The notes beneath the pieces were generated by a model. The model searched no databases. It worked only from the letters and a program-made list of their open reading frames with translations, and was not told the origin of the DNA. This document shows positions 1 through 64,000 of a stretch of 64,000 bases of DNA, piece after piece (the stretch's first letter is position 1; every line of letters starts with the position of its first letter). The stretch lies in the NCBI GenBank assembly GCA_012728875.1, contig JAAYEF010000029.1, forward strand, positions 1-64,000, in the 5' to 3' direction. Source of the stretch: Candidatus Cloacimonadota bacterium. Its GTDB lineage: Bacteria > Cloacimonadota > Cloacimonadia > Cloacimonadales > Cloacimonadaceae. A program made the translations under genes and the position numbers.

Positions 1-27
1 AAAAAGGGAGAGGATTTACCTCTCCCA
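1..27 (-). terminator. Rho-independent terminator, minus strand
   Basis: On the minus strand an 8-bp perfect stem (GGGAGAGG/CCTCTCCC, 5-nt loop) is followed by a run of T (AAAAA at the window edge on the plus strand). It would end transcription of the small ORF just upstream of it. The T-run may continue outside the window. Confidence 0.75.
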
Positions 28-50
28 CAGTGTTTTGCGTTAGTGCATCA

Positions 51-260
51 TTACTGTTGCCAGGAATCTATGATGCTTTCATCCAGAATATAGACTTTTG
101 AGGCTTTCCTACTATTTAGTTTCTCCGTATCCACCCTCACTGCCTCCCTTTCTATCAAGCTCGCCACGCATTCGCCAAACTCTCTTTTTTTCATGTGGGA
201 GAGGTTCATCAGGTCGCTGTGTCTCGCTTTCCCATTGAATTTGTTTGCCAGGAGGTTCAC
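51..260 (-). CDS. Small winged-helix-like ORF, possibly the C-terminal remnant of a larger protein
   Basis: This 69-codon ORF begins at a GTG. The frame stays open upstream to a stop at 315-317, so about 18 more codons are readable without any ATG. The sequence, basic with the segment KKREFGECVASLIERE, looks like a winged-helix tail of the sort that ends primase/DUF3987-like proteins; that resemblance is an impression, not a match. There is no Shine-Dalgarno sequence before the GTG. The DNA behind it is repeat-rich non-coding sequence, which fits a truncated gene left after a rearrangement. A good terminator lies directly downstream, so the end of a real transcription unit seems preserved. 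It could also be a genuine small DNA-binding protein. Confidence 0.35.
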   Translation of the reverse strand: MNLLANKFNGKARHSDLMNLSHMKKREFGECVASLIEREAVRVDTEKLNSRKASKVYILDESIIDSWQQ

Positions 261-338
261 GATCTTGCGTTCGCCGGACAGATTATCAGGATGGGATGAC
301 TGATGTGATGGAGTTTATTACAAAGGGCAAAGCTGGGA

Positions 339-530
339 GATGGTGACAGGGCTTTTGGGGCGCCACGGACTGGATCCTATCGCTTCGCTCCAGGATGACG
401 CGTGGGTGCTGGGTTTGGGTGTGTTTTTTCTCGTGGCTGGCGGATGGTGACAGGGCTTTTTATTCCCAAGGACTGGATCCCTCACGTGCGTTCGGGATGA
501 CAGACTGGCTCTGGGTTTGGACGTGTTTGT
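339..530. repeat. Two degenerate tandem copies, period about 104 bp
   Basis: The 18-mer gatggtgacagggctttt occurs at 339-356 and 443-460. ggactggatcc occurs at 367-377 and 470-480, ggatgac follows in both copies, and ctgggtttgg occurs at 409-418 and 511-520. The order and spacing are the same in both copies. The central block (actggatcc, then a G/C-rich dyad, then ggatgac) resembles dispersed intergenic elements common in bacterial genomes. No ORF or transposase accompanies it. Confidence 0.7.
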
Positions 531-553
531 AACAGGTTTGCGTGTCACACAAA

Positions 554-577
554 CGTTTTAGCGTTTTAACGTTTTAG
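554..577. repeat. Three tandem CGTTTTAR octamers
   Basis: Direct octamers cgttttag-cgttttaa-cgttttag abut without spacers. A fourth copy stands alone at 605-612. Function is unknown; they may be repeat debris or protein-binding sites. Confidence 0.6.
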
Positions 578-807
578 GGTTCCCGCGGATGGAACGGAAG
601 AGGACGTTTTAGCGTATCCCGTGGCAAGCCCACCTTGCCTCTTTTTCACTTCTTATCTTCTTATCTTTAAAATCTGCGGAATCGGCGTAATCTGCGTGAA
701 CCAAAAGCGCCATCACCTTCTCCCAGCCATGCACTTTAGCGGCAAACCACCTCGCTAAAACGAAAATCCCCTTTTCATCCTCCCCATCCTGTGCATCCCC
801 AAATCCA

Positions 808-1569
808 TTAAGGGTCTGCGTGAATCAGACGCACTTCATTTGAGAAAAGCCAGGATGGCAGAAGTTCATAGTTCTGGTCGAAGTGTTCCAGGAGATGGGA
901 GTCGCTGCCAATGCTGAAGAGGGTTCCGCCCATGTCGCGGTAGAGGTCGATCTGCCATTGATCGGGCAGGATTCTGCCGTAGGGTTTGCGCAGGGAGGAG
1001 AAGTTTATTTCGAGGGCGATATTTCTGCTGATGAGGGCGCTGAAAATGTCCCGTATAACGCCCTCACAGTGCGTTTCCGGAGGTTCTTCCGTGAGATAGC
1101 GTTTGTGTACGCCCAGGTGTCCCAAGACGTCAAAATCGCAGTTTTCGGCGAGGGTGAGGTTTTGTTTGTAATAGTCTTCACTGTCCTCTTTTCGCAGGGG
1201 ACGCTTGAAGGGAATCGCCACATTTGTGCCGTCGGAAAGGAAGTGTACCGAGCCCAGACGCAGTTCGAAGTCCAGTTCTGCCAAAAACTCATCGGCAAAA
1301 GATTTCACACGGTGGAAATCGCCCACCTCCACGCCGCGGATGATGCGGAGTCCCTTGGGGGCAAATTTGCTTTGAAGCGGACGCAGATGGTCGATGTAGC
1401 GCATGAAGGCAGGCAAGCCCCAGCGGCTCAATTCCCAGGGGAGTAGGTCCAGATGTTCGGTGATGGCAATCAGGCTGTAGCCAAGCTCCAGAGCGCGATG
1501 GGCGAGTTCGCCGGCCTTGATGCGGCTGTCGTAGCTGAATTCAGCGTGGAGGTGGTGGTCAACCTTCAT
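808..1569 (-). CDS. PHP-domain phosphatase, histidinol-phosphatase (HisK/HisJ) type
   Basis: A PHP-superfamily metal-dependent phosphoesterase of 253 residues, close to the usual length of the HisJ/HisK histidinol-phosphatases. Metal-ligand motifs appear in canonical order: the N-terminal HHLHAEFSYDS, then ITEHLD, RGVEVG, GSVHFL, VLGHLG and, near the C-terminus, GSDSH. Family members hydrolyse L-histidinol phosphate in the cytoplasm using a trinuclear metal centre, but the fold is used on several phosphoesters and no other histidine gene lies nearby, so the substrate is open. The ORF-track start at 1716 would lie deep inside the previous gene. The ATG at 1569 overlaps the upstream TGA as ATGA and begins exactly at the first PHP motif, so I choose it. 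It is the last gene of the long minus-strand operon. Confidence 0.85.
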   Translation of the reverse strand: MKVDHHLHAEFSYDSRIKAGELAHRALELGYSLIAITEHLDLLPWELSRWGLPAFMRYIDHLRPLQSKFAPKGLRIIRGVEVGDFHRVKSFADEFLAELDFELRLGSVHFLSDGTNVAIPFKRPLRKEDSEDYYKQNLTLAENCDFDVLGHLGVHKRYLTEEPPETHCEGVIRDIFSALISRNIALEINFSSLRKPYGRILPDQWQIDLYRDMGGTLFSIGSDSHLLEHFDQNYELLPSWLFSNEVRLIHADP

Positions 1570-2324
1570 TTTGAAACCAGGATGGCGGCACCCAAAGCGC
1601 CGGTGATCTGAGGCAGGGAGGGCAGCAGAACTTCGGTTTGAAGCTGATGGGAAAGGCAGAGAGCGAGGTCGGAGTTCAGGGCCACACCGCCGGTGAAAGC
1701 CACGGGAGGACGCCAATCCAGAGCGCTCATCTGAACCTGGATGCGCTTGGCAATGGAGTTGTGGACGGCGCGGGCAATGTCTGCAGGAGAGGCGTTGTCG
1801 GCAATCATTCCCACAATCTCGCTTTCGGCAAAAACCACGCAGGTGGAGGAAATATCCAGTTCACCCCGGGAATCCGAGGCACAAAGTGAGAGCTCTTCCA
1901 GGCTGCACGCCAGGCGAAGCGCGGTCATTTCCAAAAACCTTCCGGTTCCGGCGGCGCATTTGTCGTTCATCACAAAGTCGCTCACTTTTCCGGCGTCGTC
2001 CAGCGTGATGATCTTGGAATCCTGTCCGCCGATGTCGATGATGGTTTTGGTTTGGGGAAGGAAGTGGAGCACACCCGCAGCGTGACAGGATATTTCGGAA
2101 AAAACCTTGTGTTTGCAGAGTTTGCGCCCATAACCTGTACAAGCCACTTTAGAAAAATCATCATAAGATACTGAGGTACGTGCGGATAGGCTTAGCATTT
2201 CCACGGATTTGAGGGGGTTTACGTCGGTGGCGAGCCAGTCGGAAAAGAGGATCTTGTCTTCACCGGGGCTATAGACCACCAGTTTGGTGTTGCGGGAGCC
2301 GATATCGATACCGAGACTTGTCAT
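1566..2324 (-). CDS. BadF/BadG/HgdC-type ATPase, 2-hydroxyacyl-CoA dehydratase activator-like
   Basis: A 252-residue ASKHA-fold ATPase of the family that activates 2-hydroxyacyl-CoA dehydratases and benzoyl-CoA reductases by ATP-driven single-electron transfer. The N-terminal phosphate-binding loop is GIDIGSRNTK, and DIGGQDSK is the second ATP motif. The two cysteines that bridge one [4Fe-4S] cluster between subunits of the homodimer are present, in NDKCAAGTGRF and SSTCVVFAE. Length matches HgdC (about 260 residues). No dehydratase alpha/beta subunit lies in the window, so this is either an activase working in trans or a family member with another client. The start at 2324 overlaps the upstream stop as ATGA; the ORF-track start lies inside the M16 gene. 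Confidence 0.88.
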   Translation of the reverse strand: MTSLGIDIGSRNTKLVVYSPGEDKILFSDWLATDVNPLKSVEMLSLSARTSVSYDDFSKVACTGYGRKLCKHKVFSEISCHAAGVLHFLPQTKTIIDIGGQDSKIITLDDAGKVSDFVMNDKCAAGTGRFLEMTALRLACSLEELSLCASDSRGELDISSTCVVFAESEIVGMIADNASPADIARAVHNSIAKRIQVQMSALDWRPPVAFTGGVALNSDLALCLSHQLQTEVLLPSLPQITGALGAAILVSK

Positions 2325-4924
2325 AGCAATATGTGGGACCATTGGTTTGAGCTTGTGAGCCATTTTTCCGCCACATCATTGATCTGGGCGGGGGTGACGG
2401 CGCGGATGCGCTCTTCGCGGCGCAGAAAGTATTCCGGGTCGTAGCCTAAAGCACCGAGGCTGGAAAGCATAAGCGCTTGCAGGGAAGGGCTTTCCGCTTC
2501 AAAGCGGTTCATGCCGCAAAGGTAGTTTTGAGCGCGCAGGAGTTCGCTTTCTTCAACTCCGTTTGAGCAAACGTCGGAAATCACTTCGCGGGTGAGCTGA
2601 AGGCAGGCTTTGGCGTCGTCGGGGTCGCTGTAGGAATAAGCGTACCACCAGCCGAGTTCATGGGTGCTGTTGTATTCAAAGCCGGTTTGGTAGGCGTAGC
2701 CATATTTTTCGCGTACGAGGTTGAAGAGGCGGGAGTCCATATCACCGCCAAGGATTTGGCTGAGGATGTGGAAAATGGTGGTTTCCTCTTTGTCTCGCGC
2801 GGGAGGGGCAAAGCCGCCCAGATGGATGATGGCCTGGCAGGAACCGAGCCGGTGAATCCGGTTTTTGACGGGGCTGGGCTTGGGCGGGGGGATGGCTCCG
2901 TTTTCGGGAGCGGAAAAATTCGGTTTGACGTCAAAGAACGACGCAGCGAGGTTCGCCACATCGTCCGGGGGAAGGGGACCCACCACGGCGAGGCTGAAAC
3001 GCTCTGGCGAATAGTGGGTTTGATACCAGGAAAGAATATCCTGGCGTTTGAGCGAGAGCAGGGACTTGATTCCACCGGGGAAGCCGGCGTAGGGACTTGC
3101 TGGACCCACCAGGCTTCTGAACCAACGGTTGAACGCTTGAGTGACGGGGTTTTGTTTGTCACGTCTCAGGAAGTCCACCGTGGTGTTTTTCAAGAGTCGG
3201 ATATGGTCGTCCGGGAAGGCGGGTTCCCAAAAGATTTCCGCCAAAACGCCCAGCGCGACGGGCAGGGCGCTGTGGAAACACTTTCCGCGGAAGATGGTGC
3301 AATCCGGCTGGGGTTCAACGTTCAGGGTCACCCCGTGTTCGCGGCAGGTTTTCATGAGCTGGGCGTGGCTGTGGGAAAGCGTGGCGTGCATCATTCCGGC
3401 GGAGCAGAGGTAGTTTATCCCGCGTTGGGCGGGGCTTTCCCAAAGCTGGCTGAGCGAGGTGGACAAAGCCACTCCGCAGACAGGCCGCTGGGGTTGATGG
3501 CGGTAGATGAACTTCAGTCCGTTGGCGAAAGTGGCGGTGTAAAGCAGGTTTGGATGGGCTTTGGTTTTGTAGAGACGCGTGGGGTGGGGGAGAGGAAACC
3601 GGGCAGGCGCTTCGGGCTCCTGAGCTTCGGGTTTCGGTTTTCTGCCGGAAAGCGGGAGAGGGCTCAAAGCGGACTTTTTGGGGGATTGGTGAATCACCTG
3701 TCGGCGTTCGGGAAGCCAGTATTTACGCGCAACGCGCACCACTTCGTCCACGTCCAGAGGAAGGATCTGGGCTTCATAGTCGTAGAGTTTTTCAAAGCCG
3801 TCGATGAACTCTTCGGCACCCAGCATTCCCGCCAGGTTTTCCACACCGTCGAAGCCGAAAAGCCAGGTGTTGATCACATCGCGCTTGATGAGTTCGAGCT
3901 CGTCGGGGTCGATGTTTCCGTCCAAAAGCCTTTGAAGTTCGTCGTTGAAAGCGCTGATCAGGCGGTTTTGGAGTCCGGGACGCAGGGGAGAGGCCACGAT
4001 GGAGGAAACGCCGTCCAAAACGCCGCTGAAAGAGGAAACCTTCACCGAGGACGCCAGCTTTTCGCCCTGGACAATCCTTTTGAACAGCCTGGAGGAGGGT
4101 CCGATGGCAAGCCAGCGTTGAGCCAGCATCAGGGCATCGCCGTCGGGATGGGGATCGCCGAGTTCGGGCAAAATCCAAGCCAGATATTCCTGTTGGTTTT
4201 TGCGCCAGAGGGTGGCTTGGGAAGGGGTTTCAAGGATGCCGTTCCCTCTTTGGATGATGGTTTGGGCGCTTTGGGGAGCCCAGGAGTCAAAGTGTTTGGC
4301 GATGGCGGCGGCTGTGGCCTCAGGTTCGTGGTCACCCACCACGACGAGGAAGGAATTTTGGGGACGGTAGTTTTTGCGGTGGAAGGCTTGGAGTTCCTTC
4401 AGTCCGGCTTTGGAGACGGAGGCTTTGGTTCCCAGAACGGGACGGCGGAGCGGGCTGTTTTGGAAGGCGGAATCCTGGATGAAATTCAGAAAATCCATCT
4501 CGGGGTCGTTTTTGCTTTGCTCCATCTCTTCGATGATGATGTCTTTTTCCAGCTTGACGTCTTCCAGGGTGAAAGTGGGGTGGATGGCAAGCTCGGAAAG
4601 CACCTTCAGCCCTTCATCCAGATATTCGGAAGGGAGCAGCAGGTAGTAGCAGGTGCAGTCGAAGTCCGTGTAGGCGTTCAGGGTTCCGCCGAGGGCGGAG
4701 ATGTGGCTGCTGATCTCGTTGTAGCCAAAAACTCGGGTGGACTTGAAGGCGAGGTGTTCCAAAAAATGGGAGTAACCGCCTTCAGAAGCGGCTTCCCAGG
4801 CGCTGCCCATGCGGATGAAAAGCTGGAGACAGAGCACGGGATTCGAGGCATCCTGATGGAGGATGTATTTGAAGCGGTTTGGCAAAAATCCCGCGGAGGC
4901 GCGGCGGAGCTGGGAGGAGGTCAT
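2321..4924 (-). CDS. M16-family zinc metallopeptidase, two-module, cytoplasmic
   Basis: An 867-residue protein with the two-module architecture of M16 (insulinase/pitrilysin-type) peptidases. The N-terminal module carries the inverted zinc motif HFLEH (His53, Glu56, His57), with a plausible third ligand in the acidic EEME stretch about 75 residues later. The second half, from roughly residue 460, repeats the fold but lacks the motif, as expected of the inactive partner module. There is no signal peptide or lipobox, so it probably acts on peptides in the cytoplasm. The long N-terminal extension in the ORF track is the folE2 gene read in another frame. The ATG at 4924, one base after the folE2 stop, places the M16 domain correctly. 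It ends in an ATGA overlap with the activase gene. Confidence 0.88.
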   Translation of the reverse strand: MTSSQLRRASAGFLPNRFKYILHQDASNPVLCLQLFIRMGSAWEAASEGGYSHFLEHLAFKSTRVFGYNEISSHISALGGTLNAYTDFDCTCYYLLLPSEYLDEGLKVLSELAIHPTFTLEDVKLEKDIIIEEMEQSKNDPEMDFLNFIQDSAFQNSPLRRPVLGTKASVSKAGLKELQAFHRKNYRPQNSFLVVVGDHEPEATAAAIAKHFDSWAPQSAQTIIQRGNGILETPSQATLWRKNQQEYLAWILPELGDPHPDGDALMLAQRWLAIGPSSRLFKRIVQGEKLASSVKVSSFSGVLDGVSSIVASPLRPGLQNRLISAFNDELQRLLDGNIDPDELELIKRDVINTWLFGFDGVENLAGMLGAEEFIDGFEKLYDYEAQILPLDVDEVVRVARKYWLPERRQVIHQSPKKSALSPLPLSGRKPKPEAQEPEAPARFPLPHPTRLYKTKAHPNLLYTATFANGLKFIYRHQPQRPVCGVALSTSLSQLWESPAQRGINYLCSAGMMHATLSHSHAQLMKTCREHGVTLNVEPQPDCTIFRGKCFHSALPVALGVLAEIFWEPAFPDDHIRLLKNTTVDFLRRDKQNPVTQAFNRWFRSLVGPASPYAGFPGGIKSLLSLKRQDILSWYQTHYSPERFSLAVVGPLPPDDVANLAASFFDVKPNFSAPENGAIPPPKPSPVKNRIHRLGSCQAIIHLGGFAPPARDKEETTIFHILSQILGGDMDSRLFNLVREKYGYAYQTGFEYNSTHELGWWYAYSYSDPDDAKACLQLTREVISDVCSNGVEESELLRAQNYLCGMNRFEAESPSLQALMLSSLGALGYDPEYFLRREERIRAVTPAQINDVAEKWLTSSNQWSHILL

Positions 4925-4925
4925 T

Positions 4926-5708
4926 TCAGGCCAGCCGGGGACGGCAGACCAGCGCGTAGGCGTTGTGGTTGTGGATGGATTCAAAGCTTTCCACTTCCAC
5001 GCTGAATTCCTGGATCCGGGGGTCGGATTCAAGCCTTTGCGTGGCTTCCCGGGCGATGTCCTCCACAAAACGAGGCCGGGCGTAGGCGGTTTCGGTCACA
5101 AACTTTTCGTCATGACGCTTCAGCAGGGGATAGACCGGGCAGCTCGCCACTTCCTCCACCACTTCGATGAGCTCTTCCAGCCAGATGAAATCTTCATAGC
5201 GAACCTTGAGAGTGACCAGGGAACGCTGGTTGTGGGCGCCTTCGGTGGAGATCTCCTTTGAGCAGGGGCAGAGCAGGGTCACGGGAATCCGGGCGCCGAT
5301 CCAAAGCTCGAAATCATCGGCGTAGGAGGCGTTGAAAAAGCACTGGTAGTCCATCAGGGCGGAAATTTTGGAGACAGGAGCCTGTTTTTGAATGAAATAG
5401 GGGAAAGCGAGGTCGATGTAGGCGGCATCGGCATCCAGAACGGTTTTGAGCTCGATGAGGAGTTTGTCCAGCTGGGCGATGATGTTGTCCTGATGATAGC
5501 GGTTCAAAATCTCGATGAAGCGGGACATGTGGGTTCCGCGCTTGCTGTGGTGGAGGTCAACATAGAGGTTCACTTCGGCGATGGTGGCTTGAACGCCGTT
5601 GGCACGGTCGTCAACCAGAATGGGATAGCGGACGCCCTTGACGCCAACCTTGTCGATGGTGATGCGACGACTGTCGTTTTGGGCTTGGATGTCGGGCATG
5701 GGGTTCAT
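4926..5708 (-). CDS. folE2: GTP cyclohydrolase FolE2 (GCYH-IB)
   Basis: A 260-residue protein of the COG1469/FolE2 family. These enzymes convert GTP to 7,8-dihydroneopterin triphosphate, the first step toward folate and, through the same product, queuosine. The N-terminal GVKGVRYPI and the THMSRF motif are characteristic, and the metal/active-site cysteine sits in LLCPCSKEIS. FolE2 is structurally distinct from FolE and often uses metals other than zinc. The ATG overlaps the apbE stop as ATGA; a second in-frame ATG three codons later (MPDIQ) is an alternative. No other folate or queuosine gene is next to it, so its place in this operon reflects general metabolic grouping. Confidence 0.95.
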   Translation of the reverse strand: MNPMPDIQAQNDSRRITIDKVGVKGVRYPILVDDRANGVQATIAEVNLYVDLHHSKRGTHMSRFIEILNRYHQDNIIAQLDKLLIELKTVLDADAAYIDLAFPYFIQKQAPVSKISALMDYQCFFNASYADDFELWIGARIPVTLLCPCSKEISTEGAHNQRSLVTLKVRYEDFIWLEELIEVVEEVASCPVYPLLKRHDEKFVTETAYARPRFVEDIAREATQRLESDPRIQEFSVEVESFESIHNHNAYALVCRPRLA

Positions 5709-6727
5709 TCGTCGTGCCAGTCCAATTCTTTCATTCCCATACTTTTAAGGGAGACGATCTTATCCTGTTCCTGATAGAAGATAACCGAATTGCTTTGGGG
5801 ATAGATCTTTAAAGCTTCAATGGCGTCAGCCGGAGGCAGCAGGAAGAGGGCGGTGGAAAGCCCGTCGGACCAAGCCGCAGAAGGATGGATCACGGTGATG
5901 GAAAAAACGCCGTCCACGGGGTAGCCGGTTTTGGGGTTGAGGATGTGGTGATAGCGTTTTCCTTCGTGTTCAAAATAGTTTTGGTAGTCTCCGGAGGTGC
6001 TCAGGGAGCCGTTTTTGATCTTGAAGCTGCCGATGGTTTGAGCCTGCACTCCGGCACGGGGATGGCGCACTCCCACCACCTGGGCGCGCTTTTGGCCAAA
6101 GAAGGTCATCCCGCTGGTGCAGTCTATCTGTCCGCTTTCCAAGCCGAGTTTTTCCATGAAGAGGCGGGCTTGATCCAGGACGTAGCCTTTGGCGAGGGCA
6201 CCGAAGGTGATTTGCATTCCCTTGGGCAGGGTGATGCGCTTCTCGTTGTAGCGGATCCTCTTGAAACCAACGTTTTTCAAGGCTTCCTGGAGGGCAAGGG
6301 AATCGGGGGGAACGGGGTCGAAGTCCGGGTCGCCCAAACGGCTGAAGCCCCAAAGGTCATAGAGCGGCTTCACGCTGATGTCGAAATAGCCGTCCGTGAG
6401 CTGGTAAAGACTGTCCGCCAGGCAAAGCAGTTCATAGGCGTGGGGGTCCATGGGCACGGGCTTTCCCTGGGCGGAATTTACTTTCGAGACCCAACTGGTG
6501 GAGTCGTAGTCGTTGAAAATGGCTTCAAAGCTCTTCATGAAGGCAAACACGGAGTCGATCTGGGCGCCGATGTTTTTGCTTTTGGAACTGGCGGAGATGG
6601 TGACCACGGTGTCCATCAAGTCCGGTTCGGCGCGGGTGTGGGAATAGGAGCGGTTGAACCAATTCCAAGCCCCGTAAGCAATTACGAGAGCGAGCAGGAT
6701 GAGGGAGATGATCTCTTTTTTCGACAC
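5705..6727 (-). CDS. apbE: FAD:protein FMN transferase (ApbE), membrane-anchored
   Basis: A 340-residue ApbE-family flavin transferase, which attaches FMN covalently to a threonine of target proteins such as RnfG, RnfD or NqrC on the outer face of the membrane. An N-terminal hydrophobic segment (IISLILLALVIAYGAW) serves as an uncleaved anchor instead of the common lipobox. FAD- and Mg-binding motifs visible are FGALAKGYVLD, the SLSTSGDY segment, and HHILNPKTGYP. No FMN-acceptor protein is encoded in the window, although the NusG-domain-II gene near 18.4 kb belongs to a family that often sits beside flavoprotein or Rnf loci. The gene lies nine bases after the zinc-ribbon membrane protein gene and overlaps folE2 by four. 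Confidence 0.94.
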   Translation of the reverse strand: MSKKEIISLILLALVIAYGAWNWFNRSYSHTRAEPDLMDTVVTISASSKSKNIGAQIDSVFAFMKSFEAIFNDYDSTSWVSKVNSAQGKPVPMDPHAYELLCLADSLYQLTDGYFDISVKPLYDLWGFSRLGDPDFDPVPPDSLALQEALKNVGFKRIRYNEKRITLPKGMQITFGALAKGYVLDQARLFMEKLGLESGQIDCTSGMTFFGQKRAQVVGVRHPRAGVQAQTIGSFKIKNGSLSTSGDYQNYFEHEGKRYHHILNPKTGYPVDGVFSITVIHPSAAWSDGLSTALFLLPPADAIEALKIYPQSNSVIFYQEQDKIVSLKSMGMKELDWHDE

Positions 6728-6736
6728 GCTGCAAAC

Positions 6737-7534
6737 CTATTTTTGAGAACGGATGATCTCGTATTCCAAGAGCAGGTCCGTGTAGTCCCGAATGGCAAAC
6801 CAGGACAGGGGCAGGGTGAAAATGAGCGGAATGAACGCCAGGGCTACGCCGAGCAGATTCAACAGAATCAGGATGAGCGACAGGCGCCAGAGCTGCCAGC
6901 GCGCCACATGGAAGTGTCTGTATGCGGTTTTGAAGGCTTTGAAGGGCTTTTGTCCCAAGCGTTCCATCAAAATCGGCACCGGCAGAAACACCGCCCAAAA
7001 GTAGTTCACCAAAACCACCCAAACCAAGCGCAGGATGGGGTCGCCGCCAAAGCTGGGAAGTCCGAAACAGACGAGGTAGATCACCACAAACCAAAGCACG
7101 GTGAGCAAGGAAAGCACAAGCTGGCGGGGATAGTGTTTCAGGGTGCCGAGGATGTCCTTGAAGCTCAGGCTGTGGCCTTCAGCGCGGCAAACCGCAGGGA
7201 AGGGAATCAGGAGGAAGGGGAAAAAGACCCCCATTCCCACCGCCATGATGAACAGGTTCAACAGCAGGGAAGCGGTGCTTTGCTCCTGGGAAAAGTCCAG
7301 GCGTCCGAAAAAGTACATCACAGCCAGCACGGCAGCCATGGGAATCATCCCTGCCACGATGGAAAAAGCCGCCGCCGGGATGTTCAAACCCTTGGCGGGC
7401 AGATACTTGTTCAGGGTCCTATTCAAGCTGGTCCAGGAGGAGAGGTCATTGGTGACCACCTGGGTTTGTTTGCCGCAATTTGAGCACCAAAAGTCGTGTG
7501 CTGCCAAAGGGGCGTCACAATTTTTACAGCGCAT
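6737..7534 (-). CDS. Zinc-ribbon multi-pass membrane protein, function unknown
   Basis: A 265-residue protein that starts with a double-cysteine zinc ribbon (CKNCDAP...CSNCG), followed by a short linker and about five or six transmembrane helices, including the stretches beginning IVAGMIPM, LLLNLFIM, LVLSLLTVL, LVWVVLV and LWRLSLIL. Such zinc_ribbon-plus-membrane proteins are common and uncharacterised. The ORF track begins at a GTG two codons upstream. I prefer the ATG at 7534 because GGAG lies five bases before it. It sits between nrdJ and apbE in the operon, with short gaps on both sides. I do not recognise a specific function. Confidence 0.75.
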   Translation of the reverse strand: MRCKNCDAPLAAHDFWCSNCGKQTQVVTNDLSSWTSLNRTLNKYLPAKGLNIPAAAFSIVAGMIPMAAVLAVMYFFGRLDFSQEQSTASLLLNLFIMAVGMGVFFPFLLIPFPAVCRAEGHSLSFKDILGTLKHYPRQLVLSLLTVLWFVVIYLVCFGLPSFGGDPILRLVWVVLVNYFWAVFLPVPILMERLGQKPFKAFKTAYRHFHVARWQLWRLSLILILLNLLGVALAFIPLIFTLPLSWFAIRDYTDLLLEYEIIRSQK

Positions 7535-7552
7535 GTTCACTCCGGATTGTTG

Positions 7553-10662
<3,110 letters not shown>

Positions 10663-11463
10663 TTATTCAAACCAGCTTTCAAACAGGCGCAAACGCTGGA
10701 GCTGGAGGTTTTTCATGCCCAGGATGCGGCTGGCAAGCTGATGAAACTTTTCTTCGTTGTCGCTCACGTAAAACTTGTCCACACCAAGGCGCTGGGTGTC
10801 ACAAGGAGGCAAAATGCTTTTCAGATGGAGCGCAATGGCGTCGGCGCTGTCCACAAGGTTCACCCCGGCGCCCAACTCTTCGGCAAAAAGCGCTTTCAGC
10901 AAAGGATAGTGGGTGCAGCCCAAAACCAGGGTGTCGATGCCTTTTTCCTTGTATTCGCCAAGGCAGTCTTTCACCACCAGGCGTGTGACCGGGTGATCCA
11001 GCCAGCCTTCCTCCGCCAAGGGTACCAGCAGGGGACAGGCTCGGGAAAAAACCTGAGCATTGGGGAGAAGCGACAAAATCGCCTGGGTGTAGGCGCCGGA
11101 ACGGATGGTCCCCTCGGTGCCGATCACGCCGATTTTCTGGTTTTGGCTGAGCTGAGCCACCATCTCGGCTCCGGGTTCGATCACGCCGATCACGGGGATT
11201 TGCGCCAGTTCTTGAAGAGCCGGCAAAGCCACAGCAGAAGCCGTGTTACAGGCAACAACCAGGGCTTTGATGCCTTTTTGCAGGAGGAAGCGAGCGTTTT
11301 GAACCGAATATTCAATCACGGTGTGGTGGGATTTGGGACCATAGGGAACCCTGGCGGTGTCGCCAAAATAAATCAGGTCTTCACTGGGGAAAGCGGCACG
11401 GATGGCCTTGTAAACAGTGAGTCCTCCCACCCCGGAATCGAATATCCCGATCGGCTTTGTCAT
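10663..11463 (-). CDS. murI: Glutamate racemase
   Basis: A 266-residue MurI, the cofactor-independent racemase that makes D-glutamate for peptidoglycan in the cytoplasm. The N-terminal GIFDSGVGGLT motif, the first catalytic cysteine in ACNTASA and the second in LGCTHYPLL are intact. Length is typical. The ATG overlaps the rnr stop as ATGA. After it there is a 33-base gap to kce, the longest in this part of the operon. The protein ends soon after the family's last conserved segment. Confidence 0.96.
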   Translation of the reverse strand: MTKPIGIFDSGVGGLTVYKAIRAAFPSEDLIYFGDTARVPYGPKSHHTVIEYSVQNARFLLQKGIKALVVACNTASAVALPALQELAQIPVIGVIEPGAEMVAQLSQNQKIGVIGTEGTIRSGAYTQAILSLLPNAQVFSRACPLLVPLAEEGWLDHPVTRLVVKDCLGEYKEKGIDTLVLGCTHYPLLKALFAEELGAGVNLVDSADAIALHLKSILPPCDTQRLGVDKFYVSDNEEKFHQLASRILGMKNLQLQRLRLFESWFE

Positions 11464-13718
11464 CTCTTCCTCTTTAGTTTTTTACTTGTCTGAACACTTT
11501 TTTTCTGGGCAGTCTTATAGTCAATCGATTTTCTGGTTTTGGCAGCCGATTTTTTGAGCGGGGGGAGATCTGGATGTTGATGTGCGTTTTTCACATTCTG
11601 TAATTCCAAATAGATATCGTCACTGATCTCCATGATTTGAACCAACACTTTATCAAGAAGCTGGAAATAGTTTGAATTGGTGGGGTTTATAAAGCGCATT
11701 TCCTTGTCTTTATAGATCCAGCGTCCACGGGGCAGTTGCTCCGCCCTGATGAAGCCATTCACCGGAATTTGGTCCAAACGTACCACCAGACCCGCCGATT
11801 TTGCCGAAACAACCGTCCCGCTAAAGCTTTCGCCCACAAATTTCTTCATGTATGCCATGCTGTAAACGCGCTCGATGTCCCGTTCGGCTTGATTTGCAAG
11901 CAGTTCTTGTTCCGACGCCGTGCTGGCAAAGTGTTTCATCTGCTCACTGCTGAATTTCACTTGCTCGGAACGGATGAGATAGGTTTTGCAAAGCTGGTGG
12001 ACCACGAGGTCGCACAAACGCCGGATGGGGCTGGTGAAATGGGTGTAGGTCTCCATGCCCAAGCCAAAGTGGCGAATGTGGCGGATGGAATACTGCGCTT
12101 TCTTCATGCTGCGTAAGATGATGTGGTCGAATACCTTATGATACTGGGGTCCGGGAAGGGAATTCAGCAGATATTGCATGGAAGCGTTCAGTGAACCGCG
12201 GTCGTAGTAAGTGATGCCGTAATGCGAGAGCAGTTCGATCAATTTCTCGATCTTTTCCATGTCAGGATTTTCATGAATCCTGTAAAGCGTAGTGGGGGAG
12301 AGCCTTGTAAGCTGTTTGGCGGCATATTCGTTCGCCACCAACATAAAGTTTTCAATCAATTTATGGGATTCCGTTTCCTGGGCAAGCGTGAACCTGTGGA
12401 TGAAGCCTTCGTCGTCATATTCATACTCCAGTTCCGGCAGGTCGAAAAAGATGTAACCCTGTTCCAGCCGTTTCTGGCTCAGAAGTGTGGAGAGCTCCCT
12501 GGCTTCGTTCAAGGCATGAACAAGCTCCTGGGGAAGGTCGATTTCCTCACCATCAAAAAGAGCATCCACTTGCTCATAGTTGAGCCTGTAGTTGCTTTTC
12601 ACGATGGATTCCGCCATCCTTTGATTCAGGATCCTGCCCTCGCGATCAAATTCCGTGATCACGCTCAGGGTCAGTTTTTCCTCATCCGGACGCAAGCTGC
12701 AAACCCGGTTGGAAAGAAGTTCCGGCAGCATCGGAAGCACTTTTTTGGGAAAGTAGAAGCTGTTTCCACGCTTGATCGCTTCCTTGAAAATGGCGGTGCC
12801 GGGCTTGACGTAGTGGCTCACATCGGCAATGTGTACAAACAGGCGCCAGCCTTTGGCGGTGCTTTCAATGGAGACGGCATCGTCAAAATCCTTGGCGGAA
12901 ATGGGGTCGATCGTGAAGGTATGGAGTTCGCGAAGATCAAGCCTGCCGCTTAATTCCGTCTTGCTGATCTCGGTTTTTATCTGCTGAACTTCCTCCAAAA
13001 CTTCATCGGGAAATTCCAGTGGCAGTTGATATTGTCGGATTACTGCCAAAAGCTCCACCTGCGGGTCGCCGGAGGGGCCTAAAACCTCAATCACATTGCC
13101 GATCGGCAATTTGCTCATCAGGGGATTGCCCCAATTTAAGACCTGTAAAACCACCTTTTCGCCTTCCTTGGCTTGCCCAGCGTCTTGAACCTCAAACCAG
13201 TTGTGGATCTTTTGGTTTCCGCTGATGAAAATCTTGCGTTTTCCGCTGAAGCTGATATCTCCAGCCATCACTTCATTGGCACGTTTAACTATCTTGCGAA
13301 CGTAGCCACGGTCGGCTTTTCCGCCCCGAAAACGTGGATCGATCAGAACCTTGTCTCCATGATAGGCGTTCATCGTATCTTCCGCACCCACAAAGAAATC
13401 CCCCTTTTCCGTGCGCACAAAGGCGAAGGAGAGATTTTTTGCCAAGGGCGTGGCGTCGAAAGTGCCTTCAAGATATTTTGGGTGAACGACCTCGCGGATG
13501 GGTTCTTCAGGTTCCTGTTTATTGGGATTTGGCCAAAACTTCCGGCTTTTTTTGCTTAATACACCCTCGGACACAAGCTCGTTCAGCGTCTCCGAGAGCG
13601 TCGCTTTCTCTTTTTTGGTCAGCTTCAGTTCGCCTACTATTTCATTGTAGGAGAGCGGTTTATATCGATTCCGCTTGAAAAGTTCAGTCAATCGTTCGCT
13701 AATATTATGATTTTTCAA
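11460..13718 (-). CDS. rnr: Ribonuclease R
   Basis: A 752-residue 3'-5' exoribonuclease of the RNase II/R family, which degrades structured RNA. It has an N-terminal winged-helix region (about 1-70), cold-shock domains, the RNB catalytic domain with the aspartate cluster DPISAKDFDDA, the SPIRRLCDL segment, an S1 domain near residues 630-710, and a lysine-rich tail (KKLKRKR) typical of RNase R. The start codon is TTG at 13718, preceded by GAGG six bases upstream, and no better start exists nearby. The TTG start may lower its translation. It follows the small membrane protein gene by eight bases and overlaps murI. Confidence 0.95.
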   Translation of the reverse strand: MKNHNISERLTELFKRNRYKPLSYNEIVGELKLTKKEKATLSETLNELVSEGVLSKKSRKFWPNPNKQEPEEPIREVVHPKYLEGTFDATPLAKNLSFAFVRTEKGDFFVGAEDTMNAYHGDKVLIDPRFRGGKADRGYVRKIVKRANEVMAGDISFSGKRKIFISGNQKIHNWFEVQDAGQAKEGEKVVLQVLNWGNPLMSKLPIGNVIEVLGPSGDPQVELLAVIRQYQLPLEFPDEVLEEVQQIKTEISKTELSGRLDLRELHTFTIDPISAKDFDDAVSIESTAKGWRLFVHIADVSHYVKPGTAIFKEAIKRGNSFYFPKKVLPMLPELLSNRVCSLRPDEEKLTLSVITEFDREGRILNQRMAESIVKSNYRLNYEQVDALFDGEEIDLPQELVHALNEARELSTLLSQKRLEQGYIFFDLPELEYEYDDEGFIHRFTLAQETESHKLIENFMLVANEYAAKQLTRLSPTTLYRIHENPDMEKIEKLIELLSHYGITYYDRGSLNASMQYLLNSLPGPQYHKVFDHIILRSMKKAQYSIRHIRHFGLGMETYTHFTSPIRRLCDLVVHQLCKTYLIRSEQVKFSSEQMKHFASTASEQELLANQAERDIERVYSMAYMKKFVGESFSGTVVSAKSAGLVVRLDQIPVNGFIRAEQLPRGRWIYKDKEMRFINPTNSNYFQLLDKVLVQIMEISDDIYLELQNVKNAHQHPDLPPLKKSAAKTRKSIDYKTAQKKSVQTSKKLKRKR

Positions 13719-13726
13719 TATCTTCC

Positions 13727-14164
13727 TCAGTATTGTTTGCCCACTTTGCGTCCCAGTATCTCTATCAGCTTTTCCTTTTCCTCCTGGCTCTTGGAAAATC
13801 GCAGTGACAGACCCCTGAAAGGGTCCAAACGCCGCGGCAGTTTGAAGGTGCTGAGCATGATTCCGCGCTTGTCGCTGTAAAAACAGCCAAAGTCTGTATA
13901 ACGGCGCGAAATCTTCAGAAAGAGATAGTAAACCACTATCTCGTATTCATATAGATAATATGTGGTGGGAATGAAGTAGGGGAGAAGGTTGCCCAAAACC
14001 AAGAGCATTCCCAAAAAATAGAACCAGGGCTGTTCCCAGTTATCCACAGCCTTATTCCACAAAAACCAGGCCAGAAACGCTAGAAAAGCTATTAAGAGAA
14101 TGGATGTTACAGGACGCTCCACAAAGGGCCAGGAACGCCAGCTAAGCATAGGTTTAGGCGACAT
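13727..14164 (-). CDS. Small membrane protein with PH-like cytoplasmic domain
   Basis: A 145-residue protein with two hydrophobic helices (ILLIAFLAFLAWFLW and YFLGMLLVLGNLLPYF) followed by a soluble segment with a beta-strand pattern (YEYEIVVYYLFLKI...) that looks like a bacterial PH-like (bPH) domain. The architecture is close to that of the protein at 45839-46378, though sequences differ. The ORF track starts at a TTG; the ATG at 14164 is better placed relative to the GGGAG motif and overlaps yicC by 11 bases. I do not know its function. Its position between yicC and rnr hints only at co-expression with RNA-turnover genes. Confidence 0.7.
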   Translation of the reverse strand: MSPKPMLSWRSWPFVERPVTSILLIAFLAFLAWFLWNKAVDNWEQPWFYFLGMLLVLGNLLPYFIPTTYYLYEYEIVVYYLFLKISRRYTDFGCFYSDKRGIMLSTFKLPRRLDPFRGLSLRFSKSQEEKEKLIEILGRKVGKQY

Positions 14165-15029
14165 TTTGCACAATCTCCCTACATTTTTCCACCTCTTCCT
14201 TCAAGACAAGAATGTGGGTGAAGGTCTTGGAAGTGGAGAACTTGGAGCCCAAGGTGTTGGCTTCCCGCTGCATTTCCTGCAAAACAAAATTCAGGCTCTT
14301 GCCATTGTCATCTTCTCTTTTTAAAGCATCAAGCAGGGTGGCAATGTGGCTTCTCAGGCGGGAAAGCTCTTCATGGATATCATATCGATCAATATAGATG
14401 GCGATTTCCTGAAAGAGGCGCTGTTCCAGATTGTCATGGTTATAGGAGCTCATGAGTTCTGATGTTCTGGTCTTCATTTCGGTGAAAAGCGCTTCCTTAT
14501 AGGGCTGGATCTCCTTTTCAATCAAGTCCAAAGACTCCAGCATCCTCTCACATGAAGCATGGATAACATCATGTATCCCAGATGCTTCAGCCTTCATGGA
14601 TGATAATAACCTTGATATGGCTTCTTCCAATACTCTATATAATATTGATGTTAGCTCTTCATCCTCATCAAGATCGTTGGTACTCTCGATGATGCCAGGC
14701 TCTTTTAGATAGAACTCCAAAGGCAGCATTTCTTCAAGTTCCAGAAAGCTTCCAGCCTCTTCAGCCAAGGCTTGGAGCTTGCGCAGCTTGGGTAGGTTCA
14801 ATTTCAAGCGGGGCTCTCGATGGTCCTGGAAGTTGACGCGCACTTCAACAGTGCCACGTCCCAGCACTTCAGAGAGTTTCTTCCGCAGAGGGTGTTCAAA
14901 GAAGCTGAGTTCGCGGGGCTGATAAATCCGCAGGTCCAGAAATCTTCCGTTGATGGATCTCAGCTCAATTTCCAAGCTGAGATCATCCGCATGGTGTTTT
15001 GCCAACCCGTGGCCGGTCATGCTTTTCAT
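14154..15029 (-). CDS. yicC: YicC/YloC-family endoribonuclease
   Basis: A 291-residue member of the YicC family, recognised by the N-terminal MKSMTGHG...INGRFLDLR segment and the C-terminal block LNFVLQEMQREANT. Members from E. coli and Bacillus act as endoribonucleases that influence small-RNA stability. AAGGAG lies six bases before the ATG. The gene is the first of the 12-gene minus-strand run that ends at the PHP phosphatase. The pairing with rnr two genes downstream groups two RNA-degradation functions. The 111-base gap to miaB upstream is where an operon promoter would lie; it is AT-rich but I see no clear -35/-10 pair. Confidence 0.92.
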   Translation of the reverse strand: MKSMTGHGLAKHHADDLSLEIELRSINGRFLDLRIYQPRELSFFEHPLRKKLSEVLGRGTVEVRVNFQDHREPRLKLNLPKLRKLQALAEEAGSFLELEEMLPLEFYLKEPGIIESTNDLDEDEELTSILYRVLEEAISRLLSSMKAEASGIHDVIHASCERMLESLDLIEKEIQPYKEALFTEMKTRTSELMSSYNHDNLEQRLFQEIAIYIDRYDIHEELSRLRSHIATLLDALKREDDNGKSLNFVLQEMQREANTLGSKFSTSKTFTHILVLKEEVEKCREIVQNVA

Positions 15030-15140
15030 TCCATACTCCTTAAAAATGCATGGGGGAGAACTGTTTGTGTGCCAGCATCTTAATCCCCATATACGTAAGT
15101 TTACATAACATATATTATCATCAGGATACTATGTTGGGCG

Positions 15141-16415
15141 TTAACAAATCAGGGTGCCTGCTGTGGCGCTTTTCACCCTGGCTTTTTTCAGGGTTCCGAT
15201 GTCGGATTCGTCTCCATCCAAAACCGCAATTTTGTAGTCCCGGGTTTTTCCCGAAACTTGGTGAACGGATTTTTTACTCAGGCTCTCCACATAAACTTCG
15301 ATTTCGTTTCCAACTTGTGCGGAAAACTTTTCCAAGGTGATCTCACGCTGCAGGTCGATCATCTCCTGAAGCCTGGAAAGCCGTTCGGTTTCAGGAACTT
15401 GGTTTTCAAATGAACAAGCCGCAGTGCCTTCACGTTCGCTGTATTTGAAGCAGAATGCATAATCAAAGCGGATTTCACGCATGGCGTCCAAAGTCAGCTC
15501 AAAATCTGCATGCGTTTCACCCGGAAAGCCTGCAATCAGGTCTGTGGTCAAAGATATATTAGGGATGGCAGCCCGCAGTTTTTCCACCAGTCCAAAGTAA
15601 TGCTCTATCGTATATTTACGGTTCATGGCCTTTAAAACCGGATTGCTGCCGCTTTGAAGTGGCAGGTGAATATGTTCGCAAACCTTGTCGCAATCAGCCA
15701 TGGCCTGAACCAACCCGTCTGAAAGGTCCTTGGGATGTGATGTCACAAAACGCAATCTATATATGGAATCAATCTTATTCAATTCAAGCAAGAGCCGTGG
15801 AAAATTATAATCTCCCCAGCGGTAGGAATTGACATTTTGTCCCAGTAAAGTCACATCCTTCATTCCGTTATCGCCGCATTTTGCCACTTCTTCAACGATT
15901 TGCTCAAAGTCCACACTGCGTTCTCTGCCACGAACATGCGGCACGATACAATATGAACAGAAGTTGTCACAACCCCGCATGATGGTGACAAATGCGCAGC
16001 TTTGATCGCCATGGACCGGCTTCAAGCCTGGATAAATCTGAAAATGATCGAATTCCGTTTCCATGCCACGTTCTTGGCTCAAAAGCTCTGGCAACTGGAG
16101 ATATTGGTCCACCCCCACCACAAAATCCACCCCGAAATCCTTTTCCAACAGCCTCTTCCCCACTCTTTGTGCCATGCAGCCCAGCACGGCAATTTTCAGT
16201 TCCGGGTTTTGCATTTTGCGGTGTTTTTCATTCGCTATGCGTCCCAGAACCCGATCCTCAGCGTGTTGACGCACAGAGCAGGTGTTAAAAAGGATCAGGT
16301 CTGCATCGTCGATTGCAAAAGCCTGTTCCCAGCCTGCATTTAGCAGGATTCCGCTTACCAGTTCGCTGTCTGAAACATTCATCTGACAGCCGTATGTCTC
16401 AATATAAAACTTCAT
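15141..16415 (-). CDS. miaB: tRNA-2-methylthio-N6-isopentenyladenosine37 synthase MiaB
   Basis: A 424-residue methylthiotransferase of the MiaB type that methylthiolates i6A37 in tRNAs reading UNN codons, using two [4Fe-4S] clusters and SAM. The UPF0004 domain carries the cluster cysteines in ETYGCQMNVSD, NTCSVRQ and LGCMAQR. The radical-SAM loop is CDNFCSYCIVP. A TRAM domain forms the C-terminus from about residue 365. The ORF-track extension is spurious; the ATG at 16415 makes an ATGA overlap with the fusion gene upstream and starts exactly at the conserved KFYIETYGC. It is the last gene of the 19761-15141 run. Confidence 0.95.
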   Translation of the reverse strand: MKFYIETYGCQMNVSDSELVSGILLNAGWEQAFAIDDADLILFNTCSVRQHAEDRVLGRIANEKHRKMQNPELKIAVLGCMAQRVGKRLLEKDFGVDFVVGVDQYLQLPELLSQERGMETEFDHFQIYPGLKPVHGDQSCAFVTIMRGCDNFCSYCIVPHVRGRERSVDFEQIVEEVAKCGDNGMKDVTLLGQNVNSYRWGDYNFPRLLLELNKIDSIYRLRFVTSHPKDLSDGLVQAMADCDKVCEHIHLPLQSGSNPVLKAMNRKYTIEHYFGLVEKLRAAIPNISLTTDLIAGFPGETHADFELTLDAMREIRFDYAFCFKYSEREGTAACSFENQVPETERLSRLQEMIDLQREITLEKFSAQVGNEIEVYVESLSKKSVHQVSGKTRDYKIAVLDGDESDIGTLKKARVKSATAGTLIC

Positions 16416-18397
16416 TTCTTCTTCCGTTTGGGGCGCTGAATCCAAAGATTGTAGCCCCAGGATATACCATGATGACAAACAATAAAATCACGCATCCCGA
16501 ATCTGTCCATCAGAGAATTATAGAGCAGCGCACTGAGCTTGATGAAAGCCCTGGATCTGCTTTCCGCCGCAAAACGCAGTCGCTTTTCATAATCATCAGA
16601 ATCGAGGTCATGGCTCAAGGCAAGCAAGTCTTTTTTACCAATCCTGGTTCCATGGATGCGATCCGGACGATATTTTTCCTGCTTCAACGCTATTTTTGCC
16701 AAAAAAACTGCGGAAAGACCAACGCAGATGAGCAGGTCAACATCTTCATCCAAAAAGGGAATCTTCTGTAGATTTTCCTGGATGATGGCGTGCACATCCA
16801 AGCCTTCTTTTTCAGCCCTGCTCAGGGTTAAAAGCCCCATGGGCAGGCTGATGCCACTCTTTTTGAAAGCATCCCCGCGCAGTGTAATCTCCGTGCTGAA
16901 ACCACCGATATCTACAATGACAGCGGCGTTTCCTTGCGGGATGAGCTGCTCCGCCGCCAAAGCCGACAGTTCGCTTTCAAACTCTGCTCCAATCACGCGC
17001 AACGACGTATTCCAATGTTTTTCAAACCAAGGCAGCAAAACATCAGACACATTGCTATTCCTGCTGATGCCGGTGGCAATGGCACTTTTTTCGGAATCCA
17101 AAGCTTTGTCCAGCGTCAGGATCGGCGTCACAGCCTTTTTGAACCCAGCCATCTGTTTTGCGCCCACTTTTACGCTTTCAGAACCCAGATTTCGGTATCC
17201 GGTTCCCAGTCCCGTTCTGGTCTGCGCTGTGTGCAGAGGTTCTGAAACACCCTGGGCGCAGAGGCAATAATTCAAATTATTGGAACCGACATCAAAAACG
17301 GATCTCAATTTTTTAGAGCCATATTTCAATTCCAGGAAGCGCTTCACGATGAGCGCCGCAACTTTGGCATTCGCATTGGGCACTTTCTTAGTGGGACCAT
17401 GATAATCAAGGATGGGGTCAAAAACCCGTTTCCATTCACTTTTTGAAAGTCCGAAGCCGGAGAGTTCGGTTTTGTGAGGATAGTTTTTTATCCCCTTGAT
17501 CAAGATCTCTTCTTCTGGATAGTTCGCGCGAGGACGGTAAATCAGGTGCGTTCCGTTCTGGATGGCTTCCGAAAAACTGCTGTAGCCCGGTTTGGTGAGA
17601 AATACATCCGCCTGCGCCACCAATGAGGAAAAATCCATTTCCCGGGGGATTTGGATATGGTTTGAGGCTCTTTCCGCCGTTCCCAGAGAAATCACGGTAC
17701 CGTCAAAAGCGGCACAAACCCTCTCAAGATCGAACTCCATCTCCCCCGCTCCACCGAAGGAACAAAGCAGCGTCTTCTCGTCCTTGTCTATGCCCAGTTC
17801 AGCCTTTATATCTGTTCCGGATCTAGGTTTACGAGCCAAAAGTCCTGTTTTTTCAACTCTTCTGAACGGTGCCATGCTCGCCACAGAACTCAAGGGCAGC
17901 CTGAAAGCATTGTCAACCCTTTGATAGAGACCAAAAATGGTGTTCAAAACAGGCTTGAGCCGCGATTCCTGCTCAAAAAGCCTTTCATAGATGAAGAGCC
18001 AGTCAAAATTTGAAACTGCGAACACAGGCACACCGGCATAAGTTCCGGCCTCCACAGGCAACCAGGGGATGTCCGAAATGATGAGGTCGATCCCCTCGCG
18101 CCGCAAAAACTCAACTTCCCGCTCCAACAGTTCAGACCTCTGCCCCATCAATTCGAGCAAAGCGGCTTTTGTGGCATCCAAATCCGGAGCCAGGTTTTTG
18201 CCGTGTTTCACGCCCAGATCGCATGCCACATCATACTTTTGATGATATTTGGAATCCAAGCCCGCAAAGATAAAATCAGGTCTGGCACTGCGAATGTGTA
18301 CAAAGATCCCAAAACGAATGAATTCCTCCGCCAAAGCCGCCATGCGGGTGGCATGCCCAAAACCGTGGTCGGAAACATAGATGGCAAAATTCAGCAT
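16412..18397 (-). CDS. Fusion: arabinokinase-N-terminal-like glycosyltransferase domain plus Ppx/GppA phosphatase domain
   Basis: A 661-residue protein of two apparently complete domains. Residues 1-355 form a GT-B-like module of the MurG/glycosyltransferase-28 type. YVSDHGFGHATR, VPVFAVSNFDWLFIYE and LTKPGYSSFSEAI closely resemble the glycosyltransferase-like N-terminal half of plant L-arabinokinase and bacterial stand-alone relatives. Residues 364-655 form an ASKHA-fold Ppx/GppA module: phosphate loop FDVGSNNLN (368-376), a catalytic-Glu region GAEFESELS (470-478), DIGGFSTE (496-503), and LPMG at 518-521. Ppx/GppA enzymes cleave polyphosphate or pppGpp. A physical link to a glycosyltransferase-like module is not something I know from characterised proteins. 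GAGG lies six bases before the ATG. It overlaps miaB (ATGA) and follows the NusG-II gene by nine bases. Substrates are unknown. Confidence 0.82.
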   Translation of the reverse strand: MLNFAIYVSDHGFGHATRMAALAEEFIRFGIFVHIRSARPDFIFAGLDSKYHQKYDVACDLGVKHGKNLAPDLDATKAALLELMGQRSELLEREVEFLRREGIDLIISDIPWLPVEAGTYAGVPVFAVSNFDWLFIYERLFEQESRLKPVLNTIFGLYQRVDNAFRLPLSSVASMAPFRRVEKTGLLARKPRSGTDIKAELGIDKDEKTLLCSFGGAGEMEFDLERVCAAFDGTVISLGTAERASNHIQIPREMDFSSLVAQADVFLTKPGYSSFSEAIQNGTHLIYRPRANYPEEEILIKGIKNYPHKTELSGFGLSKSEWKRVFDPILDYHGPTKKVPNANAKVAALIVKRFLELKYGSKKLRSVFDVGSNNLNYCLCAQGVSEPLHTAQTRTGLGTGYRNLGSESVKVGAKQMAGFKKAVTPILTLDKALDSEKSAIATGISRNSNVSDVLLPWFEKHWNTSLRVIGAEFESELSALAAEQLIPQGNAAVIVDIGGFSTEITLRGDAFKKSGISLPMGLLTLSRAEKEGLDVHAIIQENLQKIPFLDEDVDLLICVGLSAVFLAKIALKQEKYRPDRIHGTRIGKKDLLALSHDLDSDDYEKRLRFAAESRSRAFIKLSALLYNSLMDRFGMRDFIVCHHGISWGYNLWIQRPKRKKK

Positions 18398-18406
18398 CGG
18401 CAGCCT

Positions 18407-18772
18407 CTATTGGACAATCAGCCTCCGCGGAGCCTGCAAAGGACGAATTTCCACCACCACCCGGTTTGGCAGACACACGATGGGCAAAGCGTCGCCAAAA
18501 CCTTGTTTCACACAGCGTTTGTCTGGACAATCGGCTTCCTTCATGCCCACTTTTCCATTCTTGATTTCAACCGTGTTGTGCTCATCAATCCTGATCATGC
18601 GGTTTTGATCCAGAGGAAACACGCCCACGCTCAAGCCGTCCTTTTGGATGTGAACGTAAAGCCGCTCCTCCTTTTTGCCGAGCGTGGCTGCGCTGACCCC
18701 GATGGCAACCAAGATCACGATGATCAGCAGAAAATCTGCCAAACTGAGATGTTCCCGAATTTTACGGTACAT
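18407..18772 (-). CDS. NusG domain II-containing membrane-anchored protein
   Basis: A 121-residue protein with an N-terminal transmembrane helix (FLLIIVILVAIGVSAA) and an extracytoplasmic NusG-domain-II (DUF1312-like) fold. The family signature is visible as CPDKRCVKQG followed by IVCLPNRVVVEI; the paired cysteines are typical. Its role is unknown; in other anaerobes relatives lie next to flavoprotein, Rnf or heptaprenyl-synthase genes. The ORF track starts at TTG, but the ATG at 18772 forms a TGATG junction with the radical SAM gene and is preferred. It would be the second gene of the unit. Confidence 0.85.
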   Translation of the reverse strand: MYRKIREHLSLADFLLIIVILVAIGVSAATLGKKEERLYVHIQKDGLSVGVFPLDQNRMIRIDEHNTVEIKNGKVGMKEADCPDKRCVKQGFGDALPIVCLPNRVVVEIRPLQAPRRLIVQ

Positions 18773-19761
18773 CAAAACACCCCATAAATCTCTTGGCCAC
18801 AGCTTTTGCAGGCTGCTCCATCCAGACCCACAACTCTGCGTCCACGTGAAATCAGTTCACTGCCGCAGTTTGGACACTTTGTGGCGCTGAACTCGTTGGG
18901 TCCGATATTGCCGGCATACACAAAGTCCAGGCTTTCCCTCGCCATGCGGCAGGCTTTCAAAACCGTGGCAAGCGGTGTGGCGGGAATATTGGATTTATAA
19001 GCCGGATGGTAGGCGGAAAAGTGCAGGGGAATTCGTTTGTCCAGTTCAGCAACGAATTGCACCAAATCCCGGATGTCCTCATCGCTATCGTTCAAACCGG
19101 GAATGAGCAGGTTGGTAAGCTCCAGATGAACCCCGGCTTCGTGAGCATTGGTGATGGTCTGCAAAGTCACATCCAGCGAGGCGCCGCAGTGGTCCTGATA
19201 AAACTGGTCGCGAAAGGATTTGAGGTCGATATTCATCGCCTTTACAAAGGGCAAAAGCTGTTTGAGCGGTTCTGGATTGATGAAGCCATTGCTGATTAGA
19301 ACTATATCCACATCCGGCGCAAGCCGGGCAAAGTCATAAATATATTCAAACCAAGTGAGCGGCTCGGTGTAGGTGAACGCGACCTGCGCTGTGAGATTTC
19401 TTTCCCGAATCAAATCCAGCAGCTGCTCCGGACTTATATCCAGGGTGGGACTTGGTTCCTGGCTGCTATTGTGGTTCTGGCAAAAGAAACAGCTCAGGTT
19501 GCAGGAATTGGGTCCCAGAGAAAGGATGGATGAGCCCGGATGAAAGTGGTAAAGAGGTTTTTTTTCGATGGGATCGACCGCCAAACCGATACTGCGCCCA
19601 TAGTTTGTGGCAATCAGCCTGCCATCTTGATTTTGACGTCCGCGGCAAAGACCGGTCTCGCTTTCCCGCAAGATGCAAAGGTGGGGACACAAAAGACATT
19701 GAACCGCCGTCCCTTCCTGTTTTTGATAGTGCATGCATTCGCGAATGTCAAAATTGTTCAT
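18772..19761 (-). CDS. AmmeMemoRadiSam-type radical SAM protein (PflA-like)
   Basis: A 329-residue radical SAM protein. The cluster motif is CNLSCFFCQN; an earlier cysteine group (CLLCPHLCILRE, GLCRGR) and a C-terminal zinc ribbon (CPNCGSEL...CKSCGQEI) match the radical SAM component of the AmmeMemoRadiSam system. The other two components, AMMECR1 and Memo, are not in the window, so the name denotes family only. It resembles pyruvate-formate-lyase activating enzymes in the core. The substrate of this family is not established. It is the first gene of the 19761-15141 run and lies 81 bases downstream of tRNA-Asp, whose terminator separates the two. Confidence 0.88.
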   Translation of the reverse strand: MNNFDIRECMHYQKQEGTAVQCLLCPHLCILRESETGLCRGRQNQDGRLIATNYGRSIGLAVDPIEKKPLYHFHPGSSILSLGPNSCNLSCFFCQNHNSSQEPSPTLDISPEQLLDLIRERNLTAQVAFTYTEPLTWFEYIYDFARLAPDVDIVLISNGFINPEPLKQLLPFVKAMNIDLKSFRDQFYQDHCGASLDVTLQTITNAHEAGVHLELTNLLIPGLNDSDEDIRDLVQFVAELDKRIPLHFSAYHPAYKSNIPATPLATVLKACRMARESLDFVYAGNIGPNEFSATKCPNCGSELISRGRRVVGLDGAACKSCGQEIYGVF

Positions 19762-19807
19762 GGCTCCTTCTTGCGAGGTTCCCCGACCCTAGAGGGTCGT
19801 GACCCTC

Positions 19808-19834
19808 AAAAAAAAAGATGCCGTTTCCGGCATC
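19808..19834 (-). terminator. Terminator of tRNA-Asp, minus strand
   Basis: Read on the minus strand, the 7-bp stem GATGCCG/CGGCATC with a 4-base loop is followed by nine T. It starts nine bases after the tRNA 3' end. A second dyad (gagggtcgtgaccctc on the plus strand, 19792-19807) lies on the far side of the T-run and does not look like part of the terminator. Confidence 0.85.
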
Positions 19835-19842
19835 CGAGTATA

Positions 19843-19920
19843 TGGCGGGAGCGACGAGACTCGAACTCGCGGCCTCTTGCGTGACAGGCAAGCGTTCTAA
19901 CCAAACTGAACTACGCCCCC
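19843..19920 (-). tRNA. tRNA-Asp (anticodon GTC)
   Basis: The minus strand folds as a 78-nt cloverleaf. The acceptor stem is GGGGGCG with CGCTCCC, discriminator G and an encoded CCA. The D arm is GTTC/GAAC, the anticodon arm CTTGC-CTGTCAC-GCAAG with anticodon GTC, and the T arm has TTCGAGT. A cTTGACA hexamer lies at 19975-19980 upstream, at a distance suitable for a -35 element. The 62-codon ORF listed across this tRNA is an artefact. Confidence 0.98.
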
Positions 19921-19974
19921 GGCGCTGTTCATTCAATATTCAAGTTTAGGCACATTTTTGAACATCCCTTTTTC

Positions 19975-19980
19975 TGTCAA
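19975..19980 (-). promoter_or_regulatory. Candidate -35 element of the tRNA-Asp promoter
   Basis: TTGACA, preceded by C, on the minus strand about 55 bases before the mature tRNA. The expected -10 position, 17 bases later, reads AAATGT, a weak match, so only the -35 is well supported. Confidence 0.45.
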
Positions 19981-20166
19981 GACAAAAATGTGCTTTGACC
20001 AAACATTCTTTTTCTCCAAAGGTGCAAGCTCAGGCTAAGTGATTAAAACGCAATCTTCAAAGCCTGCCTCTCCCTTGAGCCCAAAAGCAGAGTTACCTGC
20101 CAGCCTCCCGTGTGTCTCCCCAATTTTTATGGGGTGCCTCATGAACATTTGCGCTCCAAGCCTCTT

Positions 20167-20739
20167 TCACGAACCAAGGGAGGAGTGGCGAAAACAGCTG
20201 GTGAGATGGTCGTTCACCATGCCCGCCGCCTGCATGAAAGCATAGCAGATCACGCTTCCTGCAAATTTGAAGCCGTGGGAACGCAGATCCTTGCTCATGG
20301 CGTCGGATTCAGGGCTTTGCACAGGAATCTGTTCCGCTCTGCTCCAGTGGTTCACAATGGTTTTACCATCCGTAAACTGCCAGATATAATCCGAAAAAGA
20401 GCCGTACTCTGCCTGCACTTTCAAAAAAGCCGCGGCATTGGTCACCGCAGCATTCATTTTCAAACGATTGCGAATCAGCCCCGGATCCTGCATCAACGCT
20501 TCAATCTTGTCGGCTCCATATTTCGCGATGACGGCGGGCTCGAAGCCGTCCATGGCATTGCGGAAATTATCGCGCTTGCGAAGCACACACTGCCAACTTA
20601 GCCCAGCCTGAAAGCCGTCCAAAACCAAAAACTCAAAGAGCTTGAGATCGTCGAACAGGGGAACGCCCCATTCGCGGTCGTGATAGCGGATCATCAGCTC
20701 ATCGTTGCCGGGCCAGGGGCAGCGCATCGGTTCGCTCAT
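20167..20739 (-). CDS. tag: DNA-3-methyladenine glycosylase I
   Basis: A 190-residue TagI-type DNA glycosylase, which removes 3-methyladenine from alkylated DNA. The N-terminal RCPWPGNDE segment supplies the zinc-ligand cysteine; YHDREWGVP and FEFLVLDGFQAGLSW are the family's hallmark, and the C-terminal zinc-site residues lie in the region GFKFAGSVICYAFMQA. Length matches E. coli Tag. The ATG overlaps the stop of the TfoX-like gene as ATGA, so the two are probably translated together. About 246 bases separate it from tRNA-Asp; they contain no gene I can support. Confidence 0.96.
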   Translation of the reverse strand: MSEPMRCPWPGNDELMIRYHDREWGVPLFDDLKLFEFLVLDGFQAGLSWQCVLRKRDNFRNAMDGFEPAVIAKYGADKIEALMQDPGLIRNRLKMNAAVTNAAAFLKVQAEYGSFSDYIWQFTDGKTIVNHWSRAEQIPVQSPESDAMSKDLRSHGFKFAGSVICYAFMQAAGMVNDHLTSCFRHSSLGS

Positions 20740-21068
20740 TTTGCTCTGGGTTTTTTGGGTTTGGGAGCCGGCAGTTCACGCGCCGTGATCTGCGCCAATT
20801 CCTGCAGCCAAGCGCTTTCTTCCCACATTTCTTCAGGGATCAGAAACCAAGGCTTGGAACCGGGATAGGGATGGTCTTCTTCGGGCTTGCCGATGTGTTT
20901 GCGCCCTGCCTGAGTCGGTTTGAAGAAAAGCCGGTCGTCCGCAACAAGCGCGATCAGCTTCCCATCCAGCCAGAAGCCATATTCGCCAAACATTTTGCGC
21001 AAAACGAGATCGCCTGCAGCGTCAAGCTTTGCCGCAACGTGGTCTGCAATCTCCTTCCGGCTGGACAG
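20736..21068 (-). CDS. TfoX/Sxy N-terminal-domain protein, apparent CTG start
   Basis: A protein of about 110 residues with the TfoX_N fold; the core RKMFGEYGFWLDGKL and DDRLFFKPT matches the family. TfoX/Sxy activates competence genes in gamma-proteobacteria, but stand-alone short TfoX_N proteins elsewhere have no known role. The ORF-track start is a TTG in the middle of the conserved domain. The family's N-terminal helix is encoded upstream in the same frame (EIADHVAAKLDAAG), with no ATG, GTG or TTG before the stop at 21078-21080. A CTG at 21066-21068 has AGGAG six bases before it, so I propose CTG initiation. The C-terminus is a Lys/Pro-rich tail. It overlaps tag by four bases. Confidence 0.7.
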   Translation of the reverse strand: MSSRKEIADHVAAKLDAAGDLVLRKMFGEYGFWLDGKLIALVADDRLFFKPTQAGRKHIGKPEEDHPYPGSKPWFLIPEEMWEESAWLQELAQITARELPAPKPKKPRAK

Positions 21069-21099
21069 GGTTCGCTCCTAAAAAGGCTTTATATCTTTC

Positions 21100-22074
21100 T
21101 TATGCGGCCAGTCTTTTTGCCGCACTCAGGGTGGTGAGTCTCAGTCCGGCAGCTTTGATTTTGGTGATGAAATCCTGCAGGGCGTTCAGCTTTTCACGAG
21201 TGTGGCAGTGGGTGATGATGATCACGGGTTGCTTGCGGCCTTTGAATCTGCCCAAATATTCAATCTTGGCGTTGATGGAGGCCTCTGAATTTGGTTTGTG
21301 TTTGTCATCCACGTCCAGGAACATGTCCCGTTTGAGGGCAGGATGACCTAAATCCGTAGCTACATCAGGCGTCACGGCATTTGTGGTCATGCTATCCACA
21401 AAAAACATCCCCTGGTTTTTGATTTCCTTGAGCACTTTTTCCATCAAGTCACGATCTTTGGTGGCGGTGCTGCCCATGTGGTTGTTGGCGCCAATGGCCA
21501 TGGGAAGCTGGCTTTTAAAGTCTCGCAGCAAAGCGGCAATTTCTTCACTAGTGGAATCCATTTTAACGTATCTCTTGCCCACGTTGTTTGTGGGTCCGGC
21601 ATACATGGGAAGGTGGATGATCACTTCGTGGCCATATTGTGCGCCCACTTCGCCCGACCTTTTGGTGGCGCCGAGGTCTGGAAGCACGGCAAAAACCACT
21701 TCCGAGGGCAGCTTGCCAAAGTCTTCCAGCAAGGTGGTGCTGTTGCCAAAGTCGTCCACGATAACCACGATGTCCGGCATGGCAGAGCCGCTCCAGCTGT
21801 ATTCAAACTTTTTCAAGGGCTCTTTGTTTGCGGTATCCTTGGCCTGGTCTTTTTCCTTGTCTTTTTCGTCTTTCTTTTTGGAGTCGTCAGTCTTGTTTTG
21901 ATCTGAGTCCTCAATGATATCAGTATCTTGATTCTGAACCTGATCGCCTTTTTCGATCAAGGTTCCAGGTTCCTGCTGGTCAGCACCTTTGCCGATCTTA
22001 TCGCAGGAGGTCAGCAAGGTCAGCAGCAAAACGCTGACGATTACAAGCATTATTCCGATGTGTTTTCTATCCAT
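21100..22074 (-). CDS. Lipoprotein with divergent polysaccharide deacetylase (YibQ-like) domain
   Basis: A 324-residue predicted lipoprotein: the signal peptide ends in a lipobox LLTSC (Cys near residue 24). It is followed by a charged, low-complexity linker rich in Asp, Lys and Glu (about 30-90) and then a divergent polysaccharide deacetylase domain. Visible motifs are IVVIVDDFGNS, VVFAVLPDLG, EVIIHLPM, GANNHMGS and FFVDSMTT. Members of this family lie in the periplasm and are presumed to act on envelope glycans. It overlaps the DUF192 gene by 25 bases, indicating translational coupling. A KDDSKKKDEKDKEKD-type linker would let the domain reach away from the membrane. Confidence 0.87.
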   Translation of the reverse strand: MDRKHIGIMLVIVSVLLLTLLTSCDKIGKGADQQEPGTLIEKGDQVQNQDTDIIEDSDQNKTDDSKKKDEKDKEKDQAKDTANKEPLKKFEYSWSGSAMPDIVVIVDDFGNSTTLLEDFGKLPSEVVFAVLPDLGATKRSGEVGAQYGHEVIIHLPMYAGPTNNVGKRYVKMDSTSEEIAALLRDFKSQLPMAIGANNHMGSTATKDRDLMEKVLKEIKNQGMFFVDSMTTNAVTPDVATDLGHPALKRDMFLDVDDKHKPNSEASINAKIEYLGRFKGRKQPVIIITHCHTREKLNALQDFITKIKAAGLRLTTLSAAKRLAA

Positions 22075-22565
22075 TCGATCTTATCTCCGATCTTTATTTC
22101 ATTTTTCTTCACTTGGCCGGCGTTAAGCTCCAGCACATATCTGTATGGTTCAGGGCATTGAATCAAATCCTCACTGAACGGAACAGTATTTTCAACAAAA
22201 TATTCCACCTGCTTCTTTGTGTCAATGAAAATAATGTCCAAAGGAATATAGGTGTTTTTCATCCAAAAAGCAGTGTCAGAAATACCCTCGGGGTCAAAAA
22301 ACATCCCCTGGTTTTCCGCCATCTTTTCGCGATACATCAATCCTTGCATGGAAGCCTCACGCGAGGAGGCGATTTCAATTTCGTAGCTGGCTTTGGGCTC
22401 GTCTGACATGGACTTGACCATGAGCACGGCATCGAGGCGGAATTGGGTGCCTTCAATGATGCTTTCTTCTTTCTCAATCTGATCTTTGTGACATGCGATC
22501 AAGGCAAGGGAAAGTGCCATTAAAAGCACATATAGAAGCCGGTTTCTCATGATTTTCCTCTTCAT
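22050..22565 (-). CDS. DUF192-domain lipoprotein
   Basis: A 171-residue protein with an N-terminal signal peptide and probable lipobox (ALIAC, Cys25). The remainder is a DUF192 domain, seen in SSREASMQGLMYRE, NQGMFFDPEG, AFWMKNTYIPLDIIFID and LELNAGQV. DUF192 proteins are small secreted or envelope proteins of unknown function found across bacteria and archaea. The ATG overlaps the carboxypeptidase stop as ATGA, and the 3' end overlaps the deacetylase, so the three genes form one tightly packed unit of exported proteins. Confidence 0.88.
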   Translation of the reverse strand: MKRKIMRNRLLYVLLMALSLALIACHKDQIEKEESIIEGTQFRLDAVLMVKSMSDEPKASYEIEIASSREASMQGLMYREKMAENQGMFFDPEGISDTAFWMKNTYIPLDIIFIDTKKQVEYFVENTVPFSEDLIQCPEPYRYVLELNAGQVKKNEIKIGDKIEWIENTSE

Positions 22566-25474
22566 TTCATAAGCACCATTTTGCGATTTTGAATTTCTCC
22601 GCCACTTTCCAATGTATAGAAATAGATGCCGCTGGAAAGGGGTCTGCCTTGTTCGTCACAGCCATCCCAAAAGAGCATGTTTTGACCACGTGTAAAGACG
22701 CCATCTGCCAGAGTTTTCAGCTTCTGACCCTTGAGGTTGTAGATCACAAGGCGTGCATTTTGCTCGGCAGGCAGGGAAAAACTGATGCGGGTGTTGGGAT
22801 TGAAGGGATTGGGATGGTTCTGATACAGCGCAAAAACCGAGACGGGCTCCACCTCTTCCTGCACCGCAGTGTCGTCGGAAATGGGTAAAATTCCGAAACG
22901 TCCATTCACGTTGTAATGCAACTCAAGTTCCTGCTCCGGAGTTTGAAACTCAATCTGAAACTTGAGGTCCTTGGCTTCATCCCTGCCAGCCCAGGCAAAT
23001 TTTTGCAGCACAGGGTTGTAAGCCGAAAAATCCATTCCCAAGCCGAGGGCAGAAATGTCCAGATGGGAGAAGGAGCCTGTGGGAAGCAACTGAAAATCTA
23101 TACAATAGATGGATTCAGCGGGAATCCCTTTGATCAGGACAGCTTGATACTCTTTTTGAGGCTGATCTTCCACAACAAGGATCACCTCTGGCAGGGACAG
23201 CTCTTCCCCACCTTGAGCCGGGAAGCGATAGTTCGGATCATGCAGGTAATGTTGGATCAAATAGGCGTCCTTGGAATCGAGATTCTCGCTCAAATCCACA
23301 TCCGCTGCGGCGAAACGTTGCAGGCTCCAGGGAAGGGGATCAATCTCCGGGATGGGGTCGAAGCCAACGCAGTGTTCAAGCAGGATTTCCGCATCCCGGG
23401 CACGGATGATCCGGTCTCCATCAAGATCGCCGTGTGCAATCTGATCAAAGGGCAAGCCGGAAATCAGAATATCGTTAAGATAGATGCCATCTGCATTCAC
23501 ATACCAATCGGATTCCAGGATGAAGCGGATATAAACGCTCTGACCGGCAAATTGTTCCAGCGAAAAACTGAAAGGCTGCCAATTCAACTGCGTTCCAGTG
23601 AAACTGCCCAGTGTGGTCCAGTTTGAAGTGCTGGTGGAGGCTTGAACATGAACGAAGTCGTAGCCATCTTCCAAATCCCAGGCGGCGTTGAAAGAAATAG
23701 TCGGCTCTGCTATGTTTTGCAGGGAGATAATGCTTGAGGTTCTAAGTGTTCTATTAACATTATTGCTATAATTACCACTGGGCGAGTCTGTTATGGCAGG
23801 CAATCCCTGATATGTGACCGCTCCCCAAGGACCTGAAGCCGTCCAGTTGGAGATGTTCTCACATGGGTCGTGAAACACTTCCACGGGTTCGATGTAAACA
23901 AAGACCAGGCGGTTATCACTTTGATTGAGAACGAAATCCTTGGTGAACTTGGTTTGGGTTCCAGTTTTCGCTTCAAGCTGATACAAGCCTTCAAAGATGT
24001 CGTGAATTTCAAAACACCCTTGGGCGTCCACCGCTGCATTTGTGGGCGGTTGGGTGTTCAGGCTCACATTCAAACCCTGGATGGGAAAGCCTTCAATATC
24101 GCGCACCTGACCATAAAGGTTGGTGATCTGGGCTTGGGAAAGCACAAAATCGTATTGTGCTGAGCCGGAAGCGGGAATTGTGACCGTCACCGTTTGGGGC
24201 AGATACCCTTCTGCAGATGCCGTAACTTCATAAGTCCCAGGCAAAAGCAGCCTGTGATAGTCACCCGCATTGGGGTCCGTGTGCACCAGTTTACTGTTGC
24301 CGGCAATGATAATTTCAGCAGCCAGCGGCGCTCCCTCGGCAGATTTCACGGTTCCATGCAGTCCCCGATGCACAAATTCCATATATGAGAGCATGGATTC
24401 ACGATTTTGGTTCCAGAAGTTGGGAAGCTGTGAAGCCTGCGGCCATTTGGTGTTCCCGATTTCCATGGTGATGTCCATGCCATCGGTGTAGGCATAAGTC
24501 CAGTCCTGCAGGGAACCTGTGATCACATACCAGGCCGCCCCGTTGGTGATGCCCTGGGAAAATTCGCTGCTGTTATACATGGCGGAGTTGTTGCTGGAAT
24601 AGGTTAGTGCAGCCTGGATCAAAAGATCATTGTCCGGAGTCAAGCTATGGCTGTAATCCCAGGGATAATTTGCCACCAGCGCTCCCCCGTGGAAGTTTGC
24701 CGAAAGAACGAAATTCCGCTCTGTCAAAAAGTTCATCATGGCAATGTTTTCCGGCGCCCAGGGATTGCCGTCCGGATTCGGGTTTATCCCAAAAGGCATG
24801 GGATAGTTGCGGTTCAGGTCCACTCCCTGCGCATTGTAACGTTGGCCTGCCACAAACCCATCGGGGTTGAACATCGGGCAAATCCAGATTTCGGTGTTGT
24901 CCACCAGGTTCGTGATGCGCGGGTCTGTTCCATAGTCTTCGGTGAGCAGCTTGATCAGGCGGATGCACATGTCATAGCCAACCGGCTCGTCGCCGTGGAT
25001 GGAGGAGATGAAAAGAAATTCCGGTTCCTCTTCATTAAGCTGGGGATTGTCTGTGATTTTCAAAACATAAAGCGGCCTGCCCTGTACGGTTGAGCCGATT
25101 TGCTGAAGCTGGCAGAGGTTTGGATATGAAGCGGCGGTATCCTGCATGAATTGTTCATATTGCGTGATGGTGTAATATTGATCCCGCGAAGGATAGAAGG
25201 ATCTATCACGATGCAATTCCAGCGCGTTTTGCCAGGCAAGGTCGGGAAGCTTTTCAGCCTTGAATCCGTGTTCCAAAAGTTTGGCAAACTCCGCCTCATC
25301 ATGAAGATAGACCACGATCGTGCCGGTGGAGCGGCTAACGTTGTCCACGCTGAATTTCAGTTGGTTCAAGGTTTTCAAGTCTTGATCCACTCTCCAGCTT
25401 TCGATGCGGGCAGGAAAAGCGCTCAACAGTGAAATTACCAGACACAGCATTGCCAAGACAAAGGATTTTTTCAT
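22562..25474 (-). CDS. Secreted multidomain M14 zinc carboxypeptidase with dockerin-like repeats and FlgD/T9SS-like C-terminus
   Basis: A 970-residue exported protein. It has a signal peptide (1-19), a propeptide-like region to about 105, and an M14 carboxypeptidase domain (about 106-400) with zinc ligands His160, Glu163 (SIHGDE) and His262 (NFHGG) and catalytic Glu338 (ITMEIG). Two carboxypeptidase-regulatory-like beta domains follow (about 405-555), then a jelly-roll/MAM-like domain (about 560-700). Next are a pair of dockerin-type repeats (HGDLDGDRIIRARDAE and AAADVDLSENLDSKDA, about 710-780), a beta-rich stretch, and a terminal FlgD-Ig/T9SS-like domain beginning YQNHPNPFNPNT. Such terminal domains direct or anchor secreted proteins in FCB bacteria. 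The ORF-track start is far too early; ATG 25474 has GAGGAAG upstream and begins the signal peptide. Confidence 0.9.
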   Translation of the reverse strand: MKKSFVLAMLCLVISLLSAFPARIESWRVDQDLKTLNQLKFSVDNVSRSTGTIVVYLHDEAEFAKLLEHGFKAEKLPDLAWQNALELHRDRSFYPSRDQYYTITQYEQFMQDTAASYPNLCQLQQIGSTVQGRPLYVLKITDNPQLNEEEPEFLFISSIHGDEPVGYDMCIRLIKLLTEDYGTDPRITNLVDNTEIWICPMFNPDGFVAGQRYNAQGVDLNRNYPMPFGINPNPDGNPWAPENIAMMNFLTERNFVLSANFHGGALVANYPWDYSHSLTPDNDLLIQAALTYSSNNSAMYNSSEFSQGITNGAAWYVITGSLQDWTYAYTDGMDITMEIGNTKWPQASQLPNFWNQNRESMLSYMEFVHRGLHGTVKSAEGAPLAAEIIIAGNSKLVHTDPNAGDYHRLLLPGTYEVTASAEGYLPQTVTVTIPASGSAQYDFVLSQAQITNLYGQVRDIEGFPIQGLNVSLNTQPPTNAAVDAQGCFEIHDIFEGLYQLEAKTGTQTKFTKDFVLNQSDNRLVFVYIEPVEVFHDPCENISNWTASGPWGAVTYQGLPAITDSPSGNYSNNVNRTLRTSSIISLQNIAEPTISFNAAWDLEDGYDFVHVQASTSTSNWTTLGSFTGTQLNWQPFSFSLEQFAGQSVYIRFILESDWYVNADGIYLNDILISGLPFDQIAHGDLDGDRIIRARDAEILLEHCVGFDPIPEIDPLPWSLQRFAAADVDLSENLDSKDAYLIQHYLHDPNYRFPAQGGEELSLPEVILVVEDQPQKEYQAVLIKGIPAESIYCIDFQLLPTGSFSHLDISALGLGMDFSAYNPVLQKFAWAGRDEAKDLKFQIEFQTPEQELELHYNVNGRFGILPISDDTAVQEEVEPVSVFALYQNHPNPFNPNTRISFSLPAEQNARLVIYNLKGQKLKTLADGVFTRGQNMLFWDGCDEQGRPLSSGIYFYTLESGGEIQNRKMVLMK

Positions 25475-25724
25475 TCGCTTCCTCAAAAGATTTTGTAAAA
25501 TTGACTGTTTAAATGCAAGCAAAACTCCAGCCAAGCCATCAGAAAAAAGATGCCAGGCTGACAGCGACACACGGACAACGTTGCTTAATGCTGCTTCATT
25601 CCTGATCTGACATGGTTCACAAGCGTCCGTTGCACTGCGCCTGGCAATTGCCAAAGATTCGATGGGGCTCAATTTGTCAACTGTTTTGATGGATTTTCCT
25701 TGTCAAAAACTGCCAGCCCAAAAA

Positions 25725-27239
25725 ATGACTCCACAAATGAAAAATCACGAAATTAAAGAAAATCAAGATAAAACCCCGGATGAGCAATCAGCTCCAGAAA
25801 CCAGCCCCAAAGCTGGGAAGCGCGTCTTTTGGCGTCCATTTTTGGTGGCTGCGGGCGCTGTGTTGCTTCTGATCTTGATCGCTCCGCTCATCCCTGCAAA
25901 CGAGAATAGTATTTTTTCCATCAAGAAGTTTGATTTGCTGGCAAAGCTGAAAGGCACTGGAGAAACCACCGAACTCGATTCCGTGGTGGTTGCCGCACGT
26001 GAGCTGCAAATTGACGACGAACTCCAAGCCTTGGAACCCTTTCTGCACAAGATTCACGACTTTCAAAAAGGCAGCGGCGAAACCCTGCGCATTGCCTTTT
26101 ATGGTGATTCCATCATCGAAGGCGATTTGCTGACCGAAACCCTGCGAGCCCGCCTGCAGGAAGAATATGGCGGCCACGGCGTCGGCTTGGTTCCCATCAC
26201 CTCCATCGTGAGCGGGTTCCGCCAAACCATTCGCCATTCCTTTTCCAAAAATTGGGAAACGGTGTCTTTCATGAAACGCGGCGAGAACAGATTTCCGCTG
26301 GGCATGATCGGCTACACTTTCATCCCCCGCACTTGGTATTATGAAGAATCCGTGATCGAAACCAAGGAACAGCCTGCGGTTTTCGACTCTCTGGGGAATC
26401 TGGTTTCAGCAGCTGTGCAGGGAAGTTCGCGCAAGGAAGGCAAACGTTACGGCGCCAGCGGACCCTCCTGGGTGGAGTATTCCGGATCCAAAGCCAAGGG
26501 CGGAGCCAATGATTTTCGTCGGATTCGACTTTTCTATTCCCATGCTTCGGCGAATTCAAAGGTGACCGTGAACCTTGATGGCGGAGAGGACATGGTTCGT
26601 TCCCTCACCCCCGGTGAAGGCGTACAGATGCTCGATCTCAGTCCCTCCAGCCCGGTTTCAAAGGTTCGTCTCACTTTCAGCCCCACCGACCCCATCCACG
26701 TTTACGGAGTTTCCTTTGACGACCGCAGCGGCTTGTATGTGGACAATCTCTCCGTGCGCGGATATTCCGGGATGTATTTTGATGCCATCCCCGCCTCCAT
26801 ACTTAGCTCTTTCCAAAGATATCTGGACTACGACCTCGTGGTGCTTCAATATGGCGGAAACGTTTCCAGTCCGCAAACCCGGGACTACAGCCGCTACAAA
26901 AACGGGATGATCCAAACCGTGCGCCACATCCAAAGCGCCATGCCGGGAGTGCCGATTTTGCTGATCGGGGTTCAAGACCGCAGCACAAACCAGGGCGGCG
27001 TCTATCAAACCGCTCCGGACATTCCCATCCTGGTGAAGGCTCAAAGTGAGATGGCTCATGAAACCGGAGCAGCTTTTTGGAACCTTTTCAAAGCCATGGG
27101 CGGGCTGAACTCCATGCCCACCTATGTGAACGCCAGACCACAGCTTGCCGCACGGGACTACACCCATTTCACCCGATCCGGAGCCGACAAGCTTGCCGAA
27201 ATGCTCCACAAGGTTATCACCACGGGAAGAAGTGACTAA
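25725..27239 (+). CDS. SGNH-type hydrolase/acyltransferase, membrane-anchored (first of a pair)
   Basis: A protein of about 504 residues with a charged cytoplasmic N-terminus, one transmembrane helix (FLVAAGAVLLLILIAPLI) and a large extracytoplasmic SGNH fold. The nucleophile block is IAFYGDSIIEGD, and the terminal Asp-His pair lies in ARDYTHFTRSG. A carbohydrate-binding-like insertion occupies roughly residues 200-310. With the next two genes it forms an acylation cassette in which an MBOAT protein carries acyl groups across the membrane and SGNH partners transfer them to an envelope polymer. The start is uncertain: ATGs at 25725 and 25737 are plausible and neither has a clear Shine-Dalgarno. 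The gene diverges from the M14 gene across about 250 bases. Confidence 0.8.
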   Translation: MTPQMKNHEIKENQDKTPDEQSAPETSPKAGKRVFWRPFLVAAGAVLLLILIAPLIPANENSIFSIKKFDLLAKLKGTGETTELDSVVVAARELQIDDELQALEPFLHKIHDFQKGSGETLRIAFYGDSIIEGDLLTETLRARLQEEYGGHGVGLVPITSIVSGFRQTIRHSFSKNWETVSFMKRGENRFPLGMIGYTFIPRTWYYEESVIETKEQPAVFDSLGNLVSAAVQGSSRKEGKRYGASGPSWVEYSGSKAKGGANDFRRIRLFYSHASANSKVTVNLDGGEDMVRSLTPGEGVQMLDLSPSSPVSKVRLTFSPTDPIHVYGVSFDDRSGLYVDNLSVRGYSGMYFDAIPASILSSFQRYLDYDLVVLQYGGNVSSPQTRDYSRYKNGMIQTVRHIQSAMPGVPILLIGVQDRSTNQGGVYQTAPDIPILVKAQSEMAHETGAAFWNLFKAMGGLNSMPTYVNARPQLAARDYTHFTRSGADKLAEMLHKVITTGRSD

Positions 27240-28140
27240 AAGCCTCATTAAAACCCTGCTATTCTGCCTCATTCTGTCTTTGGCGGCTGTGGCTTTTGCC
27301 CAGGAAACCGCAGACGACGACGATTCCAGCCTTGAAAACCTGCCTGTGGGGGTGGATCTTTTGGAAGAATTCATCCGGGGACACGTTGCCCTCAAAACCG
27401 TGGACACAAACTTTTCCCAATGGCCCTTCCTGCGGCGCGAACTGAACGAAATCCCCGGTGCAGACAGCCTTTTGGCACCCTTCCTTTTCAAAATGATGGA
27501 ACTGCGCGGCGGTCTGCGCGAACAGGTTACCATCTACCAATTCGGCGGTTCCCACATCAAGCCCGGCTGGTTTGCCGGCGCCACCGAAAACCTTTTCGAC
27601 AACTTCTTTGAAGAACAATCCGAAAACCCCGGCGCCCCCGGTTTTCGCTTTCTCTATAAAGGAATAAACGGCGCCTCTTTCACGAACCAATTCAACAACG
27701 ATGAGGTTTTTGCCAGCTATCGCGACCTCAAGCCCGATCTCATCGTAATCTCCATGGGCACAAACGACGCCCAGGGAACCTATAGCGCTCAGCGCTTCCA
27801 CACCGCGCTGACCAAATATATGGAAAAAATGTATAAATACAGCGGCGACACGCCCATCCTTTTCACCCTGCCTCCGGATTCATATAAAAACGGTGTGCCG
27901 AACCCGGATGTGGTGAAGGTTGCCAACGAAATCAAAGCTTACGCTGCCGAACATGGCCACGCCTGGTGGGACCTGCAACAGGTGATGGGTGGTCCCGGCT
28001 CTTTTTCCACTTGGCAAAACCAAGGCATCGGCGGCAAAGACATGGTACATTTCAACGCCCAGGGCTATCGCCTGCAGGGACAGCTTCTCTATGAAGCCCT
28101 GCTTCGGGCATATAAAAGTTATGCGGAGCGCGGAGAATGA
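27232..28140 (+). CDS. Exported SGNH/GDSL-family protein (second of a pair)
   Basis: A 302-residue protein with a signal peptide (LLFCLILSLAAVAFAQ). SGNH landmarks are FGGSHIKPGW (nucleophile Ser kept, but the usual GDS Asp replaced by Gly), VISMGTNDAQG, and DMVHFNAQGY for the catalytic Asp-His. I place the start at GTG 27232, which overlaps the preceding stop by eight bases and sets the signal peptide at the N-terminus; the ORF-track ATG lies inside the previous gene. It probably acts in the periplasm on the same polymer as its neighbours. The paired SGNH-SGNH-MBOAT order resembles alginate- and cellulose-acetylation loci, but the polymer here is unknown. Confidence 0.8.
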   Translation: MTKSLIKTLLFCLILSLAAVAFAQETADDDDSSLENLPVGVDLLEEFIRGHVALKTVDTNFSQWPFLRRELNEIPGADSLLAPFLFKMMELRGGLREQVTIYQFGGSHIKPGWFAGATENLFDNFFEEQSENPGAPGFRFLYKGINGASFTNQFNNDEVFASYRDLKPDLIVISMGTNDAQGTYSAQRFHTALTKYMEKMYKYSGDTPILFTLPPDSYKNGVPNPDVVKVANEIKAYAAEHGHAWWDLQQVMGGPGSFSTWQNQGIGGKDMVHFNAQGYRLQGQLLYEALLRAYKSYAERGE

Positions 28141-29627
28141 TCCTGCAAAACCTTCTTTCCAGTTTAAAATACAACCCCGCCAACCCTCTGATTTTCAACA
28201 GCGGCTTCTTCCTGGCTTTCTTTATTGTCATAATGTTTTTCTATCCCTTTGTGGTGAAAAAGGTGAAGCTGCGCACCTGGTATCTGATGCTGGCTTCGCT
28301 GTATTTTTACTACAAAACCAGCGGCGTTTTCCTCCTGCTTTTGGTGATCACGGCAGGGATCAACTATCTCATCGGCATTTGGATTTACAGAGCCCAAAAA
28401 CCCTCCAACCGCAAAGCTCTCATGTGGCTCAGCGTGTTTTGGAACCTTGGTTCGCTGGGCTATTTCAAATATACGAACTTCCTCATCGACACCGTGAATC
28501 ACCTCATCGGCGGAAACCTGCCCATGCTGGATATTTTCCTGCCGGTGGGAATTTCGTTTTTCACCTTCCAAACGATGAGCTACACGCTGGACATCTATTT
28601 CAAAAAGCTCGAACCCATCAACGATTTTGCGGATTTTCTCTTCTTCGTTTCCTTTTTCCCCCAGTTGGTGGCGGGTCCCATTCTCCGCGCTTCCTGGTTC
28701 ATACCTCAAATCAACAAAGAACTGAGCCTGGATCGCAACAGGATGGCAAAAGCGCTCACCATCATCTTTGCCGGGCTCATCAAAAAAGGCGTGATTGCGG
28801 ATTATATCAGCATAAACTTTGTGGATAGAATCTTCGACAACCCTGCGCTCTACTCCGGAGTGGAAAATCTTTTGGCGCTCTATGGCTATTCCCTGCAGGT
28901 ATATTGCGACTTCAGCGGCTATTCCGACATCGCCATCGGCCTTGCCACCATGATGGGATTCAACCTCCAGCCAAACTTCAATTCACCCTATAAAGCCACC
29001 TCGCTGGGCGATTTCTGGCGTCGCTGGCACATTTCGCTGAGCACCTGGCTGCGCGACTACCTCTATTTCCCCCTGGGCGGAAGCCGCAAAGGAAAGTTCC
29101 GCACCTATGTGAACCTCATGATCACCATGCTTTTGGGTGGACTTTGGCACGGCGCTTCCTGGAATTTTGTCATCTGGGGCGGCTTGAACGGATTGGGCCT
29201 GAGTGTGGAGCGCTTTTTCCGCAATCTTTTGGGCATCAAAACACCACCCAAAGGCGCTGTTGTGCCCAAGCCTGCTTTCTGGAAACAGGCTCTAAGCATC
29301 ATCTTCACCTTTAATTTCATCACTTTCACCCGCATCTTTTTCCGCAGCCGCAGCTTTGAGGGAGCCATCACCATGATCCGCACCATCTTCACCGATTTCC
29401 GTGGACACCTTGCCCTGCAGTGGCTCCAACAATATCAGGTGGTGGCGGCGCTCATCGTGATTGGTTATCTGCTGCACTGGCTGCCGCAAAGAGCGCGTTC
29501 CGGTTTTGAAGGCTTCCTGCGCCGCAGCCCCGTTCCCGTCCAGGCTGCCATGCTGGCAATCCTCATCTGGGTGCTTTTCCAGTTCCGTTCTGCGGATCTC
29601 CAGCCCTTCATCTATTTCCAGTTCTAA
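28137..29627 (+). CDS. MBOAT-family membrane O-acyltransferase (AlgI/DltB-like)
   Basis: A 496-residue polytopic protein of the MBOAT family with about ten or more hydrophobic helices. Signature segments are the LPVGISFFTFQTMSY region, WRRWHISLSTWLRDYLY, and the catalytic-histidine motif LGGLWHGASWNF. The family moves activated acyl groups, usually acetyl, across the inner membrane for attachment to exported polysaccharide or teichoic acid. The ATG overlaps the second SGNH gene as ATGA. No polymer synthase is nearby, so the recipient could be lipopolysaccharide, a capsule or peptidoglycan. Confidence 0.93.
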   Translation: MILQNLLSSLKYNPANPLIFNSGFFLAFFIVIMFFYPFVVKKVKLRTWYLMLASLYFYYKTSGVFLLLLVITAGINYLIGIWIYRAQKPSNRKALMWLSVFWNLGSLGYFKYTNFLIDTVNHLIGGNLPMLDIFLPVGISFFTFQTMSYTLDIYFKKLEPINDFADFLFFVSFFPQLVAGPILRASWFIPQINKELSLDRNRMAKALTIIFAGLIKKGVIADYISINFVDRIFDNPALYSGVENLLALYGYSLQVYCDFSGYSDIAIGLATMMGFNLQPNFNSPYKATSLGDFWRRWHISLSTWLRDYLYFPLGGSRKGKFRTYVNLMITMLLGGLWHGASWNFVIWGGLNGLGLSVERFFRNLLGIKTPPKGAVVPKPAFWKQALSIIFTFNFITFTRIFFRSRSFEGAITMIRTIFTDFRGHLALQWLQQYQVVAALIVIGYLLHWLPQRARSGFEGFLRRSPVPVQAAMLAILIWVLFQFRSADLQPFIYFQF

Positions 29628-29669
29628 ACAGTTTCACTTTTTCTCAGTACTTTCAGGAGGCTCATATAA

Positions 29670-29758
29670 GTTCTCACCCCATATTTCAAATGCTTGGGGT
29701 GTGACAAAAACCCGAATTTGAAATAATTCTGATACGATTTGAAAAAATAAGTGAGAAC
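29670..29758. repeat. Compact nested inverted-repeat element
   Basis: Two nested dyads: gttctcac (29670-29677) with gtgagaac (29751-29758), and atttcaaat (29683-29691) with atttgaaat (29716-29724). A competing short hairpin is CACCCC (29675-29680) with GGGGTG (29696-29701). It lies 42 bases after the MBOAT stop and has no strong T-run. It could be a structured RNA, a small palindromic element or a weak terminator. Confidence 0.5.
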
Positions 29759-29809
29759 GCATAATGTTGCAGCTCATACGCTTGTTTTAGCCTTTCCGTC
29801 ACTTTTATC

Positions 29810-29815
29810 TTGACA
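29810..29815 (+). promoter_or_regulatory. Candidate -35 element for the 29875 lipoprotein gene
   Basis: cTTGACA lies 60 bases before the ATG. The -10 region about 17 bases downstream (near 29832-29838) is only a loose match. AAAGGAG precedes the start codon with eight bases of spacing. Confidence 0.4.
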
Positions 29816-29874
29816 AAAATCAAGACTTTCGGATGATTAGCTGAAATGTATTTCAGGTAAAAGGAGTAAGTGTA

Positions 29875-30531
29875 ATGCGTGGCAAATACTTGATTCTCGG
29901 ATTATTTTTGATTTTAAGCTTGGCGGGCTGCAGTCTGTTTACCAAGCCGGACGACCAGGATGATCCGCCCGAAACCTACACCGGCGGAGAAATTTCCAGC
30001 CTCACCATGGAGATCGCGGGTCCCACCAAGGTCAAACTCACCTGGACAGATACTTTTGAAGACGAAGACGGCTTCTATATCGACAGAAGAGAATGGGACG
30101 GAGCCTGGGTAGAAAAGATGATCACGGTTGGCGTCGAGGTGAATACTGCCATTGATAACGAAGCTGAGCTTGGAAAAGTTTACTATTACCGTGTACGCGC
30201 CTTCAAAGGCAGTGCCATTTCCCAGGAAGAAGCCCATCAATTAAATTTCTACCTCCCTGCGCCCCAAAATATCGATTACGACTTCAGTTGGAGCAATCCA
30301 CGCCGCATCTGTCTGTTTTGGGACAATGTGGCAACCTGGGCAGACAGCATCGTGATTGCCAAAAAACACAGCGGTGAGGACTGGGTGCCCCGTTATGCCG
30401 TTTTACCCGGTTCCGCCATACAGTATAACGATATGGATTTCTACACGAACAAAACCACGACATGGAGCTTCACTGCCCACTACGGCGAGCAAAGATCAAT
30501 CAGCCCCACACTGACCATCCAGGCACCCTGA
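29875..30531 (+). CDS. Lipoprotein with fibronectin-type-III-like domains
   Basis: A 218-residue predicted lipoprotein with lipobox LAGC (Cys19). After an acidic, proline-rich spacer come about two beta-sandwich repeats of fibronectin-III character, with VKLTWTDTFEDEDGFYI, YYYRVRAFKG and CLFWDNVATWADSIVIAK as typical strand patterns. No catalytic motif is seen; binding or structural roles at the cell surface are likely. AAGGAG lies eight bases before the ATG. It stands 62 bases before the zinc-ribbon gene on the same strand. Confidence 0.78.
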   Translation: MRGKYLILGLFLILSLAGCSLFTKPDDQDDPPETYTGGEISSLTMEIAGPTKVKLTWTDTFEDEDGFYIDRREWDGAWVEKMITVGVEVNTAIDNEAELGKVYYYRVRAFKGSAISQEEAHQLNFYLPAPQNIDYDFSWSNPRRICLFWDNVATWADSIVIAKKHSGEDWVPRYAVLPGSAIQYNDMDFYTNKTTTWSFTAHYGEQRSISPTLTIQAP

Positions 30532-30593
30532 TTTTTACTATTCCAAGTTAGAAATAAAAGAAAGCAACCCTTTTTCAAAAAAGGAGGCAAGCG

Positions 30594-31088
30594 ATGAGCA
30601 CGACGCAAAAATGTATGAATTGCGCTCGAGACGTGGACCTGGTGTTTCGCAGATGTCCCCATTGCAATCACAAAATGGGCGACAAAACGATCAACGACTT
30701 CACCGATGAAGAGCTTCTGCAGCAAACAGAAATGTGGCTTTCCCAAATGGGGAAAGTGCACAAATCATATGTTGACCACAAAAGCACCAGCAAAAAGAAT
30801 GTTGATTTTAATGAATTGGCCACGGAGACGCTAAAAAGGCACATCAAAGCCCACTTGAGCCTGCTGTCCTTTCGGGGTGCCAGCAATCCCGAATTGAAAG
30901 CCGCTTACTTCAAATACCGGAACCAATATCGCAGATTTTACAATCGCAGAACGACTTTCAAGCTTCTGACTTTCGTCTTTTTCGGCTTGATAGTCTTTAT
31001 CTTGTTCTATTGCAGCATCAGAAAAGAACACAATCTCAAAGTGGAAGAATCTCGCTCTCAGGACATCAAGCAGGAATCTACCAACTGA
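30594..31088 (+). CDS. Zinc-ribbon single-pass membrane protein, function unknown
   Basis: A 164-residue protein with an N-terminal CMNCARD...CPHCNHK zinc ribbon, a helical, basic middle region, and one transmembrane helix near the C-terminus (LLTFVFFGLIVFILFYC, about 122-138), followed by a short charged tail. It would sit in the inner membrane with the ribbon in the cytoplasm. AAGGAGG precedes the ATG by six bases. The stop codon TGA overlaps the ATG of a 50-codon ORF (TGATG), which may be a coupled small gene or the shifted remainder of this one. I do not recognise the family. Confidence 0.72.
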   Translation: MSTTQKCMNCARDVDLVFRRCPHCNHKMGDKTINDFTDEELLQQTEMWLSQMGKVHKSYVDHKSTSKKNVDFNELATETLKRHIKAHLSLLSFRGASNPELKAAYFKYRNQYRRFYNRRTTFKLLTFVFFGLIVFILFYCSIRKEHNLKVEESRSQDIKQESTN

Positions 31089-31240
31089 TGGATGCAGAAA
31101 AGCCTGATGCAGCCTTGGCGAAAGCGGAAGAACTCTCCTGGAATCAGCATCCCGTTTTCTTCCCCGACAAAGTAATCAAATATCACTTTCAACGCGCGAG
31201 CTTGATAAAGTCGATCAAGCAGAAGGAGAATAAACCGTAG
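31088..31240 (+). CDS. 50-residue ORF coupled to the preceding gene (TGATG), TPR-like
   Basis: The ATG shares one base with the preceding TGA. The product begins MDAEKPDAALAKAEEL, which has the helix pattern of a tetratricopeptide half-repeat, and ends in a basic stretch. The frame is open for 26 codons upstream of the ATG, and translation of that overlap (GIYQL just before the Met) also fits the repeat pattern. The segment could therefore be the frameshifted C-terminal continuation of the zinc-ribbon protein. No other evidence supports it. Confidence 0.4.
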   Translation: MDAEKPDAALAKAEELSWNQHPVFFPDKVIKYHFQRASLIKSIKQKENKP

Positions 31241-31406
31241 AGTGTGCTGTTTATCGAAACTTCCAGTCTCTCATTTTCTCTAAAGGTGGTTGAAACAGAA
31301 TACTGAATATTATAAAAAACCCGTGTGGCAGATTTGCTAAATTCATCACAATTTGAGACCAAAACGAAGATAAAGTGTCCAATGAATCACATAAAAGGAG
31401 CGTGAC

Positions 31407-33104
31407 ATGAAAAGAAAAAGTGTATTTTGGCTTACCTTGATTCTTATCCCGGCCCTTCCCTTGTTTGCCCAGTTTGCCGGAGGTTCCGGGACCGCGCAGG
31501 ACCCCTGGCAGGTGGCAACGGCTGGCCATCTTAACAACGTTCGGGGCTACCTGGATGGCCATTTCATTCAAACTGCCGACATCGATCTGGGCGTGGCGCC
31601 CTGGAATGATGGAGCTGGCTGGGCTGCGCTGGGGCAATATTCCCACCTCCCTTTTGGGGGTAATTACGATGGAAACGGACACACGGTTTCCGGACTTTAT
31701 GTAAACAGCATGGCAACTATTTCCGAATACAAAGGGCTGTTCGGCTCCTCGGTGGGAACCATTCAAAACCTGCATCTCACAGACGTGGACCTGAAAGCCA
31801 ACAGAGACTATCTCGGGGCTTTGCTCAGCATAAATAACGGCACTGTAATAAACTGCTCCAGCAGTGGAATTGTTAAAAATTACAGTCAGAAACGATTCCT
31901 TGGCGGCTTGGTGGGGCTGAATCAAGGCGACATCATCAATTGTCACAGCTCTGGAAACGTTTCGCCGGACTCATACCTCACTCAAAACATTGGCGGTTTG
32001 GTGGGCCATAATGATGGGGATGGCAACATCACTGGCTGCTACAGCACTGCAAATGTTACTAACGGTAATCAAAATATCGGCGGCTTGGTGGGTGAGAACA
32101 ATGGAGATATTACAGACTGCCACAGCTCCGGCATTATTACTGGAAACAGTAGTCTGGGCGGTCTGGTGGGTATAAGCACCAGTGGCAACATCACAAACAG
32201 CAACAGCACAGCGGAAGTATCAGGAACCAATTATATTGGCGGCTTGGTGGGATCCCTTATTTCCTCGGATGGTGAATCCATCATCGCCAACTGCTACAGC
32301 GCTGGGCAAGTTACCGGAACGGCTCAAAGCACCGGAGGTTTGGTGGGCAGGAGCGATGGCGGTGAAATCAATAGCTGCTACAGCTCTGGAAGCGTCACGG
32401 GTGGAACTTATTACACCGGCGGCTTGATGGGTTCAAGCTCTTATTCGTTTACTAACACTGTAACATACATTAACAATTGCTATAGTTCTGCAACTGTCTC
32501 CGGTAACAGTACGATAGGCGGTTTAGTGGGCTATAATCAGCAAAGTATTATCACCAACTCCTACAGCAACGGTCATGTTTCAGGTAATTCCGCTGTTGGT
32601 GGCATGGTAGGATCGAGCATGATTGGAATCCACAACAACTGCTATTGGGACATTGAAGCGTCTGGACAAACCACAAGTAGGGGCGGCGAAGGAAGAACCA
32701 CAGCCCAAATGGTTTGCCCCCATGATGAAAATACATATGTGGGCTGGGATTGGGAGATTTGGGCAGCGGATATGAATCACACAATCAACAACGGCTATCC
32801 TTATTTAAGCTTTTTTAACGATGGGACTCCTGATCGCCCTGCCGCCGTGGAAGGCCTGACCATTTCCATCTTGGAAAACGATGTTTTGCTGACCTGGCAA
32901 CCCGTCACTGAAACCGTAAACGGTTCACCCATTGTGCCGGATGGCTACATCGTTCTCGTTGGCGAGGATCCCTGTGGCGATGTCATCTCTTTTTCAGAGC
33001 TTGGCTTTGTTTCAGACACCAGTTTTCAGCACATCCAAGCCGCTCAAAATCACCGGCACCTATTCTACCGGATTGTGGCTGTGCATGATCCATCTGGCAA
33101 ATGA
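31407..33104 (+). CDS. Exported GLUG-repeat surface protein
   Basis: A 565-residue exported protein. A signal peptide (LTLILIPALPLFA) is followed by the N-terminal GTAQDPWQVATAGHL segment found in proteins with GLUG repeats. About nine copies of a 30-40-residue beta-helical repeat follow between residues 140 and 410, each with (I/L/T)GGLVG followed by an N/G-rich turn and a CYSSG-like strand. Near the end is a fibronectin-like domain (DVLLTWQPV...HLFYRIVAV). GLUG proteins often bind surfaces or glycans. No T9SS-like terminal domain is present. AAAGGAG precedes the ATG with six bases of spacing. A strong terminator follows at 33211. Confidence 0.87.
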   Translation: MKRKSVFWLTLILIPALPLFAQFAGGSGTAQDPWQVATAGHLNNVRGYLDGHFIQTADIDLGVAPWNDGAGWAALGQYSHLPFGGNYDGNGHTVSGLYVNSMATISEYKGLFGSSVGTIQNLHLTDVDLKANRDYLGALLSINNGTVINCSSSGIVKNYSQKRFLGGLVGLNQGDIINCHSSGNVSPDSYLTQNIGGLVGHNDGDGNITGCYSTANVTNGNQNIGGLVGENNGDITDCHSSGIITGNSSLGGLVGISTSGNITNSNSTAEVSGTNYIGGLVGSLISSDGESIIANCYSAGQVTGTAQSTGGLVGRSDGGEINSCYSSGSVTGGTYYTGGLMGSSSYSFTNTVTYINNCYSSATVSGNSTIGGLVGYNQQSIITNSYSNGHVSGNSAVGGMVGSSMIGIHNNCYWDIEASGQTTSRGGEGRTTAQMVCPHDENTYVGWDWEIWAADMNHTINNGYPYLSFFNDGTPDRPAAVEGLTISILENDVLLTWQPVTETVNGSPIVPDGYIVLVGEDPCGDVISFSELGFVSDTSFQHIQAAQNHRHLFYRIVAVHDPSGK

Positions 33105-33210
33105 AGCGCCTGATTGATGAATCGGTAAAACTTGCAAACCGACTAAATGAACTGGGTTGAGGTGAAATACCTTTAAAACTTAGAATCCATAAATCGATAT
33201 TCAATTGAAT

Positions 33211-33241
33211 AAACCGCTTTCTTTCGAGAAGGCGGTTTTTG
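33211..33241 (+). terminator. Rho-independent terminator of the GLUG gene
   Basis: An 11-bp stem (AAACCGCTTTC with GAAGGCGGTTT, one G-T pair, 6-base loop) runs into TTTTT on the plus strand, 107 bases after the stop codon. Confidence 0.8.
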
Positions 33242-33542
33242 ATTTCCAAATTTGACAGGTTAACCGTTTTGCGAATCGAACGGAATTTACTGTACTCTTC
33301 CTGCTTGATTCCAACCAATATACCACTGCAACACATCCCATAGGGCACCCAAGAAAGATTAAGGAGGTCTTTAGGAAGCAGAGCAGCAGCACGTGGGCTG
33401 GAGCCAAGGGAGAGGCTGTGTTCAGTTGAAAATGTGAATCTGGCCATCTTTTGGAAGCTGGGATGGAGAAGAGCTGAAACATTAAATGATGGGATTCATA
33501 AAAATCCTAAGACCAACTTCCCAGTCCAGTTTTATACAGCAC

Positions 33543-33569
33543 AAAAAAAACGACCCGAAGGCCGTTTTT
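33543..33569 (-). terminator. Bidirectional terminator downstream of the PEGA gene
   Basis: Minus strand: AACGGCC-TTCG-GGTCGTT followed by eight T; the plus strand has TTTTT after the same stem. The UUCG tetraloop gives a stable hairpin. It ends transcription of the 34637-33594 gene. Confidence 0.8.
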
Positions 33570-33593
33570 GAGGATCTATATATTGGGAGAGGA

Positions 33594-34637
33594 TTAATTT
33601 CTGCCGTGTCCGGTAACTTTTCTCAGCACATCCATGGGAGTGGTGTCTTTGTCGGAGTCCTTGCTTTTTGTATCGTTCTGTGATGAACTCCTTTGCACTG
33701 AGCCGCTGTGGCTGCCGCCGGAAGAAGGCTTGGTATTGCTGTCTGAAGGTGTGTGGGAGCTTCCTCCACCACTGGGAGGGTTATATCCGCTTCCGCCACT
33801 TCCACCGCTGCCTCCACCATGTCCACCACCTGGAGGATTGGGAGGATTATAGCCTCCGCCGCCACTTCCGCCGCTACCGCTACCGCCACTCCCACCACTT
33901 GGGGGAAGAGGAGGATTGTAGCCGCCTCCACTGCTTCCGCCACCATGCCCACCTCCGCCTGGAGGCTGGGGAGGGTTGTATCCACCACCACTGGATCCAC
34001 TGCCGCCACCTGGAGGAAGAGGAGGATAGTAGCCGCCTCCACTGCCACCGTGGCTTCCACCGTGTTCACCGCCACCACTGGGGGGATTAACTCCCGATCC
34101 GCCGTGGCTTCCCTGTCCATTGCTGCCAAAAGGCGGACGCGGAGGAATGTATCCGGGCGGACGGGGTTTGTAGCCGCCGGGAGGGGGCGGATACCAATAG
34201 TGGGACGGCCAATAGTAGTAGTCTATGGGACGCGCTCGATAGTAGTTGTAAGAATAGTAGATAACAGTGTTGTAATAGGTGTTGCTCCTGTCCCGGGTGA
34301 GCCGGAAGTTAAAAACAGTGGGATGACGCAGGGCATCACGCTGATTGTCGTACAGGAAGGGCACAAAGAGAGATTTTCGAATGGGGACATAGCCTTCCAT
34401 GGTGATGATCACGTTGATGGTTCTGCCGGGGATTCCCTCATGCAACTCCATGAATTCATCCATCAAAACAGGATAGACCGGGCTTGGCGTGGAGCAGAGA
34501 TAAAGGTCGATGTCTTCCAGATTCACGTCCGCACCTTTGGGCGAGGTCCGGATCTGAAAGGCTCCATAATACTCATAAGCGCCAAGCAGGCTGAAAGCCA
34601 TCAGCAGAGTCAAAGCCAAAAATAGTTTCGTTTTCAT
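33594..34637 (-). CDS. Exported PEGA-like protein with long Gly/Pro/Tyr-rich repetitive tail
   Basis: A 347-residue exported protein. It has a signal peptide (LFLALTLLMAFSLLGA) and a PEGA-like beta domain (about 22-120: FQIRTSPKGADVNLE, VIITMEGYVPIRKS, RDALRHPTVFNF). A Tyr-rich stretch (YYYWPSHYWYPPPP) precedes about 170 residues of glycine-rich sequence in which GGGYNPPLPPGG-like units recur with Ser/Gly spacers. A basic Ser-rich tail ends it. The same domain order is found in the protein at 40092-40673. Such tails are usually disordered and surface-exposed. GGAGG precedes the ATG at 34637; the ORF-track start 19 codons upstream lacks one. A TTGACA lies at 34689-34694. The antisense ORFs over the tail are composition artefacts. 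Confidence 0.82.
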   Translation of the reverse strand: MKTKLFLALTLLMAFSLLGAYEYYGAFQIRTSPKGADVNLEDIDLYLCSTPSPVYPVLMDEFMELHEGIPGRTINVIITMEGYVPIRKSLFVPFLYDNQRDALRHPTVFNFRLTRDRSNTYYNTVIYYSYNYYRARPIDYYYWPSHYWYPPPPGGYKPRPPGYIPPRPPFGSNGQGSHGGSGVNPPSGGGEHGGSHGGSGGGYYPPLPPGGGSGSSGGGYNPPQPPGGGGHGGGSSGGGYNPPLPPSGGSGGSGSGGSGGGGYNPPNPPGGGHGGGSGGSGGSGYNPPSGGGSSHTPSDSNTKPSSGGSHSGSVQRSSSQNDTKSKDSDKDTTPMDVLRKVTGHGRN

Positions 34638-34688
34638 TTTAATCCTCCCATCGGAGTCGTTGTTCTTACAATATAATACTCTGTTTTG

Positions 34689-34694
34689 TGTCAA
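34689..34694 (-). promoter_or_regulatory. Candidate -35 element for the PEGA gene
   Basis: gTTGACA on the minus strand, 52 bases before the ATG. AT-rich DNA with TATTATATT follows, but at 10-13 bases rather than 17, so the -10 is uncertain. Confidence 0.4.
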
Positions 34695-34814
34695 CCCTGC
34701 ATTTAATTTTGTCTCAAACGTTCAAGCCGTTCTCAGGCATAGTTTCAGATATGAACAAACCTTGCAAGCCTCTGCCCCACTTTTAATTTGAAGATGGTGT
34801 CTCCTTGGGTTCAA

Positions 34815-35450
34815 TCAAAGCGGTTTTCGCGCGCTGATGACCACAAAGCCGCCTTCACCATGACCTTTGATGGCTTCCTGCAGGCTTTGAACCTGGTCCA
34901 GATCGCTAAAAATGGTCTGCCAAAATTCCTCAACTGCAAAGCCAGCTTCATCCAGCTTTTGATCGAGCTCGGAAGCGCCAACGAATACGGCTTCACGGTA
35001 GAAGGGGTTTTCGTGTTTGTGGATTTGATATTGACGGCCCAAAAAACTGTCCTTATCCACAAAAGCAATCACCAGCAAACCGCCTGGACGCAGAACCCGT
35101 CTGGCTTCCAGAAGACTTTTGGGAATGCTGTCCACAAAGCAGATGCTGGTGACCATGAGGGCATGGTCCACGCTTTCATCGGCATAGGGCAAGGCTTCCG
35201 CAACTGCGTCTTGAACTTCAAGCCCGCGCTGGTGAGCCTTTTCCCTCATCGCGGCGGAAGGATCGACTCCCTCCCTGATTCCCAGGGGACTGGCAAACAG
35301 GCCGCTGCCAATGCCGATTTCGATCCCTCTGCCGGATGTGGGAAGCACCTTGCGGATTGCTTCCAGTTCACTTTCGTAAACCCAACTGTTCACGGTGAAC
35401 CAGTGTTCATATTCTTCCAAATGCTGGTTAAATGGTTCAACCTTCGGCAC
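34815..35450 (-). CDS. Class I SAM-dependent methyltransferase (methyltransferase-11 type)
   Basis: A protein of about 211 residues with a Rossmann-fold methyltransferase core. The SAM-binding glycine loop is GIEIGIGSGLFA, the acidic second motif lies in EGVDPSA, and the later strand reads RRVLRPGGLLVIAFVD. The N-terminus (HLEEYEHWF) is typical of a subgroup often found beside metal- or radical-chemistry genes in anaerobes; that association is from memory. The ORF-track start is TTG. A GTG at 35450 has AAGGAAG about eight bases before it and is preferred. It overlaps mrp by 14 bases and closes the DUF134 operon. The substrate is unknown. Confidence 0.82.
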   Translation of the reverse strand: MPKVEPFNQHLEEYEHWFTVNSWVYESELEAIRKVLPTSGRGIEIGIGSGLFASPLGIREGVDPSAAMREKAHQRGLEVQDAVAEALPYADESVDHALMVTSICFVDSIPKSLLEARRVLRPGGLLVIAFVDKDSFLGRQYQIHKHENPFYREAVFVGASELDQKLDEAGFAVEEFWQTIFSDLDQVQSLQEAIKGHGEGGFVVISARKPL

Positions 35451-36264
35451 TCTGGGCGCTTCCTTCAACCTTATCGATGATTTTCTGGACTGCTTCCGTC
35501 AAGGCTTCCGCCGAGGGCTGTTTGTTGTTGAAATAGATGTAGGGCTTGCCTTGATCCGCAGAAAGAGCGATGGCGGGGTCGATTTCCAATTCAGCCAAAA
35601 TGTCGGTTTGATATTGGAAAACCAGTTCGCCGATTCCTTCGCCGGTGTAGATGGCGGTTTGTTCGCCACATTTGGGACAACGGAAAAACTTCATGTTCAC
35701 AATCACGCCCAGAATGGGGACATCCATCTTCTCGGCGAAATTCATGGATTTTTTCACGTCCAACACGGCAAGGTCCTGCGGAGTGGTCACAATCACGGTT
35801 CCATCCACATTTCCAAGGGTTTGGATGATGCTCAGGGGCTCGTCACCAGTTCCGGGAGGGCAATCCACAACCAGATAATCCAGCTCTTCCCAGTCGAAAT
35901 CGGTGAAAAACTGTTTGATGAGCGCCATTTTGAGCGGTCCGCGCCAGATGAGGGCGTCGTGCTCGTTTCCCAAAATGGAGGCGACAGTCAGCACCCAGAG
36001 GTTCGACAAAACCTGGATGGGAGTGGGTCTTCCCGTTTCGGGATGCACAGGAATGGGCACGCCTTCAATGTTTGTGAGCTTGGCAATGGAAGGACCGTGG
36101 ATGTCAACGTCCAAAAGTCCCACCTTTTTGCCCTGCAAGGCAAGTCCGTAGGCGAGATTGGTGGCCACAAAGCTTTTGCCCACGCCACCTTTCCCGCTCA
36201 TCACGATGATTCTGTGTTTGATTCTAGCCAAATTGGCTTGGAGTTGGAGTTCTTTTTCGTCCAT
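35437..36264 (-). CDS. mrp: Mrp/NBP35-type Fe-S cluster carrier ATPase
   Basis: A 275-residue P-loop ATPase of the Mrp/NBP35/ApbC family, which binds and transfers [4Fe-4S] clusters to apoproteins in the cytoplasm. The deviant Walker A is SGKGGVGKSF, followed by LLDVDIHGPS. VVDCPPGTGDEP is the switch region, and the cluster-ligand pair is RCPKCGE near residue 197. It lacks the N-terminal DUF59 domain of longer Mrp proteins. It starts directly after the DUF5320 stop (TAAATG), and the methyltransferase gene overlaps its end. Its place among NifX-like and MinD-ferredoxin genes supports a role in metallocofactor assembly. Confidence 0.93.
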   Translation of the reverse strand: MDEKELQLQANLARIKHRIIVMSGKGGVGKSFVATNLAYGLALQGKKVGLLDVDIHGPSIAKLTNIEGVPIPVHPETGRPTPIQVLSNLWVLTVASILGNEHDALIWRGPLKMALIKQFFTDFDWEELDYLVVDCPPGTGDEPLSIIQTLGNVDGTVIVTTPQDLAVLDVKKSMNFAEKMDVPILGVIVNMKFFRCPKCGEQTAIYTGEGIGELVFQYQTDILAELEIDPAIALSADQGKPYIYFNNKQPSAEALTEAVQKIIDKVEGSAQSAEG

Positions 36265-36570
36265 TTATTCAGTTTCTTCCTTTGAGATTTGTTCGTTTAG
36301 CCATTGCAATTGGCGTTCCAGATCTTCCTTTTGGGCAATCAGATCTTCGCGGGTGTAGGGATACATTTCCTCCCCATATTGGTAGCCGGGAGTTCCCAGC
36401 CATCTGCGGCCTCTGCCAGAAGCGCGAAAACCAAATCCGCGTCCACGGCCAAAGCCCCTTGTGCACCTGGGTCCAAAGCCACGTTCACCGGCTCCAAACC
36501 TTCCGCAAGCGCCCATACCCTTTCCCGGACGTCCGTCTCCAAAGGGTCCTTTTCCATCATAATTAGGCAT
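36265..36570 (-). CDS. DUF5320-domain protein
   Basis: A 101-residue protein with the DUF5320 pattern: a Gly/Arg/Phe-rich N-terminal half starting MPNYDGKGPFGDG, two cysteines (GACGRF, RCTRG), and a C-terminal helical segment (TREDLIAQKEDLERQLQWLNEQI) that looks like a short coiled coil. Function is unknown; members are habitually encoded beside NifX-like and MinD/Mrp ATPase genes. A related protein is encoded at 39199-39438. AAGGAG precedes the ATG by six bases. Confidence 0.85.
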   Translation of the reverse strand: MPNYDGKGPFGDGRPGKGMGACGRFGAGERGFGPRCTRGFGRGRGFGFRASGRGRRWLGTPGYQYGEEMYPYTREDLIAQKEDLERQLQWLNEQISKEETE

Positions 36571-36572
36571 TT

Positions 36573-36779
36573 TTATCTCCTTTTATCTATGGATCTGCGA
36601 TCCATGATCGATTCGATCAGCCGGATGAAAAACTCGGCACCGCTGCTGATCAGATTGCGGCTGCCGCTGTCGTTAAAATCCTTTGTCAAGTCACGCCTTT
36701 GGCGTCCTTTTCCACAGGGACCCAAACCCCGTCCAATTCTGCCGTCTCCCAGAGGGCCGGTTCCATCGCGTCCGGGCAT
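36573..36779 (-). CDS. Small DUF5320-related protein
   Basis: A 68-residue protein whose N-terminus (MPGRDGTGPLGDGRIGRG) matches the start of the neighbouring DUF5320 proteins, with one cysteine in GPCGKG. The C-terminal half is different: a short Ser/Asn linker and an amphipathic helix (EFFIRLIESIMDRRSI). AAGGAG lies seven bases before the ATG. Two-base gaps separate it from the genes on either side. It may form mixed assemblies with the other two proteins of this type. Confidence 0.78.
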   Translation of the reverse strand: MPGRDGTGPLGDGRIGRGLGPCGKGRQRRDLTKDFNDSGSRNLISSGAEFFIRLIESIMDRRSIDKRR

Positions 36780-36781
36780 CT

Positions 36782-37123
36782 TTACGCTCCTTGCGCGAGC
36801 TGTCCTCTTTGATATGCTTCATAGGCTTCGCGGACTGTCATTTCGCCCGCACCCACAAAGATCTTAAGTTCCATTTGCTTCAGGGCTTCGGCTGCGTTTC
36901 CGCCCGGGCCGTTTCCCGTGATGAGGACCTGTGCTCCGCGCTCAAATAGTTTTTGTGCGGTTTTCGGCCCGACACCGTGCGCCTGATCTGCAACTTCTCT
37001 ATTGTCAAGATGGCTAAGTTCCTGCGTATCTTCGTTGTAGAAGAGGATGTAGTCTGTTCTTCCGAAACGAGGGTCCATTTTGGAATCCCAGTCCGTTCCT
37101 TTGCTCGTAAAAGCGATAATCAT
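36782..37123 (-). CDS. NifX/NifB-C-terminal-like (dinitrogenase Fe-Mo cofactor binding) protein
   Basis: A 113-residue protein of the dinitrogenase iron-molybdenum cofactor-binding family: MIIAFTSKGTDWDSKMDPRFGR, then VLITGNGPGGNAAEAL. Such small proteins bind metal-sulfur clusters; in sulfate reducers relatives hold a mixed Mo-Cu cluster. No nitrogenase gene is present in the window. The ATG at 37123 makes an ATGA overlap with the MinD gene, and GGAG lies seven bases upstream; the ORF-track start is 17 codons too early. It is the second such protein in the operon. Confidence 0.88.
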   Translation of the reverse strand: MIIAFTSKGTDWDSKMDPRFGRTDYILFYNEDTQELSHLDNREVADQAHGVGPKTAQKLFERGAQVLITGNGPGGNAAEALKQMELKIFVGAGEMTVREAYEAYQRGQLAQGA

Positions 37124-37992
37124 GATAGCTCCTTTTTGATTTGTTCCCAGATCTTTGCAAAGATTGGTTTCCACTTTTGAGGGTCATATTCCACCAGGCT
37201 CTGTCCCTGGGTGATGGCTCGGGAAAAATCTTCGTCATAGGGGATTTCCGCGATGACGCCGATTCCTTCCCGGCCTAAAAATTCACGAATTTGAGAGCTG
37301 ACTCCAGAGTTGAGGTCGGCTTTGTTTATCACGCAGACGCCATGGATGCCAAAGCGTTTGGTGAGTTCCCACACGCGTTTGAGGTCGCTGAGTCCAGATA
37401 GGCTGGGCTCGGTTACAAAGACAACCAAGTTTGCGCCGGAAAGCGAGGAAATCACCGGACAGCCGATTCCGGGGGAACCGTCCACCAGCACATATTCCAA
37501 GCCATCTTCCCCGGCGATGCGTTTGGCGTCTTTTTTCACCTTCGCCACCAGTTTGCCGGAATTGTCTGCACCGATGCCGAGACGGGCATGAACCAGGCTT
37601 GCACCCAGTTTTGTGTTCGAGATAAAGCTCTGCCCCACGTTCTGTTGGGGAAGACTGATGGCTCCCACCGGGCAAACTTCAAAGCAGTATCCACAGCCTT
37701 CGCAGGCCAAAAAGTCAACTTCAAAAACCCCGTGCTTGATTTGGATGGCGTTGAAGCGGCAGACTTCTTTGCAGAGCCCGCAGAAAGAACATTTGGCGGG
37801 ATCAATTTCCGCTTTCAAGCCGCTGTAAAAATCTTGTGCCTGCTTGTGGTCCGGCTTCAAAATGAGGTGCATGTCGGCGGCGTCCACGTCGCAATCCGCC
37901 ATCAGCGACTTTTCTGCCACGAAGGCAAGCGCTGCCGCCACGGATGTCTTTCCGGTTCCACCTTTTCCCGAGATGATGACTATTTCCTTCAT
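37120..37992 (-). CDS. MinD-superfamily ATPase with inserted ferredoxin domain (copy 2)
   Basis: A 290-residue P-loop ATPase with deviant Walker A ISGKGGTGKTS and two [4Fe-4S] motifs inserted after the first strand-helix units: CSFCGLCKEVCRFNA and CEGCGYCFEVCPVGA. DGSPGIGCP is the switch segment. Pairs of these MinD-ferredoxin ATPases are encoded next to each other in many anaerobes, including the Orp/Mrp clusters of Desulfovibrio. They are thought to use ATP for Fe-S cluster or cofactor assembly. It overlaps its partner (ATGA) upstream and the NifX-like gene (ATGA) downstream. Confidence 0.9.
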   Translation of the reverse strand: MKEIVIISGKGGTGKTSVAAALAFVAEKSLMADCDVDAADMHLILKPDHKQAQDFYSGLKAEIDPAKCSFCGLCKEVCRFNAIQIKHGVFEVDFLACEGCGYCFEVCPVGAISLPQQNVGQSFISNTKLGASLVHARLGIGADNSGKLVAKVKKDAKRIAGEDGLEYVLVDGSPGIGCPVISSLSGANLVVFVTEPSLSGLSDLKRVWELTKRFGIHGVCVINKADLNSGVSSQIREFLGREGIGVIAEIPYDEDFSRAITQGQSLVEYDPQKWKPIFAKIWEQIKKELS

Positions 37993-38849
37993 TTGCCGCC
38001 TCCCAAGCTTGAAATCTGGGTATGGATGGCGTCCATACCGGTGCGGATGGAGTCAACTTTGTCGTAAAGCGTTTCCCCGCGGGAATAGAGCTCGGCAACT
38101 CGGCGATCATGCGGAAATGAAGCCCAAACGGGGATGCCTTCAGCTTCGCAATATCTGAACACATCGTCGTTGCCAATTCCAACCCGGTTCACCGCCACAG
38201 CGATTGGTTTATCCAGATGACGCATGGTTTCAACCGCCAGGCTCAGGTCGTGAAGCCCGAAGGGCGTTGGTTCCGTAACCAAAAGGGCAAAATCAGCGTC
38301 TCTTGTGGCGTTGATCACCGAGCATGAGGTTCCGGGAGGGCAGTCCCGAATCTGGAGGTCGGCACCTGCGATTTCCGCTTCAGCATAGGCTAAAGTCTGT
38401 TCAATCAAGGGAGTTGCCATCTCCACGCCGATCTCCATCTTGCTTTCCACAAAGTCCAGACCGTCCTGCTCATAATGACGCAAAAACCCCAGGGATTTTT
38501 GTGTCATGGGCAGGGCATTTTCCGGGCACAATTCGCTGCAGGCGTAGCAACTGTGGCAAAGCTCCGGCATCACCAAAATGTGCTTTCCCAGCTTCAAAAC
38601 CGCATTGAAACGGCAAAGTTCGGAACACTTTCCGCAGAGGATGCAGGCTTCCTTCTTCCATTCGGGCACGGCTCTGAACAGCTGCTTTTCGCGCTTGAGC
38701 TTGCCTTTGAGGAAGATTCCGCTGTTGGGCTCCTCCACATCGAGGTCCAAAAGCGCAACCCTGCGTGTGGCAGCGGCATAGAGCGCCAGATTCACAGCAA
38801 GCGTGGTTTTTCCGGTTCCGCCCTTTCCGCTGGCAATGGCAAGTTTCAT
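37989..38849 (-). CDS. MinD-superfamily ATPase with inserted ferredoxin domain (copy 1)
   Basis: A 286-residue paralogue of the next gene: Walker A ASGKGGTGKTT, LLDLDVEEPN, then ferredoxin motifs CILCGKCSELCRFNA and CHSCYACSELCPENA, and DCPPGTSCSV as the switch segment. The two proteins probably form a heterodimeric ATPase. The ATG shares a base with the stop of the preceding NifX-like gene (TAATG), and the end overlaps the second copy as ATGA, so stoichiometric translation is likely. Confidence 0.9.
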   Translation of the reverse strand: MKLAIASGKGGTGKTTLAVNLALYAAATRRVALLDLDVEEPNSGIFLKGKLKREKQLFRAVPEWKKEACILCGKCSELCRFNAVLKLGKHILVMPELCHSCYACSELCPENALPMTQKSLGFLRHYEQDGLDFVESKMEIGVEMATPLIEQTLAYAEAEIAGADLQIRDCPPGTSCSVINATRDADFALLVTEPTPFGLHDLSLAVETMRHLDKPIAVAVNRVGIGNDDVFRYCEAEGIPVWASFPHDRRVAELYSRGETLYDKVDSIRTGMDAIHTQISSLGGGK

Positions 38850-39181
38850 TAATGGTCGCAGCGGTTTTCGCCGGACTGCAGGTCACCCCGCAGATATTGT
38901 TCCACCAGTTCGCGCAAGGGAAGCTGCGGCGCGCCAATGATAACTTTGATATCTTGTGCGCTCATCAGCTCCTGGGCGCGGTTTCCCATGCCACCGGCAA
39001 TGACCACGTTGCAGCCGTGTTTGTGCAGAAAAGCGGGATGTGATCCGGGTTCGTGGACCGGCGGGTCCAAAATTTCCTCTTTCACGATTTTAGTGTCCTC
39101 GATCGTGAAAATGGCAAAAGCTTCACAGTGTCCAAAGTGGGAGCTGATGCTTCCTTGAGTGATCGGGATGGCGATTTTCAT
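38849..39181 (-). CDS. NifX/NifB-C-terminal-like protein
   Basis: A 110-residue member of the same family as the 36782-37123 product: MKIAIPITQGSISSHFGHCEAF, then VIAGGMGNRAQELM, with a C-terminal cysteine/histidine tail (NRCDH). The His/Cys residues in FGHCEAF and CDH are potential metal ligands. AGGAG lies seven bases before the ATG. It follows the short DUF5320 gene by 17 bases. Confidence 0.9.
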   Translation of the reverse strand: MKIAIPITQGSISSHFGHCEAFAIFTIEDTKIVKEEILDPPVHEPGSHPAFLHKHGCNVVIAGGMGNRAQELMSAQDIKVIIGAPQLPLRELVEQYLRGDLQSGENRCDH

Positions 39182-39198
39182 TTTGTTCTCCTGTTTAT

Positions 39199-39438
39199 TT
39201 AGTTTTCTTCATTGGTGCTGGGCTCGAATTCCTTCAGCCGTTCTTCAATCCAGCGAACCTCTTTTTCAAGAGCCGCCTTGCGTTCCAAAAGCTCTTCGCG
39301 CGTGTATTCATATATATGACCCTGAAAACCCTGAACCATGTTTGAATCGGGAATGTGCCCAAAACCCTGGCCACGGCCTGCACCGCGACCCATTCCCCGT
39401 CCTCCGCGTCTGGGTCCGATTCCGTCAAAATCTGGCAT
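39199..39438 (-). CDS. Short DUF5320-domain protein
   Basis: A 79-residue protein beginning MPDFDGIGPRRGGRGMGRG, with a glycine/arginine-rich first half and a helical, coiled-coil-like second half (TREELLERKAALEKEVRWIEERL). It has no cysteine, unlike the 101-residue relative, so direct cluster binding is less likely. I start it at the ATG at 39438, where the family begins; the ORF-track start 16 codons earlier lies inside the DUF134 gene. It overlaps the regulator gene by 14 bases. Confidence 0.82.
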   Translation of the reverse strand: MPDFDGIGPRRGGRGMGRGAGRGQGFGHIPDSNMVQGFQGHIYEYTREELLERKAALEKEVRWIEERLKEFEPSTNEEN

Positions 39439-39889
39439 TTCTACCTCCATGGCGGCAACGGCCGCACTTTTTGCATTGTTGTTCATGGCAATCCTTCAGT
39501 GAGACAAGGTTTGGACCTTCGCAATCCGGACAGTGAAACACATATTTTTCTTCGCTTTGGGAAAAGCTGTCGCAGTCCTCACACCAGAAAGAGTGTTCCT
39601 TCAAGCGCACATCTCCACCTTCGATCAGGATCTGCGCACCCTCCACCAAAGCGGAGGCGAATTTCCGCCGGGCACGATCGTAAATTCGGGTCAGGGTGGG
39701 ACGCGAAACCTGCATCAATTCGGCAGCTTCAGCTTGGGTGAGAAGTTCATGATCCAAAAGGCGGATGGCTTCATATTCATCCAAGGCAAGCACCACTTGA
39801 CGGCGCTTCCCTTCCAAGCGGCCATAAGGACGGAAACCTTTGACCAGCGGAGTCGTCTGTACCTGTCTCAATATACGTTTTCTTGCCAT
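39425..39889 (-). CDS. DUF134-family HTH regulator with cysteine-rich C-terminus
   Basis: A 154-residue protein. The N-terminal half is the DUF134 domain, with a sigma-70-region-4-like helix-turn-helix (LDEYEAIRLLDHELLTQAEAAELMQVSRPTLTRI in outline). The C-terminal half has paired cysteines: FWCEDCDS, FHCPDCEG and QQCKKCGRC, a zinc-ribbon or Fe-S-like arrangement. It may let the protein sense metal or cluster status. It is the first gene of the 10-gene operon, and a perfect palindrome over its -10 suggests autoregulation. The ORF track extends it 123 codons upstream through the promoter; the ATG at 39889 is the family start. Confidence 0.88.
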   Translation of the reverse strand: MARKRILRQVQTTPLVKGFRPYGRLEGKRRQVVLALDEYEAIRLLDHELLTQAEAAELMQVSRPTLTRIYDRARRKFASALVEGAQILIEGGDVRLKEHSFWCEDCDSFSQSEEKYVFHCPDCEGPNLVSLKDCHEQQCKKCGRCRHGGRNARF

Positions 39890-39905
39890 TTCTAAATTCT
39901 CTCTA

Positions 39906-39921
39906 ATGAACTTATGTTCAT
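39906..39921 (-). promoter_or_regulatory. Palindromic operator candidate for the DUF134 operon
   Basis: ATGAAC-TTAT-GTTCAT, a perfect 6-bp dyad with a 4-base centre, covers the last part of the -10 and the expected transcription start. Binding there would block RNA polymerase. Confidence 0.6.
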
Positions 39922-39948
39922 AATAATCGAACCCGGTCTTTCTGTCAA
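39920..39948 (-). promoter_or_regulatory. Sigma-70-type promoter of the DUF134 operon
   Basis: On the minus strand TTGACA (39943-39948), a 17-base spacer, then TATTAT (39920-39925). This is the best -35/-10 pair in the window. It lies about 30 bases before the ATG. Confidence 0.8.
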
Positions 39949-40027
39949 GTGCGTTTTTTGGGGCATGGGGAAAAACCATGACTTTCAATGGCAAAAGATT
40001 GGCTTCAAAAGGGGTTTTCTGTTTGTA

Positions 40028-40058
40028 CAAAAAAACCATCCCCGGGGGTGGGGATGGT
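40028..40058 (-). terminator. Rho-independent terminator of the second PEGA gene
   Basis: Minus strand: a 9-bp perfect stem ACCATCCCC/GGGGATGGT with a 6-base loop, followed by T7. It also insulates the DUF134 promoter from read-through. Confidence 0.85.
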
Positions 40059-40091
40059 CGGCTGGGAGGCTTGAGCAGAGTATGGCTCAAC

Positions 40092-40673
40092 TTAGGGACG
40101 TGGTTTTCCAGAATGACTTCCGTGTCCGCCTTGGTTGTTGCCAGGAGGGTTGGGTCCGCCGGGTCCGTGTGAACCGCCGGAGGGAGGTTTGTGTCCGGGG
40201 CCGGATGGCGGTTTGGGAGGCTGGGGATGATGATTTCCAGGACCATGGCCATGTCCATGTCCGGGAGGGTTCGTGATTGGATAGTAGTATGCCGGATAGC
40301 CGTAGTTCCAAACCGGCGGCGGCGGGGTCAGTTGCAAGGTGAAATGATATACGCTTGGGTTGCGAAGGGCGTCGCGCTCCCACTTTTTGGTGTAAGGAAC
40401 AAAAATCTGTTGGCGCATGCTGATGTAGCCGGGTTTTGAAATCAAAAGATCCAGCATCTGTCCGGGTCTTCCACCCACATACACCATGCTTTGGTCCATT
40501 TGAACCGGGATGAGAATGTTGGGTGATGTGCCCAGATATTGGTTTGTGCCAAACAGGGATACAATTGCGCCCTGGGGCTGGGTGGTGATCTTAAACGCCC
40601 CAAAGATGTTTTGAGCGCTAAGCATTCCGACCGCGAGGGCCAGCATTGTGACGAGCAGGGCTGTGCGTTTCAT
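40092..40673 (-). CDS. Exported PEGA-like protein with Gly/Pro/His-rich tail
   Basis: A 193-residue exported protein, the shorter paralogue of the 33594-34637 product. It has a signal peptide (LLVTMLALAVGMLSA) and a PEGA-like domain (FKITTQPQGAIVSLFG, LLISKPGYISMRQQIFVP, RDALRNPSVYHF). A low-complexity tail rich in Gly, Pro, His and Asn follows, with GHGHGHGPGNHH as its most striking part; this could bind divalent metal. AGGAGG precedes the ATG at 40673 with about five bases of spacing; the longer ORF-track start lacks support. The gene stands alone, with its own terminator. Confidence 0.8.
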   Translation of the reverse strand: MKRTALLVTMLALAVGMLSAQNIFGAFKITTQPQGAIVSLFGTNQYLGTSPNILIPVQMDQSMVYVGGRPGQMLDLLISKPGYISMRQQIFVPYTKKWERDALRNPSVYHFTLQLTPPPPVWNYGYPAYYYPITNPPGHGHGHGPGNHHPQPPKPPSGPGHKPPSGGSHGPGGPNPPGNNQGGHGSHSGKPRP

Positions 40674-40736
40674 GACTTCCTCCTTCAGGAATTTTATGTT
40701 GCTACAATGAATACACAGCCCTTCAAAAATCCTGCA

Positions 40737-40780
40737 CAAAAAAAAAGCCCCTCTTCTGGTGGAACTGCCTGAAGAGAGGC
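40737..40780 (-). terminator. Rho-independent terminator of the GcvT-like gene
   Basis: Minus strand: a 10-base stem (GCCTCTCTTC with GAAGAGGGGC, one mismatch, 14-base loop) followed by nine T. It lies 30 bases after the stop codon. Confidence 0.8.
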
Positions 40781-40809
40781 TTGAGGAGGTTTAGGGATTT
40801 TTGTATGAA

Positions 40810-42189
40810 CTATAGGTTTTCGATATTTTTGAGGGGTTTGGGCGCCGTGGCCGGGCTCACGCCTTCCATGGTCAAATAGCCCAAAACGGGACTGCCCGCG
40901 GGTTTTTGTTCATCATCCACGCGGAAAAGCTGAACCGGGATGCGCAGCGGAGCGCCGTCTTTCTCGGCAATCGGATTTCCTTCTTGATCCAGAGGGAAGG
41001 GATTACGCTGGAGCCACGCCATTCCAATTGCCGCACTGCCGTTTTCGGCGTTCACGTTTTTGCGGGATGAACCCAGCGCCAAACGCTGCTCCATGGAAAG
41101 GTTGGGGGAATTGATGCTGGAGGAAACGCTGCCAAGCAACTCGCCATCCAAAAAGACCTTGCGGCCGCTGGCGATGCCTTCGCTGAAGAGCATGATCAGA
41201 GCTTTTTGCGGGTTTTCAGCCAGTTCTTTTTCCAAGGCGGCTTTGCCCACAAAGAAATCCTTGCTCATATCCACTGCGGCGCCATAGAGCGGAGCGTTGA
41301 TGGGGGTGTGAGTAGGATCATATTCGCTGCCCATCAGCGGAAGTCCGAAGGGTCCGGCGGAGATGCGGTTTTCGTCGCGTCCGCCCAATCCCACCAGCAA
41401 ACCGCCCAGATCCAGAGCCAGGCTTACTATCTTTTTAAAATCTTCCTCGGCGTTTTTCACAGGGATGTAAAGCTCCCAGCCCCAGCGGTTTGTGTAGCCA
41501 GTGCGGCTGATGTAATAGCGTTCGCCATTACGTTCAAACTCGTTGAAACTGAAAAAGCTCATGTTCTTTTCCGGGTTGTTTCGGTTTTTGAGTACATCCG
41601 GACCGAAAACGCTTTTGATCACCTTGTAGGAAAGCAGACCCTGAATGTCCACCTTCACCAGTTTGTCCGAAATATCCTCGGCTTCAACCTCTTCCCCATC
41701 CTGCTTTTGAGCCATGATGCGGTCGAGATCGGCAATTTTTTGCACTCCATCCACGGTGTCCGTGATGTCGTGCCCGGCATTGATCACTGCAATGAATTCC
41801 GTGTCCGACACTCGCATCACAATCATGTCGTCTTCCACGCCGCCGTTTTCATTCAGCAGAAGGGTATATTTGCAGCTTCCCACCTTCATTTCGCTCATTT
41901 TACCAGCCAGGGCGCGGTCCAAAAGTGCAGGAGCGTCCTTGCCTGAAAAGCGAAGCTGTGCCATGTGGTCGATGTTGTAAATGGCAAGTTGATTCACCGC
42001 CGCGGATTCTTCCAAAACGGAGGTGAGATAATTCACAGCCATGCTGTACTCGCCAAAGTTGCTGCGTTTGATCTGTCCGGGCTGAAGCCCACGTTTTTCC
42101 GCCAAAAGCGGCAGATACCAGTTTTCCTCCAGGTCAAAGAGGAAGGTTTTGCGAGCTTGTTCGGGAAATTTGAAACCGTATTGACTCAT
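40810..42189 (-). CDS. GcvT-like aminomethyltransferase-fold protein with insertion
   Basis: A 459-residue protein of the GcvT/YgfZ fold. GcvT passes the methylamine carbon of glycine to tetrahydrofolate in the glycine-cleavage system. Folate-site-like segments are LAIYNIDHMAQLRFSGKDA, GGVEDDMIVMRVSD, SRTGYTNRWGWELYIP and the terminal LGYLTMEGVSPA. It is about 90 residues longer than GcvT (near 365), with an acidic insertion (KQDGEEVEAEDISDK, around residue 165) and a longer C-terminal part. No gcvH, gcvP or lpd lies nearby, so its partner and substrate are uncertain; dimethylglycine- or other methylamine-type demethylation are alternatives. It lies 48 bases after the amidohydrolase stop, on the same strand. 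Confidence 0.78.
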   Translation of the reverse strand: MSQYGFKFPEQARKTFLFDLEENWYLPLLAEKRGLQPGQIKRSNFGEYSMAVNYLTSVLEESAAVNQLAIYNIDHMAQLRFSGKDAPALLDRALAGKMSEMKVGSCKYTLLLNENGGVEDDMIVMRVSDTEFIAVINAGHDITDTVDGVQKIADLDRIMAQKQDGEEVEAEDISDKLVKVDIQGLLSYKVIKSVFGPDVLKNRNNPEKNMSFFSFNEFERNGERYYISRTGYTNRWGWELYIPVKNAEEDFKKIVSLALDLGGLLVGLGGRDENRISAGPFGLPLMGSEYDPTHTPINAPLYGAAVDMSKDFFVGKAALEKELAENPQKALIMLFSEGIASGRKVFLDGELLGSVSSSINSPNLSMEQRLALGSSRKNVNAENGSAAIGMAWLQRNPFPLDQEGNPIAEKDGAPLRIPVQLFRVDDEQKPAGSPVLGYLTMEGVSPATAPKPLKNIENL

Positions 42190-42237
42190 TGAGAGCTCCT
42201 TTTTTATGTTTTAATCATTTTTTAATAAGATAAGCGT

Positions 42238-43830
42238 TCACACGCCTTCGCGCCACAGAATCTCACCGCCCACGATGGTCAACAGCGAACGCGCTTGCAG
42301 CCAATATTCGTCCGGAAGCCTGGTGAAATCTTCAATCACGATGAGGTCTGCCAGTTTGCCGGGCACGATGGACCCTTTTAATCCTGCTTCGGAGGAAGCC
42401 GCCGCCGCACCCAAAGTGTAGCCATGCAAAGCTTCCCAAACCGTGATTCGCTGCTCTGGAAGCCAGGGTTCTTCCTTTGGGTTCAGAGCCTTTTTGCGGG
42501 TGATGGCGGTGTAAATTCCCCAAAAGGGATTGATGGACTCGATGGGCGAATCCGAACCAAAACCCAGCGGAATGCCCACATCCAGCAGGGATCGGAAGCT
42601 GTATGCCTGTTCTTTTGTGTGCGCCCAGTGCCGTTCAATCAAGTCCACATCGTTGGCCAGATGAACAGGCTGCACAGCGCAAAACGCCCCGCTATTCTTG
42701 AGTTTTGGAATATCTTCAGCGCGGATGGACTGCACGTGTTCGATCCTCTGCGGTAAAGGCAAATCCCACTTCTTCGTTTTCTGAAAAGCTTGGATGGCGG
42801 TGAAAACAGCGCGGTCACCAAGAGCGTGAACCGATGTGGCAAAGCCATTTTGAGCCGCTTTTTCGATCAGATCGAGCAGTTCTTCCTCGCTGTGACGCAG
42901 TATGCCCCGGTTTCCGTTGGAATCGGGATATTCGTCAAACATCGCCGCAGTTTGCGAACCCAGAGCCCCATCGGCAAAGAGTTTCAGTCCGCCCAAACGA
43001 TACCAATCATCGCCATCACCGGATTTTTTGCCCGAGGCAGCCATCGCTTCAAATTCATCCAGATAAAAATGACGGCAAACCCGCAGGGCATGGCTGATTT
43101 GGCAAAATTCTTCCAACACCTGGGCTCCGGCGGAAACCTCCATGCTATGCAGGCTGCCAAGCCCAAAACCATGAAGTTCGGGCACAGTTTCAGTCATGCA
43201 ATGTTTGGTTTCGCCATTGCTCAGGGGAATGATGTACCTTTCCACGAGCTCCGACGCCGTTTCCAAAAGGATTCCAGTGGGCTCGCCCTGCGCGTCACGG
43301 CATATTTTTCCACCCTGGGGGTCTGGGCTGGAAACGTTGATCCCCGCGGCTTTCAAGGCGGCTGAATTGCAACAGCGGCTGTGGTAATCCTTGCTGAAAA
43401 GCGCCACCGGTGTCTTGGGGAAAAACTCATCCAAGAGGGTTTTATCGAATTTTTCGGGAAAATCCAAGCAGTTTTTATCCCAACCCCCGCCCAGAATCCA
43501 AGCCGGTAAAATGTGATTATTTTGGCGAAACTCCCCAAGCCGGGTGCGGATCTCCGAAATGCTGTTGAGCCCGGAGAGATCCACCTGCTTCCGCTTTTTG
43601 GCATATTCGCTGAAATGCGTATGCGTGTCGATAAATGCAGGCAGCAGAGCCTTTTTTTGAAGGTCGATAAGCTCATATTTTCCCCGGCAGGCGGCTTGGC
43701 AGGAAGCCAAATCAGCAATCAGGGAAATTTTGTCGCCCTCGATTAAAACTGAAGCCACAAAGCTCTCCCCCACTTTTTCCATGGGGAAGATTTTAGCGTT
43801 GTGTAAAATCAGGTTCAAAGACGCCCTCAC
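42238..43830 (-). CDS. Amidohydrolase-3 family protein (YtcJ-like)
   Basis: A metal-dependent hydrolase of about 530 residues. The amidohydrolase metal motif is FIDTHTHF, with later ligand histidines in HALGDRAV and RIEHVQSI, and the aspartate in GFGSDSPIE. The C-terminus returns to a beta-sandwich (GKLADLIVIEDF). YtcJ-type enzymes hydrolyse amides or related substrates of unknown identity. The ORF track starts at TTG; the GTG two codons later is equally plausible and neither has a strong Shine-Dalgarno. It lies close behind dapD. Confidence 0.88.
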   Translation of the reverse strand: MRASLNLILHNAKIFPMEKVGESFVASVLIEGDKISLIADLASCQAACRGKYELIDLQKKALLPAFIDTHTHFSEYAKKRKQVDLSGLNSISEIRTRLGEFRQNNHILPAWILGGGWDKNCLDFPEKFDKTLLDEFFPKTPVALFSKDYHSRCCNSAALKAAGINVSSPDPQGGKICRDAQGEPTGILLETASELVERYIIPLSNGETKHCMTETVPELHGFGLGSLHSMEVSAGAQVLEEFCQISHALRVCRHFYLDEFEAMAASGKKSGDGDDWYRLGGLKLFADGALGSQTAAMFDEYPDSNGNRGILRHSEEELLDLIEKAAQNGFATSVHALGDRAVFTAIQAFQKTKKWDLPLPQRIEHVQSIRAEDIPKLKNSGAFCAVQPVHLANDVDLIERHWAHTKEQAYSFRSLLDVGIPLGFGSDSPIESINPFWGIYTAITRKKALNPKEEPWLPEQRITVWEALHGYTLGAAAASSEAGLKGSIVPGKLADLIVIEDFTRLPDEYWLQARSLLTIVGGEILWREGV

Positions 43831-43848
43831 GCGCAATACTACTGACTT

Positions 43849-44673
43849 CTATTCCAAAACCGCACGCAGATCCTGTTCCAATTGCAGGGCGTTGTCGGTC
43901 TTGGAATCGCGATATTTGATGATCACGGGGCAATAGACCTGGAAGCTGGGATCATTCTTCATTTGGCGACTTCCGGGAACCATCACCGCACCATCGGGAA
44001 TGGTGAAGGCTCCGCCAGGTTCGGATTTCAGAAACTCACGATTAACGCTGTCGTAGACAGGGGTTGAGGCAGTAATGATGGTTCCGGAGGCGATCACTGC
44101 ACGTTTTTTCACCAAAATGCCTTCGTAAATCCCGGTGTTTCCGCCGATGAAGGCGTCATCTTCAATCACCACGGGTCTTGAACCGATGGGCTCCAAAACC
44201 CCGCCGATCATGGCTCCGGCGGAAAGATGCACGTTTTTGCCGATTTGGGCGCAGGAACCCACCAAGGCATGGGAATCCACCATTGAGCCGGAATCCACCC
44301 AGGCGCCTATATTGATGTAGGAAGGCGGCATGATTGTGACCCCGGGAGCGATGTAACAGCCACTGCGGGCGGAACTTCCGCCGGGAACGATGCGGAGTTT
44401 GTCATCCAAACTGAAGCTCTTTTCCGGCAGGGTGTCCTTGTCGATGAAAAGCTTGTTTTCACCCCAGGGCATTTCAGCCAAAACGCCCATCCGGAAACCA
44501 ACCAAAATGCCCATTTTGACCCATTGATTCACCTGCCAGCCGGATTCTGTAGGCTCGCAGGCTCGGATCAGACCTTGATTCAAGGCTTCGCGAAATTCAG
44601 CAAACAGATTCCGGTCTGCCTGGCTGTAGCTTTCAGGCTTGCTTTCGAACAGCATTGTGATTCTTGATTTCAT
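43849..44673 (-). CDS. dapD: 2,3,4,5-tetrahydropyridine-2,6-dicarboxylate N-succinyltransferase
   Basis: A 274-residue DapD, which succinylates tetrahydrodipicolinate in the lysine/meso-diaminopimelate pathway. The N-terminal helical domain is followed by left-handed beta-helix hexapeptide turns (YIAPGVTIMPPSYINIGAWVD and on) and the family segment GAMIGGVLEPIGSRPVVIEDD in outline. Length matches E. coli DapD (274). Its upstream neighbour is a PLP aminotransferase of the PatB type; this is not the usual DapC, though DapC activity cannot be excluded. It begins two bases after that gene's stop. Confidence 0.95.
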   Translation of the reverse strand: MKSRITMLFESKPESYSQADRNLFAEFREALNQGLIRACEPTESGWQVNQWVKMGILVGFRMGVLAEMPWGENKLFIDKDTLPEKSFSLDDKLRIVPGGSSARSGCYIAPGVTIMPPSYINIGAWVDSGSMVDSHALVGSCAQIGKNVHLSAGAMIGGVLEPIGSRPVVIEDDAFIGGNTGIYEGILVKKRAVIASGTIITASTPVYDSVNREFLKSEPGGAFTIPDGAVMVPGSRQMKNDPSFQVYCPVIIKYRDSKTDNALQLEQDLRAVLE

Positions 44674-44675
44674 GC

Positions 44676-45842
44676 TTAAAGCTCTCCCAAAGCGGTTTTC
44701 AGACGCTGGACAGCCTCTTCCAAAATGGAGCGCGGACAGGCAAAATTCAGCCTCTGGAAGCCAGACCCCTCAGGACCGAAATTGGTGCCGGGAACTGCTG
44801 CAATCCGGGCCTTATGCACCATAAATTCTCTGATCTCATTGTCATCCATACCCAAGGCGCTGAAATCCACCCAAGCCAAATAGGTGGCTTCGGGATGGAT
44901 TAACTTCAAGTCCGGCAGTTCGTTGGCAAAGGCGTCGATCAAGAAGCGGCGGTTGCCATCAAGATATTTCAGCACCGCATCCAGCCAATCCCGCCCTTCG
45001 CGGTAGGCGGCGGTGACCGCGGTGATGCCAAAGCTGTTGCCCATAAAAAGATGCAGGTTTCGCAGCGCCACCTGCAGTTTCAAGCGCAGATCAGGGTTTT
45101 TCACGATCGCAGCAGCGGTGGCAAGCCCCGCCAGGTTAAACGATTTCGCCGTGGAAAAACAGCAGATGGTGAAATCGGCAAAATCCTCCAAAGAGGCAAT
45201 GGAGATGGCTTTGGCGCCATCGTAAACCAAATCGGCATGGATCTCATCGCTGATGATCAAAACCCCGTGTTCGCGGCAAAGCGAGCCCATTTTACGCAGT
45301 TCTTCCTCGCTCCAAAGCCTTCCCACCGGGTTGTGCGGACTGCACAGCAGAAAAATCCTGCTCTGTTTCAGTTTGGCTTCAAAATCATCAAAATCTATCT
45401 CATAGCGACCGTCCACCAGTTTCAACTGATTGGTGAGCAGGGTTCTGTTCTGATCGCGCGCTGCTTTGAAAAAAGGTTCATAAACCGGGGTTTGGATCAG
45501 GATTCCGTCTCCGGGTTCGGAAAAAATGGAAACCGCAAGGCTCACCGCGGGCATCACGCCCGGGCTGTCCAAAATCCAGTCCGGTTCAGGCCTGTAGCCA
45601 TATTGAGCAGCAGCCCAATCCGCCACTGCATCATAGTATTCCGGCAGGCGGAAATTGTAGCCAAAAACAGGGTGGTCCAGGCGTTTTTGCATGGCTTGAA
45701 TGATTTGCGGCGCCACGGCAAACTCCATATCCGCCACCCAAAGCGGAAGCAGGTCTTCCCTGCCATAGATGCTTTTCATGGCGTCATGTTTGAAACAGCC
45801 GCTTCCCTTGCGGCTGATGATGCTGTCAAAATCGTAGGTCAT
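44676..45842 (-). CDS. patB: PatB/MalY-type PLP-dependent C-S lyase or aminotransferase
   Basis: A 388-residue fold-type-I PLP enzyme. MalY/PatB features include the N-terminal DSIISRKGSGCFKHD, PLWVADMEF, SPGVMPAVSLAV, the CSPHNPVGRLW loop and the Schiff-base lysine in FSTAKSFNLAGL. Members cleave cystathionine or cysteine to thiol, pyruvate and ammonia, or act as aminotransferases. Placement immediately before dapD raises the possibility of an aminotransferase role in the lysine pathway. It overlaps the PH-like membrane protein gene as ATGA. Confidence 0.9.
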   Translation of the reverse strand: MTYDFDSIISRKGSGCFKHDAMKSIYGREDLLPLWVADMEFAVAPQIIQAMQKRLDHPVFGYNFRLPEYYDAVADWAAAQYGYRPEPDWILDSPGVMPAVSLAVSIFSEPGDGILIQTPVYEPFFKAARDQNRTLLTNQLKLVDGRYEIDFDDFEAKLKQSRIFLLCSPHNPVGRLWSEEELRKMGSLCREHGVLIISDEIHADLVYDGAKAISIASLEDFADFTICCFSTAKSFNLAGLATAAAIVKNPDLRLKLQVALRNLHLFMGNSFGITAVTAAYREGRDWLDAVLKYLDGNRRFLIDAFANELPDLKLIHPEATYLAWVDFSALGMDDNEIREFMVHKARIAAVPGTNFGPEGSGFQRLNFACPRSILEEAVQRLKTALGEL

Positions 45843-46378
45843 TGTGGGGCTTCTTCCTGTGCTTCTTTTGAACGTTTGATGACGCCCATCATTTTCTCAA
45901 GTTCGGGGTCAAGCTGAGCCTGGGGCGCCAAACTGTAGATATTGTACATGATCTCAATCATTTTGGGAAAGGAGGCGGGATTTTTCAGAATCCTGGTTTT
46001 CCCGCGCTGGTCCGTGTAAGTTAAAAACATGTAATAGGTTACCACCTTGCGCAGTTCCATCCTGGTGATGCTTTCATATTCCACAGCGCGCGAGGGCATA
46101 AGCAAATAGCGGAACCAAATGCATTCCGGGGTGAAAACCACGGAATTCAGCGAACTGAAATGGCGCAGAAGCGCGTCCAGCGAGATAAAAATGGCGAGGA
46201 TGGGCAGAATTCTCATCAGAAAATGGGAATCCACTGAGACTCTGGTGAAAAGAAACCAGATGAAATATGCAGTGATCAAGAGATGGGCGGCGATGCCCAA
46301 AACCCTGCTGATCACAGGAACCCTGTAACGCACAGGCATTCTGCCTTGAACGGATTCGATATTCAGTTTACGCGACAC
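45839..46378 (-). CDS. Membrane protein with PH-like cytoplasmic domain
   Basis: A 179-residue protein with two hydrophobic helices (IAAHLLITAYFIWFLF and MRILPILAIFISLDALL) and a beta-strand-rich domain (VVFTPECIWFRYLL, ITRMELRKVVTYYMFLTY) resembling bacterial PH-like domains, then an acidic tail. It recalls the protein at 13727-14164 in layout. I choose GTG at 46378 because GGAGGG lies seven bases before it; the ORF-track start is a TTG. It overlaps the PHP gene by 16 bases. The function is unknown. Confidence 0.72.
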   Translation of the reverse strand: MSRKLNIESVQGRMPVRYRVPVISRVLGIAAHLLITAYFIWFLFTRVSVDSHFLMRILPILAIFISLDALLRHFSSLNSVVFTPECIWFRYLLMPSRAVEYESITRMELRKVVTYYMFLTYTDQRGKTRILKNPASFPKMIEIMYNIYSLAPQAQLDPELEKMMGVIKRSKEAQEEAPQ

Positions 46379-47220
46379 TGATATTCCCTCCAAAGCTGGT
46401 TCACGCTTTCCAAAATCACCTCGTTGGCAGGAACGGCGTCGAACACATTGTGGCGGTCTTGGTCGCCATGAAAGTCGCTGCCGGCGGTCATGTAAAGCCC
46501 ATTGTTCTGGCAGATTTCAATGAATTCCTTCACCTGATATTGATAGTGGTCGGGATGCCAAACCTCCAAGCCATCGATTCCCATTTCCACAAACTCATGG
46601 ATATAGGAGCCGCTTTCCAGCTTGCCGGGATGGGCAATCAGGGCAAACCCGTTCGCCTGATGGATGGCGTCAATCGCTTCCGGCACAGAGAATTCCGGCT
46701 TGGGGGAATAGGCGGGGCCGTCGTTGCCGATAAATTTGTCGAAGGCTTCATTTTTTGAGGAAACATAGCCCTTGGCAAGCAGCACCTGCGCGATGTGGGG
46801 ACGCACAATCAACTCCCGGCTTCCGGAAACGGCTGCCACCTCGTCCAAGCTCAAATCCATGCCCAGATCAACCAACTTTTCGATCATCCTGGCGGCACGG
46901 TCACGCCTGCCAACCAGATACATTTCAATCATTTCCGCCAGTTTTGCGGACTCAAAATTCACGCCGAAGCCCAGGATGTGGACATCCGAGCCCTCGTGGG
47001 TGGAACTGAGTTCCAAGCCCGGCAGGATCTTCAGATTGCCAAGCTCTTTGGGCAGAAGCTGATAGGCGTCTCCAGTGTCGTGGTCTGTGATGGAAATCAT
47101 GTCCAGGTTTCTTTCCCTGGCGCGTTCTACAACTTGGGACGGACTCAAAAATCCGTCGGAAACATTGCTGTGCAGATGCAAATTAATGCGTCTGATGGGA
47201 TCTATTTTTTTGACTATCAT
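46363..47220 (-). CDS. PHP-domain phosphoesterase, 3',5'-nucleoside bisphosphate phosphatase-like (YciV/RNase AM type)
   Basis: A 285-residue PHP-family enzyme. The motif order is INLHLHSNVSDG, ITDHDTG, PGLELSS, a central inserted helical domain (RPHIAQVLLAKGY) and GSDFHGD. This layout fits the YciV/RNase AM group, which removes phosphate from pAp-type nucleotides and trims RNA 5' ends. The product differs from the HisK-like PHP protein at 808-1569. It is the first gene of the minus-strand run 47220-42238 and is divergent from the methyltransferase gene at 47320. Confidence 0.9.
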   Translation of the reverse strand: MIVKKIDPIRRINLHLHSNVSDGFLSPSQVVERARERNLDMISITDHDTGDAYQLLPKELGNLKILPGLELSSTHEGSDVHILGFGVNFESAKLAEMIEMYLVGRRDRAARMIEKLVDLGMDLSLDEVAAVSGSRELIVRPHIAQVLLAKGYVSSKNEAFDKFIGNDGPAYSPKPEFSVPEAIDAIHQANGFALIAHPGKLESGSYIHEFVEMGIDGLEVWHPDHYQYQVKEFIEICQNNGLYMTAGSDFHGDQDRHNVFDAVPANEVILESVNQLWREYQCRVN

Positions 47221-47319
47221 AATCTATTTTCTATTGACGTATTTCTGGCCGCCTTAAAATCGTCAATGATTTTCTTTAACAGGCTCCCCATCGGGAGAAA
47301 TCGCCGCCAAGGAGACATG

Positions 47320-48123
47320 ATGCGCTACGACCCCATCAAAGACCTCGCCGCCCGCCTGATCAGCTTTCATCCGGCTTTCAGGGAGCTTTTCTTTCGTGGG
47401 CTGGATTTGCTGCTTTTGCGTCAACGCTATGTGAAGCGTGAGATCAACGCTCTGTTCCCGATTGGGACGCAGTTTCAGCACTACGACGCCGGCGCCGGTT
47501 TCTGCCAATATTCCTGGTACAGCCTGAAGCGCTGGCCTCGCTCGAAAGTGTTTGCCACCGATCTGAAGCGGGACTATCTGGCGGATTTTTCTGAATATGC
47601 CAGCCAGAAATTCCCGGGGCGTTTCTTTTGGAAAAGTGCCGACCTTCAGGTGTTCAAACCCCAAAGGCGCTATGACCTGGTGACCGCCATCGACATCCTG
47701 GAACACATCCCGGATGATAGAGCGGTTTTGGCAAATTTCCACGCTGCTTTGAAGGAGGGCGGAACACTTTTGATATCAGTGCCTTCCGACACGGATAAGG
47801 CGGCAAGATTCACCTCCGAACACGTCCGTCCCGGCTATTCAAAACAGGATCTGGAGCAAAAGCTGATTGAAAGCGGCTTTGAGGTGGAAAAACTGATCCA
47901 TAGTTACGGCACCTGGGGCAGTCTGTCCTGGCGACTGTTGATGAAATATCCGCTGTCGCTACTCAACAGAAGCAAGGCATTCATCGTGTTTTTGCCTTTG
48001 TGGTATCTATTGGTCTTCCCCATCGCGGAACTCTTGATGCGCAGGGATTTGAGCCTTGAAAACAGCTCTGGAACAGGTCTGATCGTAGTTGCCCGCAAAC
48101 CTTCCGGCAAGCCTCTTCCTTGA
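47320..48123 (+). CDS. Class I SAM-dependent methyltransferase with C-terminal membrane helix
   Basis: A 267-residue protein whose SAM loop reads YDAGAGFCQYSWY, a variant of the usual glycine-rich loop, followed by KVFATDLKRDYL, LVTAIDILEHIPDD and LKEGGTLLISVP. A hydrophobic helix near residue 225 (IVFLPLWYLLVFPIAELL) suggests membrane association, so the substrate may be a lipid or quinone. The true start is the second of two tandem ATGs, five bases after GGAG; the ORF-track start at 46795 is antisense to the PHP gene. It is a single-gene unit, divergent from the PHP gene with about 100 bases between. Confidence 0.84.
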   Translation: MRYDPIKDLAARLISFHPAFRELFFRGLDLLLLRQRYVKREINALFPIGTQFQHYDAGAGFCQYSWYSLKRWPRSKVFATDLKRDYLADFSEYASQKFPGRFFWKSADLQVFKPQRRYDLVTAIDILEHIPDDRAVLANFHAALKEGGTLLISVPSDTDKAARFTSEHVRPGYSKQDLEQKLIESGFEVEKLIHSYGTWGSLSWRLLMKYPLSLLNRSKAFIVFLPLWYLLVFPIAELLMRRDLSLENSSGTGLIVVARKPSGKPLP

Positions 48124-48288
48124 GCCCTGCCCGTCAGCCTCCCATATCGCACTCTTTAGCCTCCCGCCCAAGATCGAGTTTTTGACGGGGATCGCAGCAC
48201 AAAGAGATTGGCTCGGCTCAAGGGTGAATCAATTATCAAGCCGTTTTCCAAAAAAGAATAGGGAAAAAAGCCGAAAAGTTTGAAAATG

Positions 48289-48316
48289 AAAAACGGCCCG
48301 GAGACGTTCCAGGCCG
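48289..48316 (-). terminator. Rho-independent terminator of sppA
   Basis: Minus strand: an imperfect 9-bp stem (CGGCCTGGA with TCCGGGCCG, U-G pair) followed by TTTTT, 21 bases after the stop. Confidence 0.72.
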
Positions 48317-48337
48317 CTTCATTTCGAATTATTCTGA

Positions 48338-50794
48338 TTAGAATTTCAGGTTTTTCATATTGAGGGGGCTGAGCATCAGGGTGCTTTCATTGCCAAAGTC
48401 GCGCCACATTTCGTATGCGCGGATATAGTCGTCCAGAATTTCCTCGAGGGCATCGTCGCGCAGACTGGCTCCCAGCGGGTTTGCGTTCATGGTCACCTGC
48501 ATTCCCTTTTTGGAAGTGGTGGCATCCACAAGCTTGATTTCACCTTTGATGCGGGCAATTCTGCGCATCGCTTCAACCGCGGTATCCAAGCCGCCAAGCT
48601 CGTCGATCAAGCCGTTTTCAAGCGCCTGCTGTCCGGTCCAGACTCGTCCCTGCGCAATTTCATGGATTTGATCGTAACTCAGGTTATCACGGCCTTTGTC
48701 CACTTTGCCAACAAATTCCTCGTAAGCAGCTTCGATGTAGTTTTCCATGCGCAAAACTTCGGTTTCGCTCCAGGGGCGATGTGTGGCCCCAAAGTCGGAA
48801 TTGGCGCCCTTTTTCACGGTGCTCCAGTTCACGCCCAGCTTTTCATAAAGGCGCGGGAAAGTGAACATCAGCCCCACCACTCCGATGGAGCCGGTGAGCG
48901 TGGCAGGATCCGCCACAATGTGGTCGGCACCGCAGGAAATGTAGTATCCGCCGGAAGCCGCCGCTCCAGCCATGGAGACCACCACGGGCTTGAAATTCTC
49001 TTTTTGAGCCAGTTCAAGCTCGCGCAGGATGATGTCGGAAGCCTGGGCAGAACCGCCGCCGCTGTCAACCCTCAGGATTATTCCTTTGTAGAGCGGGTTT
49101 TTGCGGGCTTCACGGATCAGTTTCACCGTGTTCTCATGAGCGATTTTTTTGCCGGGGTCGCCTTTTCCCATCACGATGTCGCCCTGGGCATAAATCACTG
49201 CCACCATGCTTTCGCGCGGTTTGTGCCAGGTGTAGTCCACATAGTTGGGAATCTTTTTGAGGCTTTTGCCAAAACCGAAATCCGCTTTCAGGGTCTTGTC
49301 GAGTTCATCTTCATAGATGATTTTGTCGATCAATCCTGCATCCAGCGCATCGGTGGACAAAAAGTAGGGTCCCGCATCCACGAGCTTGGTAAAAGAGGAT
49401 TTCAGCTTTTCACCGCGTCCGGCTTCCACTCCGTCCACCATTTGACCGAAAATGCTGTCCAAGAGAGTATCGTAGGATTCGCGCTCGGCTTCGGTCATCT
49501 CGGTTTCGGAGAACATGTTGCCGGCATTTTTATATTTGTGGCTGCGGAAATTCAGCACGTCCACACCCACTTTGTCCAAAAGTTCGGCAAAATAGGGGCT
49601 GTTGATTGCCATACCGCGCAGATCAACCATTCCCAGGGGGTTGAGATAGATGGCGTCTGCCACGGAGGCGGCAAACATATAGCTGCCGTTGCTGATGTTG
49701 TTGTAGTAGAAACTCACCTTTTTGCCGCTGGCTTTGAAGTCCTGAATCGCTTCGGTGAATTCCTGCAAAAGGGCAAAAGAGCTGCTAAAGCTGGGGTTTT
49801 TGAACACGATGCCCTGTACGCTGGAGTCGTTTTTCGCCTTTTTCACATCCTGGATCAGGGTTTCGATGCTTTTGGTCTTGGAATCCATGATCCTGATGTT
49901 GCCCAGGGAATACTTCGGCGCCACATAGGTTTTCACGTCGCCATCCAGCTTCATTGAATACCATTTCTCTTTTTGCATGCCCAAAAATGGACGGAACATG
50001 TTGTCGGACAGATAGATATAGGGAGCCAAGCTACCCTTGCTGCCCTTTTGGAAGTTCGAGAGCGTTCCCAGTTCGGTTTTGTTCAGGCTGAGGCTGAAAT
50101 TGAGCATGGCGGTTTTTTTGTCAAAATTGTAGCCGCCGCCGATGTTCAAGCCATCCAGCAGTCTGGTTTGCACGCCCAGGGCCAAGTCGTTCACCTTGTA
50201 GGAGCCGCCGTCCTTGTCATAATCCAGATCTGCGCTGAGCTCCAGGCGCTGTTCCCATCCGGGATTCACAAACGCCAGCGGACGCAGGGAAAGCCCACCA
50301 TGGTAGGCGGGGGATTCGTTGTCAACGTTGTCGAGTCTGAAAGCCAGCGAAGTGGATTTGTGGGGCCTCCAGGTGAGCGCACTGCGCCAGTCAGCTTCGC
50401 CGATTTGGCTGTTTTTCCATCTCAGCGAGGTTCCGATGTAAAGATTTCGCCAGATGGGGCTTCCCATCGCCAAAGTGTGGTGTGACTGGGAATTATCAAG
50501 TTCGTCCACACCGTGTTCAAACACATAACTCAAGTTTTTCATATTGGCAAACAGCCAATAGTGATCCTGAATTTTCATGCTTTCCGCGCCCTGTGCCCAG
50601 CCAAAACCGCTGGAATTCTCGGTTCCCAAAAGGGATGGGTTCACAAGTGGCGTAAAAAGGTTTTCTGTGCTCGCACTGGGCCAGTCCAAGGCTCCCAGAT
50701 CCAAGTCTTGGTGGGTCCGGGGATTGCTCTGTTGGGCAAAAGCCAGCGCCGGAATGATGATCAGGAGCAGCAGGCTCCACATTCCTTTTTTCAT
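48338..50794 (-). CDS. sppA: Signal peptide peptidase SppA with N-terminal beta-barrel-like extension
   Basis: An 818-residue protein in three parts. Residues 1-22 are a signal peptide. Residues 25-270 form a beta-rich region with alternating aromatic strands and turn-like loops that resembles an outer-membrane porin or PorV-like barrel. From about 310 come the tandem ClpP-fold modules of the 67-kDa-type SppA, with a catalytic lysine in RSHKYKNAGNMF and the serine in MAGAAASGGYYIS. SppA normally sits in the inner membrane and degrades cleaved signal peptides; here the extension may place the protease at the outer membrane. The ATG at 50794 has GGAGG eight bases upstream. The ORF-track start 28 codons earlier lacks both features. 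Confidence 0.88.
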   Translation of the reverse strand: MKKGMWSLLLLIIIPALAFAQQSNPRTHQDLDLGALDWPSASTENLFTPLVNPSLLGTENSSGFGWAQGAESMKIQDHYWLFANMKNLSYVFEHGVDELDNSQSHHTLAMGSPIWRNLYIGTSLRWKNSQIGEADWRSALTWRPHKSTSLAFRLDNVDNESPAYHGGLSLRPLAFVNPGWEQRLELSADLDYDKDGGSYKVNDLALGVQTRLLDGLNIGGGYNFDKKTAMLNFSLSLNKTELGTLSNFQKGSKGSLAPYIYLSDNMFRPFLGMQKEKWYSMKLDGDVKTYVAPKYSLGNIRIMDSKTKSIETLIQDVKKAKNDSSVQGIVFKNPSFSSSFALLQEFTEAIQDFKASGKKVSFYYNNISNGSYMFAASVADAIYLNPLGMVDLRGMAINSPYFAELLDKVGVDVLNFRSHKYKNAGNMFSETEMTEAERESYDTLLDSIFGQMVDGVEAGRGEKLKSSFTKLVDAGPYFLSTDALDAGLIDKIIYEDELDKTLKADFGFGKSLKKIPNYVDYTWHKPRESMVAVIYAQGDIVMGKGDPGKKIAHENTVKLIREARKNPLYKGIILRVDSGGGSAQASDIILRELELAQKENFKPVVVSMAGAAASGGYYISCGADHIVADPATLTGSIGVVGLMFTFPRLYEKLGVNWSTVKKGANSDFGATHRPWSETEVLRMENYIEAAYEEFVGKVDKGRDNLSYDQIHEIAQGRVWTGQQALENGLIDELGGLDTAVEAMRRIARIKGEIKLVDATTSKKGMQVTMNANPLGASLRDDALEEILDDYIRAYEMWRDFGNESTLMLSPLNMKNLKF

Positions 50795-50907
50795 TAAAAC
50801 CTCCAGGTTTTGATATCTATTTTTGGATAATTTAGTCAAAGCAGACTGATATGAGTAATGAAACTTTTCTTTTTTCATGGCTCATTTGTTGTCAATCAAA
50901 AAAATCA

Positions 50908-51756
50908 TTATTGCAATTCCCGGCGCTTGTAAAGAACTGCACCCAAGATTCCAAGAACTGCGCTCAGCCCGATTTTCAAGGCACTGGTGGTGGAAAAAAT
51001 ATCCCGCCAATTCGCCCGAACGAGACTTGCAAGGCTGGAACTTGTGTATTTACCCGTGAGGAGAAAACTGCTCACATTCAGGTCCACCATCATCGACAAG
51101 CCCTCCATCAAAGAAGGTATCTGCCAGCCAACCATGTAGTTAATGGTTTGCCGCACGATTTCAATCCCCAGCAGGCAGAGGAAACCCAGCAGGATGGATT
51201 TGCGCTTGAAGAGTCCGGAAAAAAACCACGCCAGGGAGCTTAGAAACAGGATGCTCAGCGAGGCGGAAATGAAGGATTGAAGCCAGCCGGTCATCCCCAA
51301 GGCAAAGGATGGGATTGAATAAAGCCCTGACCAAAGGCTGAGAACCAGAGCGTGCACAAGCGAAACCACACCAAACAGTAGGATGGGACCAAAATTGGAG
51401 AACAGATATTTCACACCCACGATCTTCAGAAAAGAAGCGGGTTGGGAGAAATGGAAGATCTGGCAACGTTGCTTGTGGTCGCTGTTGAGCATGGATTCCG
51501 CCAAAACGATCCCGGACATCGCATGCAAGAATGCCAAAGCGATGGTCACAGACATCGTTACCCAATAGGGCGCCTGCAATCCGATCCCCTGCAAAACAAG
51601 CATGGGATGCGGAGCCGGGTCACTGCGCTTGATGAGGACGATCAAATATGACACAAGCACCGTAACATAGATCAGGATTACAAATAGCAGCGGCGCCATA
51701 AGAGATTTCCAATGGGTTTGCCATTCTTTTTTCAGCAGAGCTTTACACTGTTTCAT
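50908..51756 (-). CDS. ABC-2 type transporter permease
   Basis: A 282-residue membrane protein with about six transmembrane helices (for example FVILIYVTVLVSYLIVLI and LSSLAWFFSGLF) in the ABC-2 layout. The hallmark of a cytoplasmic N-terminus followed by a first helix and large loop is seen. It pairs with the upstream ATPase to form an exporter, likely of a lipid-linked molecule, peptide or antibiotic; the YtrA-type regulator upstream suggests a response to cell-envelope stress. I start at the ATG at 51756, with GGAGG at good spacing; it overlaps the ATPase gene by 14 bases. Confidence 0.85.
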   Translation of the reverse strand: MKQCKALLKKEWQTHWKSLMAPLLFVILIYVTVLVSYLIVLIKRSDPAPHPMLVLQGIGLQAPYWVTMSVTIALAFLHAMSGIVLAESMLNSDHKQRCQIFHFSQPASFLKIVGVKYLFSNFGPILLFGVVSLVHALVLSLWSGLYSIPSFALGMTGWLQSFISASLSILFLSSLAWFFSGLFKRKSILLGFLCLLGIEIVRQTINYMVGWQIPSLMEGLSMMVDLNVSSFLLTGKYTSSSLASLVRANWRDIFSTTSALKIGLSAVLGILGAVLYKRRELQ

Positions 51757-52600
51757 TTGAACCTCCCACTTCGGAAAGAAAGATGTCTGCCAGATCCGGT
51801 CTGTCATATTCGGCGCCTTCAATATTCACGCCTGAATCCAAAATGACACTGCTGCTGCCCAGGGCTCGAGAAATCACGCGTGGATTGAATGCCAGAAGTT
51901 CCTGCTCGCGTTCGCGCGGCAGGCTTACAATCCGCCGGCTGTTTTTGAGGGTTTCCAAGTCTTCATGCAAAACCACCCTGCCCTGATCCAAAAAGATAAC
52001 TTCCTGCAAAAGACCTTCCACCTCCTCGGCTTGGTGGGTCGAGATCAGGATGGTCTTTGTTTCGTCGAAAAATTCGCCCAAAATGGTGTTGAAAAATTCC
52101 TTTCTGAAGGCGATGTCCAAGCCCAAAGTGGGTTCATCCAAAAGCAGATATTTCACATCCAGGGAAAGCGTGATCAAAAGATAGAGCTTGGTTTTCATGC
52201 CCTTTGAGAGCTTCCCCACCTTCTGTTTGTGAGGCAGATTGCTGATGGAAAAAAGCTTCTGAGCGCGGTCTTCGTTCCAGTTGGGATTCATGCCGCGCAC
52301 ATAGTCCAGGCTCTGTTTCACGGTGAGGCGGTCGTCCAAACCGCTGACGTCTGGAATGAACGCCACATCCTTGAACACGCGATGATCCAGATGCTTCACT
52401 TCCATCCCACCCAGGTTCACGCTGCCTTCATGCTTCAAAAGCCCAAGCATGCAGCGCAGCAGGGTGGATTTTCCGGCACCGTTTTTGCCCAAAAGGCCGA
52501 TCATCTTGCCGCGTCCAAGGCTGAGATTCACGTTGTCCAGCGCCTTGAGCTTGCCGTAGTGTTTGCTGAGATTTTCCACGCGATAAACGTATTCACTCAT
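51743..52600 (-). CDS. ABC transporter ATP-binding protein
   Basis: A 285-residue ABC ATPase. Walker A is LLGKNGAGKSTLL, the Q-loop is around FIPDVSG, the signature is reduced to VGKLSKGMKTKL (a common variant in this drug/bacitracin group), Walker B is YLLLDEPTLGLD and the H-loop is STHQAEE. A C-terminal regulatory tail follows. The ATG at 52600 is favoured over the one four codons upstream because GGAG lies six bases before it. It lies between the GntR regulator and the permease with overlaps on both sides. Confidence 0.92.
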   Translation of the reverse strand: MSEYVYRVENLSKHYGKLKALDNVNLSLGRGKMIGLLGKNGAGKSTLLRCMLGLLKHEGSVNLGGMEVKHLDHRVFKDVAFIPDVSGLDDRLTVKQSLDYVRGMNPNWNEDRAQKLFSISNLPHKQKVGKLSKGMKTKLYLLITLSLDVKYLLLDEPTLGLDIAFRKEFFNTILGEFFDETKTILISTHQAEEVEGLLQEVIFLDQGRVVLHEDLETLKNSRRIVSLPREREQELLAFNPRVISRALGSSSVILDSGVNIEGAEYDRPDLADIFLSEVGGSNETV

Positions 52601-52967
52601 CTTTTTCTCCATATATTTCTTTAATCATTTTCAAAACATCCTCAAAGGGGACTTGGAGCTGTTGTGCCCGCTGCAAAGCAGGCTCCAACTCTTCCTCAAT
52701 AAAAGCGCCGGATCGATTCTTGATGATGAGATCGCGGGCGCCCGGGCTCACAAAGATCCCCACTCCGCGGCGTTTATACAAAACACCTTCATCCACCAGG
52801 CTGCCCAGCGCATTGCCAACCGTCAAAGGGTTGAGCTCATACTGGCGTGCCAATTCACGGATTGAAGGTATCGCGGCTTCCTCGGGGATCCGTTCTTCCA
52901 ATATCTGCTCTTCGATGTGTTTGCGAAGCTGCAGATAAAGCGGCGATTCGTTGTTGAATAGTTTCAT
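52593..52967 (-). CDS. YtrA-type GntR-family regulator
   Basis: A 124-residue regulator of the short YtrA subfamily. It has a winged helix-turn-helix (YLQLRKHIEEQILEERI, AIPSIRELARQYELNPLTVGNAL in outline, VLYKRRGVGIFVS) and only a brief helical C-terminal dimerisation part, without an effector domain. Such proteins repress their own operons, which typically encode ABC exporters, until envelope stress occurs. Start: the ORF-track GTG is two codons before an ATG with AAGG five bases before it; I take the ATG. The operon promoter probably lies at 53018-53046. Confidence 0.9.
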   Translation of the reverse strand: MKLFNNESPLYLQLRKHIEEQILEERIPEEAAIPSIRELARQYELNPLTVGNALGSLVDEGVLYKRRGVGIFVSPGARDLIIKNRSGAFIEEELEPALQRAQQLQVPFEDVLKMIKEIYGEKDE

Positions 52968-53040
52968 AAGCACCTTTGTGATATTCAGTTATCTTAAGCT
53001 GTCTCAGTGTCATGGTCATCTAATACACCAACACGTTTTC

Positions 53041-53046
53041 TGTCAA
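53041..53046 (-). promoter_or_regulatory. Candidate -35 element of the GntR-ABC operon
   Basis: cTTGACA on the minus strand, 74 bases before the GntR ATG. Possible -10 sequences are TATTAG (spacing 15) or TTAGAT (spacing 17), neither ideal. Confidence 0.5.
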
Positions 53047-53262
53047 GCGATTTTTTGGGATATTTGGGATTTATCAGGGCATAAATTTATGTATCTCACA
53101 TTGTCACAGTGAGTTATGTATATGTAGAAATATCTGAAAGGGTTTCCAAAGTTTCATTCTGTGAAGCCGAATGATGTATTTAGAAAAGAGCAAGTATTGG
53201 AAAACTGGCTGCTCAAAAAAGCCAAGCACGATAAACTGGTCCCCACAAAAACGGAATTTATC

Positions 53263-53290
53263 TTGACAGATAGAGCCGAATAAATAGAAT
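53263..53290 (+). promoter_or_regulatory. Sigma-70-type promoter of the GNAT gene
   Basis: cTTGACA (53263-53268), a 16-base spacer, then TAGAAT (53285-53290), about 106 bases before the ATG. Confidence 0.65.
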
Positions 53291-53396
53291 TATCCAAGAT
53301 TTGAATCTTGGGTTTCAGCTTGTTGCAAACTCAAGCAATCTTGCTGATGATTAATGCCTCCATCATATTTATTTGCAAGTCATTAAGGAGAGAAAG

Positions 53397-54005
53397 ATGA
53401 AGTATTTCAGGAAGATGATTGGCCCAAAGTGCTATCTTTCACCCATCTCGCTGGATGATACCGAGCGCTATACGGAGTGGGTGAACGATATGGAGATTGG
53501 TCAATTCATGTTGTTTTCCGCCACAGTTTTCGATCTCGACCGGGAGCGTGAAGCCCTGCAAAAGCTGATGAAAGATACTGTTTCCTTTGCCATTGTTGAA
53601 AACGATACGAATAAAGCTGTGGGAAACAGCGGCCTTTTCGGCATCAGCGAAATTCATCGCCATGCAGAATTCGGCTGCTTTATTGGCGACAAAAGCTATT
53701 GGAACCGGGGCTTCGGCACCGAAGCCACCGCCCTGACCCTGGATTATGGCTTCAACGTTTTGAACCTGAAAAACATCTTTTTGCATGTGGTGGAATACAA
53801 TCGCCGAGCCATCCGCTGCTATGAAAAAGTAGGCTTCAAACTGGTTGGAAAACACCGGAAATATATCTTCATGGCGGGTGAATATCACGATATTTTGATC
53901 TATGACATCCTTGCCAGCGAATTTGAAAGCCCTTATGTGAACAAACTTTTTGCCCAAAGCACCAGCGAAGACGCGGGAAGAGGAAAGATCAGCATTGAGC
54001 CTTAA
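53397..54005 (+). CDS. GNAT-family N-acetyltransferase (RimJ/RimL-like)
   Basis: A 202-residue acetyltransferase. The RimJ/RimL-type pattern reads YLSPISLDDTERYTEWVND at the N-terminus, FAIVENDTNKAVGNSGLF, the acetyl-CoA-binding loop YWNRGFGTEATAL, and NLKNIFLHVVEYNRRAIRCYEKVGF in outline. Such enzymes acetylate ribosomal protein N-termini, amino sugars or small molecules; the substrate is not evident. GGAG lies about seven bases before the ATG at 53397; the ORF-track start is eight codons upstream. A 9-bp hairpin without a T-run lies after the stop (54058-54085). Confidence 0.86.
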   Translation: MKYFRKMIGPKCYLSPISLDDTERYTEWVNDMEIGQFMLFSATVFDLDREREALQKLMKDTVSFAIVENDTNKAVGNSGLFGISEIHRHAEFGCFIGDKSYWNRGFGTEATALTLDYGFNVLNLKNIFLHVVEYNRRAIRCYEKVGFKLVGKHRKYIFMAGEYHDILIYDILASEFESPYVNKLFAQSTSEDAGRGKISIEP

Positions 54006-54057
54006 GCTTGGCTTGAGCCACAGTCTTGAACAGCCTTTTGCCTCAAAAAGCCCTGGG

Positions 54058-54085
54058 CTTGGATGCTGCGTCTAATGCATCCAAG
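54058..54085 (+). other. 9-bp perfect hairpin without T-run
   Basis: CTTGGATGC (54058-54066) and GCATCCAAG (54077-54085) with a 10-base loop lie between the GNAT gene and holB. No run of T follows, so it is not a standard terminator; it could be an RNA-stability element. Confidence 0.5.
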
Positions 54086-54172
54086 GGTAAAAATTGCTGT
54101 ATTTCCAGTGGCCATAGCATTTAACACCCATCCAGACTTGCATTTCATCAAGAATGATTAGATCACCAAAAC

Positions 54173-55297
54173 ATGTTTAACAAGATCAAAGGTCAAAACG
54201 GAGCCATTTCAAACCTGAAGGCAGCCATCGCCAACCAGCGTGTTGCACAGGCATACCTGTTTCACGGCGGTCCGGGCACGGGAAAATTTACAACCGCACT
54301 GGGGTTTGGCATGGCTTTGAACTGCCTGGCTCAAAGTGAATACCGCCCCTGCGGACAGTGTTCTTCCTGCCGCAAATTTCTGGCCTTGGACCATCCCGAT
54401 TTGCTCTACGTCTTTCCTTCTTCAAACCTGAAATTGAGCCTTGAAGGAGAGATTGGAAACCCTGAAGCAAGAAAGGAATATGACGAATATATGCAGTTGA
54501 AGCGCGAAAGCCCCTGGGAGCAATATCGCTTCAGCACAAACACCATGATCCGCATCGAAAGCATAAACTGGCTGATCCGGCGTTTGAGCCTCAGCGTCCA
54601 TGAAGCCAGACGCAGGCTCTGTTTGATCGAAAACGCAGACCAGATGAACACCGAATCTCAAAACGCTTTTCTAAAGACCCTGGAGGAGCCTCCTGCGGAT
54701 ACGGTGATCATCCTGACCAGCAGCCAGCCCTCAAAGCTGCTTCCCACGGTGGTTTCACGCTGCCAGCCTCTCCGATTTCAGGATTTGGCGCCCGGGGTGA
54801 TGGAAGACGTGCTGTGCGATGAATTCCACATCCCCCGCGAACAAGCCAGAGCCGCAGCCCACATCAGTGCTGGCAACATCAAGCGCGCCATCCGCTTTGC
54901 TCAAAATGAAAGCTCCGAACTGCGCGCCCAAGCTTTCGAGATTTTGCAGATGACTTCCGAAGGCAAAGACCTGGCTTTGTTTCGCTACATCCAGGCTCTG
55001 CCCAAAAGCTTCAATGCAGAAAGCGCCATCGGGGTTTTGCGCTATATCGAAATGTTCATTGGCGATCTGGCTTTGATTGCCGACGCACCCCAGCAGATCG
55101 TTAATATCGACAAAGAGGATTTTCTGAAATCCCTGAGGGAAAAGCTTGCCGGGATTGACCCCGCCGAACTCGGTGACCGCATTCTGGATTTCACCAAAAC
55201 CGTTGAAGACTACACCCGCAGGCTGCAGGGAAACATAAACCCCCGGCTGGTGATGATCAACATGTGCACACACCTGAAAAAGCTGCTGAGCCCATAA
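54173..55297 (+). CDS. holB: DNA polymerase III delta-prime subunit-like AAA+ protein
   Basis: A 374-residue clamp-loader protein. The Walker A motif is FHGGPGTGKFTTA; the zinc-binding cysteines are CGQCSSC with an earlier Cys in ALNCLAQ. ENADQMNTESQNAFLKTLEEPP is the conserved AAA+ segment in outline, and VVSRCQPLRF holds the SRC sensor motif. HolB acts in the replication clamp loader with DnaX and HolA. An intact P-loop lysine suggests nucleotide binding, unlike many delta-prime subunits. The start ATG lacks a clear Shine-Dalgarno. It is followed after eight bases by murJ. Confidence 0.9.
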   Translation: MFNKIKGQNGAISNLKAAIANQRVAQAYLFHGGPGTGKFTTALGFGMALNCLAQSEYRPCGQCSSCRKFLALDHPDLLYVFPSSNLKLSLEGEIGNPEARKEYDEYMQLKRESPWEQYRFSTNTMIRIESINWLIRRLSLSVHEARRRLCLIENADQMNTESQNAFLKTLEEPPADTVIILTSSQPSKLLPTVVSRCQPLRFQDLAPGVMEDVLCDEFHIPREQARAAAHISAGNIKRAIRFAQNESSELRAQAFEILQMTSEGKDLALFRYIQALPKSFNAESAIGVLRYIEMFIGDLALIADAPQQIVNIDKEDFLKSLREKLAGIDPAELGDRILDFTKTVEDYTRRLQGNINPRLVMINMCTHLKKLLSP

Positions 55298-55305
55298 AAA
55301 ACCAG

Positions 55306-56868
55306 ATGACAGAACAAAAACTCATCCGCAATATCAGCATGATGTCTGTCGCCATATTTTTCAGCCGCGTTCTGGGGTTGGTGCGCGATCAGCTCATGGC
55401 GTTTTATTTTGGAACCACCTTTTTGAACGACGCCTTCGTGGTGGGATTCAAAATTCCCAACCTTCTGCGCAGCCTCTTTGGAGAAGGTGCTCTGTCTGCG
55501 TCCTTTGTGCCAATTTACAACGAAATCGGAATCAAGGAAAGCCGTCACCGTCAAATCAATTTCGCGCTGCAGGTTTTGGGCATCTTAACTTTCTTTCTAT
55601 TGATTCTCACTGCGATTGGAATCGCCGCAGCCCCGTGGATCGTGAAGCTGCTGTACCCCGGATTGGCTCCAGAGACCACCAGCCTTGCCATCGTCCTCAC
55701 CCGCATCATGTTTCCCTATCTTTTGTGGATCGGGCTTTCCTCCACCCTGATCGCCATTCTGAATTCCCACGACAAGTTTTTCCTCACCGGGCTGTCTTCC
55801 GGGCTTTTGAACCTCGGGATGATCTTCAGCATGGTGCTGCCCCGTTATGCTTTTGGCTTGGAGGGTGTGGCGCTGGTGAAATGGGCTGCCTGGGGCGTTT
55901 TTGGTGGCGGATTGCTGCAAACCTTGATCAACTTTCCCTATCTGAAACAGCTTGGCTATCCTCTGAAAATTTTCGTGCGTTTTGGCGGTGAAGCGCTTAA
56001 AACAATGTGGACGCGCTTCATTCCTTCCCTGATCGGAGTGGGCATCCGGGAAATCAATTTGGTTGCAGACAGCCTGATGGCGTCGTTTTTGGCGGTGGGC
56101 AGCATCTCCGCACTGGAATATGGCTATCGGCTGTTTCAGTTTCCTTTGGGAATGTTCGCCATCTCCACCGGGACGGTGCTTTTACCCACATATTCAAGAC
56201 TGATGACGCATGGCGACTGGGATGGGCTTTCCAAAAACCTGAGACTGGCGGCGGTGAACCTGACCTATATCATGCTGCCGGTCACGACCCTGATCGTCGC
56301 GCTGGGCCCAGATGCGGTCAAAATCGTTTTTCAGCGCGGAGCCTTCGATGCCACAGCCAGCCTCTGGACCGAACAGGCCTTGATCTTCTACAGCCTGGGG
56401 CTCATCTTTTTCAGCTTCAACCAAGCTCTCACGCCGCTTTTTTATGCAAACAAGGATACCCGCACCCCCATGCGCATCGCCGCCGCAATGGTGACTCTGA
56501 ATATAGTATTGAATTTGATTTTGATGCAGTTCATGCAGCATCGCGGACTGGCTTTTGCCACCTCCATCACCGGGATGGTAAACTTTGCCGTTCAGTTCCA
56601 TCTGATCCGCAAGAAAATGCCCGAAATCAGTTTTGCCGGCATTGTCCCCAATATATTGAAGACCCTCGCCATCTGCGTGGTGATGCTTTTCCTTCTCTTG
56701 GGCGCGGAGCGGCTCATCCCCGTGCAGGGTTTTTGGCAGCGGTTGGGCAAACTCGCCGGACTGAGCATCGCCAGCATTCTGTATTTTTATGGAGCCGGTC
56801 TCCTCTTAAAACTGGACTTTCTGCCTGAAGCCGCCGCCCGCCTATGGAAAAGATTCCCGAAAAAATAG
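55306..56868 (+). CDS. murJ: Lipid II flippase MurJ
   Basis: A 520-residue polytopic protein of the MurJ/MviN family with about 14 transmembrane helices, which moves lipid II to the outer face of the inner membrane for peptidoglycan synthesis. Family hallmarks are SRVLGLVRDQLMAFYFG, DAFVVGFKIPNLLRSLFGEGALSASFVPIY in outline, and the later LFYANKDTRTPMRIA. The ATG at 55306, eight bases after holB, fits the family start; the ORF-track start lies inside holB. It overlaps uvrC by 25 bases. Confidence 0.95.
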   Translation: MTEQKLIRNISMMSVAIFFSRVLGLVRDQLMAFYFGTTFLNDAFVVGFKIPNLLRSLFGEGALSASFVPIYNEIGIKESRHRQINFALQVLGILTFFLLILTAIGIAAAPWIVKLLYPGLAPETTSLAIVLTRIMFPYLLWIGLSSTLIAILNSHDKFFLTGLSSGLLNLGMIFSMVLPRYAFGLEGVALVKWAAWGVFGGGLLQTLINFPYLKQLGYPLKIFVRFGGEALKTMWTRFIPSLIGVGIREINLVADSLMASFLAVGSISALEYGYRLFQFPLGMFAISTGTVLLPTYSRLMTHGDWDGLSKNLRLAAVNLTYIMLPVTTLIVALGPDAVKIVFQRGAFDATASLWTEQALIFYSLGLIFFSFNQALTPLFYANKDTRTPMRIAAAMVTLNIVLNLILMQFMQHRGLAFATSITGMVNFAVQFHLIRKKMPEISFAGIVPNILKTLAICVVMLFLLLGAERLIPVQGFWQRLGKLAGLSIASILYFYGAGLLLKLDFLPEAAARLWKRFPKK

Positions 56869-58655
56869 AGAAAAAACTGCATCTTTTGCCAGAACAGCCG
56901 GGGATCTATCTCTGGAAAGATGCGGACGGCAGGGTGATCTATGTGGGCAAAGCGCTTTCGCTGAAAAACCGCATTCGCTCATATCTGAGCACACCGGAAA
57001 AGGATGTCAAAACCCGCCTGCTGATGAGCCAGGCACAGGATCTGGACTACATCATCACCCTTTCCGAAAAAGACGCCTTCCTTTTGGAAACCACCTTGGT
57101 GAAGCGGCACCGTCCCAAATACAACATTCTGCTCAAAGACGACAAACGCTATCCCTTCGTGAAAATCACCTCGGCGGAACCCTTTCCCCGCCTGATCCTG
57201 ACCAGAGACCGGGTTGAAGATGGTTCCAGATATTTCGGACCATACACCGATGTGAAATCGCTGCGCCTCACTCTGCGCAATTTTGAATGGGTCTTCCCCA
57301 TCCGAACCTGCAAACGCGAAATCCCGGCAGACAAGGTTCGCTACAAAAAAGCCTGCATCAACTATCAGCTTGGAAAATGCCTGGCGCCCTGCATCGGAGC
57401 GGTTTCACAGGAAGAATATCTGCGCGTGGTGAAAAGGTTGGTGGCTTTTTTTGAAGGACGCCACCAGGAAGTTTTGGAAGAGCTGCGCGCTGAAATGAAT
57501 CAACAATCCGAAAACTTGGAATTTGAACAGGCGGCCAAAAGCAGAGATAGAATTCAAGCCATCGAACGCATCCAAAAGCGCCAGGTGGTGCATTCCATCG
57601 AAGCGCGAAACCTCGATGTGATCGGCTTTTACCAGGAGGAAAATGTGGCTGTGGCGGCGGTGCTGCGAATCATGAATGGAATGGTGGTAAACCGCGAGGA
57701 CTATCCCCTGAGCAATGTGTCAAACATTGAATCTCAGGACGTTTTGGCGGCTTTCATCAAACTGTATTATGCGGATAAGGACATGCTGCCCGAGGAGATT
57801 TTGCTTCCCTTGGAACCCTCTGACTTTGATGAACTTCAAACCTGGCTGAAAGGCAGGCTGCACCTTCCTCAACGTGGTGACAAAAGCCACCTGCTGGCCA
57901 TGGCAAAACGCAATGCTTTCCAACTGGTGGAAGAACGCAAACTGGCCCATATCCGGCGCGCGAACCGCACCATCTTTCCGGTTCAGGAATTGAAGGAAAA
58001 GCTGGCTCTGCCAAAGCTGCCGCGCAAAATGGTCTGCCTGGATATTTCCACCATCCAAGGTTCGAACATGGTTTCCTCCGCTGTGTTTTTTGAAAACGGC
58101 AAACCCAAAAAGAGTTTCTACCGGCGTTTCATCATTCGTGAAATTGACACTCAAAACGACTATGCCGCATTGCAGGAAACCCTTTCCCGCTTTTTGGAGG
58201 AAACCCACAAGAATGAAGCCATGCTGCCCGACCTCATCATCATCGACGGCGGCAAAGGTCAGCTTTCAGCCTGCAAAAAGGTTTTGGACAGTTCCGAACA
58301 TTCAGACATTCCGATCCTTTCCCTGGCAGAGCGGGCGGAGGAGGTTTTCCTGCCCGGACGCTCGGACTCGATAACCCTGCCGCGTTCATCGGCATCACTG
58401 CGCCTATTGATTGCCATCCGCGATGAAGCACACCGTTTTGCCATCACTTTCCACCGTTCCCGGCGCTCCAAACGCACGCTGCTGAGCGAATTGGAAGATA
58501 TCCCGGGTGTGGGTGAACACACCAAGTTCCTGCTGCTCAAGCAATTTGGCTCGGTGGAGGGAGTGCGCAAAGCCGAAGTGGACCAACTGATGACGGTGAA
58601 GGGCATTGGCCGCCAAAGGGCGTTACAAATCTACGAGCATTATCATAGCAGTTAA
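56844..58655 (+). CDS. uvrC: UvrABC system subunit C
   Basis: A 603-residue excinuclease subunit that makes both incisions in nucleotide excision repair. The GIY-YIG domain is PGIYLWKDADGRVIYVGKA, the UVR motif lies in the region EFEQAAKSRDRIQAIERI, the RNase-H-like domain begins near VCLDISTIQGSN with the catalytic Asp in IIIDGGKGQL, and the C-terminal HhH pair is IPGVGEHTKFLLLKQFG and VKGIGRQRALQIYEH. Length is typical. It starts within the end of murJ, so the two are translationally coupled. Confidence 0.97.
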   Translation: MEKIPEKIEKKLHLLPEQPGIYLWKDADGRVIYVGKALSLKNRIRSYLSTPEKDVKTRLLMSQAQDLDYIITLSEKDAFLLETTLVKRHRPKYNILLKDDKRYPFVKITSAEPFPRLILTRDRVEDGSRYFGPYTDVKSLRLTLRNFEWVFPIRTCKREIPADKVRYKKACINYQLGKCLAPCIGAVSQEEYLRVVKRLVAFFEGRHQEVLEELRAEMNQQSENLEFEQAAKSRDRIQAIERIQKRQVVHSIEARNLDVIGFYQEENVAVAAVLRIMNGMVVNREDYPLSNVSNIESQDVLAAFIKLYYADKDMLPEEILLPLEPSDFDELQTWLKGRLHLPQRGDKSHLLAMAKRNAFQLVEERKLAHIRRANRTIFPVQELKEKLALPKLPRKMVCLDISTIQGSNMVSSAVFFENGKPKKSFYRRFIIREIDTQNDYAALQETLSRFLEETHKNEAMLPDLIIIDGGKGQLSACKKVLDSSEHSDIPILSLAERAEEVFLPGRSDSITLPRSSASLRLLIAIRDEAHRFAITFHRSRRSKRTLLSELEDIPGVGEHTKFLLLKQFGSVEGVRKAEVDQLMTVKGIGRQRALQIYEHYHSS

Positions 58656-58752
58656 TTATTTCCTCTCATTTGCATCCGGGTCATTGAAATTCTTTTTTGC
58701 AACCCTCACTTGTATTGTCAGTTACAGTTCTGAAAATAATTTTCGTTATTTC

Positions 58753-58758
58753 TTGACA
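58753..58758 (+). promoter_or_regulatory. Candidate -35 element of the TetR gene
   Basis: cTTGACA lies 67 bases before the ATG. The -10 position reads TTTGTT (spacing 17), weak. The dyad at 58782-58809 is just downstream. Confidence 0.45.
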
Positions 58759-58781
58759 AAAAAAGCCTTTGGTTTTTGTTG

Positions 58782-58809
58782 AATTCAATTAAACAAAAAG
58801 TATTGAATT
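58782..58809 (+). promoter_or_regulatory. Inverted-repeat operator candidate before the TetR gene
   Basis: AATTCAAT (58782-58789) and ATTGAATT (58802-58809), 12 bases apart, form a perfect dyad of 28 bases in all. This placement just before the Shine-Dalgarno fits an autoregulatory TetR site. Confidence 0.6.
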
Positions 58810-58819
58810 GAGGTGAGTT

Positions 58820-59434
58820 ATGTTGCAAATGTACCCGAAACCCCGTAAAAAATCTGTGATGCCCACGGATTATCGGAACAAAATCCTGAACGCAGCCAAA
58901 AAAGCTTTTTCGCAAAAAGGCTATGCGAAATGCACCATGTCGGACGTGGCAAATCAAGCCAAAGTGGGCATTGGCACCCTCTACAACTATTTCAAAAACA
59001 AGGACGAACTCCTTCAGCTCTGCATTCAAAAGACCATCCAGGATGAACTTGAGGTTATTCATAAGAACAGCCAGCATATTGAAGACCCGCTGGATAAATT
59101 GCGCTATTTCTTCGCCGAACATTTTAATTTGCTGAAAGAGAATCCCACCTTGGCACGGCTTCTTTTGGTTGAAGTTCGCCAAAGTGAAGGCTTCTACAAA
59201 AGAAACCCCACCTACAATCCCATGAAATTCTACCTGGATTTCTACAAAAAAATATACGATGAAGCACTCGAGAAAAAAATGATCCGCAACGTGGATACGG
59301 AAGCTTTGGTGCACCTCATTGTGGGCACCCAGGAAGTGCTTTTGCTGCAATGGTTTATCCTCGGTGAAGATTTCGATATTGAAACCATTTTCCAAGGAGT
59401 GCGCGACATCGTGAAATTCGGTGTGGATAAATAA
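58820..59434 (+). CDS. TetR/AcrR-family regulator
   Basis: A 204-residue regulator. The N-terminal helix-turn-helix reads ILNAAKKAFSQKGYAKCTMSDVA in outline and VGIGTLYNYFKNKDELL; the C-terminal effector domain (about 75-200) is helical. The form resembles FadR-type fatty-acid regulators, but no ligand can be inferred. GAGG lies about six bases before the ATG. No divergent or downstream target gene is adjacent: uvrC ends 164 bases upstream on the same strand and a strong terminator follows. Its targets are probably elsewhere. Confidence 0.93.
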   Translation: MLQMYPKPRKKSVMPTDYRNKILNAAKKAFSQKGYAKCTMSDVANQAKVGIGTLYNYFKNKDELLQLCIQKTIQDELEVIHKNSQHIEDPLDKLRYFFAEHFNLLKENPTLARLLLVEVRQSEGFYKRNPTYNPMKFYLDFYKKIYDEALEKKMIRNVDTEALVHLIVGTQEVLLLQWFILGEDFDIETIFQGVRDIVKFGVDK

Positions 59435-59459
59435 TCCCCTCTTCTCACTAAAAACCTTG

Positions 59460-59484
59460 GCCTGTCACCCGACAGGCTTTTTTT
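59460..59484 (+). terminator. Rho-independent terminator of the TetR gene
   Basis: A perfect 7-bp stem GCCTGTC/GACAGGC with loop ACCC is followed by T7, 25 bases after the stop codon. Confidence 0.92.
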
Positions 59485-59971
59485 ATCTCAGTTTTTTGAT
59501 CAAGAGTTAAGAATATGCCTGGACTTCAACCATGCATTAACGCTCACCTTCTGGGCGGATCAACTTCTCTCCTTGATCTTGATTATCGATCAACCTGGTT
59601 CAGGACGGGTCACATTAAGTTTGCAACCATGTTTCGAGGCGTCGATCACTTCTTAATCAAGCCTTAATCAAGTCTTAACTATTAACGCTTGATTAAGACT
59701 TGATAATCACTTGATTAAGGCTGTGGCTCAAGAAGCGGACAGCTTCATTTCCGTCAGAAAGATCATTGCCATCCTGTAATAGATTGACTTAACGTATTGT
59801 AAAATGGCATGGATAAACCATCCAAAAGGGTTTGCCCACCACGTGACATGATGAGTGTTTTCCACATCAAAAACCCCGATTCCGGCAAAACCCGCAGGCA
59901 AGGCTAAGATTTTCCTTGTCAAATGCCCTCAGCTTTAAAAGATGGCAAAAAACACAAAAAAGGATCTGATA
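59485..59971. other. Non-coding region with nested inverted repeats
   Basis: About 490 bases without a supported gene. The 64-codon minus-strand ORF at 59728-59922 starts at TTG and has no recognisable motif. The region contains the inverted-repeat array at 59653-59722, a shorter dyad TTGATC...GATCAA near 59574-59595, and presumably the promoter of the aminotransferase gene, which I could not identify. Confidence 0.6.
59653..59722. repeat. Four-copy TTAATCAAG inverted-repeat array with alternative hairpins
   Basis: The 9-mer TTAATCAAG occurs twice in direct orientation (59653-59661 and 59664-59672) and twice inverted as CTTGATTAA (59688-59696 and 59710-59718). AGCCTTAATCAAGT (59660-59673) is perfectly complementary to ACTTGATTAAGGCT (59709-59722), and ATCAAGTCTTAA (59667-59678) to TTAAGACTTGAT (59693-59704). 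The two pairings share bases and exclude each other. Confidence 0.8.
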
Positions 59972-61162
59972 ATGAAGCTTTCACAACGCGCGCTGGAAAT
60001 CCAGGCCTCCCCCATCCGCAAGCTGATGCCCCACGCTGTGGCAGCAAAACAACGCGGCACAAAAGTATTTCACCTCAACATCGGCCAGCCCGATATTCCC
60101 ACCCCTCACCAGATGATTGAAGCCTACCACTCTTTTTCAGAAAAAGTGCTGGCTTATGGACCCTCACAGGGCTTGGACGTCTATCGAGACGGTTTGGTGC
60201 AATATTATGCCCGCCACAACATTCCCTTGCAGGAAAACCAAATCATTGTGACCCAAGCCGGCTCGGAAGCCGTCACATTTGCAATGATGGTGGTGGCGGA
60301 AGCGGGGGACGAAATCATCGTTCCAGAGCCTTTTTACACGAACTACAACGGCTTTGCCACCATGGCGGGCATCACCATCCGTCCTTTGCTCACCGTTGCT
60401 GAAGATGGGTTCCAACTTCCTCCAAACGAAGCAATCGAGGCGCTCATCGGTCCCAAAACCAAAGCAATCATGATTTGCAACCCCGGCAACCCCACCGGCA
60501 CGGTCTATACCAAGGAAGACATCTTCCGCCTGGGAGAGCTTGCCAAGCGTCACGGCCTCTATGTGATCTCCGACGAAGTGTATCGTGAATTTATATATGA
60601 AGGGCTTTCCCACACCAGCATGCTGCAGGTTCCCGGGCTGGAGGAGCACGCCATCGTGGTGGACAGCGTTTCCAAGCGCTACAGTGCCTGCGGTGCCCGC
60701 ATCGGCTGCATCGTTTCCCGGAACAAGGAACTGATGGCTGCCACGCTCAAGTTTGCCCAAGCCAGGCTTTGCCCTCCAACTGTGGACCAGCTTGCCTCGC
60801 TGGCTTGCGTGCCTCTTGCAGACGACTTTTTCAAACCCCTCATCGCGGAATATCAAGCCCGGCGCGATCTGGCCTATGATGCTCTGATGAAGATCCCCGG
60901 TATGGTTTGCGTTAAACCCCAGGGTGCTTTCTATATTTTGGTGAAGCTTCCTGTGGACGATTGTGAAAAATTCATCATCTGGATGCTTGACGAATTCAAT
61001 ATCGACAATGAAACCGTGATGGGCGCTCCCGGCGAAGGTTTTTATGCCACACCCGGCCTGGGAAAAAACGAAATGCGCCTGGCGTATGTGCTTAACGAAG
61101 ATGAACTTGCCCGTGCGATGAGTGTGTTCGCCCGCGGATTTGAGGCTTACAAAAACCTTTAA
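59972..61162 (+). CDS. Class I/II PLP-dependent aminotransferase (aspartate aminotransferase-like)
   Basis: A 396-residue fold-type-I aminotransferase. The N-terminal MKLSQRALEIQASPIRKL and HLNIGQPDIPTP are typical; the cofactor site includes CNPGNPTGTVY, VISDEVYREF and the Schiff-base lysine in SVSKRYSACGARIG, where Ser-Lys is followed by Arg; an arginine in NEMRLAYVL near the C-terminus fits the carboxylate-binding residue. The amino donor is not clear from sequence. I start at 59972, with AAGGAT upstream and the family N-terminus, rather than the ATG ten codons earlier. It precedes two ABC permease genes by 24 bases. Confidence 0.88.
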   Translation: MKLSQRALEIQASPIRKLMPHAVAAKQRGTKVFHLNIGQPDIPTPHQMIEAYHSFSEKVLAYGPSQGLDVYRDGLVQYYARHNIPLQENQIIVTQAGSEAVTFAMMVVAEAGDEIIVPEPFYTNYNGFATMAGITIRPLLTVAEDGFQLPPNEAIEALIGPKTKAIMICNPGNPTGTVYTKEDIFRLGELAKRHGLYVISDEVYREFIYEGLSHTSMLQVPGLEEHAIVVDSVSKRYSACGARIGCIVSRNKELMAATLKFAQARLCPPTVDQLASLACVPLADDFFKPLIAEYQARRDLAYDALMKIPGMVCVKPQGAFYILVKLPVDDCEKFIIWMLDEFNIDNETVMGAPGEGFYATPGLGKNEMRLAYVLNEDELARAMSVFARGFEAYKNL

Positions 61163-61186
61163 CAAACCATAAATCAAGGCGGCCAA

Positions 61187-62131
61187 ATGAAAACCAAGCG
61201 TAAGATCGAGCCCTATCTCTATCTGCTTCCGGCGCTGGTGCTGTTGTTGCTGTTTCGCTTCATACCCATTCTGATGTCCTTTGCCATCAGCTTTTTCGAT
61301 TTTGGGGTCACCAACATCGGAAAGTTTACCGGTTTTGGACACTACAGCAGGCTTTTTGCAGATAAAGAGTTTTGGCAGTCCATGGGAAACACCCTCTGGC
61401 TGGTGCTGATTGCGGTTCCCGCCAGCATCATCCTGCCGCTGATCTTTGCCCAGCTGCTGAACCAGGTGGAGCGCTTCAAAGGCTTTTTCCGCACCATCTA
61501 TTTCATGCCTTTCGTAACCTCGCTGGTGGCTGTGTCCATCGTTTGGAAAATCATTTTTTCCGAACAAGCCGGCTTGGCAAACACCTTTTTGGAATGGCTG
61601 GGAATGAAGCCCCAGCTTTGGCTTGCCGAGCCCAAGGGAATTCTGCCCCTGTTTTTGGAAAACATCGGCATCACGGCACCGCAGTGGATGGACGGCTGGC
61701 TGGGCGGACCCTCTCTGGCTCTGTTTTCCATCATCATCATGACGGTTTGGAAAAGCCTGGGCTACAACACCATCATCTACCTGGCTGGCTTGCAAAACAT
61801 TTCCAAGGTTTACTATGAGGCTGCCGATATCGATGGAGCCGGAAAGCTGCGCCAGTTCTTCAAAATCACCGTGCCGCTGATCTCCCCCACCACCTTCTAT
61901 GTGCTTTTGATGACCACCATCGTCAGCTTTCAAACCTTTGCCCAAATCTATATGATGACGGACAAGGGCGGCCCCCTGGGCACCACGAAGTTGATTGTGT
62001 ATTACATCTATGAAAAAGGATTCGACAAAATGGACATGGGCTATGCCAGTGCCGCCGCCATCATTCTTTTCATCGTGATTCTGGCACTCACCCTGCTGCA
62101 GCGTCGGCTGGAAAAAAAGGTTAACTACTAA
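61187..62131 (+). CDS. Sugar-type ABC transporter permease (MalF/UgpA-like)
   Basis: A 314-residue inner-membrane permease with about six helices. The EAA loop that docks the ATPase is YYEAADIDGAGKLRQFFKITVPLI in outline. An N-terminal LLPALVLLLLFRFIPIL helix starts the core. A periplasmic loop after helix 3 (about residues 130-180) is longer than usual. With the next gene it would form the membrane part of an importer for a sugar or sugar derivative. Neither the binding protein nor the ATPase gene is in the window. Confidence 0.92.
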   Translation: MKTKRKIEPYLYLLPALVLLLLFRFIPILMSFAISFFDFGVTNIGKFTGFGHYSRLFADKEFWQSMGNTLWLVLIAVPASIILPLIFAQLLNQVERFKGFFRTIYFMPFVTSLVAVSIVWKIIFSEQAGLANTFLEWLGMKPQLWLAEPKGILPLFLENIGITAPQWMDGWLGGPSLALFSIIIMTVWKSLGYNTIIYLAGLQNISKVYYEAADIDGAGKLRQFFKITVPLISPTTFYVLLMTTIVSFQTFAQIYMMTDKGGPLGTTKLIVYYIYEKGFDKMDMGYASAAAIILFIVILALTLLQRRLEKKVNY

Positions 62132-62143
62132 GGGGAGTTGAAG

Positions 62144-63139
62144 ATGAAAAATCCAATCGCCTCCGCACTTACTTACATTTTCCTGATCATCTTCGGCGCC
62201 GTGATGGTGGTTCCCTTCATTTGGATGCTTTCCACGTCGCTGATGACCCAGGGTGAATTCAATAAAAACGATTCCATCTTCATTCCCAAGGAAGAATATC
62301 ACGTTTGGCAGGATGGGGATACGGAACGTCGCGTGATCTTGGTTCAAAGCAAGGACGGCAAGGCCGTGATCCACGTTTTGAACAGCGAAGGCCAGATCTC
62401 CACAGATTTTGAAGAATATCTGGAAGTGCCGGACGATCAGGTGAAAATGGTGCGCAAAAAGCCCAGCTTCCACTTCGACAACTTTGTGAAGGCCTTCAAA
62501 AAAGTCCCCTTTGCCACCTATTTTGCGAATACGCTCTACGTCTCCTTCATCACGCTCATCGGGGTTTTGATCAGTTCGGTTTTGGCAGCCTACGCCTTTG
62601 CGCGCCTTGAGTTCAAGGGCAAGGACCTGATCTTCTACCTCTTTTTGAGCATGATGATGGTGCCGGAGCCCATCTATATCATTTCGTCCTACATCATGTT
62701 GGACAAATTCAACTGGCTGGATACCTACAACGCGCTCATCATCCCCTGGTGTGTGAATATCTTCACCATCTTCCTCTTCAGGCAACACTTCAAGAGCCTG
62801 CCGCAGGAGCTTTTCGACGCCGCTTCGATTGACGGCTGCAGCACCTTTGGCATGCTCACCCGCGTGGTTTTGCCTCTTTCAAAAGGGGTGATGGCCACCG
62901 CAGCGGTCTTTTCCGTGATCGGCTCCTGGAACAGTTTCATGTGGCCGCTGGTGATGACCGACCGCCCGGAATTGCGCGTGTTGCAGGTGGGGCTCAGCTA
63001 TTTCAATCAGGAAGCCTCCACTCAAACCACACTGTTGATGGCGGCATCCACATTCAGCATCGTGCCCATTCTCATCATCTTTTTCCTGGCTCAAAAACAG
63101 ATCATTGCCAGCTATGCCAAGGCTGGCTTGAAAGACTAA
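62144..63139 (+). CDS. Sugar-type ABC transporter permease (MalG-like) with periplasmic insertion
   Basis: A 331-residue permease, about 50 residues longer than typical MalG-type proteins (270-285). The EAA motif is ELFDAASIDGCSTFGMLTRVVLP in outline. After the first helix and the family's STSLMTQGE segment there is an additional stretch of about 60 residues (PKEEYHVWQDGDTERRVILV through VPDDQVKMVRKKP in outline) before the conserved FDNFVKAFKKVPF. It lies in the periplasm and has a beta-hairpin-like pattern. GGGGAG precedes ATG 62144 by about seven bases; the ORF-track TTG is two codons earlier. Confidence 0.9.
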   Translation: MKNPIASALTYIFLIIFGAVMVVPFIWMLSTSLMTQGEFNKNDSIFIPKEEYHVWQDGDTERRVILVQSKDGKAVIHVLNSEGQISTDFEEYLEVPDDQVKMVRKKPSFHFDNFVKAFKKVPFATYFANTLYVSFITLIGVLISSVLAAYAFARLEFKGKDLIFYLFLSMMMVPEPIYIISSYIMLDKFNWLDTYNALIIPWCVNIFTIFLFRQHFKSLPQELFDAASIDGCSTFGMLTRVVLPLSKGVMATAAVFSVIGSWNSFMWPLVMTDRPELRVLQVGLSYFNQEASTQTTLLMAASTFSIVPILIIFFLAQKQIIASYAKAGLKD

Positions 63140-63152
63140 AAGGGAATTTTTT

Positions 63153-64000
63153 ATGAACAAGCGTAAAACAGATGTGCGTCACATCAAAAAACAAATCCAA
63201 AAACAGGAAGTCATCAAGCATAAGGAATATAAGGTTCCGGAAAAGCCCAAGCCGCTGGAAGACTTCCGTTTCCGTCCCCAGCCTTTGGCAAATCCGAAGC
63301 TGAACAACATCGTTGCCTGGGCTGTTTTTGCCGTGGTGATACTGATTTACCTGCTCACCCAGGCGCGCAGCACCTCCTTTTGGGATTCGGGTGAATATGC
63401 CACCTGCGTGAGCATCCTCGGTGTTCCACACCCTCCGGGAAACCCGTTTTATGTGATTTTGGGACGCGCCTTGGTCACCCTCTTTGGCGGACTCTTTTCC
63501 CATGCCCAGATAGCGGCGTTTATGTCCGGACTCTTCAGCGCTTTTGCTGCCATGTTCACCTATCTCATCACAGTTCAGCTGGTCAGCATGCTGCGCGTCC
63601 GGGATTGGGAGGCAATGTTTGCCGGGATCGTGGCATCGCTGCTCACGGCTTTTTCCTTCACCTTCTGGATGAATGCTGTGGAAGCCGAAGTCTATTCCGG
63701 ACTTGTCTTCTTTGTGAACCTGATCATCTGGCTCACGCTGCGCTGGGTGGATAAATCCCGGGATTTTGATAATCAAAACGGTCTCCTGCTCATTGTTTAT
63801 CTGTTTTTCGTGGCTTTCAGTATGCACCAATCAGCGCTGCAAATCGCCCCGGCGGTATTGTTTATCGTGGTTTGGCCCCTGCTCTATCAAGGCTCAAAAG
63901 AAAGCAAATTCTGGGGAAAATTTGTGGGCTACGGTTTGGCGCTGGTGCTCAGCTACTGGATTTTTGGACTCATCGGAAAAGCAGCCAATTTGGACGTTTT
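63153..64000 (+). CDS. DUF2723-type polytopic membrane protein (GT-C-like), 3' end beyond window
   Basis: The frame is open from ATG 63153 to the window end, at least 282 codons; the ORF track omits it because no stop is reached. After a basic cytoplasmic stretch (about 1-50) comes a first helix (NIVAWAVFAVVILIYLL), then SFWDSGEYATCVSILGVPHPPGNPFY, a DUF2723 hallmark resembling the acidic loop after helix 1 of GT-C glycosyltransferases. Further helices follow. DUF2723 proteins are thought to transfer sugars from lipid carriers to secreted proteins. It begins 13 bases after the permease gene, but it need not be related in function. Confidence 0.88.
   Translation, partial: MNKRKTDVRHIKKQIQKQEVIKHKEYKVPEKPKPLEDFRFRPQPLANPKLNNIVAWAVFAVVILIYLLTQARSTSFWDSGEYATCVSILGVPHPPGNPFYVILGRALVTLFGGLFSHAQIAAFMSGLFSAFAAMFTYLITVQLVSMLRVRDWEAMFAGIVASLLTAFSFTFWMNAVEAEVYSGLVFFVNLIIWLTLRWVDKSRDFDNQNGLLLIVYLFFVAFSMHQSALQIAPAVLFIVVWPLLYQGSKESKFWGKFVGYGLALVLSYWIFGLIGKAANLDV

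Follow-up and report, generated by a model that had tools for sequence, protein, structure and literature searches.

A conserved dyad at DUF134 promoters as the predicted operator of a probable autorepressor of an ORP-type iron-sulphur operon

The window, a stretch of 64,000 nucleotides from a Candidatus Cloacimonadota bacterium, carries on its minus strand an operon led by a gene of the DUF134 family. The gene set of an ORP-type operon is complete within it: NifX-like genes, a pair of MinD-like Fe-S ATPases and Mrp. The features of the locus, from the promoter downstream, are as follows.

39943..39948, minus strand: −35 element TTGACA, whose distance from the dyad is kept in relatives
39920..39925, minus strand: −10 element TATTAT, with a 2-bp overlap with the dyad
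39906..39921, strandless: predicted operator dyad ATGAAC-TTAT-GTTCAT, with a conserved 14-bp core, TGAACATAAGTTCA, of the type I operator pattern TGMACATAWGTKCA
39425..39889, minus strand: DUF134 (PF02001/UPF0251) regulator of 154 aa, with a sigma-R4/DeoR-like HTH and a zinc-ribbon-like C-terminus
39686..39706, minus strand: recognition-helix motif S62-R63-P64-T65-L66-T67-R68, with covariation between the operator and residues 64 and 68
39500..39592, minus strand: zinc-ribbon-like segment with CEDC (C103, C106) and CPDC (C120, C123)
39199..39438, minus strand: small DUF5320-like gene (MPDFDGIGPRRG...), named by sequence resemblance and with no Pfam match
38849..39181, minus strand: NifX-like (Nitro_FeMo-Co) protein 1, resembling the C-terminal domain of MrpORP
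37989..38849, minus strand: MinD-like ATPase 1, with a 2x[4Fe-4S] ferredoxin motif
37120..37992, minus strand: MinD-like ATPase 2, with a 2x[4Fe-4S] ferredoxin motif
36782..37123, minus strand: NifX-like protein 2, starting with ATG
36573..36779, minus strand: DUF5320 protein (short)
36265..36570, minus strand: DUF5320 protein
35437..36264, minus strand: Mrp/NBP35 iron-sulphur cluster carrier ATPase

The DUF5320-like gene at 39199..39438 overlaps the 3' end of the DUF134 gene. On either side of the operon lies a gene for a secreted protein with a Gly/His/Pro-rich tail, the two proteins being alike (40092-40676 and about 34000-34640 of the window, minus strand). The predicted promoter TTGACA-17-TATTAT drives the DUF134 gene together with the ORP-type NifX/MinD/MinD/Mrp operon, whose genes are typical of anaerobes. 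The orp (orange protein) operons of Desulfovibrio vulgaris, which encode MrpORP, the MinD-like Orp3/Orp4 and ORP, hold a homologous set of NifX/ORP-like proteins, two MinD-like Fe-S ATPases and Mrp (PMC6345978, PMC3897727). Their control is through sigma54, the activator DVU2106 and IHF (PMC3897727, PMC6345978), whereas the operon in the window has a sigma70-type promoter and a predicted DUF134 operator.

On the minus strand this promoter region reads TTGACA-17-TATTATGAACATAAGTTCATTAGAG...ATGGCAAGA, with TTGACA at 39948-39943, a 17-bp spacer, TATTAT at 39925-39920 and then the dyad ATGAACATAAGTTCAT at 39921-39906. The hexamers agree with the consensus at 11 of 12 positions. A preliminary description of the sequence had called them the best promoter pair in the window, and they do have the top score in the 64 kb, but they share it with TTGACA-16-TAGAAT at 53263(+), which also has 11 consensus matches. 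The same description spoke of a perfect palindrome over the −10 and the start site. The arms of ATGAAC-TTAT-GTTCAT are indeed perfect 6-bp inverted repeats, but the TTAT centre is not self-complementary and 14 of the 16 positions are symmetric, so that the term was slightly overstated. The dyad shares 2 bp with the −10, its last two bases, and judged by position it probably covers the transcription start, which bears out that part of the description.

Repeats with 6-bp arms and a 4-bp loop are expected by chance about 16 times per 64 kb (our own arithmetic), and the meaning of this one therefore depends on its conservation. The core TGAACATAAGTTCA, at 39907-39920, has a single occurrence in the 2.17 Mb of the genome. 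The window has one further site, TGAACCAGTGTTCA at 35396, which was rejected as an operator and taken as chance, because it does not have the conserved ATAW centre and falls at the beginning of the methyltransferase gene downstream. The remaining TGAACN4GTTCA sites of the genome are all within open frames, apart from one that has no obvious gene behind it.

The first gene of the operon encodes a clear DUF134 member (PF02001, E 1.4e-23, 83.7 bits against a gathering cut-off of 27), confirming the HTH protein with paired cysteines (CEDC, CPDC, CKKC) that had been described from the sequence. Its AlphaFold2 model (mean pLDDT 83.7) has a tri-helical HTH, whose best-defined relatives in the PDB are operator-bound Bacillus subtilis DeoR and sigma region 4. 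The HTH profile matches that of DNA-bound DeoR with E 2.3e-6, and the model superposes on it with an rmsd of 0.7 Å over 41 columns. A full-length fold search with the model gave no whole-protein match, only matches to the HTH and weak ones to zinc ribbons (HypA, MCM). The two proteins share by sequence and predicted fold not only the HTH (DeoR: PDB 7bhy, 8r7y) but also its SRPTxSR helix. In DeoR, Arg34 and Arg39 are reported to contact operator bases (PMC11229326); with numbering deduced from residue spacing, these align with Arg63 and Arg68 of DUF134. The DeoR operator is TTGAA-N6-TTCAA, of which DeoR reads TTGAAC and the right half is TTACATATGTTCAA (PMC11229326), and its TGAA-N6-TTCA geometry is that of the dyad linked to DUF134. 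Outside the HTH the two proteins differ. DUF134 lacks the sugar-phosphate effector domain of the SorC/DeoR proteins, no SorC effector-binding domain being detected in the 154-aa protein by a Pfam scan, and unlike DeoR it is extended at the N-terminus and ends in a zinc-ribbon-like region, for which some homologues have a fused NifX domain instead.

Conservation of the dyad extends well beyond this genome. DUF134 is present in 91 of 125 genomes of the phylum, and TGAACATAWGTTCA or TGCACATATGTGCA is found at its promoter from the genus level up to other classes, in surroundings that otherwise differ. In two families the dyad lies over the −10 and in another between the −35 and the −10, while a fourth carries it in two tandem copies. 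Tandem pairs were seen at five DUF134 promoters, an arrangement that suggests cooperative or looped binding. A scan of 123 genomes with the type I operator pattern TGMACATAWGTKCA returned 85 distinct exact sites, 62 of them 16-47 bp upstream of DUF134; the reversed pattern was nearly without matches. Genomes with such a site make up 61 of the 89 with DUF134 and 5 of the 36 without (Fisher 2.5e-8, a value that partly reflects shared descent and is not to be taken literally).

The same association holds across phyla. Of a set of 80 loci, the best 80 by similarity of 541 relatives, most have the dyad 24-47 bp ahead of the start codon with no more than one mismatch, and at least one operon gene follows DUF134 in 39 of 43 loci of this set. 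Dyad-bearing loci come from Cloacimonadota, Bacteroidota, Chlorobiota/Ignavibacteria, Spirochaetota, Neomarinimicrobiota, Delongbacteria, Krumholzibacteria, Methylomirabilis and Mcinerneyibacteriota; in Bacteroidota the dyad sits between the TTTG and TAnnTTTG promoter elements. Where the DUF134 protein has Arg68, TGMACATAWGTKCA occurs within 160 bp upstream of its gene with 0-1 mismatch at 109 of 130 loci (84 exact, 25 with one mismatch). In the same regions the reversed pattern is found at 0 of 130, its best match having at least 3 mismatches everywhere, and composition shuffles give 0 of 650. Conservation upstream of orthologous operons, proposed earlier as a check on the dyad, is thus borne out, and so far above chance that a chance dyad can be ruled out.

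A site with up to 2 mismatches is missing from 15 of the 130 Arg68-type loci, and operon order accounts for part of these, not all. Four genomes have no dyad directly before DUF134. In three of them another gene, NifX, comes first in the operon, and its TTGACA promoter carries a degenerate dyad (for example TGAGCATATGTTCA); the fourth has the site of one of these three at a matching distance. The element tracks the promoter of the operon and not the leader of the DUF134 gene. Of the 85 exact sites in the phylum, 23 are not at DUF134. Several of these lie within coding sequence, while seven are intergenic sites before DUF5320 genes and one precedes Mrp. Since genes of both types also belong to the operon itself, the operator appears to be used in trans too. 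Three sites in class-level relatives precede a gene for a small lipoprotein (MNKKFLYYSL...TVGCNKSSKYQ) outside the ORP gene set.

The sequence of the operator varies with that of the recognition helix. Among loci of type I, the variable column that shares most mutual information with the half-site's third base is that of residue 64. Proline at this position goes with A (TGAAC) in 114 cases and with C (TGCAC) in 9, and serine with C in 66 and with A in 28. All 11 independent Pro/Ser contrasts, on a tree built without the residue 64 column, are in the expected direction (sign test, p=0.0005). Residue 68 goes with the length of the site. Homologues without Arg68, from Clostridia, Treponema saccharophilum and enterobacterial plasmids, have a 12-bp type II site, TGRCAWATGYCA, often in two copies, and the type I site was never found at them. 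The type II pattern matches 4 of 2000 shuffled sequences, although its consensus was derived from the same sequences and the division into two types rests on few deep clades. Treponema differs likewise from other Spirochaetota, so that the operator follows the protein and not the phylum. Plasmid records and IMG/VR supplied the data on type II sites. There were 189 matching plasmid records in all, and the phage records searched gave no match. Type II operators accompany most DUF134-NifX cassettes on gammaproteobacterial plasmids. Such cassettes, often with a PaaI thioesterase, were seen on many of these plasmids. In Salinivibrio the type II sites are all degenerate.

The comparison establishes that the site is conserved, that it is linked to DUF134 genes and the operon promoter, and that it co-varies with the recognition helix. 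Very probably, then, the dyad is the DUF134 operator, and a DUF134 dimer represses its own operon by blocking RNA polymerase. One Ser-Arg-Pro/Ser-Thr-x-Thr/Ser-Arg recognition helix would enter each TGMAC half-site, in the TGAA-N6-TTCA geometry of DeoR. The bound protein would block polymerase at the core promoter and so repress DUF134, NifX, MinD, MinD, Mrp and DUF5320; in some relatives its reach may include DUF5320 or Mrp operons located elsewhere. What we infer here is that the protein binds as a dimer, that it represses and does not activate, and that a signal induces the operon. A dyad lying over the core promoter, whether it overlaps the −10 or fills the 17-bp spacer as in other families, suits a repressor.

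The position between the −35 and −10 in several families is also that of MerR sites, which raises the alternative that DUF134 binds the dyad but activates, by a MerR-like realignment of the promoter or by recruitment. Spacers of normal length argue against realignment, being 17 bp in the window and in a related locus with TTGACT-17-TATATT, and in the window and in two families the site overlaps the −10 and the start, a position from which a bound protein should obstruct polymerase. Activation is accordingly improbable. Marginally less probable still is a regulator encoded elsewhere, for example of SorC/DeoR type with a similar SRPTxSR helix, that uses the dyad and has DUF134 merely as a target. 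DeoR itself recognises TTGAAC through the same helix motif, with half-sites likewise 6 bp apart (PMC11229326), but the site tracks DUF134 across phyla together with its recognition-helix residues, and an unseen regulator would have to be co-inherited in every lineage.

The LexA box of the Gram-positive (Bacillus) type is GAAC-N4-GTTC, and the dyad has this core as GAAC-TTAT-GTTC. Control by a LexA-like repressor of the SOS type can nonetheless be dismissed, since LexA_DNA_bind is found in 1 of 50 family genomes (on a 4.4-kb contig) and not in that of the window, the exact sites stand at DUF134, at DUF5320, at Mrp or within coding sequence with none at SOS genes, and TGCAC half-sites are common and track residue 64 of DUF134. 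With DUF134 as the repressor, comparative genomics gives strong support to autorepression.

The preliminary description had proposed a redox- or metal-sensing autorepressor. The autorepressor part of this reading gains from the cross-phylum dyad and the residue-to-base covariation; the redox or metal part is not established, and the cysteines fit structural zinc equally well. C103, C106, C120 and C123 are invariant in 50 of 50 aligned DUF134 proteins, while the third pair is not conserved. Zn_ribbon_8 matches 39 and HypA 38 of the same 50 proteins. The conserved pairs resemble a zinc ribbon, which would fit a structural zinc no less than metal or redox sensing. Gammaproteobacterial homologues are without the cysteine domain, yet they have an operator and an adjacent NifX gene, and at six loci in several phyla DUF134 and NifX (Nitro_FeMo-Co) are fused in a single open frame. 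A NifX-based sensor is thus an attractive idea, to which the fusions point. The inducing signal would most likely be the state of a cofactor (Fe-S, metal) or the redox state, sensed by either the zinc-ribbon-like domain or the NifX-like partner.

In the literature searched, with most subscription papers and all preprints outside it, the family (DUF134, UPF0251, COG1342, PF02001) has no described function, operator or regulon, and the only control found described for an ORP-type operon is the sigma54 system of Desulfovibrio. The present reading proposes a role, an operator and a regulon for a domain of unknown function that occurs widely, and connects it with an operon of anaerobes that is itself poorly understood, the Fe-S/metal-cofactor operon of ORP type. 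Rather more tentatively, and with somewhat less than an even chance of being right, DUF134 may be a one-component regulator that responds to cofactors and controls the NifX/MinD/Mrp metal-cluster system in most anaerobic bacterial phyla, with its NifX-like partner, fused to it in several lineages, reporting Fe-S or metal-cofactor status and two operator classes specified through residues 64 and 68. The residue-to-base rules make the predicted operator directly testable by simple in vitro binding. These rules, residue 64 with A or C in the half-site and residue 68 with 14-bp or 12-bp sites, would allow regulons to be predicted in uncultured phyla.
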